A stretch of DNA of 35,775 nucleotides from assembly GCA_029937535.1 (NCBI GenBank), contig JAPYPT010000014.1, positions 1 through 35,775 of the forward strand, given 5' to 3'. Shown in pieces: positions 1-35,775 of the stretch; positions within the stretch are counted from its first letter, which is position 1, and each line of letters starts with the position of its first letter. The DNA is from Alphaproteobacteria bacterium. GTDB lineage: Bacteria > Pseudomonadota > Alphaproteobacteria > GCA-2731375. Both the position numbers and the translations under genes were made by a program. Below the pieces are notes generated by a model. It worked only from the letters and a program-made list of their open reading frames with translations, was not told where the DNA came from and made no database searches.

Positions 1-155
1 TATGGGAATGCCACATTTATCCGAGAGTCCATCGGATAACCAAGACCGTACTTAGAGGACGAAAATGTTTGGTACCGGATCACGATCCCCTCTCGACGTG
101 AACGCCGCAAGCTGCTGCAATAGCGGAAGTTCGTTTTGTAAATAGGAGCCGCCCC

Positions 156-998
156 ATGCCGATTATCGATTCCCAGGTCCATGTCTACGCCGCCAATACG
201 CCGGACCGTCCCTGGCACTCGGTGCCGAACTGGCCGGACCATGTCAATGGCGACGAGATGGTGGCGGCCATGGATGCTGTCGGCGTCGATGGCGCGATCT
301 TCATCTCGGCATTTTCCATGTACCAATACGACGCCTCATACGCGGTCGAGGTGGGCACTGCCCATCCGGGCCGTTTCGCCCTGGTCAAGTCGGTCGATCC
401 CGCGAACCCGGCGGTCGCCGATGTCATTGCCGATTGGAAGAAAACGCCAGGCACGGTGGGCATCCGCATCATGCTGACCGGCGAGCCGGGACGGAACCCC
501 GACGATGGGGACGTTGACCGCGTCCTGCGCGAAGCCGTGCGGCACGATTTTCCAGTCAATATGCTCTGTTGGGGTAACCTGGACGCGGGCATGGCGGTGA
601 TCGACCGAAATCCCGACGCCCGGTTTATCATCGATCATCTGGGCATCGTGCAGCCCCGCACGCCGCCGGCCCCGGCGGACCCCTGGGCCGACCTGGGAAA
701 GGTGCTCGACCTGGCCAGCCGCCCGAACGCGGTGATCAAGGTCAGCGGGGCCTGCACGCTTTCCCACGACGGCTATCCCTATCCCGATATCTGGGACCCG
801 CTGGCCCGCGTCTTCGATGCCTGGGGCCTGGAGCGCTGCCTGTGGGGCACCGACTGGACCCGGGCGTTCGCGGTCGTCAACTATGAACAAGCGGTCGAGC
901 CGTTCCGCCTCACCGACCGCCTGAGCGACAGCGAACGGGCAATGCTGATGGGCGGCGCCTGCGCCAAGGCTTACGGTTGGACACCAGAGACAGGCTGA
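156..998 (+). CDS. Amidohydrolase family protein (COG3618-like TIM barrel)
   Basis: 280-aa metal-dependent hydrolase of the amidohydrolase_2 / lactonase-like group. Visible landmarks are an N-terminal IDSQVHVY (H9) at the end of the first barrel strand, IIDHLG (H161) in the middle and LWGTDW (D233) near the C-terminus, matching the metal-site positions of the family. The first His of the classical HxH is Gln (QVH), which I recall as common in this subfamily, so it is not read as inactivation. The start is supported by GGAG seven bases before the ATG. No signal peptide, so cytosolic. It lies just upstream of an acyl-CoA-dehydrogenase-like gene and a PhyH oxygenase on the same strand, suggesting catabolism of a small organic acid or lactone. 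The substrate cannot be read from sequence. Confidence 0.85.
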   Translation: MPIIDSQVHVYAANTPDRPWHSVPNWPDHVNGDEMVAAMDAVGVDGAIFISAFSMYQYDASYAVEVGTAHPGRFALVKSVDPANPAVADVIADWKKTPGTVGIRIMLTGEPGRNPDDGDVDRVLREAVRHDFPVNMLCWGNLDAGMAVIDRNPDARFIIDHLGIVQPRTPPAPADPWADLGKVLDLASRPNAVIKVSGACTLSHDGYPYPDIWDPLARVFDAWGLERCLWGTDWTRAFAVVNYEQAVEPFRLTDRLSDSERAMLMGGACAKAYGWTPETG

Positions 999-1025
999 CT
1001 AAGGATAAGTGTTGGGCGCGCTGCC

Positions 1026-2243
1026 ATGAGCTATGACATCACCCCAGCGACCCCGGCCGGCGAGCGCGTTATTGCCGCCGCGACCGGTCTGATCGAAACC
1101 TTTCGCGCCCGGGCCGATGCGGCGGACCGGGCGAACGAGATTTGCGTGGAAAACTACACGGACATGCAAAGTTCCGGCATTGCGGCGGCGTTCGTGCCGG
1201 AGGAGCTTGGCGGTCTGGGTCTGCGCTCCATGCATGACTGGACCTTGACCATCGCAACGCTTGCCAGGGGCGATGGTTCAGCCGCAATTGCGATCAGCAT
1301 GCATCTTTCGGCCACGCGCGGACTGGCGGCCATCTACCGTGCCAACGAGGCCGGATCCGCACCGCACGTTCGGGCTAAAACCTTCCTGGAAGCCGTTGTG
1401 AAAGGCGAGTTGCTCATTTGCTCCACAACAACCGAACGGGGCACGGATAATCTTCATCCGCTAAGTGAAGCGATATGGAGCGAGGAGGGTTGGCGGCTCA
1501 ATGGCACCAAGCACTTCGTCACCATGTCGCCCCTGGCCAGCCACGTCGCCACTAATGTGCGCATGCGTGACGGGGACGGCGATCATATCGCCAACGTCCT
1601 CCTGCCGATGAATACGGAAGGGCTCCGGCAGCTCGGTGATTGGGATGCATTGGGAATGCGCGCCTCGGGCAGCCAGTCCGTACAGTTCGAAAACTGCCTG
1701 GTTCCCCACGATGCCCTACGCAAGATCGGACCTTGGGGACAGTGGAGCACGGCTATACTGGTAAACCGGACACTGGCCAATGTGCCGCTGGTTGGCGCGT
1801 CCCTGGGCATCGCCGAGACGGCGTTTCAATATGCGCTCCAGGGGCAGTCGGCGGATCAAAAAGCCCGGGAGCGGCCCGGGGTGCACCACGCACTGGCGGA
1901 AATGGAGATTTCCCTGGCCACGGCGCAAAGCATTCTGGCGCGGCTCGGCACCCATCTTGATGATTTCATGGCGGCGACCAAGGGGGGCTCTAAGGCGACC
2001 TACGAGCAAGGCCATGAATTGATGAAGGACTATCAAAGTGCGAAATGGGTGGTAAACCGCCACGCCATCGACATTGTCAGTCAGGCCATGGACTTAAGCG
2101 GGGGCGGCGGTTATCTGTCGCGCAACCCGTTGTCCCGGCTGTATAGGGATGTCAGGGCGGGCCCGTTCATGCAGCCGTATTCCCCCATCGATGCGCGTGA
2201 ATACATTGGCAAAGTGCTTCTTGGCGCATACCCTGAAGAGTGA
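1026..2243 (+). CDS. Acyl-CoA dehydrogenase-family flavoprotein
   Basis: 405-aa protein with the acyl-CoA dehydrogenase fold order: N-terminal helical domain (about 1-125), middle beta domain (GTKHFVTMSP, GMRASGSQSV; about 130-240) and C-terminal helical domain (about 250-405). The C-terminal region reads LYRDVRAGPFMQPYSP, where many dehydrogenases have a catalytic Glu in a GP..EIYEG context. No such Glu is visible, so this may be closer to the acyl-CoA-dehydrogenase-like monooxygenases (HpaH/DszC type) than to a true beta-oxidation enzyme. It follows the amidohydrolase by 27 bp and precedes the PhyH gene by 48 bp, so co-transcription is likely. Substrate unknown. Confidence 0.8.
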   Translation: MSYDITPATPAGERVIAAATGLIETFRARADAADRANEICVENYTDMQSSGIAAAFVPEELGGLGLRSMHDWTLTIATLARGDGSAAIAISMHLSATRGLAAIYRANEAGSAPHVRAKTFLEAVVKGELLICSTTTERGTDNLHPLSEAIWSEEGWRLNGTKHFVTMSPLASHVATNVRMRDGDGDHIANVLLPMNTEGLRQLGDWDALGMRASGSQSVQFENCLVPHDALRKIGPWGQWSTAILVNRTLANVPLVGASLGIAETAFQYALQGQSADQKARERPGVHHALAEMEISLATAQSILARLGTHLDDFMAATKGGSKATYEQGHELMKDYQSAKWVVNRHAIDIVSQAMDLSGGGGYLSRNPLSRLYRDVRAGPFMQPYSPIDAREYIGKVLLGAYPEE

Positions 2244-2291
2244 TGCCGCGATCTCGATCAGGACCAATCAAATCTCCTGGAAAATGCCATT

Positions 2292-3101
2292 ATGACGACT
2301 GCAAATCAGCATATTTCAAATGATCAAGTCGCGACCTTCCGGGAAGAAGGTGCGTTGTTTCTGCCAGGACTGTTCACGGCGTGGACGGAAATTCTGGCGG
2401 ACGGCATTGAACGAAATCTGCGGGAACCTGGTCCCCATGCCGCCGAGAACCTGCATGCCGGGGAGCAGGGACGGTTCTTCGATGATTATTGCAACTGGGC
2501 GCGGATACCGGAGTTCGCTGATTTTGTAACAAATTCGCCAGCGGCGCATACGGCGGCGCGCCTGATGAAATCCCGCCAGGCGCAGTTGTTCCACGAGCAC
2601 GTTCTGGTAAAGGAGGCCGGTACATCGAAGCAGACGCCTTGGCATCAGGATGCACCGTATTATTTTGTCGATGGCGATCAGACGGCGAGTTTTTGGGTGC
2701 CGGTTGATCTCGTGGGGGAGACAACGCTCCGCTTTGTCGCCGGTTCCCACCATTGGGACCGAGCGGTATTGCCCACGCGTTGGCTGGCGGAGGATGACTT
2801 TTATCCTGCAAGTCATGATTATCTCCCGGTACCGGACCCTGATGCGGAGCCGGAAAAATACCGTGTGCTTGAATGGCCCATGGAACCCGGCGATGCGGTC
2901 GCCTTCCACTTCAAGACACTGCACGGCGCCAGGGGCAATCACAGCCAAACAAACCGGCGGGCATTCTCCGTGCGGTTTGTCGGTGACGATGCCCGATATG
3001 TCGAGCGCCCCGGCCCCACGTCGCCACCCTTTGCCGGCCATGCCATGCGGGAAGGTCAACGCCTTCGGGAAGACTGGTTTCCCGTGATCTGGCAGAGTTG
3101 A
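2292..3101 (+). CDS. Phytanoyl-CoA dioxygenase (PhyH) family Fe(II)/2-oxoglutarate oxygenase
   Basis: 269-aa non-heme iron oxygenase. The facial triad is visible as WHQDAPYY (H118, D120) and the distal LHGARGN (H211). A following basic stretch NRRAFSVRF supplies the Arg expected to bind the 2-oxoglutarate carboxylate. Length fits bacterial PhyH proteins. It is cytosolic, with no signal peptide. It is the last of three co-directional genes and probably hydroxylates a catabolic intermediate or releases a protected group; family members act on many substrates, so none is proposed. The next gene is convergent and ends 46 bp away. Confidence 0.85.
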   Translation: MTTANQHISNDQVATFREEGALFLPGLFTAWTEILADGIERNLREPGPHAAENLHAGEQGRFFDDYCNWARIPEFADFVTNSPAAHTAARLMKSRQAQLFHEHVLVKEAGTSKQTPWHQDAPYYFVDGDQTASFWVPVDLVGETTLRFVAGSHHWDRAVLPTRWLAEDDFYPASHDYLPVPDPDAEPEKYRVLEWPMEPGDAVAFHFKTLHGARGNHSQTNRRAFSVRFVGDDARYVERPGPTSPPFAGHAMREGQRLREDWFPVIWQS

Positions 3102-3146
3102 AGCACCTTGGAATGAACGCTTATGAGAAACGGGACGAGCCGCGAA

Positions 3147-4733
3147 TTAATTTTGGCTCTTTAATTGCGCCAAAACGTCTTCGAGCTCGGCTATCGCTTC
3201 CGATTTGCCTTGCTTTGCAAGGTCTACATGTATCCGCAGGCCGTCCCGTTCCCGCAGTACGACCCGGCCTTCTTCGACAAGTTCATCGTAGGCCCCGACG
3301 ACCTTGAAATTATTGATCGGCCGGGCGAACCCCTTGACCGTGATCGGCGGTTGTTCCTCGGTCAGCACGATATCCTGAACCAGGGCGTTGGTCTCATGGG
3401 CCAGCAGGATGCTGCCAGCTTCCGCCGCCGTTTCCAGGCGCGCGGCGAGATTAACCTCGTTGCCGATAATGGTGTAGTCCATGCGGTCCCGGCTGCCGAA
3501 ATTGCCCACCGTGCAATAACCGGTGCAGATGCCCATGCGGATGCGAAACGGGCGGTCCAGGCCACGGGTGCGCCATTCGTTCTCAAGTTCCCGCATGCGC
3601 CGCTGCATCGCCACCGCCATCAGCACGCAGGCTTTCGCGTCTTCCTGGACACCTTTAGAGTCCGGGTCGCCGAAGAACAACAGGATGGCGTCGCCGATGT
3701 ATTTGTCGATGGTGGCCCCATGGTCCAGCGCGATCGTCGACATTTCCGTCAGGTAGTGGTTCAGGACGTCCGTCAATTCTTCCGATTCCAGGTTATCCGT
3801 GGTCTCGGTAAAGGCCGCGATGTCGGAAAAAAAGATCGTCAGCTTTTTTCGCTTCGAGGCGATCTCGACGTTCTGTTCGCCGCTGAAAATTGACTTGTAA
3901 ATTTGCGGCGAAAGATATTTCGCCAATTGTGACGACAGCCTTTCAAGGGTCTGGTTCTTCTCGCTTACCAGTTCGCTTGCCGCCTCGGCGGCGGCGCGGG
4001 CTTCTTGGGCCGCGTTGGTGGCGTGTTCCAGTTCCGCGGTGCGCTCCTCGACCCTGTGTTCCAGGGTCCGGCCGTATTCCTCCAGCTTTTCGTTGCTTTC
4101 CCGCGTTTCCTCAAACAGCTCCCTGATCGATTGGCGCATGGCATTGAGGTTCTTTGCCAAGGTGCCGATTTCATCACGCCCGCTGATTTCGATGGCGGTT
4201 TCCAGATTGCCCTGCGCGATCGAAGTTGCCGATGCTTGGAGCCGGGATAGCGGCCGGGAGATATATCGTTTTGTGATGGCAACGGATGTCAACGAAATCC
4301 CCAAGATGATGAGGGTCGTCAAGGCAATGATACCGGCAATATTGAGAATAAGTTCATCTCGGACGCTCTCGCGAGACATCGCGATACGAATGGTGCCTAG
4401 TTTTTCTTCCTCGAATACGATGTCCGAGGTTTTGATAATGAGTTGGGAGGATTGTTCGGAGTCCGAAAAATCGGTGCCCTGAAACGTTTCGCGCGTGTGC
4501 TCGGAGATAACCTGCTTGGTCCACATAACCCTTACATGGGCGATGGCTTGATCCAAGAACAATGCCGCAACGAAATCCTCCACGACATCATTGTCCAGGT
4601 TCCAAAGGGCCTTGGGCAAACTTGTCGTGGAAAGATTCAGGGAATAATCCAACCGTCTTTCCAGTTCCTTCTCGGTTTCGCCAATGTTGATGAATATGAC
4701 GACGGCCGCGAAACAGAATAACAATAACGTCAC
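3147..4733 (-). CDS. Membrane-bound class III adenylate/guanylate cyclase with HAMP domain
   Basis: About 528 aa. Order: N-terminal membrane segment (1-17 of the annotated frame), extracytoplasmic sensor of about 110 residues (18-127), second membrane segment (128-153), HAMP linker (154-207), coiled coil (208-270) and a class III cyclase domain (about 295-480). Metal aspartates are D304 (FFSDIAAFTE) and D348 (KYIGDAI). K344 and D419 (RMDYTIIG) are the residues that usually select ATP, and N428/R432 (NEVNLAARLE) stabilise the transition state, so cAMP synthesis is favoured. The only start codon in frame is a GTG that would cut the first membrane helix short. The open frame continues upstream to a TAG at 4833-4835 and encodes a plausible basic N-terminus without ATG, GTG or TTG. 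It lies downstream of an orphan periplasmic binding protein on the same strand, a plausible ligand sensor for it. Confidence 0.9.
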   Translation of the reverse strand: MTLLLFCFAAVVIFINIGETEKELERRLDYSLNLSTTSLPKALWNLDNDVVEDFVAALFLDQAIAHVRVMWTKQVISEHTRETFQGTDFSDSEQSSQLIIKTSDIVFEEEKLGTIRIAMSRESVRDELILNIAGIIALTTLIILGISLTSVAITKRYISRPLSRLQASATSIAQGNLETAIEISGRDEIGTLAKNLNAMRQSIRELFEETRESNEKLEEYGRTLEHRVEERTAELEHATNAAQEARAAAEAASELVSEKNQTLERLSSQLAKYLSPQIYKSIFSGEQNVEIASKRKKLTIFFSDIAAFTETTDNLESEELTDVLNHYLTEMSTIALDHGATIDKYIGDAILLFFGDPDSKGVQEDAKACVLMAVAMQRRMRELENEWRTRGLDRPFRIRMGICTGYCTVGNFGSRDRMDYTIIGNEVNLAARLETAAEAGSILLAHETNALVQDIVLTEEQPPITVKGFARPINNFKVVGAYDELVEEGRVVLRERDGLRIHVDLAKQGKSEAIAELEDVLAQLKSQN

Positions 4734-4885
4734 AACGCCGATGAAAGCGAAACTGAAGCGGCGGCTGATGCTTTGCAGCTTCGGAGGCTGTCGTTGTGGC
4801 GATGTATTTTCTATCGGACTGTCCCTGCCTGCCTATAGCGCTTGTCACGTGTTGCCATTGTGAACATCAGCAATTCGGATTTGGC

Positions 4886-6088
4886 CTAATTCTTCGCCCG
4901 GTCTTTCCACTTTGGCATTACCAAGAATTTAGCTTCGGCCAAATGTGATGGCCAAACGACCACGCGCCGGCCGTTCTGGACCTGAATGATCGTCGGTTCG
5001 ATGCTCATGAAACCGGTCTCGTCCACCTCCCATGGCCCCATGACGGTTTCAACCTTAATGGACGCCAGCGCATCGCGGAACTTTTGCGCATCGAAACTTC
5101 CCGCGCGTTTTGCCGCCGCCTCGAGCACCTGCATCGCCGCATAGGCGCGGGCCGCGCGGTAATTGGGTATCTCGCCGAAGCGGCCTTTGTATGTCTCGAT
5201 GAACGCCTTGACGCCGGGTATCCCTTGCTCGGGATTAGGCTGCCATTGGCTGAACCCAAGCACGTACTCGGCCAGTGGTCCCATTTCGTCGATGAATTCG
5301 GGGGTGGCTGGCGCCAGGGCCGAGGAAAATATTTTTACATCCATGTTCGATTTTTGGAGCTGGCGGAGCTGATGGATCGAGTCGAAATACAAACCATTTG
5401 AAAATATAGCCTCCGCGCCGCTGGTCTTAATTTGGTCGAACAGATCGGCGAAATCCTTGCTCTTGCCTCGATAATTCCGCAGCAGGACGACTTCTAAACC
5501 AAGTTTCCGCGCCCAGTTCAGCGCACCCTTGGTGACCTGCCGCGTGAACTGGTTTTCCGCGCCGATCACCGCGATGCGCGATATCCCCGCTTGTTTTGCG
5601 AGTAGCAGCGCGCCTTTTTGGTAATCCTGGGAGACGACGCTGATAGGCCTGAATACGTATTTCCGCCCTCGCTGGAAAATTGTTGGGGAGACAGCCCCGA
5701 GGGCAATGAATGGCCGCTTGTGGCGTTCCATGACATTCGCGACCGCGTCCGCGATGTGAGAGGTATAGGGGCCCAGGACGATGTCCACCGCGTCTTCCGT
5801 GATAAGTTTTCCGTACAGCTCGATCGCGGACCGCCGGTCGGACTTGTCGTCAAGGGTTTTGATTTTGACCTTGTGCCCCAGCAGGCCGCCCCTGGCGTTC
5901 AACTGTTCAACGTACAATTCCCGTCCCTTGAGGAAAGAGGTGCCCGCGCCGGTATATTTGCCACTCAAGGCCCATGTGCCGGCCATGACGGCGATATTTC
6001 CCGGCCTATGGTCCGCCAATGCCAGGCCCGGCATCAACGCCCGCGCCAACAAACACACAAATAGGAGACTGAACACTTTGTTGTACAA
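4886..6088 (-). CDS. Periplasmic substrate-binding protein, branched-chain amino acid ABC type (Peripla_BP_6)
   Basis: 400 aa with an N-terminal signal peptide (hydrophobic 5-24, likely cleavage LALA/DHRP near residue 25) and a type I periplasmic-binding fold typical of LivJ/amide-urea binding proteins: GKLITEDAVDIVLGPYTSHI, FIALGAVSPTIF, and a late GPWEVDETG. The predicted start is TTG, preceded by a GGGAG Shine-Dalgarno eight bases upstream; an internal GTG four codons on is an alternative. No ABC permease or ATPase gene is nearby. Instead the next gene on the strand is a membrane cyclase with an extracytoplasmic domain. It may therefore serve signalling rather than transport, which is inference. 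The ligand is unknown. Confidence 0.88.
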   Translation of the reverse strand: MYNKVFSLLFVCLLARALMPGLALADHRPGNIAVMAGTWALSGKYTGAGTSFLKGRELYVEQLNARGGLLGHKVKIKTLDDKSDRRSAIELYGKLITEDAVDIVLGPYTSHIADAVANVMERHKRPFIALGAVSPTIFQRGRKYVFRPISVVSQDYQKGALLLAKQAGISRIAVIGAENQFTRQVTKGALNWARKLGLEVVLLRNYRGKSKDFADLFDQIKTSGAEAIFSNGLYFDSIHQLRQLQKSNMDVKIFSSALAPATPEFIDEMGPLAEYVLGFSQWQPNPEQGIPGVKAFIETYKGRFGEIPNYRAARAYAAMQVLEAAAKRAGSFDAQKFRDALASIKVETVMGPWEVDETGFMSIEPTIIQVQNGRRVVVWPSHLAEAKFLVMPKWKDRAKN

Positions 6089-6149
6089 AATTCCACTCCT
6101 TCCCTCTGACGGCGCTGCCTTTGATCAAATTTCCAGCGGCATTTAGGCC

Positions 6150-6175
6150 GGGCAATCCGGTTCAATTGATTGCCC
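6150..6175. repeat. Perfect 8-bp inverted repeat in the intergenic gap
   Basis: GGGCAATC (6150-6157) and GATTGCCC (6168-6175) form an 8-bp stem with a 10-base loop. It lies in the 186-bp gap between the MFS gene end and the binding-protein start. Neither side has a T-run, so it is not a classical intrinsic terminator; an operator or Rho-independent pause are both possible. Confidence 0.35.
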
Positions 6176-6274
6176 TCTGGCGAAGGTTAATGCATGACAA
6201 GTCTTGTTGCCATCGCCAATAAGATCCGGACAAATCCGAACCTAATCCCGATCTCAAATTGCCGGGATCGAATT

Positions 6275-7492
6275 CTAGCGGCCCGCATTGGCGGCCTGAA
6301 GCGGCCTCTTTAACGCCAGGGCCAGCGGCACGGTGGTCAGGGCAAATAGTCCAACCATGGCCAAGGTTTCGGCGACGCCGTACCGGTCACTGAGGATACC
6401 GAAGATGGTAGGTGAAATGGCCCAGGCGCCGATGGTCAGGGTCATGAACAGACCGAAGCCCCGGCCATGCCGCTCCGGCGCGACGAATTCCGCGACGCTG
6501 GCATACAACACCGAAGAGGTGCCGTTCAGGGCGACACCGACCGCGGGCAGCACTACCAGGCATACCTCCAGTGGCAGCGGCAGCAACAACAAGATTCCCG
6601 CCCCCGTGGCCAGCTCGCTCAAGACTGCCGTGCGCACGATGCCCAGGCGTTCGGCGATCAGGCCGCAAACCAGCTTCCCCGCCGCGCCGCCCGCGAAGAC
6701 CAGAACCAGGGCAAAGCCAACCGTTTCGATCGCGGCGCCCTTGCCGATCAGCAGGAACGGCAGAAATGTCAAGAAACCGGCCCGGCAGGCCCCATCGATC
6801 ATGGATGTAGCGGACAGCAAGGCAAAACCCCGGCGTTGCCGGATGCCCCAGTCGCCCGCTTTGGGCGCCACCCTGTCACCGTCTTGCCTTGGCGCGGGCC
6901 GGGACGGTACGCCGCCGACGCCCAACAGCCGGAGCAGCAACAAAACGCCAAACGCCGCAACGATACCAAACCCACCGTAACCGGAGGTGATGAAACGCCA
7001 ATCGAGGCTGATCAGGGCCACGGCGGCCAGACCGGGGACCGCCATTTTTCCAAGGTCGCCGGAGAAATTATAGATCCCCAGAGCCGCCCGCATGGGCCCA
7101 CCTTCATAGGCTCTGGCAACGAGCGTCGAGTTCAGCGGATGCTGTGGGCTGGTGCCAAGGCCGGCCAAGGCCAGGGCGAAGGCAAGGCCCAGGGCGCCGC
7201 CGGCAAAGCCCAACAGACAGAAACCCAATCCGGCAAGCGCCGTGCCGACGGCCAGAATGCGCCGCTCCCCCCACCGCTCGGAGGCCAGTCCGGCGGGCAG
7301 CTGGCCGATGGTCATGGCGCCCGAATAGGTCGACGATATGGCGCCGACCTGGCTTAGGCTGAGGGCGAACTCCGCTTGCCAAAGGGGTAGCAGGATGAGG
7401 ATGAGATCGGAAAATCCGTCATGGATAAAATGTGTGCCGCATGATGCACCGAGGACGCGCCGCCGGCGCTGGACCCCGACGGCCGCTACCAT
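6275..7492 (-). CDS. Major facilitator superfamily transporter (Fsr-like)
   Basis: 405-aa integral membrane protein with about 12 hydrophobic segments. The N-terminal half has CGTHFIHDGFSDLILILLP, resembling the start of fosmidomycin-resistance-type (Fsr) MFS exporters, and the loop 2-3 element GLASERWGERR fits the MFS G-x-L-x-D-R-x-G-R-R theme loosely. The ATG start overlaps the end of the upstream phosphatase gene by 7 bp, indicating translational coupling in an operon with it and pmbA. Substrate unknown; drug or metabolite efflux is a family-level guess. Confidence 0.85.
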   Translation of the reverse strand: MVAAVGVQRRRRVLGASCGTHFIHDGFSDLILILLPLWQAEFALSLSQVGAISSTYSGAMTIGQLPAGLASERWGERRILAVGTALAGLGFCLLGFAGGALGLAFALALAGLGTSPQHPLNSTLVARAYEGGPMRAALGIYNFSGDLGKMAVPGLAAVALISLDWRFITSGYGGFGIVAAFGVLLLLRLLGVGGVPSRPAPRQDGDRVAPKAGDWGIRQRRGFALLSATSMIDGACRAGFLTFLPFLLIGKGAAIETVGFALVLVFAGGAAGKLVCGLIAERLGIVRTAVLSELATGAGILLLLPLPLEVCLVVLPAVGVALNGTSSVLYASVAEFVAPERHGRGFGLFMTLTIGAWAISPTIFGILSDRYGVAETLAMVGLFALTTVPLALALKRPLQAANAGR

Positions 7493-8292
7493 TTGGCGCC
7501 GGGTGGCCGTTCAATCGTTTCCAAAAACCGTAGAATATGGTCATGCAGGTCCGGTCCGGCGCTGATCACGGACTTATGCCGGGGGTCGGGCAGGTTATAG
7601 GCGAAGTCCTCGCCGTGGGAGTTGGTGTTGACGCCGCCGGCCTCCGCCAGGATCAGTTCGGCGGCCGCGATATCCCAATCGCTCTTGCCCGAAAGAGAGA
7701 TGCAGGCGTCGTAACGGCCTTCGGCCACCAGGCACATGCGGTAGGCGATGGAATTGACCATATGGATCGTCACGTCCGCCGGCTCATGGAGCGGGCCGGC
7801 ATTCTTGAATAAATTCCGTCCCGTCAGCAAGCGGGCGCCTTCGAAATCGGGCGCCGCGCTGACCTTGATCGGCTCGCCGTTCAAACGCGCACCACCACCC
7901 AGGACGGCATCGTAGAACTCTTCCTTGGCCGGATTGTAAACGGCGGCGGCAAGCGGCCGGCCTTCGCGCACCAAAGCCGCGCAAACCGTAAATTCGGCGC
8001 GTTGTTGAATAAAGGCCCGGGTTCCATCAATGGGGTCAACGACCCAGATATCCCGGCACTCCATGCGCTTGGGGTTGTCCTCGGTCTCCTCCGACAACCA
8101 GCCGTAGCCGGGGCGGTTTTCCAACAATTTCCGCCGCAGCAAATCATCGACCGCGTGATCCGCCTCGGACACCGGGTCGTCGTGACCCTTTTCCCAGTGC
8201 TTCACACCGTCATGAAAATAACTGAGCGCCAGGGCGCCCCCCTCGCGGACGGTTTCCAGCAACAGGGCGTGGTCTTGTTCCAACTCACTCAC
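7486..8292 (-). CDS. Inositol monophosphatase-family phosphatase (CysQ/HisN/SuhB type)
   Basis: 268-aa Mg-dependent, Li-sensitive-type sugar/nucleotide phosphatase. Metal-site motifs are in order: the SEADHAVDD region, WLSEETEDN, VDPIDGTRAF and, near the end, SDWDIAAAELIL, whose Asp completes the site. Several alphaproteobacterial proteins of this group are annotated as 3'(2'),5'-bisphosphate nucleotidase or histidinol-phosphatase; sequence alone does not decide between them. The ATG overlaps the pmbA stop by 4 bp and the stop overlaps the MFS start by 7 bp, so the three genes form one operon. Confidence 0.88.
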   Translation of the reverse strand: MSELEQDHALLLETVREGGALALSYFHDGVKHWEKGHDDPVSEADHAVDDLLRRKLLENRPGYGWLSEETEDNPKRMECRDIWVVDPIDGTRAFIQQRAEFTVCAALVREGRPLAAAVYNPAKEEFYDAVLGGGARLNGEPIKVSAAPDFEGARLLTGRNLFKNAGPLHEPADVTIHMVNSIAYRMCLVAEGRYDACISLSGKSDWDIAAAELILAEAGGVNTNSHGEDFAYNLPDPRHKSVISAGPDLHDHILRFLETIERPPGAKW

Positions 8293-9644
8293 GTTCCGGC
8301 CACCATCAGCCCATCGATACGCAAGGTCGGTGCGTTGCTGCCGTAGCGGAAGGTCAAATCATTCGCCGGGGTCGTCTCCAAAAACATGTCCTTCAAATTA
8401 CCCGCGATGGTTAATTCGGACACCGCATGGGTCAGTTCGCCATTTTCGATCCAGAAACCGGAGGCGCCCCGGCTATAATCACCGTTGACCCCGTTAACGC
8501 CGAAACCAATGAGTTCGGTGACATACAGGCCGGACGGGATGGCGCCCAGCAGATCCTCCGGGCTGACGGTGCCGGGACGCATATACAGGTTGGTGGTGCT
8601 GGGCGAGGGCGGGCCCGATGTGCCACGGCTGGCGTGCCCCGTGGTCGCCAATTTCAGTTGCCGGGCGGAGGCCGAGTCCATGATCCACGTGGTTAATTCG
8701 CCATCATCCGCCAGCAGCCATTCACGATTGGCCACGCCCTCGCCGTCGAACGGTTTCGAGGACAGGCCGCGCGGCCGATGGGGTTCGTCAACTATGGTGA
8801 CGCCGGATTTGAACACCGGCTTGCCGAGACAGTCTTTGAGAAATGAAGTGCCCCGGGCCACGGCTGCGCCGCTTATGGCGCCAGTAAAATGGCCGAGGAT
8901 CGATCGGGATACGCGCGGGTCGAATATCACCGGCACCTTCTGGCTCTCCGCCTTGCGGGGGTTCAGCCGCTTGACCGCCTGTTCGCCGGCCGTGGTGCCG
9001 ACCTTTGCCGCGGCTTCCAGGTCGGCGCCGTGCCGTGCCGAAGTGAAGTCGTAGTCACGCTCCATCGCCGTGCCCTCGCCCGCGATCACGGAGGCAAAAA
9101 GCGAGTGCGACGAGGTCGCATAGCCGCCCGCGAAACCGCCCGATGTCACCAGGGCGATATTGTTGCGGCCCCAGCCGGCTCCGGCGCTTTCCGAATTGCT
9201 GACTCCTTCGATGGCAAGGGCGGCCGCTTCGGCCTCCGCCGCCAATTCATAGAGGTGGTCCGGGGTCGGCTCCGTTGGGTCGTTGAGGTCCAGATCAGGG
9301 TAATCCCGCGCCAGGCGATCCGGATCGGCCAGGCCGCAATAAATATCATCGGGCATGGCGGCGGCCATGGACAGGCCACGCTGGAGCAATTCCTCCAGGC
9401 TGGAAGGCGATATATCAGTTGAAGATACGATGGCCTGCTTTTTGCCCATGAAGATGCGCAAGCCCAGATCCTTGCTCTCCGAACGCTCCAGGTCCTCGCG
9501 GGCGCCGAGGCGGTAGCTGACTTCCAGCGAGGTGGATTCAAACACCACCGCATCGGCGGCATCGGCACCGCTCCGCGTTGCCTTTGCCACAAGGTCGGAC
9601 AACAGGTCCAAGTCATTGGCCGTATCGGCCGGATTTTGGCTCAT
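8289..9644 (-). CDS. pmbA: PmbA/TldE subunit of the TldD-TldE protease
   Basis: 451-aa PmbA (TldE), the partner that lacks the HEXXH zinc motif of TldD. In characterised bacteria the pair is a peptidase acting on modified peptides and CcdA, known historically as a modulator of DNA gyrase. Support: full-length architecture, the N-terminal region GARE..ERSESKDLGLRIF with VSSTDIS after it, and C-terminal GASGFWIENGELTHAVSELTIAGNLKDM, here cited only as positions near residues 400-430. The start at 9644 (MSQNPAD) is chosen over the longer open frame to 9725 because conservation begins there. It heads the operon with the phosphatase and MFS genes. tldD is not in the window. Confidence 0.9.
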   Translation of the reverse strand: MSQNPADTANDLDLLSDLVAKATRSGADAADAVVFESTSLEVSYRLGAREDLERSESKDLGLRIFMGKKQAIVSSTDISPSSLEELLQRGLSMAAAMPDDIYCGLADPDRLARDYPDLDLNDPTEPTPDHLYELAAEAEAAALAIEGVSNSESAGAGWGRNNIALVTSGGFAGGYATSSHSLFASVIAGEGTAMERDYDFTSARHGADLEAAAKVGTTAGEQAVKRLNPRKAESQKVPVIFDPRVSRSILGHFTGAISGAAVARGTSFLKDCLGKPVFKSGVTIVDEPHRPRGLSSKPFDGEGVANREWLLADDGELTTWIMDSASARQLKLATTGHASRGTSGPPSPSTTNLYMRPGTVSPEDLLGAIPSGLYVTELIGFGVNGVNGDYSRGASGFWIENGELTHAVSELTIAGNLKDMFLETTPANDLTFRYGSNAPTLRIDGLMVAGT

Positions 9645-9779
9645 GCGGTATCTCCGCCGTGCTGAGAGTTCCAATATCGCCTGTATAGGCTTTCCGCGCC
9701 GGCTTTGCGACCGCCCGACCGTCAAAATGCCAAAAAACCTAAAGCACGATACCCGGCGATGATTATTCCGATAGGCGTT

Positions 9780-9938
9780 CTAAAAATCGGAAACGATGCC
9801 TTTGCGCTCCCAGTCGCCATAACGGGTCGGTTCAAGGCCCTTGGGGCCGCCGATCTCCTTGGCGGGTTTTACGGCCTCCGTCGCGTTGTTTGCTTCGTCA
9901 TTTTTCTCTGGTTTCGAATCGGTTGGTTTCGTCGTCAT
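9780..9938 (-). CDS. DUF1674 / SdhAF4-like small protein
   Basis: 52-aa protein beginning MTTKPTDSKPEK and ending in the family signature EIGGPKGLEPTRYGDWERKG, followed by IVSDF. The C-terminal GPxGxEPTRYGDWxxKG block is the hallmark of DUF1674, whose eukaryotic member Sdh8/SdhAF4 helps assemble succinate dehydrogenase flavoprotein. The start is well supported: AGGAGG lies eight bases before the ATG. The N-terminal half is polar, charged and probably disordered. Position beside rsmB, in opposite orientation, is a familiar arrangement in alphaproteobacteria. A role in SdhA flavinylation or assembly is inferred by homology only. Confidence 0.85.
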   Translation of the reverse strand: MTTKPTDSKPEKNDEANNATEAVKPAKEIGGPKGLEPTRYGDWERKGIVSDF

Positions 9939-9976
9939 CGAAGCTGCCTCCTACACGGACCGCCAGGTTATGTTAC

Positions 9977-10080
9977 TAGAGCAGTTCCGAATCTAATGTG
10001 AATCTCGAAGTGATTCTAAATGTTCGGAAAAACTACTCTATTCTTAAAAATGGGAGCATTTCCAATTCGGAAATGCTCTG
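9977..10080. repeat. MITE-like palindromic element, about 104 bp
   Basis: The left end TAGAGCAGTTCCGAAT (9977-9992) and the reverse complement of the right end (10065-10080, ATTCGGAAATGCTCTG) agree at 14 of 16 positions. The right end is itself a 10-bp perfect hairpin (GAGCATTTCC / GGAAATGCTC, loop AATTC). The interior is AT-rich and non-coding. This resembles the short non-autonomous palindromic repeats common between genes in Rhodospirillales. It lies between the divergently transcribed DUF1674 gene and rsmB, so it may also affect their transcripts. Confidence 0.6.
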
Positions 10081-10143
10081 TGTTGTCTTATCCGAATTTA
10101 ACAGCGTCCGTGAACCGGCGCCAGTGGTTGGAATATTATTGGA

Positions 10144-11439
10144 ATGAGCGATACAGGTCATCAATCGCGGTCCGCCGCCATGAGGCTTTTGCACCGGGTT
10201 TTGGATCGTGGACAGATGCTCGACCTGGCCTTGGCCGACGAATTGGAAACGGCTGGGCGGATGAGCGGCTTGGCGCCACGGGACCGGGCCTTCACGAGAT
10301 TATTGGTGGCCACCGTTTTGCGCCGCATGGGGCAGATTGACGATGCCATCGACCGCTGTCTGGATCGTCCCTTGAACAAATCGGCCAAGCCGGCGCGCAA
10401 TGCCCTGCGCCTGGCGGCTGCCCAAACCATGTTTCTCGGCACCCCGGACCATGCGGTCGCCGACGGTGCCGTGCGCCTGATGGGATCGCGGCAGCGGCAT
10501 TTGAGCGGCCTGGTCAATGCGGTGGCCCGGCGCCTGATTCGCGAAAAAGCGTCGATTTTGCCAACGCAGGATGAAATCGCCCTGAACTGCCCGGGTTGGC
10601 TGAGAGACGTTTGGTCCAAGGCCTATGGCGAAGAGGCGACCAAGAACATGATCGCGGAAATGCTGTCCGAGCCACCGTTGGACCTGACGCTGAAGGGCAA
10701 AAACGGCGATTGGGCAGGGAAACTGGACGCGGAAATACTCTCGACGGGGTCACTGCGCCGCCCGTCGGGGGGCATCATCCAGGCGTTGCCTGGCTTCGAG
10801 GAGGGGGAATGGTGGGTCCAGGATGTGGCCGCGGCCTTGCCCATCGCCCTGTTCGGCGATGTGGCGGGGCGGGCGGTGTTGGACCTGTGCGCGGCACCGG
10901 GTGGGAAAACCGCTCAACTGGCGGCCTTGGGTGCGCGTGTAACGGCGATCGACAATGTGCCGAAACGCCTGGCGTTATTGCAAGCCAACCTGGACCGGTT
11001 GCACTTACAGGCGGAGACTATTGCTGGCGATATCCTGTCGTGGCGGCCGTCCGCGCCGTTTGAGAGGATACTTCTGGATGCACCGTGCAGTGCGACGGGC
11101 ACCATTCGCCGGCACCCTGATATCTGGCGTCTGCGCACCGCCGCCGAGGTGGCCAAGGCGGCGGAACTGCAGGACCGGATGCTGGGCGCCAGCGTGGATA
11201 TGCTGGCGCCGGGCGGAATATTGATATTTTGCACATGTTCCCTGCAGCCGGAAGAGGGCGAGCAGCGGATCGAGGCCCTGTTGGCATCCGGCGCGCCGGT
11301 CCATCGGGCCCCGATCACGGGCACGGAGCTTTTCGGGCTTGATGAACTGATTTCCAACTCGGGCGACATGCGAACCTTGCCGCATTTTCACGGTGGCATG
11401 GATGGATTTTTTGCCTGCCGCCTGGTTCGTGATGGCTGA
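10144..11439 (+). CDS. rsmB: 16S rRNA m5C967 methyltransferase RsmB
   Basis: 431 aa. Residues about 8-135 form a NusB-like RNA-binding domain ([20 protein letters not shown]). Residues about 150-431 form the Rossmann methyltransferase: SAM motif [10 protein letters not shown] (247-256), DAPCSATGT with C315, and the nucleophile motif [10 protein letters not shown] with C365. These two cysteines are the release and catalytic cysteines of RNA m5C methyltransferases. It acts on helix 31 of 16S rRNA. Start ATG with a weak GGA upstream; the NusB domain begins promptly, supporting it. rpe follows after 46 bp on the same strand. Confidence 0.93.
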
Positions 11440-11485
11440 TGTGCTCCAGCTTGCGGCTGGACAGGCAAACTGCTACCTAGCCGCC

Positions 11486-12154
11486 ATGCAACAAACCACC
11501 CGTATCGCGCCCTCCATCCTCTCCGCCGATTTTGCCGCGTTGGGCGATGAGGTCCGGGCGGTGAGCGCCGCCGGCGCCGATTACATCCATATTGACGTCA
11601 TGGATGGCCATTTCGTGCCGAATTTGACCATAGGGCCGGCCGTGGTCGCCGCCCTTCGCCCGCACAGCGAACTGCCGTTCGATGTGCATCTGATGATCAG
11701 CCCGGTTGATCCCTATATCCCGGATTTCATTGCCGCGGGTGGAGATATCATCACGGTCCATGCGGAGGCCGGCGCGCATTTGCACCGCACCGTCCAATTG
11801 ATCAAGGGTCTGGGTGCACGGGCGGGTTTGGCCCTGAACCCGGGGACCCCGGTTTCGGCTGTCGAGCCGTTGTTGGACAATCTGGATCTTGTCCTGGTGA
11901 TGAGCGTTAATCCCGGCTTTGGCGGCCAATCCTTTATAACCGGACAGTTGGAGAAGATCCGCCAACTGCGGACGCTCATTGATGCGACCGGGCGGACAAT
12001 TGATCTGCAAGTCGATGGCGGCATCAATAAGGTCAATGCAGCCGACGCCATCGCGGCGGGCGCGGATGTATTGGTGGCCGGCACGGCGACATTTTCCGGT
12101 GGCGCCGAAAACTATGCGGCCAATATCAGCGCATTGCGGGCCGGTTCGTCGTAG
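11486..12154 (+). CDS. rpe: Ribulose-phosphate 3-epimerase
   Basis: 222-aa TIM-barrel enzyme interconverting ribulose-5-phosphate and xylulose-5-phosphate in the pentose phosphate and, if present, Calvin cycles. Motifs in order: [31 protein letters not shown] (metal His and Asp), [32 protein letters not shown] (catalytic Asp) and [10 protein letters not shown] phosphate loop. The ATG at 11486 ([10 protein letters not shown]) gives the standard N-terminus; a longer open frame from 11393 overlaps rsmB and is not used. It forms a run with rsmB and the heparinase-like gene. Confidence 0.95.
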
Positions 12155-12174
12155 CGGCGGGACCACGTATTGAT

Positions 12175-13824
12175 ATGAACGATAGCTGGAGGCGGCTAAA
12201 GAACGCTGGTTATCGAACCCGGCTCTACCGCTATACCTTGGAGCGGCGCCAGATTGAAAATCTGGCATTCCTGCCCCGGGACCCATGGCCCGGCGATACG
12301 GATCGGGCGAATGAGTTGTTTCAGGGCCGGTACCGGTTCGCTGGGCGCGAAGCAAGCGCGCCGAACCAGCCGCCATGGCGGTTGCGGCCGGATGATCCGG
12401 AATGGCTGGCGGAATTACACGGGTTTGAATGGCTGCGTCATTTCGCGGCTTCAGGCGGCGATACAGCCCACGCCCTGGCCCGCCGGTTGGTTCGATCCTG
12501 GATAGATTTATGCGGGGATATCGATCCCGTCACCTGGGCGCCGGGTGTCGTTGGCCAGCGGTTAACGTCCTGGTTGGGACATGGACGTTTTTTGCTGCAG
12601 GATGGGGATAAAGTATTTGCCGAGGCTTATCTCAACTCCATAGCCTTCCAATGGCAGCACCTGCAGCGAACAGCGGGCGATGCCGCGTTCGGCGCCGACC
12701 AGTTGTCGGCGTTGCTTGGTCTTGTCTATGGCGCCATGGCCCTGCCCGGCGAAAACGATGCCGTGGAGAAGTATTTGCGGCAGACCGAGGCGCTGATCGG
12801 ACTTCTCATTCTACCCGACGGCGGCTATGCCAGCCGGGCGCCATCCGATCTGCTCCTGACATTGAGCCGATTGATCGTTCTGCGCGACGCCATCAACGAT
12901 CGCGGGACCGCTATGCCCCAATGGTTGCACGATACCATCACACTTATGGTGCCCCAGCTAAGAGGATTGCGCCACGGCGATGGTGGCCTGGCATTATTCA
13001 ACGGCGGCTTCGAAGAAGACCGCGAGAGTGTCGAATTTGCGCTGAAACTGGCCGGTGTGAAGGGTGAGGCATTGCTCTGTGCGACACAGTCGGGATTCCA
13101 GCGCCTGACAGCCGGTAGCGCCATTTTGCTCGCCGAAACCGGCGCCCCGCCTTCCGGTCCCATGGGACAAACCGCCCATGCGGGTGGCGGCGGGTTCGAG
13201 TTGTCCATTGGCAAACATCGTTTGGTGGTCAACTGCGGCAGTGGACGGCACCGCAAAAATGATTGGGCGGAGGCGGCCCGGGCCACGGCTGCCCATTCAA
13301 CCCTGCATGTTGGCAACGCCAATGCCTGGCCGATTGCTTCCGATGGCGGGTTTGGACCCGATCCGGCGCGGCTGCATTGCCGGCGTCATGAAGATGACCT
13401 CGGCAACATTTGGCTGGATTTGCATCATGACGGATATCGCCAGCGTTTTGGGCTGACGCACCGCCGCAGACTGTATCTTGATGTCTCGGGGGAGGATATT
13501 CGGGGCGAAGACTGCCTGGAGGCGGATGGTTCCCAGGACGCCGCCGGGAGCGCCGCCATGGACGCCGGGGGCAAGGACGTCGTGGTACGGTTTCATCTGC
13601 ATCCGGACGTCAAGGCTTCCGCGCTGCACGGCGGTTCCGCCGTTCTGTTGCGCCTAGGCGATGGCCAGGGCTGGAGGTTCCGCGCCAGTGGCGCCGAAAT
13701 CACCATGGAAGACAGTGTTTATTTGGGACGCAGCGACCGGGTCCGACGCAGCCAGCAAATTGTTTTAACGACCAACAATGATGGTGGCGGCACGTTGATC
13801 AAGTGGGCCTTCCAACAGGTCTAG
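12175..13824 (+). CDS. Heparinase II/III-like protein
   Basis: 549-aa protein of the heparinase II/III family. The N-terminal two thirds (about 60-320) is alpha-helical (EWLRHFAASGGDTAHALARR, GVVGQRLTSWLGHGRFLL), like the alginate-lyase toroid. The C-terminal part (about 335-545) is beta-rich and repetitive (GGGGFELSIG, HDGYRQRFGLTHRRRLYLDVSGE), like the heparinase II/III C-terminal domain. No signal peptide is visible. This protein sits next to rsmB/rpe in many alphaproteobacteria, where its substrate remains undefined; a polysaccharide-lyase role is inferred from fold only. It starts 20 bp after rpe and ends overlapping the convergent rpiA stop by 4 bp. Confidence 0.85.
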   Translation: MNDSWRRLKNAGYRTRLYRYTLERRQIENLAFLPRDPWPGDTDRANELFQGRYRFAGREASAPNQPPWRLRPDDPEWLAELHGFEWLRHFAASGGDTAHALARRLVRSWIDLCGDIDPVTWAPGVVGQRLTSWLGHGRFLLQDGDKVFAEAYLNSIAFQWQHLQRTAGDAAFGADQLSALLGLVYGAMALPGENDAVEKYLRQTEALIGLLILPDGGYASRAPSDLLLTLSRLIVLRDAINDRGTAMPQWLHDTITLMVPQLRGLRHGDGGLALFNGGFEEDRESVEFALKLAGVKGEALLCATQSGFQRLTAGSAILLAETGAPPSGPMGQTAHAGGGGFELSIGKHRLVVNCGSGRHRKNDWAEAARATAAHSTLHVGNANAWPIASDGGFGPDPARLHCRRHEDDLGNIWLDLHHDGYRQRFGLTHRRRLYLDVSGEDIRGEDCLEADGSQDAAGSAAMDAGGKDVVVRFHLHPDVKASALHGGSAVLLRLGDGQGWRFRASGAEITMEDSVYLGRSDRVRRSQQIVLTTNNDGGGTLIKWAFQQV

Positions 13825-14498
13825 CCTGTGATGATCGTCAGTTGGTCCCCGGACCCCATTAGTATCCGTTCGGCCATGCCGCAAAACAGGCCGTGTTCGA
13901 CCACGCCTGGCCAGGTCGAAATATCTCCGGCCAGCCTGGCTGGTTCGGAAATCGTGGGCCCGAAATCTCCATCGAGGATCCAATGACCTTCGTCGGTTCG
14001 GAACGGCGCGCCCTCCGCATCAAGACGCAAGGTGACGGCCGCGCCCAAATCCGTAAGGCGCTGGACTATAGGTTGCCGCGCCATGGGAATGATCTCGACC
14101 GGCAGCGGAAAGGCACCCAAAACATCAACCTGTTTGCTGCCATCGGCGATGATGACGAAACGTTTCGCGGCGCCGGCGACGATTTTTTCCCGCAACAGCG
14201 CCCCGCCGCCGCCCTTTATCAAATTCAAGGCACCGTCGAACTCGTCCGTCCCATCCACCGCTAAATCCAGGACGGGTGTATCATCCAGGGTGGTCAGGGA
14301 AATTCCCAACCGGCGGCACAGGGCGGCGCTACGATCCGATGTTGCGATCCCCGATACCGACAATCCGGCATGCACTTTTTGCCCCAACAGTTCAATGAAA
14401 TATTCCGCCGTGGATCCGGTGCCGATGCCTAGTGTCATGCCGTCCTCGACCAATTCGACCGCCGCCGCCGCCGCCACTCGTTTCGCTTTTTCACTCAT
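13821..14498 (-). CDS. rpiA: Ribose-5-phosphate isomerase A
   Basis: 225-aa RpiA, interconverting ribose-5-phosphate and ribulose-5-phosphate. Motifs: LGIGTGSTAEYFIELLG (phosphate and substrate loop), ATSDRSAALCRRLGI, AVDGTDEFD, IKGGGGALLREKI with the catalytic Glu, and ADGSKQV. A GTG two codons upstream (14504) is an alternative start; the ATG at 14498 (MSEKAKRVAA) gives the usual N-terminus. It is convergent with the heparinase-like gene and divergent from yciB. Together with rpe it supplies both pentose-phosphate isomerisation steps within about 3 kb. Confidence 0.95.
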   Translation of the reverse strand: MSEKAKRVAAAAAVELVEDGMTLGIGTGSTAEYFIELLGQKVHAGLSVSGIATSDRSAALCRRLGISLTTLDDTPVLDLAVDGTDEFDGALNLIKGGGGALLREKIVAGAAKRFVIIADGSKQVDVLGAFPLPVEIIPMARQPIVQRLTDLGAAVTLRLDAEGAPFRTDEGHWILDGDFGPTISEPARLAGDISTWPGVVEHGLFCGMAERILMGSGDQLTIITG

Positions 14499-14570
14499 CC
14501 CCACAACCCTTTTTTCCCGACCTTCGTCTGGATCATTTCAGTTCCCCGCGATCCAGGTTATACGTTCGCC

Positions 14571-15149
14571 ATGTCAAATTCCGTAAACAACGCTTCGACG
14601 ACCAATCCCGTGCTCAAACTCGCTTTGGAGATCGGGCCATTGGTGCTGTTTTTTGTCGCCAACGCCCGGGCCGGCATTTTCTGGGCGACCGGTATATTCA
14701 TGATCGCGATCTTTCTTTCCTTGTCGATCACCTGGATGCTGGAGCGGCGATTGCCGACATTGCCTCTGGTGACCGGCCTGTTTGTTCTGGTATTCGGCGG
14801 CTTGACCCTGATTCTTCAAGATGAACTATTCATCAAGCTGAAACCGACCATCGTCAACACTTTGTTCGCCGTCATCCTGTTTGCCGGATTGTTCTGGGGC
14901 AAATCTTTCCTGAAGAGCGTTATGGGCAGCATGTTTTCCATGACGGACCGGGGTTGGCGAATTTTGACATTTCGCTGGGCACTGTTTTTTATCCTGCTGG
15001 CGGTCTTGAATGAAATCGTCTGGCGCAATACGACGACCGATAATTGGGTGAGTTTCAAGGTCTTTGGCATTATGCCCCTTACGCTTATCTTTTCCCTTAT
15101 GCAGTTGCCGACCATGAACCGCCATCGATTGCCCGAGGACGAGGGTTGA
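14571..15149 (+). CDS. yciB: YciB/IspZ-family inner-membrane septation protein
   Basis: 192-aa integral membrane protein with about five hydrophobic segments. Family landmarks: LALEIGPLVLFFVANARAG near the N-terminus, FAGLFWGKSFLK and LFFILLAVLNEIVWR in the middle, and FKVFGIMPLTLIFSL near the end. YciB homologues are linked to cell-envelope synthesis and septation. The stop overlaps the ccmA start by one base (TGATG), implying translational coupling with the ccm operon, an arrangement recurrent in alphaproteobacteria. Confidence 0.92.
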   Translation: MSNSVNNASTTNPVLKLALEIGPLVLFFVANARAGIFWATGIFMIAIFLSLSITWMLERRLPTLPLVTGLFVLVFGGLTLILQDELFIKLKPTIVNTLFAVILFAGLFWGKSFLKSVMGSMFSMTDRGWRILTFRWALFFILLAVLNEIVWRNTTTDNWVSFKVFGIMPLTLIFSLMQLPTMNRHRLPEDEG

Positions 15150-15757
15150 TGTTCGAGGGGCGCGGCATTGCCTGTGAACGGGGTGAGCGCCGGGTATTTT
15201 CCAACCTCGATTTCTCCCTCGCGCCAGGCCAAGCGGTCGTCCTACGGGGCCCGAATGGTTGCGGAAAGACCAGTCTGTTGCGAATCGTGGCGACCTTGTT
15301 ACGGGCCGTGGACGGTCAATTAATCTGGGATGGCGTCGATATCTCGGAAGATGTTGAAGAACACCGCGCCCGACTGCATTTCATTGGCCATCAGGATGCG
15401 GTCAAGGGCGCGCTTACCGTGCGTGAGAATGTTGCCATTTGGGCGCAAGTCAGGGGTGAGACGAACGACCGCATCGATGCGGCATTATCAGCCTTCGAAA
15501 TATCCCATCTGGCCGATACCCCGGCGCAATATCTCTCCGCCGGCCAACACCGGCGTACGGCCCTGGCGCGGTTGGTGGCCTCCTCGGCCGCATTGTGGCT
15601 GCTGGACGAGCCCACGGTCTCTCTCGATGCCGATGGCACGAAATGTCTGCAACGGGTGATCGCCGATCATCGCGCCGCCCGCGGCATGGTTATGGCCGCG
15701 ACCCACATTGAATTGGGTCTGGATGACGCCGAACTGCTGGAAATGAAGCCGCGATGA
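15149..15757 (+). CDS. ccmA: Heme exporter ATPase CcmA
   Basis: 202-aa ABC ATPase of the CcmABCD complex that releases holo-CcmE during cytochrome c maturation. Walker A GPNGCGKT (34-41), signature LSAGQHRRTALARL (129-142), Walker B WLLDEP (150-155) followed by the D-loop SLD. Short length and the LSAGQ(H/K)RR signature are typical of CcmA. The ATG at 15149 is fused to the yciB stop; a longer open frame from 15044 lies inside yciB and is rejected. ccmB starts 7 bp downstream. Confidence 0.95.
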   Translation: MFEGRGIACERGERRVFSNLDFSLAPGQAVVLRGPNGCGKTSLLRIVATLLRAVDGQLIWDGVDISEDVEEHRARLHFIGHQDAVKGALTVRENVAIWAQVRGETNDRIDAALSAFEISHLADTPAQYLSAGQHRRTALARLVASSAALWLLDEPTVSLDADGTKCLQRVIADHRAARGMVMAATHIELGLDDAELLEMKPR

Positions 15758-15764
15758 GGCCGCA

Positions 15765-16430
15765 ATGAAACGGCTGATCGCGGTCACCACGCGTGATCTG
15801 CGCCTTGCCGTACGCCAGGGCGGGGCGACATTTCTGGCCCTGGTTTTTTTCGTACTCACGGTGACGCTATTCCCCCTCGGCATCGGACCGGAGCCGACGG
15901 TCTTGGCGCGCGTGGCACCCGGCGTCTTGTGGGTTGCCGCATTGCTGGCCGCGATGCTGTCGCTGGATCGGCTGTTTCAGGCTGATTTTGAAGATGGCAG
16001 TCTCGAGCAACTGGCCCTGTCCGGATTGCCCATGGGCGGCATGGTTTTCGCCAAAATTGTTGCCCACTGGCTGACCACGGGCTTGCCGTTACTGCTGGCA
16101 TCGCCGATTCTGGCGGTGTTGTTGAATATGAATGAAGAAGGCTTTGCCGCGCTGATGTTGACCATGTTGATCGGCACCCCGGCGCTGAGCTTGATCGGTG
16201 CGATCGGCGCGGCCTTGACCCTGACCGTGCGGCGCGGCGGCGTCTTGCTGTCGTTATTGGTTTTGCCTCTGTATATCCCGGTGTTGATTTTTGGCGTTTC
16301 CGCGATTGACGCGGCGGTCCACGGACTGAATGCCAAGCCGCATTTGTTGTTGTTGGGCGCGCTGACACTGGCGTGTCTGCCGCTATGCCCCTGGGCGGCG
16401 TCGGCGGCGGTAAAGTTATCCCTGGAATAA
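15765..16430 (+). CDS. ccmB: Heme exporter permease CcmB
   Basis: 221-aa membrane protein with about six transmembrane helices, the membrane partner of CcmA. Typical elements: TTRDLRLAVRQGG at the start, FFVLTVTLFPLGIGPEP, LLAAMLSLDRLFQADFEDGSLEQL and LVLPLYIPVLIFG. Genes ccmA and ccmB are 7 bp apart. It is followed by an 84-bp gap before ccmC, the largest in this operon, in which no clear promoter was recognised. Confidence 0.95.
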   Translation: MKRLIAVTTRDLRLAVRQGGATFLALVFFVLTVTLFPLGIGPEPTVLARVAPGVLWVAALLAAMLSLDRLFQADFEDGSLEQLALSGLPMGGMVFAKIVAHWLTTGLPLLLASPILAVLLNMNEEGFAALMLTMLIGTPALSLIGAIGAALTLTVRRGGVLLSLLVLPLYIPVLIFGVSAIDAAVHGLNAKPHLLLLGALTLACLPLCPWAASAAVKLSLE

Positions 16431-16514
16431 GGAATTTGCACCTCAACTTGCCGCGACAATATGTTACTGCCCAAGCGCTTGCGCCCATGACACGGGGGGG
16501 CTAAACCTCAGCCT

Positions 16515-17240
16515 ATGTCGATGCACTATTTTGCCAATCCGACGCGCTTCACGCGCCTTGCCGGCCGCATTCAACCTTGGGCGGGGGGGCTTTCGGCTGT
16601 GTTGCTGGCCGTGGGCTTGTACCTCGCGTTGGTGGCCGCGCCGGCGGACTATCAGCAGGGCGATACGGTACGCATTATGTTTGTGCATGTGCCTTCCGCC
16701 TGGATGGCGATGTTCTGTTATTCCTTCCTGGCGGTGGCAAGCGCGGTGGCGCTCATCTGGAAACACCCATTGGCGGATTTGGCGGCCAAAGCCTCGGCTC
16801 CGATCGGTGCTGGCTTCACCTTTCTGGCATTGGTTACCGGCTCGCTCTGGGGCAAGCCCATGTGGGGAACCTGGTGGGTCTGGGATGCCCGGCTGACGTC
16901 GGTGTTGATCCTGCTGTTTCTCTATCTCGGCTACATGGCATTGTGGCAGGCCATAGAAGATAGCCAGAAGGCGGCCAAGGCGGCGGCGGTTCTGGCTCTG
17001 GTGGGCGCCGTTAATGTGCCGATCATCAAGTTTTCAGTGGATTGGTGGAATACTCTGCACCAACCGGCAAGCGTATTGCGCATGGATGGCCCGGCAATCC
17101 ATCCTTCCATGCTTTGGCCGCTTTTGATCATGGCCCTGGCCTTCCAGGCCTATTTCGTCGCCTTGCTGCTCGCACGCATTCGCATGGAGCTGAATTTGCG
17201 GCGTATTCGGGCGCTGCGTCTGGCGGAGCGGGCAAGCTAA
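16515..17240 (+). CDS. ccmC: Heme handling protein CcmC
   Basis: 241-aa membrane protein with six helices that loads heme onto CcmE. The tryptophan-rich WWD heme-binding motif is GTWWVWDARLTS (about residues 118-130). Conserved external histidines flank it (FVHVPSAWM and the later WWNTLHQPAS). Length fits the family. Stop and ccmD start overlap (TAATG). Confidence 0.96.
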   Translation: MSMHYFANPTRFTRLAGRIQPWAGGLSAVLLAVGLYLALVAAPADYQQGDTVRIMFVHVPSAWMAMFCYSFLAVASAVALIWKHPLADLAAKASAPIGAGFTFLALVTGSLWGKPMWGTWWVWDARLTSVLILLFLYLGYMALWQAIEDSQKAAKAAAVLALVGAVNVPIIKFSVDWWNTLHQPASVLRMDGPAIHPSMLWPLLIMALAFQAYFVALLLARIRMELNLRRIRALRLAERAS

Positions 17241-17425
17241 TGGAAAGTTTCATGCAGTTCGCGGAAATGGGGGGGTATGGCGGTTATGTCTGGCCGGCTT
17301 TCGGAATTGTCTTGGCTGTCATGTTGTTTATGTGGATCGCCGGCATGAGGGGCTGGCGTAAATCAGAGCAGGTCTTGGCGTCGTTGCGCAGCAGCCGCCG
17401 GCAACGGGAGGATATCTCGGAATGA
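17240..17425 (+). CDS. ccmD: Heme exporter accessory protein CcmD
   Basis: 61-aa single-pass membrane protein. An N-terminal segment [20 protein letters not shown] is followed by one hydrophobic helix (about 19-35) and a basic, helical cytoplasmic tail ([20 protein letters not shown]). This is the standard CcmD plan; CcmD helps release holo-CcmE from CcmABC. The start ATG overlaps the ccmC stop by one base and the end overlaps ccmE by 4 bp. Confidence 0.93.
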
Positions 17426-17883
17426 CCCGGAAACGACGGCGTCTTTATATTGTCGGCGGATTTATGCTGATTTTTGCCTCTGCCGCGGCGCTGGTGCTGA
17501 TGGCGTTTGAGGAAAACATTGTTTTTTTCTATTCGCCGACCGATCTGGCGCAACAAATGGCGAAACAACCCATGCCGCCAAACCGTCGGCTCAGGATAGG
17601 CGGCTTGGTGGAAGAGGGGTCTTTGGGCCGCGAAAAAGATGGCGTCACGATAACATTCCGGGTGACGGATACCGTTGAAGTTATTCCGGTGCGGTTTCGC
17701 GGCTTGTTGCCGGACCTTTTCCGCGAAGGACAAGGCATCGTCGCGGAGGGCAGCATGGCGGCGGACGGCATTTTTGTCGCCTCCGAGGTGTTGGCGAAGC
17801 ACGACGAAACCTATATGCCCAAGGAGGTCGCCGACGCCTTGAAGGAAGCCGGACAATGGCAGGGGAAAGTGAATGAACAGTGA
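17422..17883 (+). CDS. ccmE: Heme chaperone CcmE
   Basis: 153-aa periplasmic heme chaperone anchored by an N-terminal helix (about 8-28) after a basic start (MTRKRRRLY). The OB-fold core includes [12 protein letters not shown] and [19 protein letters not shown]. The heme-attachment motif [10 protein letters not shown] gives the covalent His as H127 and the axial Tyr as Y131, three off the E. coli numbering. Its 3' end overlaps the start of a D-2-hydroxyacid dehydrogenase gene by 11 bp, where ccmF would normally follow. Confidence 0.96.
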
Positions 17884-18835
17884 TGCGAGGGGCGGAAAAC
17901 AATGCGTGCTGTTGATCGAGCCGATCCCAAGTTGGATCGTCGATCGGGCGCGTGAAGAATTTGATTTGATCGTAGTATCCCATGAAAGCGACCGTTCGCC
18001 CGAAGTCATGGAGAATCTGGACCGTATCCGGGGCATCGCCATGCCCGGTTTCGCCAAGGTTGACGCGGAGATGATGAAGCTCATGCCGAATTTGGAGATC
18101 GTGGCTTGTTTCGGCGTCGGTTATGATGGCGCCGATACGGCCTACGCTGCGGAACACGGTATTGCTATAACAAATACGCCGGAGGTTTTGACGGACTGCG
18201 TCGCGGATCTGGGCATGGGATTGATCTTGGCGACCTTGCGGGGAATGGTGGATGGTGACCGTTATGTCCGGGCTGGGCGATGGGTCAATGAAGGCATCAT
18301 GGATCTCACGAATTCGCCTCGAGGCCGTTGCCTGGGTATTGTCGGTTTGGGGCGCATCGGGCTGGAATTGGCCAAACGGGCCGAGGTCTTCGGCATGACC
18401 ATCGCCTATTACAATCGTTCTGAACGAGACGATGTACCCTACCCCTATTACCCAAACGCGGTCGCTCTTGCCGGGGCCTGTGATGTGCTGGCGCTGACCT
18501 GTCCTGGTGGCGAAGCAACACAGAACCTCATCAATGGGGACGTATTGGCGGCACTTGGTGCAAAGGGATATCTGATCAATATCGCCCGTGGCAGCGTGGT
18601 GGACGAAGCCGCGTTGGTGGCCGCCCTCTCGGATAATACCATCGCCGGCGCCGGCCTGGACGTATTCGCCGATGAGCCGAATGTACCCGAGGCGCTGTTT
18701 CCCCTCGGCAATGTTGTTCTGCAACCGCATCAGGCCAGCGCTACAATTGAGACAAGGACCGCAATGGGAAATCTGACAATCGACAATCTGGCGGCCCATT
18801 TTGCCGGGCGGCCGCCGCCCAACCAGGTGGTATGA
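17873..18835 (+). CDS. D-isomer-specific 2-hydroxyacid dehydrogenase inside the ccm operon
   Basis: 320-aa NAD(P)-dependent dehydrogenase of the D-2-hydroxyacid family (glyoxylate/hydroxypyruvate reductase-like). The dinucleotide loop is [15 protein letters not shown], with NRSE at the second strand end, a position that often favours NADP. Catalytic residues: Arg in [11 protein letters not shown], Glu in [13 protein letters not shown], and His in LQPHQASAT. It is cytosolic. It overlaps ccmE by 11 bp and ends 4 bp before ccmF, so it is firmly in the operon, yet no role in cytochrome c maturation is known for this family. The gene shows no obvious compositional break with its neighbours. Substrate unknown. 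Confidence 0.9.
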
Positions 18836-18839
18836 CGTT

Positions 18840-20840
18840 ATGATCGCGGAACTGGGACATTTCGCGTTGGTGCTGGCGTTGTCGGTTGCCCTTGTGCAGG
18901 CCACGATCCCCTTGCTGGGGGCTTGGCGGGGCGACCCGGGTTGGATCGGCTTGGCACGGCCGGCTGCATTGGTGCAATGCCTGCTTGTGTCCATCGCCTT
19001 TGGCGCCTTGATGCATGCCTATGTGACGTCGGATTTTTCCGTTCTGAACGTGGCGACAAATTCTCATTCGGCCAAACCGCTGCTCTACAAGATATCCGGT
19101 GTCTGGGGTAATCACGAGGGTTCGTTGCTTTTGTGGTTGCTGATCCTGGTGTTGTTCGGGGCGGCCGTGGCGCTGTTCGGCGGTAATTTGCCGGCGCCCT
19201 TCCGCGCCCGCGTGCTGTCGGTGCAGGCCATGATCGCCATTGGCTTCCTGGCCTTCGTTCTGTTCACCTCGAACCCCTTCGAAAGATTATTTCCCGTGCC
19301 CTTGGATGGCCGCGGCTTGAACCCATTGTTGCAGGACCCTGGTTTGGCCTTTCATCCGCCGTTTCTATATCTCGGCTATGTCGGGTTCTCCATGGCGTTC
19401 TCGTTCGCCGTCGCTGCGTTGATAGAAGGCCGGGTCGATGCGGCCTGGGCCCGTTGGGTCAGACCGTGGACCCTGGCCGCCTGGTGTTTCCTGACCATGG
19501 GCATCGCGCTTGGCTCGTGGTGGGCCTACTACGAACTGGGCTGGGGCGGCTGGTGGTTTTGGGATCCGGTGGAAAATGCCTCCTTCATGCCCTGGCTGGC
19601 GGGCACCGCTCTGTTGCATTCCTCCATCGTGGTGGAGAAACGGGATAGCTTGAAAAACTGGACCGTTCTGCTAGCGATCGTGACCTTTTCGTTGAGCTTG
19701 CTGGGCACATTTTTGGTCCGTTCCGGGGTTTTGACGTCCGTCCATGCCTTCGCGACCGACCCGGCCCGGGGGGTATTTATTTTGGGCTTCCTGATTGTGG
19801 TTATCGCCGGGTCCTTGACGCTGTATGCCATTCGGGCGCCGGCGATGAAGGGGGGAGGCCTGTTCGCGCCGGTCAGCCGCGAAGGCGGATTGGTGCTGAA
19901 CAACCTGCTTTTGTCCACTGCCTGCGCCACGGTTCTGTTGGGAACGCTTTATCCCTTGTTTCTTGATGCCGTAACGGGTGAGAAAATTACCGTAGGCCCG
20001 CCCTATTTCAACGCCACCTTCGGCCCCTTGATGTTGCCGGCGCTGATCGCCATGGCCGTGGGGCCGATGTTGCGGTGGAAGCGCGCCGATCTTGGCGGTG
20101 CCGTCCAGCGATTGAAATTTGCCATTGCCGCGACAGTGGCCGCGCTGTTTCTGACATTGGTGCTGGCCTACGACGGCCCCTGGCTGGCAATTCCCGGGAT
20201 CGCGCTCGGCGTTTGGATGATTGCCGCGGCGCTGGAAGAGGCGGCCTATCGTCTACGTCTTTTCCGTGTCCCCGTCGGGGAAAGCCTGCGCCGGCTGGTA
20301 CGCTCGCCCCGCTCCGCCTGGGGCACAACATTTGCCCATGCGGGTGCGGGAATGGTGATCATCGGCATCGTCGCCTCGTCCTCCTGGCAGGTGGAGAAAT
20401 TGCAGGTCATGCGTCCGGGTGAAGAAGTCGCGGTGGGGGGTTATTCGTTCAAGTTCATCGGCGCGAGGCCCTTCAAGGGCCCCAACTACAACGCTGTCCG
20501 CGGCGCCTTTCAAGTCAGCCGCAACGGTGTCGATATTACCTTGATGGAACCGGAATCCCGAGAATACCAGGACCCGCCCATGGAAACGACGGAAGCGGCG
20601 ATCCGTACCGGTTGGGGCGGCGATCTATATGCGGTGATCGGCGATCCCACGGGAGACGGCGTCTGGTCGACAAGGTTTTACAACAAACCGATGATCCATT
20701 GGATCTGGATGGGTGCTTTGGTCATGGTATTTGGCGGTATGGTTTCTTTGAGTGACCGCCGGCATCGGGTTGGTGCGCCATCCCGCCGCAAGGCGGGCGC
20801 CAAACCATTGAAAGTCGCCCAATCGATGGCGGGTAAATAG
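18840..20840 (+). CDS. ccmF: Cytochrome c heme lyase subunit CcmF
   Basis: 666-aa polytopic membrane protein that, with CcmH/CcmI, joins heme to apocytochrome c. The WWD domain is WGGWWFWDPVENASFMPWL (about residues 234-252). Conserved neighbours are WGNHEGSLLLW near residue 95 and FLVRSGVLTSVHAFA after it. The C-terminal periplasmic region (KFIGARPFKGPNYNAVRG) and last helix are present, so it is full length. The start at 18840 (MIAELGHFAL) is chosen over the frame from 18801, which overlaps the dehydrogenase gene. Confidence 0.96.
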   Translation: MIAELGHFALVLALSVALVQATIPLLGAWRGDPGWIGLARPAALVQCLLVSIAFGALMHAYVTSDFSVLNVATNSHSAKPLLYKISGVWGNHEGSLLLWLLILVLFGAAVALFGGNLPAPFRARVLSVQAMIAIGFLAFVLFTSNPFERLFPVPLDGRGLNPLLQDPGLAFHPPFLYLGYVGFSMAFSFAVAALIEGRVDAAWARWVRPWTLAAWCFLTMGIALGSWWAYYELGWGGWWFWDPVENASFMPWLAGTALLHSSIVVEKRDSLKNWTVLLAIVTFSLSLLGTFLVRSGVLTSVHAFATDPARGVFILGFLIVVIAGSLTLYAIRAPAMKGGGLFAPVSREGGLVLNNLLLSTACATVLLGTLYPLFLDAVTGEKITVGPPYFNATFGPLMLPALIAMAVGPMLRWKRADLGGAVQRLKFAIAATVAALFLTLVLAYDGPWLAIPGIALGVWMIAAALEEAAYRLRLFRVPVGESLRRLVRSPRSAWGTTFAHAGAGMVIIGIVASSSWQVEKLQVMRPGEEVAVGGYSFKFIGARPFKGPNYNAVRGAFQVSRNGVDITLMEPESREYQDPPMETTEAAIRTGWGGDLYAVIGDPTGDGVWSTRFYNKPMIHWIWMGALVMVFGGMVSLSDRRHRVGAPSRRKAGAKPLKVAQSMAGK

Positions 20841-20851
20841 GATCTGGCTAC

Positions 20852-21427
20852 GTGAGCGAACCGATTGCAGAAGAAATTCCCCGCCGCGCCTGGTTGCGTC
20901 TTGTTCCCCTTGTGGTCGCACTTGTCATCGGCGCATTTTTGTTCGTCGGGTTGGGTCTGCGGCCGAAAGAAATCCCCTCCGCGCTGATCGGAAAAGCGGC
21001 CCCTGAATTTGATTTGCCTGCATTGCCGGGCCGCCCAAAAGGACTGAAGACCGCCGATTTGAAGGGCGAAGTCTCCTTGGTCAATGTCTTCGCCTCCTGG
21101 TGTGTGTCATGCCGTGCCGAGCATCCCTTGTTCATGAAACTGCAAGCGAGTGGCGTCGTGCCCGTGCATGGCCTCAACAACAAGGATAAGGGCGAAGCGG
21201 CCATGAGTTGGCTTAATCGTTATGGCGACCCCTATGACCGTGTAGGTGCGGATCTAAAGGGCCGGGTGAGCATTGATTGGGGCGTCTATGGCGTACCCGA
21301 AACCTTCCTGGTGAGCGCCGAAGGGCGCATCGTCTGCAAACATATTGGGCCGGTCATGCAACGGGATCTAGAAATATTGCTTAAGGCCATCGAAGCACTA
21401 CGGCAAGGCGGCACCGCGCAATGCTAA
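20852..21427 (+). CDS. ccmG: Thiol:disulfide oxidoreductase CcmG/DsbE
   Basis: 191-aa membrane-tethered thioredoxin-like protein. One N-terminal helix (about 15-36) leads into a periplasmic TlpA/DsbE domain with active site WCVSC (C84, C87) and the cis-Pro loop GVYGVPETFLV. It reduces apocytochrome c or CcmH cysteines. The start codon is GTG, 11 bp after ccmF, placed right for the membrane anchor. The stop overlaps the ccmH start region. Confidence 0.94.
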   Translation: MSEPIAEEIPRRAWLRLVPLVVALVIGAFLFVGLGLRPKEIPSALIGKAAPEFDLPALPGRPKGLKTADLKGEVSLVNVFASWCVSCRAEHPLFMKLQASGVVPVHGLNNKDKGEAAMSWLNRYGDPYDRVGADLKGRVSIDWGVYGVPETFLVSAEGRIVCKHIGPVMQRDLEILLKAIEALRQGGTAQC

Positions 21428-21906
21428 TGGTCTATTTGCGTGGTTTGCTGTTGCTATTGTGTTTGGCCGGTCTGTCCACGCCGGCCTTTTCAGTCGCCGT
21501 TGATACGCCGCTTGATGACCCCCGCCAGGAGGCCCGCGCCCGCGCTATTCACAAGCAGTTGCGTTGTTTGGTCTGTCAAAACCAATCGATTGAGGATTCC
21601 AATGCCTCGTTGGCCCGTGATCTCCGGATTTTGGTGCGGGAGAGGATCGCGGCCGGTGATAGTGATGACGCGGCGATTGGCTATATCGTGGAGCGGTACG
21701 GCGACTGGGTTCTTTTGCGGCCGCCGATAAAAGCGGGGACCCTTGTTTTATGGGCCGCTCCGGCCGTATTCCTGATATTGGCAATCATTCTGATCGCCGT
21801 TTGGTATCGTCGCCGGAACGGTCCGGCGTCGAAGCCGGTTGCCTCCCTGAGTGCCGAAGAACAAGTCCGGCTTAAGGATTTGTTGGATCGCGGGGACCAG
21901 CCGTGA
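21421..21906 (+). CDS. ccmH: Cytochrome c maturation protein CcmH (CycL)
   Basis: 161 aa: signal/anchor helix (about 3-23), periplasmic domain with the redox motif LRCLVCQNQSI (C49, C52), then a second membrane helix (about 107-126) and a short tail. This is the short CcmH form without a fused CcmI domain. ATG at 21421 overlaps ccmG; the ATG at 21427 is an equally plausible start coupled to the ccmG stop. The end overlaps ccmI (GTGA). Confidence 0.95.
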   Translation: MLMVYLRGLLLLLCLAGLSTPAFSVAVDTPLDDPRQEARARAIHKQLRCLVCQNQSIEDSNASLARDLRILVRERIAAGDSDDAAIGYIVERYGDWVLLRPPIKAGTLVLWAAPAVFLILAIILIAVWYRRRNGPASKPVASLSAEEQVRLKDLLDRGDQP

Positions 21907-23339
21907 ACCTGTGGATCGCAATCGGTGGTCTGACTCTCATCACGGTTTTGCCAATCCTGTGGCCGTTGCTGCGTCCCGGCAGGGCGACGAATGAGCGGCT
22001 GGATCATGATTTGGAAGTCTATCGCGATCAATTGCGTGAAGTTGACGCTGAATTGGCGGCCAATGCGCTCACGGAACGCGAGGCGGGGGAAGCAAAGCGG
22101 GAGATTGAGCGGCGCATATTGCAAGCAGCCGATCATGTAAAAGCTGCCGCTGGCCCTGTCGCGCCGTCGGCCATGACCGCTGTCCTGATAGCCTTGGTCC
22201 TACCGGCCCTGACATTGCTTCTCTATACACAAATTGGCCAGCCCTCTCAGCCCGGCCAGCCGTTGGCGGCCCGCGATATTGCCGCGCCTAGTCCCCAAGT
22301 TTTGACCGATAACCAAAGCGACGAAATCAAGGAAATGGTCACGCGTCTGGCCAAACGGCTGCAAGCGCAACCCGACGATTTGGATGGGTGGACCTTGTTG
22401 GGCAGATCGCAGGCTGCCTTGGGACAATACAAGGATGCCGCAAATTCGCTTCGCAAGGCCGTGGCTTTGTCGGACGGCGACGCGGGCCTGCTCATCGCTT
22501 TTGGCGATGTGCTAACCAAAAGCGCGGGCGGAAATATTACGCCAGAGGGTTTGATTGCATTTACCAAAGCCGGGGAACTGGCCCCGGACAATCTGGCGGC
22601 CCGCTATTTCCTGGCGCTGGCGGACTTGCAAGGGGGCCGTCCACGAAAAGCCTACGAAGCATGGTTTGGTTTGTATGGGGAATTGGCGGCAAACAGTGAC
22701 AATCGTCAGGCTTTGGCGGAGCAAATTCGGCGTTTGGCGCAGCAACTTGGCCTCGACCCTGAAAAACGGCTGGCGGAAGTCGCGCCGCGCGAGGGAGCGC
22801 CGTCCACCACGCCATCTTCCCGGCCTTCGACGTCGGCGGCACCCGGTCCCGATCGCGCCGCCATGGCGGATGCGGCTAAATTGTCACCGTCCGAGCGGCA
22901 GGAATTCATTCGCTCCATGGTGCAGCGCCTGGCCGACCGTTTACAGGACGAACCGGACGATTTTGACGGCTGGATGCGCCTTGGCAAAGCCTACGGCGTA
23001 CTGCAAAAGAAAAATGAGTCGGCCCAAGCATATGGACGCGCCGCCGCGCTGCGGCCCGGTGACCCAATTCCCTTGGATGCCCAGGTGGTGGCGTTGATTG
23101 AGGCCGCCCCATCCGATCAGGCCATGCCGGAGCCGACACTTGCCGTGTTGCGCAAATTGGAGAAGCTCCAGCCGGATAATTCTCGCGCACTTTGGTTTCT
23201 CGGGATGGCCGACGCGGGCGCGGGGCGGCGCGGGGAGGCAATTGTCCGCTGGCGGCGGCTTTACAATCTGTTACCTGCTGAGAGCAAACAGCGCGCAAAC
23301 CTGAAAGGGGCGATCGACCGTTTGGAAGCCGCAAATTAG
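21903..23339 (+). CDS. ccmI: CcmI, apocytochrome chaperone with a duplicated TPR domain
   Basis: 478 aa, starting with GTG overlapping the ccmH stop. Two membrane helices (about 2-23 and 91-110) flank a cytoplasmic loop with the family element DLEVYRDQLREVD. The periplasmic part contains two homologous blocks, about residues 141-282 and 336-478. Each opens with a similar segment (EMVTRLAKRLQAQPDDLDGW versus SMVQRLADRLQDEPDDFDGW) and closes with a matching PDN..A.(Y/W)FL.(L/M)AD stretch, joined by a Pro/Ser/Ala-rich linker (295-325). CcmI presents apocytochrome c to the heme lyase. The duplication makes it longer than I would expect for the family. Confidence 0.92.
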   Translation: MNLWIAIGGLTLITVLPILWPLLRPGRATNERLDHDLEVYRDQLREVDAELAANALTEREAGEAKREIERRILQAADHVKAAAGPVAPSAMTAVLIALVLPALTLLLYTQIGQPSQPGQPLAARDIAAPSPQVLTDNQSDEIKEMVTRLAKRLQAQPDDLDGWTLLGRSQAALGQYKDAANSLRKAVALSDGDAGLLIAFGDVLTKSAGGNITPEGLIAFTKAGELAPDNLAARYFLALADLQGGRPRKAYEAWFGLYGELAANSDNRQALAEQIRRLAQQLGLDPEKRLAEVAPREGAPSTTPSSRPSTSAAPGPDRAAMADAAKLSPSERQEFIRSMVQRLADRLQDEPDDFDGWMRLGKAYGVLQKKNESAQAYGRAAALRPGDPIPLDAQVVALIEAAPSDQAMPEPTLAVLRKLEKLQPDNSRALWFLGMADAGAGRRGEAIVRWRRLYNLLPAESKQRANLKGAIDRLEAAN

Positions 23340-23412
23340 GTCCGCTAGTCTCTCCGGTTAACGGTCTATTAAATCTATCCGAGATAAAATAAAATTTGAT
23401 AGTAGGAGGAGT

Positions 23413-23437
23413 CCATTTGGAACGTCTCTCCAAATGG
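23413..23437 (+). repeat. Perfect 8-bp hairpin upstream of the riboswitch
   Basis: CCATTTGG (23413-23420) pairs with CCAAATGG (23430-23437) around a nine-base loop. It lies directly 5' of the c-di-GMP aptamer in the same presumed leader transcript. It has no following T-run, so it is not an intrinsic terminator; it may stabilise or insulate the aptamer. Confidence 0.5.
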
Positions 23438-23439
23438 TC

Positions 23440-23523
23440 AGTTCGATAAAGGCATACCGTCGGCGACGGCGGGACGCAAAGCCACCGGTCTGGATGAACC
23501 AGAAGGCGGGGCCACCGAAGGGA
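23440..23523 (+). promoter_or_regulatory. Cyclic-di-GMP-I (GEMM-I) riboswitch
   Basis: The leader matches the GEMM-I aptamer: AAGGCATACC, then a six-pair helix CCGUCG/CGGCGG capped by a GCGA (GNRA) tetraloop, the invariant GACGCAAAGCC (23472-23482 region), a second arm built on CUGG/CCAG, and the closing GCGGGGCCACCGAAGG. Bases aligned with the ligand-contacting region of the V. cholerae Vc2 aptamer are kept; the G before GCA argues for c-di-GMP rather than cGAMP. The 3' strand of P1 (CGAA, pairing with UUCG at 23442-23445) runs into GAAGGGA, the Shine-Dalgarno of the CheY-like gene eight bases from its ATG. Translational control is therefore likely. Confidence 0.88.
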
Positions 23524-23531
23524 ATGATTAG

Positions 23532-23942
23532 ATGTCCACAAATATGTTGGTAGCGCTCCGTGCGCTGATTGTTGATGATCAACGAACAATGCGTTCGATT
23601 GTGCGCACTTTGTTGTCCCAAGTCGGCATAACCGACGTCATGGAAGCGTCCGATGGTGCCGAAGCCATGGAACTGATCGAGACACCAGGCGAAATAGCGC
23701 CGGATTTCGTGATCTGCGATTTACACATGAAGGATGGCGATGGGATGGCGTTCTGCAACAAGTTGCGCCGCCACAAGAATAGCGACCTATCACAGATTCC
23801 AGTGCTAATTCTGACTGGTGATAGCGATAGACTCTTACATGAAGTCGCAATGCAGGTCGGTGCCGCGAATGTTCTGACCAAGCCGATTTCGGCGCCCGAC
23901 CTCGCCCAGGAGATCAGCCGCGCCGTGGGATTTGCAAATTAG
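23532..23942 (+). CDS. Stand-alone CheY-like response regulator
   Basis: 136-aa receiver domain with nothing attached. Acidic pair D15-D16 (LIVDDQ), phospho-acceptor D63 (FVICDLHMKDGDG), switch Thr T95 (LILTGDSD) and K117 (VLTKPIS) are all present, so it should be phosphorylated by a histidine kinase not encoded here. It begins nine bases after a c-di-GMP riboswitch, so its level should follow the c-di-GMP pool. Single-domain regulators of this kind act in chemotaxis, motility or phosphorelays. Which one is not visible; no che genes are in the window. Confidence 0.93.
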   Translation: MSTNMLVALRALIVDDQRTMRSIVRTLLSQVGITDVMEASDGAEAMELIETPGEIAPDFVICDLHMKDGDGMAFCNKLRRHKNSDLSQIPVLILTGDSDRLLHEVAMQVGAANVLTKPISAPDLAQEISRAVGFAN

Positions 23943-24025
23943 CAAATTTGCCGCCTTCATCGCCCTATCTGCCTACTGGAACGCTCCGCTGAGCTTTTCC
24001 GGCACATCCATCCGATGCAGACCCG

Positions 24026-24781
24026 CTATTCGCCGCGGAACGTCGGTTGGCGGCGTTCCAGCCTGGCCTTGATACCTTCCATGGCGTCGGCCGATGCGCT
24101 GACTGTTTTTACATCGGCATTCAGATCGTCGTAGGGGGTAGCGTCGCGGAACGCCATTTGCCGCACCAACATGGCTTTCATGTTGCGCAAGGACAGTGGC
24201 GCGTTGGCCGCCAGCCGGTCGATCACGGCTTGAGCCGCGTCTTGCAGGGCATCGGGTTCCGCGATCCTGGCGATAAGGCCCAGATCATGCAGCCGGGTGG
24301 CCGGCAAGGGATCGCCCAACAACAGGATCTCCCGCGCCGCCACGGGGCCCGCGACTTCCATGAGTTTTTTGGTCAAAAACCACGTTGGCGCAAGGCCGAT
24401 TTGCGACAGGGACATGCCGAAAACGGCCGTCGTGCTGGCAACCACGAAATCGCAATGCATCGCCAGTTCATTGCCGCCCGCGATGGCCGGGCCATGGACC
24501 ACGGCGACCACCGGCAAGGGATAGACTTCGATGCGGCGCAACATGGTTTCGATCGAAGTGGGTTGTCCCAGGCCCGCCGCCTTGTTGCTGAGATCCATGC
24601 CGGAGCAGAATGACGGCCCGTTCGCGCGTACCACGGCCACGCGCTCTTCTGGGCCTGGCTCGTCCGGAAAGGCCGCGATCATGCCATCCAGGGTTTCGTT
24701 ATCCAGGGCATTTCGTTTTTCCGGCCGGTTCAGGGTTACTGTCCGCACGGGGCCGTCGACGTCTACCAAGACCTTGCTCAT
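24026..24781 (-). CDS. Enoyl-CoA hydratase/isomerase (crotonase) family protein
   Basis: 251-aa crotonase-fold protein. Oxyanion-hole elements are CSGMDLSN (59-66) and HGPAIAGGNELAMHCD (97-111). One of the two hydratase glutamates is kept (E105, GGNELAM). The second, normally in a PE..LG context, falls in GMSLSQIGLAP with no Glu, so classical hydratase activity is doubtful and isomerase, hydrolase or another crotonase reaction is possible. ATG with GGAG six bases upstream. The neighbouring mutM and ubiE fit a common alphaproteobacterial gene order. Confidence 0.85.
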   Translation of the reverse strand: MSKVLVDVDGPVRTVTLNRPEKRNALDNETLDGMIAAFPDEPGPEERVAVVRANGPSFCSGMDLSNKAAGLGQPTSIETMLRRIEVYPLPVVAVVHGPAIAGGNELAMHCDFVVASTTAVFGMSLSQIGLAPTWFLTKKLMEVAGPVAAREILLLGDPLPATRLHDLGLIARIAEPDALQDAAQAVIDRLAANAPLSLRNMKAMLVRQMAFRDATPYDDLNADVKTVSASADAMEGIKARLERRQPTFRGE

Positions 24782-24834
24782 GGCTCGCTCCCAACGTTCA
24801 TTTCGCCAACTCTTTTGCGGCGACTATAGCACCC

Positions 24835-25659
24835 CTATCGTTGGCAACTTGAACAAAAGAATGTTGAGCGGCCCGATTGCACCAAGCGCGTTATTGGCTT
24901 GCCGCAACCCGTGCAGGGTTCGCCCTCGCGTCCGTAGACGGCGAATTCATGCTGAAAATAACCAAGCTCACCGGAAGCCTGAACATAATCGCGCAGGGTG
25001 GAGCCGCCCTTGGCAATGGCCTTGGTCAGAACGTCACGGATCGCCGGCACCAGTCTCTCGGCACGCCGTCCGGCTACGGATGAAGCGAGCCGGCGTGGCG
25101 AAATACCTGAATGATAGAGCGCTTCGCAAACATAGATATTGCCCAGACCCGCGACAATTTTTTGATCCAGCAAGGCCGACTTGATCGGCGTGCGCCGGCC
25201 CCGCAAGGCATCGCTCAAGACGAGGCCATTGAATTCGTTGCCCAATGGCTCGGGGCCAATGTCGCGCAGCAAACGGTGTTCGTTCAGTTCGGCCGCCGGC
25301 ACAAGGTCCATCATGCCAAAGCGGCGATGATCCTGATAAACAACCGTATGCCCGCCGTCGGTCTCAACGAGGATATGGTCATGCTTGCCCGGCGTGGGCG
25401 ACTGATCCTGATGGATATACATCCGGCCCGACATGCCCAAATGGGTCATCCAGACCCACCCGTCGTCCAGGTCCGCCAGAATGAACTTGGCGCGGCGATG
25501 GAGACGTTGGATCGTGCGGCCCTGGAGCCGCTCGGCGAAGTTGTCCGGCAGCGGCCAACGCAAATCCGCCCGGCGTTGGATGACATTCGTCAGACGGCGT
25601 CCCACCAAGGGGCCTTCGAGGCCACGGCAAACAGTTTCAACTTCTGGAAGTTCCGGCAT
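24835..25659 (-). CDS. mutM: Formamidopyrimidine-DNA glycosylase MutM (Fpg)
   Basis: 274-aa base-excision glycosylase/AP lyase for 8-oxoguanine and formamidopyrimidines. The mature N-terminus PELPEVETV carries the catalytic Pro and Glu, K58 (RRAKFIL) matches the conserved lysine, [10 protein letters not shown] is the intercalating region, and the C-terminal zinc finger is C-x2-C-x16-C-x2-C ending FFCSSCQR. The ATG at 25659 is required because the catalytic Pro must be residue 2; the open frame extending to 25695 is rejected. It is divergent from ubiE. Confidence 0.96.
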
Positions 25660-25745
25660 GGCGCCAGGGTAGCCGATCTTTACACTGGCTGCCATGGATA
25701 GGCGTATGATGTTATCATTGCCGACATTCGGTGAACTCTGGAACG

Positions 25746-26465
25746 ATGCCCAACATGCCCAAAATGGCGACGGACGCCCGCACTGATTTCGGTTTTGAAC
25801 AGATACCGCTGGCGGAAAAGGCCGGCCGGGTCCGCGATGTATTTGATTCCGTGGCCGCTCGCTATGACGTGATGAACGACCTCATGTCGGGCGGTTTGCA
25901 CCGGGTGTGGAAGGCCGCGTTCATCACCTGGCTGAGGCCAAGGCGGAATATGCATCTGTTGGATTTGGCGGGGGGGACGGGCGATATCGCATTCCGCTTC
26001 CTCACCGCCGGCGGCGGCAACGTCACCGTGGCGGATATCAACCTGGAAATGCTGGCCGTGGGGCAAGGCCGCGCCAATGGCGAGGCGATTCCCATACCCG
26101 ATGGCACGCTCGACGCTGTCACCTGCGCCTTCGGTATCCGGAATATGACTGACAAAGAGCAGGCTTTGTCAGAAATTCGCCGGGTGCTGAAACCCGGCGG
26201 CCGTTTCATGTGTTTGGAGTTCTCCCGCCTCGCATTGCCGGGGTTGGCGGGGTTGTATGATCGCTATTCTTTCGGCGTGGTGCCGCGGCTGGGCCGTATC
26301 GTGGCGAATGACGAGGCTTCCTACCGTTATCTGGCGGAAAGCATCCGGACATTTCCCGATCAGGATAGGTTTGCCGGCATGATCGCCGAGGCCGGCCTAT
26401 CCAACGTCACCTATCGGAACCTGGCGGGCGGCGTCGCGGCCATGCATTCGGCGTGGCGAATATAG
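25746..26465 (+). CDS. ubiE: Ubiquinone/menaquinone methyltransferase UbiE
   Basis: 239-aa class I SAM methyltransferase. Motifs: [20 protein letters not shown] at the start of the domain, SAM loop [38 protein letters not shown], and the C-terminal [14 protein letters not shown]. It methylates the benzoquinol (or naphthoquinol) intermediate in quinone synthesis. The ATG at 25746 is taken; an in-frame GTG at 25731 and ATGs at 25755 and 25764 are alternatives and no strong Shine-Dalgarno decides. In many relatives ubiB follows directly; here a truncated CtrA-like gene does. Confidence 0.94.
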
Positions 26466-26533
26466 GCGCGATTTTGATATTCACGGAGAACGGGCGATCT
26501 AGATATTTACCATAATAGATTCGGAGACGTCCC

Positions 26534-26872
26534 ATGCGGGCGCTGCTGATCGAAGACGACACCGCGATGGCCAGAACCGTGGATTTGATGTTGCGCGGCG
26601 ACGGGTTCGAGGTCAGCGAGACGGATTCGGGCGAGGAGGGTCTCGACCTTGGTACGTTCTATGTCTTCGACATCATCATTCTTGACCTGAACCTGCCCGA
26701 CATGCACGGCTATGACGTCCTGAAAAAGCTGAGTGCGGCCACGATCGACACGCCGATCCTGATCCTCTCCGCCCGGTATCAGTCTTCCCAAAATGGGACG
26801 GGGCACTGTCGCGAAAGAATACACTTCTCAGGAAATTCACGGAAAAAATCCCCTAACTCATTGAAAACATGA
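26534..26872 (+). pseudogene. Truncated CtrA-like response regulator
   Basis: The first 80 residues match the receiver of the cell-cycle regulator CtrA closely: [45 protein letters not shown] with D51 as phospho-acceptor at the same number as CtrA, and TPILILSA. From residue 81 (base 26774) the frame runs into unrelated sequence ([10 protein letters not shown] onward) and stops at 112. The last receiver helices, the conserved Lys and the whole DNA-binding domain are missing. The Shine-Dalgarno (GGAG, seven bases from ATG) is intact. I read it as a gene broken by a rearrangement. A short, still expressed receiver is the alternative. No continuation of ctrA was found in the other frames downstream. 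Confidence 0.8.
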
Positions 26873-26884
26873 GGCCTAATAACC

Positions 26885-26900
26885 TGGCATGAGAATTGCA
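26885..26900 (+). promoter_or_regulatory. Sigma-54 (RpoN) -24/-12 promoter
   Basis: TGGCATGAGAATTGCA matches the sigma-54 consensus TGGCACGNNNNTTGCW at every fixed position except the sixth (T for C), with the required spacing between the GG and GC elements. Transcription would start near 26911 and enter the 101-aa gene at 26971. It begins shortly after the truncated CtrA frame. An enhancer-binding activator is expected, but neither rpoN nor an activator gene is in the window. Confidence 0.65.
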
Positions 26901-26970
26901 TCTCCCTACGCACGAAGCGTCGTTGAACTTTGGCGCTTTCAATCCGTATTGTACAAAGGGCTCAAAAGTC

Positions 26971-27276
26971 ATGCCAATGCCGCAACAACAAGTCATCAAT
27001 TCGTCCCATGGCCGCGAAGATTCAGCCGCGCCGTATTTATTTCCGAATTGTGCGCCCGCGGTGGCGCTGTTCACCCGCCGTGGCATCCAGGATCCGGCCG
27101 AGATGCTGGCCACCATGCAGGCATGTCGAAAAGCCATGGTGAAAGTCGTCACCGAAAGTACGGTGACGGGTGAAGCGGACAAGGTGGCCGCGGCGGTCAT
27201 CGAAAGTCTGGACGATCTGGTGGAAGAATTGACCGGCAACAGAGACAGCCTCTGGAAAGGCCCCGGCCAAAGGTAG
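26971..27276 (+). CDS. Hypothetical protein of 101 aa
   Basis: I do not recognise this protein. The reading is MPMPQQQVINSSHGREDSAA at the start, a Phe/Pro-rich middle (PYLFPNCAPAVALFTRRGIQ), and a predicted helical second half (DPAEMLATMQACRKAMVKVV and DKVAAAVIESLDDLVEELTG). There is no signal peptide or membrane helix and two Cys. G/C-rich third positions suggest real coding. Starts at 26971 or 26977 are possible; the frame is open back to 26896, but that region overlaps the sigma-54 promoter. The promoter some 70 bp upstream is its best clue, hinting at nitrogen, flagellar or stress regulation without specifying which. Confidence 0.6.
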   Translation: MPMPQQQVINSSHGREDSAAPYLFPNCAPAVALFTRRGIQDPAEMLATMQACRKAMVKVVTESTVTGEADKVAAAVIESLDDLVEELTGNRDSLWKGPGQR

Positions 27277-27310
27277 AAGTCGCCTCGATTACTGGCCGGA
27301 TACCGCAAAT

Positions 27311-28019
27311 TTAAGCATCCAGCCAGAGCGTCCGCTCGGCCGCCCGCCGCCGCACCAGACCGCGCAGGATGCGCCCGCCGGCCCGGCGCCATTTTGGAAA
27401 TTCGTCTCCCGCGCCCCTCATGTCGCCCCGGTTAGCCTTCATGCGCAGAGTGGAGCGCTGCAAATTCCCCGACCCCAAATTGTAGGTGAATGACACCAGG
27501 GCGGAAAACTGGCCGTCCGTCAGCGGTACGGCAATGAGTCGGCGGACCGCCCGCTCCGTGTGCGTCAGCATCCGTGCCAATAGGACCTCACCCTCATCCT
27601 CGCTGATCTCCTGGTGCGCAAGGGTCACCCGCGCCCGGTCCAGGCCCCAGATGGAGCCGTAACCGATGGTGGGGATGGCCACGGGGTCCAGGTAAGGCCG
27701 GCCGGAAAACCCTTCAAAGCGTTTGATGATCGCCAGACCAGCCGCGCCGGTTCAGGCCATGCTGGGACATCTTCGAGGACAGACCGGCAATGTCCAGTTT
27801 GCCCGCCCCGAACCCATCCAGCCCGGCCAGGGCGCGGGTCCGGGGCTTGGGCGGCGCTGCCTCGGGGTCGCTGCCGGGGTCCGGATAGGACGGCATCAGC
27901 TCGTAGGGGTCAATGGGGCTGGATTTGCGTGGTTTAACCACATAGTCGCCGTGAAAGGGCGCCATGTTCCAGCTCCCGTCCTTGATGGGGTCGAAGTCGA
28001 ATAGGATATTCCTGGCCAT
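27311..28019 (-). pseudogene. Phage-type GH24 endolysin (lysozyme) split by a frameshift
   Basis: Two frames add up to one lysozyme. The first (28019 to about 27743) starts MARNILFDFDPIKDG after GGAG seven bases upstream and encodes a Pro/Asp-rich extension of about 90 residues ending SKMSQHGLNRR. Removing one G near 27743 joins it to AGLAIIKRFEGF and the rest of the T4/P22-type lysozyme domain. The E-x8-D-x5-T catalytic triad is intact (FEGFSGRPYLD, then PVAIPTIGYG), followed by VPLTDGQFSALVSFTYNLGSG and the C-terminal GGRILRGLVRRRAAERTLW. As written, the first frame stops at 27714 and the second has no start ahead of the triad. No signal peptide, so a phage holin-dependent or repurposed enzyme. 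A sequencing indel is the main alternative to a true pseudogene. Confidence 0.8.
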
Positions 28020-28076
28020 GAAATGGCTCCATTTAGATTGTGAAAGCTGGCGGGGGGCACGGCGTCGTCCGGGCAC

Positions 28077-28110
28077 AAAAAAAAGGCCCAGGCGGTTTTC
28101 CAGCCGGGCC
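28077..28110 (-). terminator. Intrinsic terminator, distal of two after recQ
   Basis: On the minus strand a GC-rich stem (GGCCCGGCTGG / CCGCCTGGGCC, one mismatch and one wobble, AAAA loop; 28110-28085) is followed by eight T (28084-28077). It lies downstream of recQ and upstream of the endolysin frame. Confidence 0.8.
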
Positions 28111-28140
28111 CATGAAGGGGTTCAAATATGTAGGGGTCAC

Positions 28141-28174
28141 AAAAACGGGCGCCGCGGCGGTTGGCCGGGCGCCC
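28141..28174 (-). terminator. Intrinsic terminator, proximal of two after recQ
   Basis: On the minus strand GGGCGCC (28174-28168) pairs with GGCGCCC (28153-28147) over a 14-base loop, then C/G and five T (28145-28141). With the second hairpin 35 bp further on it closes the five-gene operon ending in recQ. The rest of the 293-bp gap 28020-28312 shows no gene I can support. Confidence 0.6.
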
Positions 28175-28312
28175 CTGTTCAAAATTCTGGGCGTTAAGGT
28201 CGATGAGCCGGGCGGCAGACAGGCTCAGCTATCGAAAGCTTGAGAATATTACCCTATGTGGGTTTAAATTGCAAGATATTCCCGCTGTGGCACCGATGAA
28301 TATGGGCCGGCG

Positions 28313-30175
28313 TCATTGGCAATATTCGGCGATGACGGCCAGGAAGGCGGTGGCGAACTTCTCCAGCTTGGCCTGGCCAACGCCGTGGATGGTGGCGAAA
28401 TCCTCCTGGGAGGTCGGGCGGCGGCGGGCCATGTCGGTCAGGGAGCGGTCGTTGAACACCACGTAGGCCGGCACGCCGCGGGCCTTGGACAAATCCGAGC
28501 GCAGGGTTTTCAGGGCCGCCAAAAGGTCGTGATCGGCGCCCGATAACTCTTCTTCCTGGCGCTGTTCGGCACGGGCGGTCCGGGCGCGGGCCTTGCGGGC
28601 CTCTTTCGGCAGGGGTGCGGCGTCGGGACGGTAGTGGAACCGCTCCTCGGCCCGCAGCACGGCTTGGCCCCGGGCGCTCAAGGCCATGCCGCCGTAGCCT
28701 TCCAAATCAAGCTGCAAATAGCCCCCCGCCACCAGTTGGCGCAGGATGGAATGCCATTCCGCCTTGATGCGGGGCTTGCCCGCGCCATGGCTGTCCAGGC
28801 GGTCGTGGCCGAATTTACGAACCTTTTCGTTGTTGGCGCCCATGAGCACATCAACGATGTGGGCGGCACCGAAGCGCTGGCCGGTCAGACGCACGGTGTC
28901 CAGGGCCAGGTGCGCCAAATCCGTGCCGTCGACGGCGGCGGGGGCATCCAGGCACAGGTCGCAATGGCCGCAGGGTTCCCGTTCCTCGGAGAAATAGGCC
29001 AGCAGGGTTTGCCGGCGGCATTGGGGCGCCTCGCAATAGGCCAGCAGGGCGTCCAGACGTTTGTGTTCTTGCCGGCGGCGGTCGTCGTTGCCCCCCTCGT
29101 CCTCGATAAACATCCTGCGCATGCGGATATCGCCCAGGCCGTACAGCATCAAGGCTTCAGCCGGCGCTCCGTCGCGCCCGGCGCGGCCGAATTCCTGGTA
29201 ATAAGCCTCCATGCTGCCGGGCAGATCCGTATGCAGCACGAAGCGCACGTCCGGTTTGTCGATGCCCATGCCAAACGCAATCGTGGCCACCATGACCACC
29301 GCGTCCTCGCGCATGAAGCGGTCCTGGTTGCCGTCGCGCCGTCCCTTGTCCATGCCGGCGTGATAGGGCAGGGCGTGGATGCCGTTGTCGGATAGGTAGC
29401 GGGCGGTTTCCTCGGTCTTCTTGCGGGAGAGGCAATAGACGATGCCGCTCTGCCCTTGATGGCGGGCGAGAAAGGCCAGCATCTGGCGCTTCCAATCCTG
29501 CTTGAAGGCGACGCCCAGGCGGATGTTGGGGCGGTCGAAGCCCTGCACGAAGATGCGGGCATTCTCGCCGAACAGTTTTTCCGCGATATCCCGCCGCGTG
29601 ATGGCGTCCGCCGTGGCGGTCAGGGCGACCATGGGCGTTCCGGGGAACAGCTCCCGCAGACGGGCCAGATCGCCATATTCCGGCCGGAAGGCGGGCCCCC
29701 ATTGGGAGATGCAATGGGCTTCGTCCACGGCGATCAGGGAGACGGGCAGGCGGGACAGCGCGGCCAACATGCGATCGGTCATCAGGCGTTCGGGGGAGAG
29801 ATACAGGAGCGAAATCTCGCCCGCCGCCACTTGGCGCCAGATATCGACGTTTTCGCCGCGGTCTTTTCCGGAATTGATGGTTTCGGCGCGGACGCCGGCC
29901 AGTTGCAGGGCGGAGACTTGATCCTGCATCAAGGCCAGAAGGGGCGAGACCACGATGGTCAGGCCGCCCAGGGCCAAGGCGGGCACCTGAAAGCACAGGG
30001 ATTTGCCCGCACCGGTCGGCATCACCGCCAAGGCGCTTTGGCCGGCCAACAGGGTGTCGATAATTTCGGCCTGGCCGGGGCGGAATTCCGAAAACCCAAA
30101 GACTTCGTGCAGGATGCGCTGTTTATCATCCATGGGCGCCGAGGCGGCGGTGGAATCGGCTATTGGCGCGCTCAT
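28313..30175 (-). CDS. recQ: ATP-dependent DNA helicase RecQ
   Basis: 620-aa superfamily 2 helicase. Walker A MPTGAGKS (52-59), DEAH box (151-154), aromatic-rich loop SQWGPAFRPEY, C-terminal helicase motifs (RAGRDGAPAE), a four-Cys zinc site (QCRRQTLL and PCGHCDLC), winged helix and a C-terminal HRDC domain (about 540-618). The aromatic-rich loop has Pro-Ala where E. coli RecQ has His-Asp. The start at 30175 (MSAPIADSTA) is chosen because the longer frame from 30361 lies inside the dehydratase gene; only one base separates that gene's stop from this ATG. It is the last gene of the operon and is followed by two terminators. Confidence 0.95.
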   Translation of the reverse strand: MSAPIADSTAASAPMDDKQRILHEVFGFSEFRPGQAEIIDTLLAGQSALAVMPTGAGKSLCFQVPALALGGLTIVVSPLLALMQDQVSALQLAGVRAETINSGKDRGENVDIWRQVAAGEISLLYLSPERLMTDRMLAALSRLPVSLIAVDEAHCISQWGPAFRPEYGDLARLRELFPGTPMVALTATADAITRRDIAEKLFGENARIFVQGFDRPNIRLGVAFKQDWKRQMLAFLARHQGQSGIVYCLSRKKTEETARYLSDNGIHALPYHAGMDKGRRDGNQDRFMREDAVVMVATIAFGMGIDKPDVRFVLHTDLPGSMEAYYQEFGRAGRDGAPAEALMLYGLGDIRMRRMFIEDEGGNDDRRRQEHKRLDALLAYCEAPQCRRQTLLAYFSEEREPCGHCDLCLDAPAAVDGTDLAHLALDTVRLTGQRFGAAHIVDVLMGANNEKVRKFGHDRLDSHGAGKPRIKAEWHSILRQLVAGGYLQLDLEGYGGMALSARGQAVLRAEERFHYRPDAAPLPKEARKARARTARAEQRQEEELSGADHDLLAALKTLRSDLSKARGVPAYVVFNDRSLTDMARRRPTSQEDFATIHGVGQAKLEKFATAFLAVIAEYCQ

Positions 30176-30176
30176 A

Positions 30177-31124
30177 TCAGGCCATCCCATCGCTGCCCGC
30201 GCCGCACACCAGCGCCGTACAGACAGCACCCGCTGGCGGTGCGTAGACGCCCCCCTGCAGGGCCGCGATGGCCGCCGCCGCCGAGAGTTCAACGCCCAAG
30301 CCGAATTCCCGCCATAGCCACTGGGCCGCGTGGCGCATTTGATCATCGGTGACCAGGACAATTTCGTCCACGTTTTCCTGGATCAAGGCCAGGTTGATAT
30401 CCTCGCTTCGCCGTGGCGCCAGGGTGTTGGCCAAGGTGTCGATACTGGCCAGTTCCACCACCTTACCGGCGGCGACGCTTTCGGCCAGGGTGGGGGCGCC
30501 GACCGGCTCGATCCCGATCACGGTAATCCCCGGCTTCAGGGCCTTGGCCGCCATGGCCGTGCCGGATATCAAACCACCGCCGCCGATGGAAACCAGCAGG
30601 ACATCCGTTTCCGGCGCATCCGCCAGCACTTCCAGGCTGACCGTGCCTTGGCCGGCGATAACCGCTGGGTCCGCGAAGGGGTGGATATAGGTTTTCCCCT
30701 CCCGCGCCGCGACCGCCAAAGCTTCGCGGTTGGCATCGTCCCAGACATCGCCATGAATGTGGACATCCGCGCCCCACCGGCGCAGGTGGTCGGCCTTGGC
30801 GGGCGGCGTATTGCCCGGCAAATAGATGGTTACCGCAACGCCCGCCGAATGGCCCGCATAGGCCACGCCCAGGCCGTGATTGCCGCCCGAGGCGGTGATC
30901 AGTCCCTTCGCCTTGGCGCCCTCGTCCAGGGTGGTCAGCTTGCTCATGGCGCCCCGCGCCTTGAACGAACCCGAGACCTGGAGGCATTCCAGCTTCAAGT
31001 TCAGGGTTGGGTCGCCGGGCAGGGGGGCATGACAAAGCATGGCGGGAATAAGGGGCGTGCGGCGCACCCGGCCTTCGATGCGCCGGGCTGCGGCGTGGAC
31101 GTCGTCAAGGGTTACGGAACTCAT
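30177..31124 (-). CDS. PLP-dependent threonine/serine dehydratase, short form
   Basis: 315-aa fold-type II PLP enzyme. The Schiff-base lysine is K55 (SGSFKARGAMSKL), the PLP-ring Asn is in ASGGNHGLGVAYA, and the glycine-rich phosphate loop is GGGGLISGTAMA. No ACT domain, so it is the catabolic TdcB-like or serine/threo-hydroxyaspartate type rather than feedback-inhibited IlvA. It would deaminate threonine or serine through an enamine intermediate. The start at 31124 lies four bases after the end of the Rid-family gene, whose relatives clear such enamines. The frame from 31169 overlaps that gene and is rejected. Confidence 0.92.
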   Translation of the reverse strand: MSSVTLDDVHAAARRIEGRVRRTPLIPAMLCHAPLPGDPTLNLKLECLQVSGSFKARGAMSKLTTLDEGAKAKGLITASGGNHGLGVAYAGHSAGVAVTIYLPGNTPPAKADHLRRWGADVHIHGDVWDDANREALAVAAREGKTYIHPFADPAVIAGQGTVSLEVLADAPETDVLLVSIGGGGLISGTAMAAKALKPGITVIGIEPVGAPTLAESVAAGKVVELASIDTLANTLAPRRSEDINLALIQENVDEIVLVTDDQMRHAAQWLWREFGLGVELSAAAAIAALQGGVYAPPAGAVCTALVCGAGSDGMA

Positions 31125-31128
31125 AAAC

Positions 31129-31521
31129 TCAATCGTCCCCGGACAGTTCCGCGTAGGCTTCGATCTCAACTTTCATCTCCGGTGCGATCAGGGCGCTGAC
31201 CGCGACCAGGGTGGAGGCCGGGCGAATATTGGAGAAGATTTCGCCGTGGGCCCGGCCCACATCCAGGGCATCGGCGATATCGGTCACATACATGACTGTA
31301 CGCACGACGTCTTCGGGCTTGGCGCCCGCCTCCGCCAGGGCAGCGATAATGGTCCTGAGGATCTGCCGGGTCTGGCCATAGGCATCGTCGGCGACCATGT
31401 TGCCGTCGGGCCCAAAGGCCGTGGTGCCCGATACATGAACGGAACGGCCCACGCGGACGGCGCGGGAATATCCCACCTTTTCCTCCAATGGACCGCCTGA
31501 CGAAATATTTTGCCGGCTCAT
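31129..31521 (-). CDS. Rid (YjgF/YER057c/UK114) family protein
   Basis: 130-aa trimer-forming Rid-fold protein. Family features: [46 protein letters not shown] and MKVEIEAYA. The residue equivalent to Arg105 of E. coli RidA, needed for imine deamination, is not Arg: the stretch reads [10 protein letters not shown], with Ser or Thr at that position. This points to a Rid4-7 type rather than RidA proper. The start at 31521 is supported by AAAGGAG eight bases upstream. It precedes a threonine/serine dehydratase, so an accessory role with that enzyme is suggested by position, though the missing Arg argues against the textbook reaction. Confidence 0.9.
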
Positions 31522-31549
31522 ATTTTTGTCTCCTTTGAATTTGTTTGAT

Positions 31550-33073
31550 CTACCATGGTTCAATCACCCGTTTGCGGCCACGGTGGGGGTCGGGTTGGGG
31601 TAGGGCGGCCAGGGTATTGACCAGAATGGCTCGGGTATCCGCCGGATCGACCACATCATCCACATGGAACCTCTCGGCGGTGGCAAGTGCCGTGTGGTAG
31701 GTCTTCAATTCGTCCGTCCGCTCTTTATGGCGGGCGGCACGCTCCTCTTCATCCGCAATCGCCTCCAGCTCCTTGCGATGAATGATGTTGACGGCGCCCT
31801 CAAGACCCATGCCGCCAAATTCCGCCGTGGGCCAGGCTAGCAACAGATCCGGCTCCGTCGCGGCGCCGCCCATAACGTAGTAACCCAAACCATAAGCCTT
31901 GCGGAGGACCACGGTCATATAGGATGTCGTGGCGTTCGCCAGGGCGGTCAGAATGCGGGCGGAATGGCGCACCAGGGCCGTCTTCTCAACCTCCGGCCCG
32001 ACCATCAGGCCCGGTGTATCGCAGAGGAACAGCAGGGGGATGTCATAGGCGTCACAGAGTTGGATGAAGCGGGCGATTTTGTCCGAGGCATCCGAATCAA
32101 TGGCGCCGGCCATGACCATGGGCTGATTGGCGATCATACCCACGGGCCAACCGTCGATCCGCGTCAGGGCGGTCACGACGGCCTTGCCGAACTTGGGCCG
32201 CAGCTCCAGCACGCTACCGGTATCGGAAAGACCCTCGACGACCTTTCGCACGTTATAGGCTCTCCGGGGGCTCTCGGGCACGATGTCCCGCAGCAAGGTT
32301 TGATCCCCCGCCGGGCCGGGCTCCCGCCGGCCCCGGAAATAGCCTAGATATTGCCGCGCCGTGGCAATGGCGCTGCTCTCGTCCGGGCACAGGATGTCAA
32401 TGGCGCCGGAGGCCTCGTGCACCTCCATGGGGCCGATTTCTTCCGGCTTCAGCCAATGGCCCAGGGCGGCCGCGACCAGGGGCGGGCCCGCCATGCCCAT
32501 GGTGGCGGAGGGAATGGCGATGACGACGTCGCTCAACCCCGACAGATTGGCCTGCCCGGCAAAGGCCGCGCCGGTAACCATGGCGATGGTTGGCGCCTTG
32601 CCCGACAGCCGGGCAAAGGTTACGAAAGCTGGCGTCGGACCCTTCGCCGTCAAGGCCAGGTCCTGGGTCCGGGCGCCGCCGCCGTCCCACCAGCCGACCA
32701 CGGGCCAGCCATTGCGCTCCGCCAGGGCGAACATGCGGTCGGTCTTGCGGTGATTGATCGCGCCCTGGCTGCCCGCATACACGGTGAAGTCATAACCGGC
32801 GACCACGATGGGCCTGCCGTCCACCGTGGCCGTGCCCATGACCAGGCCATCGGCGGGGCCGGTCATATCGTCCCTGGCCGGGGCCGCCAAGCCGCCATAT
32901 TCGACAAAGCTATTTGGGTCGATGAAGGCCTCGATGGAGGCGCGAATGGTCTGCAGGCCGCGTTTGGCCTGGCGGGCCACGGCCTCGGGCCGTGCCGCGT
33001 CCAGGCGGGCCGCTTGGGCCGCTTGGATTCGAGCCAAATCGTCGCGGATATCTGAGTTTTCCTCGTCACTCAT
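31550..33073 (-). CDS. Acyl-CoA carboxylase carboxyltransferase subunit
   Basis: 507-aa carboxyltransferase with two crotonase-like halves, like the beta subunits of propionyl-, methylcrotonyl- or acetyl-CoA carboxylases. N-terminal half: [32 protein letters not shown] and [13 protein letters not shown]-terminal half: [31 protein letters not shown] and [15 protein letters not shown]. No biotin carboxylase or biotin carrier gene is in the window, so its partner must be elsewhere or it has another reaction. It is tightly linked to a MaoC hydratase upstream (3 bp) and a Rid/dehydratase pair downstream. Confidence 0.9.
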
Positions 33074-33076
33074 GAA

Positions 33077-33931
33077 CTAAACCGCAATCGTGGCGAAGCC
33101 GTTGGAGAGGACGATTAGATCGCGTTCGGGCACGGAGGTGGTGAAATAGATTTCGTCCTCGTCTTGCCAAATATGGGTTTGCAGCATATCGCCCGGCATC
33201 ACGGGAGCGGAGAAGCGGGCGGAAAAGCTCAACATGCGTTCGGGATTATAATCGCAGCACGACCGCAGCACCGCATGACAGGCATGCCCATAGGTACACA
33301 GGCCGTGCAGGATCGGTTTGTCAAAGCCCCCCGAGGCGGCGAAATCGGGATCGCAATGCAGCGGGTTGCGGTCGCCCGAAAGCCGATAGAGAAGCGCCTG
33401 GCGCGGCAAGGTCTGAAATTCAACCACATGGTCGGCGAGCTGCATGGGAGATTTTGGCAGGGGGGGCGGCGAGCCCTGGGGTCCGCCATAGCCGCCATCG
33501 CCTCGGGCGAAAAGAACTGATTCCATGGTGCATAGTTTATCGCCACTTGCCTTGTCGGTCAGCACGGTTTCCAACAAGATCAACGCGCCGCGCCCCTCGC
33601 CCTTGTCAAAAGCATCCGTCACCCGGACATCGGAAATAACCGTGGCCGCCGCCGGCAGGGGTTGGTGCAGGGTGAGGCGTTGTTCGCCGTGCACGGATTG
33701 GACCACATCGATGCCGCAGTCCCAAAAAATACTGTCGTCAAAGGCGATGACCGTGGCCTGGGACGGCATCACCTTTTGCTCCTTTTCATAGCAGAAGGCC
33801 AGTTCGGCCCGGTTCATCTGATCGCTGCCCATGCCAATGCCCAGGGCGTACAGCATGGAATCGTTATCCGTGTAGGTGAATTCCTTGCCCAAGGCCTGCA
33901 ACGCCATCAGGCTGTCTTGTGTGACGGCCAT
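33077..33931 (-). CDS. MaoC-type (R)-enoyl-CoA hydratase / acyl dehydratase, double hot-dog
   Basis: 284 aa made of an N-terminal hot-dog half (about 1-140) and a C-terminal MaoC hydratase-2 half. The active-site motif is SGDRNPLHCDPDFAASGGFD (Asp and His), followed by KPILHGLCTYGHA. The layout matches peroxisomal multifunctional enzyme type 2 hydratase and HTD2-like proteins acting on medium or branched acyl-CoAs. It is the first gene of the five-gene minus-strand operon and is divergent from a dienoyl-CoA-isomerase-like gene, suggesting shared regulation in the 71-bp gap. Confidence 0.9.
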   Translation of the reverse strand: MAVTQDSLMALQALGKEFTYTDNDSMLYALGIGMGSDQMNRAELAFCYEKEQKVMPSQATVIAFDDSIFWDCGIDVVQSVHGEQRLTLHQPLPAAATVISDVRVTDAFDKGEGRGALILLETVLTDKASGDKLCTMESVLFARGDGGYGGPQGSPPPLPKSPMQLADHVVEFQTLPRQALLYRLSGDRNPLHCDPDFAASGGFDKPILHGLCTYGHACHAVLRSCCDYNPERMLSFSARFSAPVMPGDMLQTHIWQDEDEIYFTTSVPERDLIVLSNGFATIAV

Positions 33932-34002
33932 TTATTCCTCCCGCTTTATCAGCTTGTGCCCCCATGCTATCACAAGCGAAATCCACACGTCTGGAGGTTC
34001 TG

Positions 34003-34836
34003 ATGACGTATGAAACATTAAGCTTGGATGTCGAGGACGGCATCGCCCATGTGCGGCTGATCCGGGGGGCGGAATTCAATACGATGAACCGGGCTTTCTG
34101 GCCCGAAATGGTGGCGGTGTTCGGCGAGATTGACAATGATACCGCCGCCCGCGTGGTGGTCCTTTCGGCCATGGGCAAGCATTTTACTTCCGGCCTGGAT
34201 CTGAATGATTTCGGCGCCGGCCTGATGGGCAGCGACGGGGAGCCCGCGCGCAAGGCCGAGTCGCTGCGCCGCACGGTGCTGCATATGCAGGAAACCATGA
34301 CCGTGCTTGACCGTTGCCGCCTGCCGGTCCTGGCCGCGATACAGGGCGCCTGCATCGGCGGCGGTATCGATCTGATCAGCGCCTGCGATATGCGCTATTG
34401 CGCGGAGGATGCCTTCTTTTCGATCCAGGAAACCAATATCGGCATGACGGCGGATGTGGGGACCTTGCAAAGACTGCCCCATATCCTGCCCCACGGCATC
34501 GTGCGGGAATTGACCTTCACGGGCCGGCGCATGATGTCTCCGGAGGCGCGGGAATGGGGCTTGGTCAATCAGGTCTTTGCCGATCACGAGGCGTTGCTGG
34601 CCGGTGTCATGGCCATTGCGGCCGAGATCGCCTCGAAAAGCCCCATCGCCACCGTGGGTAACAAGGAAATGCTGAACTATGCCCGGGATCATTCGATCCA
34701 AGATGGCCTGAATTACATCGCCACCTGGAATGCCGCCATGCTGTCCCGTGCCGACCTGGGCGAGGCCTTCATGGCGAAACAGGAAAAGCGGGCGCCGAAA
34801 TACGACGACTTGGACCCAACCAAACGCCTGGCTTAG
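34003..34836 (+). CDS. Delta3,5-Delta2,4-dienoyl-CoA isomerase-like crotonase
   Basis: 277-aa crotonase. It keeps all three acidic residues of mammalian dienoyl-CoA isomerase (ECH1): D129 in ACDMRYCAEDAFF, E143 in QETNIGM and D151 in ADVGTLQRLP. The AADVGTLQ-type block is distinctive of that subgroup. Oxyanion elements are FTSGLDLNDF and QGACIGGGIDL. It would shift double bonds during oxidation of odd-positioned unsaturated acyl-CoAs. The ATG at 34003 has GGAGG six bases upstream; the frame from 33964 has none. Confidence 0.9.
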   Translation: MTYETLSLDVEDGIAHVRLIRGAEFNTMNRAFWPEMVAVFGEIDNDTAARVVVLSAMGKHFTSGLDLNDFGAGLMGSDGEPARKAESLRRTVLHMQETMTVLDRCRLPVLAAIQGACIGGGIDLISACDMRYCAEDAFFSIQETNIGMTADVGTLQRLPHILPHGIVRELTFTGRRMMSPEAREWGLVNQVFADHEALLAGVMAIAAEIASKSPIATVGNKEMLNYARDHSIQDGLNYIATWNAAMLSRADLGEAFMAKQEKRAPKYDDLDPTKRLA

Positions 34837-34843
34837 AATTTTT

Positions 34844-35254
34844 TCAGTCGGCCCCGAGCTTTTTCCAAACGCCGGAGGCGGTCATGACGATCTGTCCTTC
34901 GATCGTCAGTTGGCCCTTGATAAAGATCAGCGAGCGGGTCTCGCGCGTAATGTTGCCGGTGCATTCGATCCAATCACCGGTTTTGGCGCCGGCAAGATAG
35001 TCCACGTTTAGCGTAACCGTGGCGCAGGGCTGATCCTGGAACTGCTCCCACACCATATTGCCCAAGGTATGATCGGCAAAGGTGAACAACATGCCGCCGT
35101 GCACCACGCCGCGCCGGTTACCGTGGTGCGGCGCGGCACGAAAGCCGCAGGTGTATTGCCCGTCTTCCCATTTCTCATAAAGCGGGCCGACGAAAGTTTC
35201 GAAAGTTTCACTCTCGGCGGCCAATTCGAATCCCGCCGGTACGTCCGTACTCAT
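34844..35254 (-). CDS. PaaI-type acyl-CoA thioesterase (hot-dog)
   Basis: 136-aa single hot-dog domain. The catalytic signature is VVHGGMLFTFADHTLGNMV: HGG at 52-54 and Asp at 61, as in PaaI/hotdog-fold thioesterases. The rest (TLNVDYLAGAKTGDWIECTG) fits the second half of the fold. It would hydrolyse acyl- or aryl-CoAs in the cytosol and sits convergent with the isomerase gene, ending 7 bp from it. Substrate not determinable. Confidence 0.9.
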   Translation of the reverse strand: MSTDVPAGFELAAESETFETFVGPLYEKWEDGQYTCGFRAAPHHGNRRGVVHGGMLFTFADHTLGNMVWEQFQDQPCATVTLNVDYLAGAKTGDWIECTGNITRETRSLIFIKGQLTIEGQIVMTASGVWKKLGAD

Positions 35255-35367
35255 GCACTAATCCCCAACGCGTGATTAATATTTCCTGGCTCGGTGTAGC
35301 GCGTTTGCGGTGTCAATTGAAAGGCTGCTTTGTTAGATTTCGCCATGGAAATTAATCAGAGGCACCC

Positions 35368-35715
35368 ATGACCGTTACGATTTATCACAATCCCCGCTGC
35401 TCCAAATCCAGGGCGACGTTACAATTATTGCAGGATAAAGGGATTGAACCGGAGGTGATTGAATATCTCCAGACCCCGCCGGATGCCTCAACCTTGAGAG
35501 ACATTCTTGATCTGCTGAAGCAAGATCCGCGCCAGTTCATGCGCACCAAGGAAGACGCTTATGGGGCGAATAACCTAGCCGATCAGAGTTTGGATGAAGG
35601 CCAGTTGATCGATGCCATGGTCGCCAATCCAATTCTGATCGAACGTCCCATTGTTTTGGCTAATGGCAAGGCAGCCGTCGGCCGGCCACCTGAAAATATT
35701 TTGGAAATTTTATAG
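35368..35715 (+). CDS. arsC: ArsC-family (glutaredoxin-linked) arsenate reductase
   Basis: 115 aa. The nucleophile lies in YHNPRCSKSRATLQLL (C11). Three arginines that bind oxyanion in E. coli plasmid ArsC are matched with a constant offset of one: R59 (FMRTKE), R93 (ERPIV) and R106 (VGRPPEN). Arsenate reduction is thus credible, although no other ars gene is in the window and chromosomal ArsC-like proteins of the YfgD type can have other roles. The ATG follows AGAGG by a few bases. Confidence 0.88.
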   Translation: MTVTIYHNPRCSKSRATLQLLQDKGIEPEVIEYLQTPPDASTLRDILDLLKQDPRQFMRTKEDAYGANNLADQSLDEGQLIDAMVANPILIERPIVLANGKAAVGRPPENILEIL

Positions 35716-35724
35716 TATGGGCTA

Positions 35725-35775
35725 GGGCCTGTTGACAATCATTTGGCGGCGATCATAGCGGCCACGAGGTTGAGA
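35725..35775 (-). mobile_element. Possible insertion-sequence end running off the window
   Basis: After arsC, a CTAG is followed by GGGCCTGTTGACAATC, which looks like a terminal inverted repeat. Read on the minus strand, an open frame enters from beyond the window edge and ends LNLVAAMIAAK-stop at 35739-35741, like the C-terminus of IS5-family transposases. Only 51 bp are visible, so this is tentative. Confidence 0.3.

Follow-up and report, generated by a model that had tools for sequence, protein, structure and literature searches.

A c-di-GMP-I riboswitch aptamer abutting the Shine-Dalgarno sequence of a lone CheY-like receiver gene: a possible minimal translational switch behind CtrA-like boxes in Alphaproteobacteria

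How might an alphaproteobacterium place a single phosphorelay protein under the control of c-di-GMP by means of RNA? The question is raised by a locus on contig JAPYPT010000014.1 (assembly GCA_029937535.1, GTDB order GCA-2731375), of which we analysed positions 1 to 35,775, hereafter the window. The gene of interest (23532–23942, + strand; ATG at 23532, TAG at 23940–23942) encodes a response regulator of 136 amino acids. PF00072 (3e-25) is the only domain matched in the protein, and among proteins of known structure it is closest to CheY proteins; the lone CheY-like receiver of the preliminary description is thus borne out. The acid pair D15/D16, the phospho-acceptor D63, T95 and K117 are all present, and they are invariant in eight orthologues. 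The gene follows ccmF-dsbE-ccmH-ccmI and precedes a convergent enoyl-CoA hydratase gene; we take these neighbours to be such by recognition, with ccmI also identified by Pfam. It lies outside any che cluster, and the CheW-domain genes of this genome are on another contig. The presence of those genes, together with 11 GGDEF domains, makes it likely that both a chemotaxis system and the ligand are available to the organism.

When the whole window was compared with 4227 Rfam families, the only match above cut-off was the c-di-GMP-I (GEMM-I) riboswitch aptamer (RF01051), at 23441–23519 on the + strand. The model is matched end to end with 57 bits against a gathering score of 35 (E = 9.4e-9), and the covariance-model scan, set beforehand as the test by which the identification could fail, was therefore passed. 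The core motifs GACGCAAAGCC and GGGGCCACCGAAGG are both present, as is the six-pair, GNRA-capped helix that had also been described: P1b, at 23457–23472, comprises the pairs CCGUCG/CGGCGG, one of them G-U, closed by the loop GCGA. The ligand-contact residues read from the sequence are canonical, namely G at 23451, A at 23478 and C at 23515, which we take to be G20, A47 and C92 of Vc2 after placement via the conserved core. The G at position 20 would favour c-di-GMP over c-AMP-GMP. A chance match, or an unrelated structured RNA, has nothing in its favour, and an E-value of 9e-9 together with the conserved placement described below leads us to count it as already refuted.

The aptamer is of a known kind, and it resembles the characterised RF01051 switches Vc2 (Vibrio cholerae) and Cd1 (Clostridioides difficile) in its core, its GNRA-capped P1b hairpin and its ligand residues, as well as in having motility-type targets, flagellar genes included. 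It differs in P3: the receiver leaders of the genus have a short one, in which no receptor of the CUAA...UAUGG type was seen by eye. Could the RNA be a relic, or a sensor of another ligand such as c-AMP-GMP or that of the GGC-type aptamers? The bit score is lower than that of most aptamers of the order, CATACC stands in place of CAAACC and AAGGC in place of the conserved AUAGC, and on a short stretch the c-di-GMP-I-GGC model (RF03167) slightly outscores RF01051. Against these points, G20, A47 and C92 are all intact, and orthologous aptamers are kept in eight genomes whereas their flanks diverge. Further, membership in RF03167 was considered and rejected: the 57.3 bits reached on the short stretch fall below the cut-off of 59, and the consensus of that family has G at position 47, where the window and its orthologues have A. 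Several orthologous receiver leaders do score above the RF03167 cut-off, and the outer P1 pair of that model reaches a base at the Shine-Dalgarno (SD) position. We consider a relic or a sensor of another ligand very unlikely.

The manner in which the aptamer meets the gene is the central feature of the locus. P1 consists of UUCG at 23442–23445 paired with CGAA at 23516–23519, the latter strand assigned from sequence and fold, and the SD sequence AAGGGA occupies 23518–23523 (all on the + strand). The preliminary description had the 3' strand of P1 running into the ribosome-binding site; it does so, with the nuance that only two bases (AA) are common to both and the remainder of the SD abuts P1. 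Across the order, the inner two P1 pairs can form in 50 of 50 leaders and are C-G and G-C in 46 of them. In two flagellin leaders the C-G pair is replaced by A-U, both sides having changed; these leaders are close relatives, so the replacement may be a single event. In flagellin and Sel1 leaders P1 is often longer (GCG..CC.CG paired with CG..GG..CGC) and then flanks the SD on both sides. A test in which 5' flanks were swapped gave a weak result for this extension over all classes, with 24 of 300 swaps equally good; the excess was suggestive for Sel1 leaders only, and the receiver class taken alone yielded no extended pairing. Likewise, no single clean helix common to all leader classes emerged when covariation of the 5' with the 3' flanks was examined position by position.

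Is the aptamer bound to this receiver, or merely beside it? Eight of 11 congeneric genomes, which derive from metagenomes of uncultured, mostly marine Alphaproteobacteria, encode the receiver, and in all eight the aptamer, SD and start codon stand in the same layout directly before it. In the seven named congeneric loci examined, ccmH-ccmI lies upstream. A receiver of 69% identity in another assembly (L067) is not beside ccmI and yet has the aptamer at its gene start; receivers of 48–59% identity have no aptamer before them. Since the arrangement is kept in 8 of 8 congeners with the receiver and in L067 away from ccmI, the switch belongs with this receiver and is no chance neighbour, and the proposed coupling of the aptamer to a receiver gene through an embedded SD is supported.

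The receiver is one of several targets. At a threshold of E ≤ 0.001, each of the 15 genomes of the order that were examined carries at least one such aptamer (52 in total, four of them in the genome of the window), and the genes behind them encode flagellin, Sel1-repeat proteins, this receiver, and two families of small proteins of 76 and 56 amino acids that have no Pfam match. Across a class-wide sample, 33 of 385 alphaproteobacterial genomes have the aptamer; beyond the order it precedes, among others, genes for ParA/MipZ-like ATPases and for LapG-like proteases, and PilZ-like proteins also occur. By one strict rule applied throughout (the first good start codon), 44 of 50 leaders of the order, and 11 of 21 in the rest of the class, have their start 10–16 nt past the aptamer. 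Among other classes of Pseudomonadota, only 1 of 28 aptamers has a start codon within 20 nt, apparently that of a spurious ORF; for the remainder the gene is 42–391 nt away, or none was found within 600 nt. The SD-abutting layout is thus the rule in the order and common in the class, but not in the other classes examined. With a start codon so close there is no room for an expression platform downstream, and no terminator-like site was found between the aptamer and the receiver gene.

Several observations on these other leaders deserve mention. ParA/MipZ-like ATPase genes are a recurrent target elsewhere in the Alphaproteobacteria (leaders L140, L142, L144, L145, L147, L148, L149, L151, L154 and L016). 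LapG-like genes for transglutaminase-type cysteine proteases have SD-abutting aptamers in L014, L031, L156 and L159, a possible link to the control of adhesins by c-di-GMP. At L036, L043, L034 and L044, flagellin and Sel1-repeat genes about 1–3 kb apart each have an aptamer of their own. The ligand-contact residues also vary. The Sel1 leader L046 (G002:C291) has A at the G20 position (AUAGCAAACC), a substitution that is known to move the preference of class I switches towards c-AMP-GMP, and many flagellin leaders (L051, L053, L054, L055, L049 and L035 among them) have U for C at position 92, possibly with an effect on affinity or on the choice of ligand.

A second recurrent element lies farther upstream. 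In Alphaproteobacteria, flagellar and chemotaxis genes under CtrA control have a TTAA-N7-TTAA box upstream, and an exact match to it (TTAACGGTCTATTAA, 23358–23372, + strand) is found 83 nt upstream of the aptamer in the window; here, a box of the type known from motility genes is combined with a c-di-GMP riboswitch leader. The boxes are aligned among the receiver leaders. With at most one mismatch allowed, and within –100 to –45 of the aptamer, 32 of the 52 leaders of the order have such a box, against means of 1.6 in shuffled and 2.9 in GC-matched control windows. Outside the order, the count is 11 of 26 leaders in the class (1.3 expected) and 4 of 28 in other classes (2.1 expected). A search for a sigma-70 promoter found none, and a –10 element 15–19 nt past the box was not enriched. 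A CtrA-type regulator probably binds the boxes. Full-length CtrA was detected in six genomes (G004, G009, G010, G011, G012 and G014) and was not found in the genome of the window (G000) or its congeners G001, G002, G003 and G008; close relatives do have the protein, and that none was detected in these five assemblies reflects perhaps gaps, or else loss. Positions 26534–26872 of the window encode the receiver half of a CtrA-like protein; over 79 residues it is about 76% identical to the CtrA of congeners, and its sequence departs after TPILILSA and ends early. Two congeners have 160-residue CtrA-like proteins (L130 and L134) with a decayed DNA-binding part.

Just before the aptamer, the leader can form a hairpin (CCATTTGGA / TCCAAATGG, 23413–23437, + strand) of 9 bp with a 7-nt loop and a folding z of –2.6. 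Many leaders have a hairpin between box and aptamer; across all 52, the stretch folds more stably than its shuffles (mean z of –1.04, against 0.08 for control stretches; Wilcoxon p = 3e-6), and its sequence is not conserved. Among leaders of the 76-aa genes (L002, L040, L041, L033, L047 and others) most have a hairpin directly upstream of the aptamer that captures the 5' strand of P1, and it is possible that in these predicted folds it acts as a competitor 5' of the aptamer. An upstream anti-P1 hairpin was also considered as a general expression platform and set aside: its signal stands out in the leaders of the 76-aa and the 56-aa genes and is not raised overall (0.49 versus 0.42).

What, then, would the switch do? 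On balance we lean towards a CtrA-type promoter followed by a translational OFF switch: c-di-GMP would make P1 more stable and mask the ribosome-binding site. A CtrA-type response regulator at the TTAA-N7-TTAA box would promote transcription of an mRNA whose leader presents the 5' hairpin, the aptamer and then, with no separate platform, the SD and start codon. Binding of c-di-GMP at G20, A47 and C92 would lock P1 (UUCG/CGAA); as the locked helix shares two bases with the SD, the ribosome could not dock and no receiver would be made. When c-di-GMP is low, P1 would open and the receiver would be produced, along with flagellin and the products of other genes with the same leader, and this joint expression would favour the motile state, in which the receiver presumably has a role. 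The aptamer, its geometry, its conservation, the shared targets and the box enrichment are computed features of these genomes; the ligand response, its OFF direction, the binding of CtrA and the part of the receiver in motility are what we infer. Nearest-neighbour folding does not separate ON from OFF: the SD is unpaired at 0.45 with P1 formed versus 0.57 with P1 absent in the window, and at 0.59 versus 0.51 in the receiver class, so that forming or forbidding P1 brings no consistent change in SD accessibility. The OFF direction thus draws on geometry and target biology, and it fits the motile-state targets (flagellin and the CheY-like receiver) as well as the LapG-like proteases of relatives.

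The opposite direction must be weighed against this. In a translational ON switch, the SD of the unliganded RNA would be trapped in an alternative fold, or the 5' strand of P1 would be held by the upstream hairpin, and binding would free the SD. The 76-aa leaders could suit such a switch: in predicted folds their SD is 11% unpaired when the RNA folds freely and about 40% unpaired when the aptamer core is enforced, and the upstream hairpin takes the P1 5' strand in most leaders of the 76-aa and 56-aa classes. Precedent exists as well, as the two class I switches of V. cholerae respond in opposite directions (PMC6366702). No such folding trend is seen, however, in the receiver, flagellin or Sel1 classes; with the 3' strand of P1 in contact with the SD, ligand binding should impede the ribosome; and the targets are motile-state genes, which are usually lowered by c-di-GMP. 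We hold an ON switch to be unlikely, while allowing it a real chance. Control might instead act mainly on mRNA stability or by premature termination, with the 5' hairpin protecting the transcript and the aptamer modulating its decay. That many leaders have a hairpin of non-conserved sequence before the aptamer would agree with this reading, but there is neither a terminator-like site nor room for one between aptamer and gene, and the constant spacing of aptamer, SD and AUG points to translation. In our estimate this explanation has very little chance of being correct, and translational repression by c-di-GMP is the reading that we favour.

The proposed device departs from what is known of related switches. 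The class I switches of C. difficile work by termination (PMC6366702), and the examples in other classes of Pseudomonadota have their gene 42–391 nt downstream, whereas the SD of the receiver gene directly adjoins P1 and there is no room for a platform. The preQ1-I type III riboswitch of E. coli (PMC10622847) and the SAM/SAH riboswitch (PMC10516623) also dispense with a separate platform, the ligand-bound fold involving the SD directly; those are other aptamers with other ligands, and in the present case P1 and the SD overlap at the edge of the helix only. In the literature searched, the coverage of which is incomplete, we found nothing relevant on c-di-GMP riboswitches, whether in connection with CtrA or from Alphaproteobacteria, and no SD-P1 fusion without a platform, coupling to a CtrA-like box or placement before a lone receiver.

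We propose, with confidence that is evenly divided, that the Alphaproteobacteria possess a distinct, minimal and direct translational c-di-GMP-I switch whose SD is fused to P1, and that this switch sits behind CtrA-responsive promoters and integrates CtrA, a regulator of cell cycle and motility, with c-di-GMP on the same transcripts, among them those of flagellin and this CheY-like receiver. The prevailing view has c-di-GMP act in Alphaproteobacteria mainly via proteins, those that control CtrA among them. If the proposal is true, a class-wide set of SD-fused RNA switches behind CtrA-like boxes would give c-di-GMP a second, direct and post-transcriptional grip on flagellin and signalling genes. 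Further, a very small natural c-di-GMP switch that lacks an expression platform would provide a test case for how the stability of P1 alone gates the ribosome.
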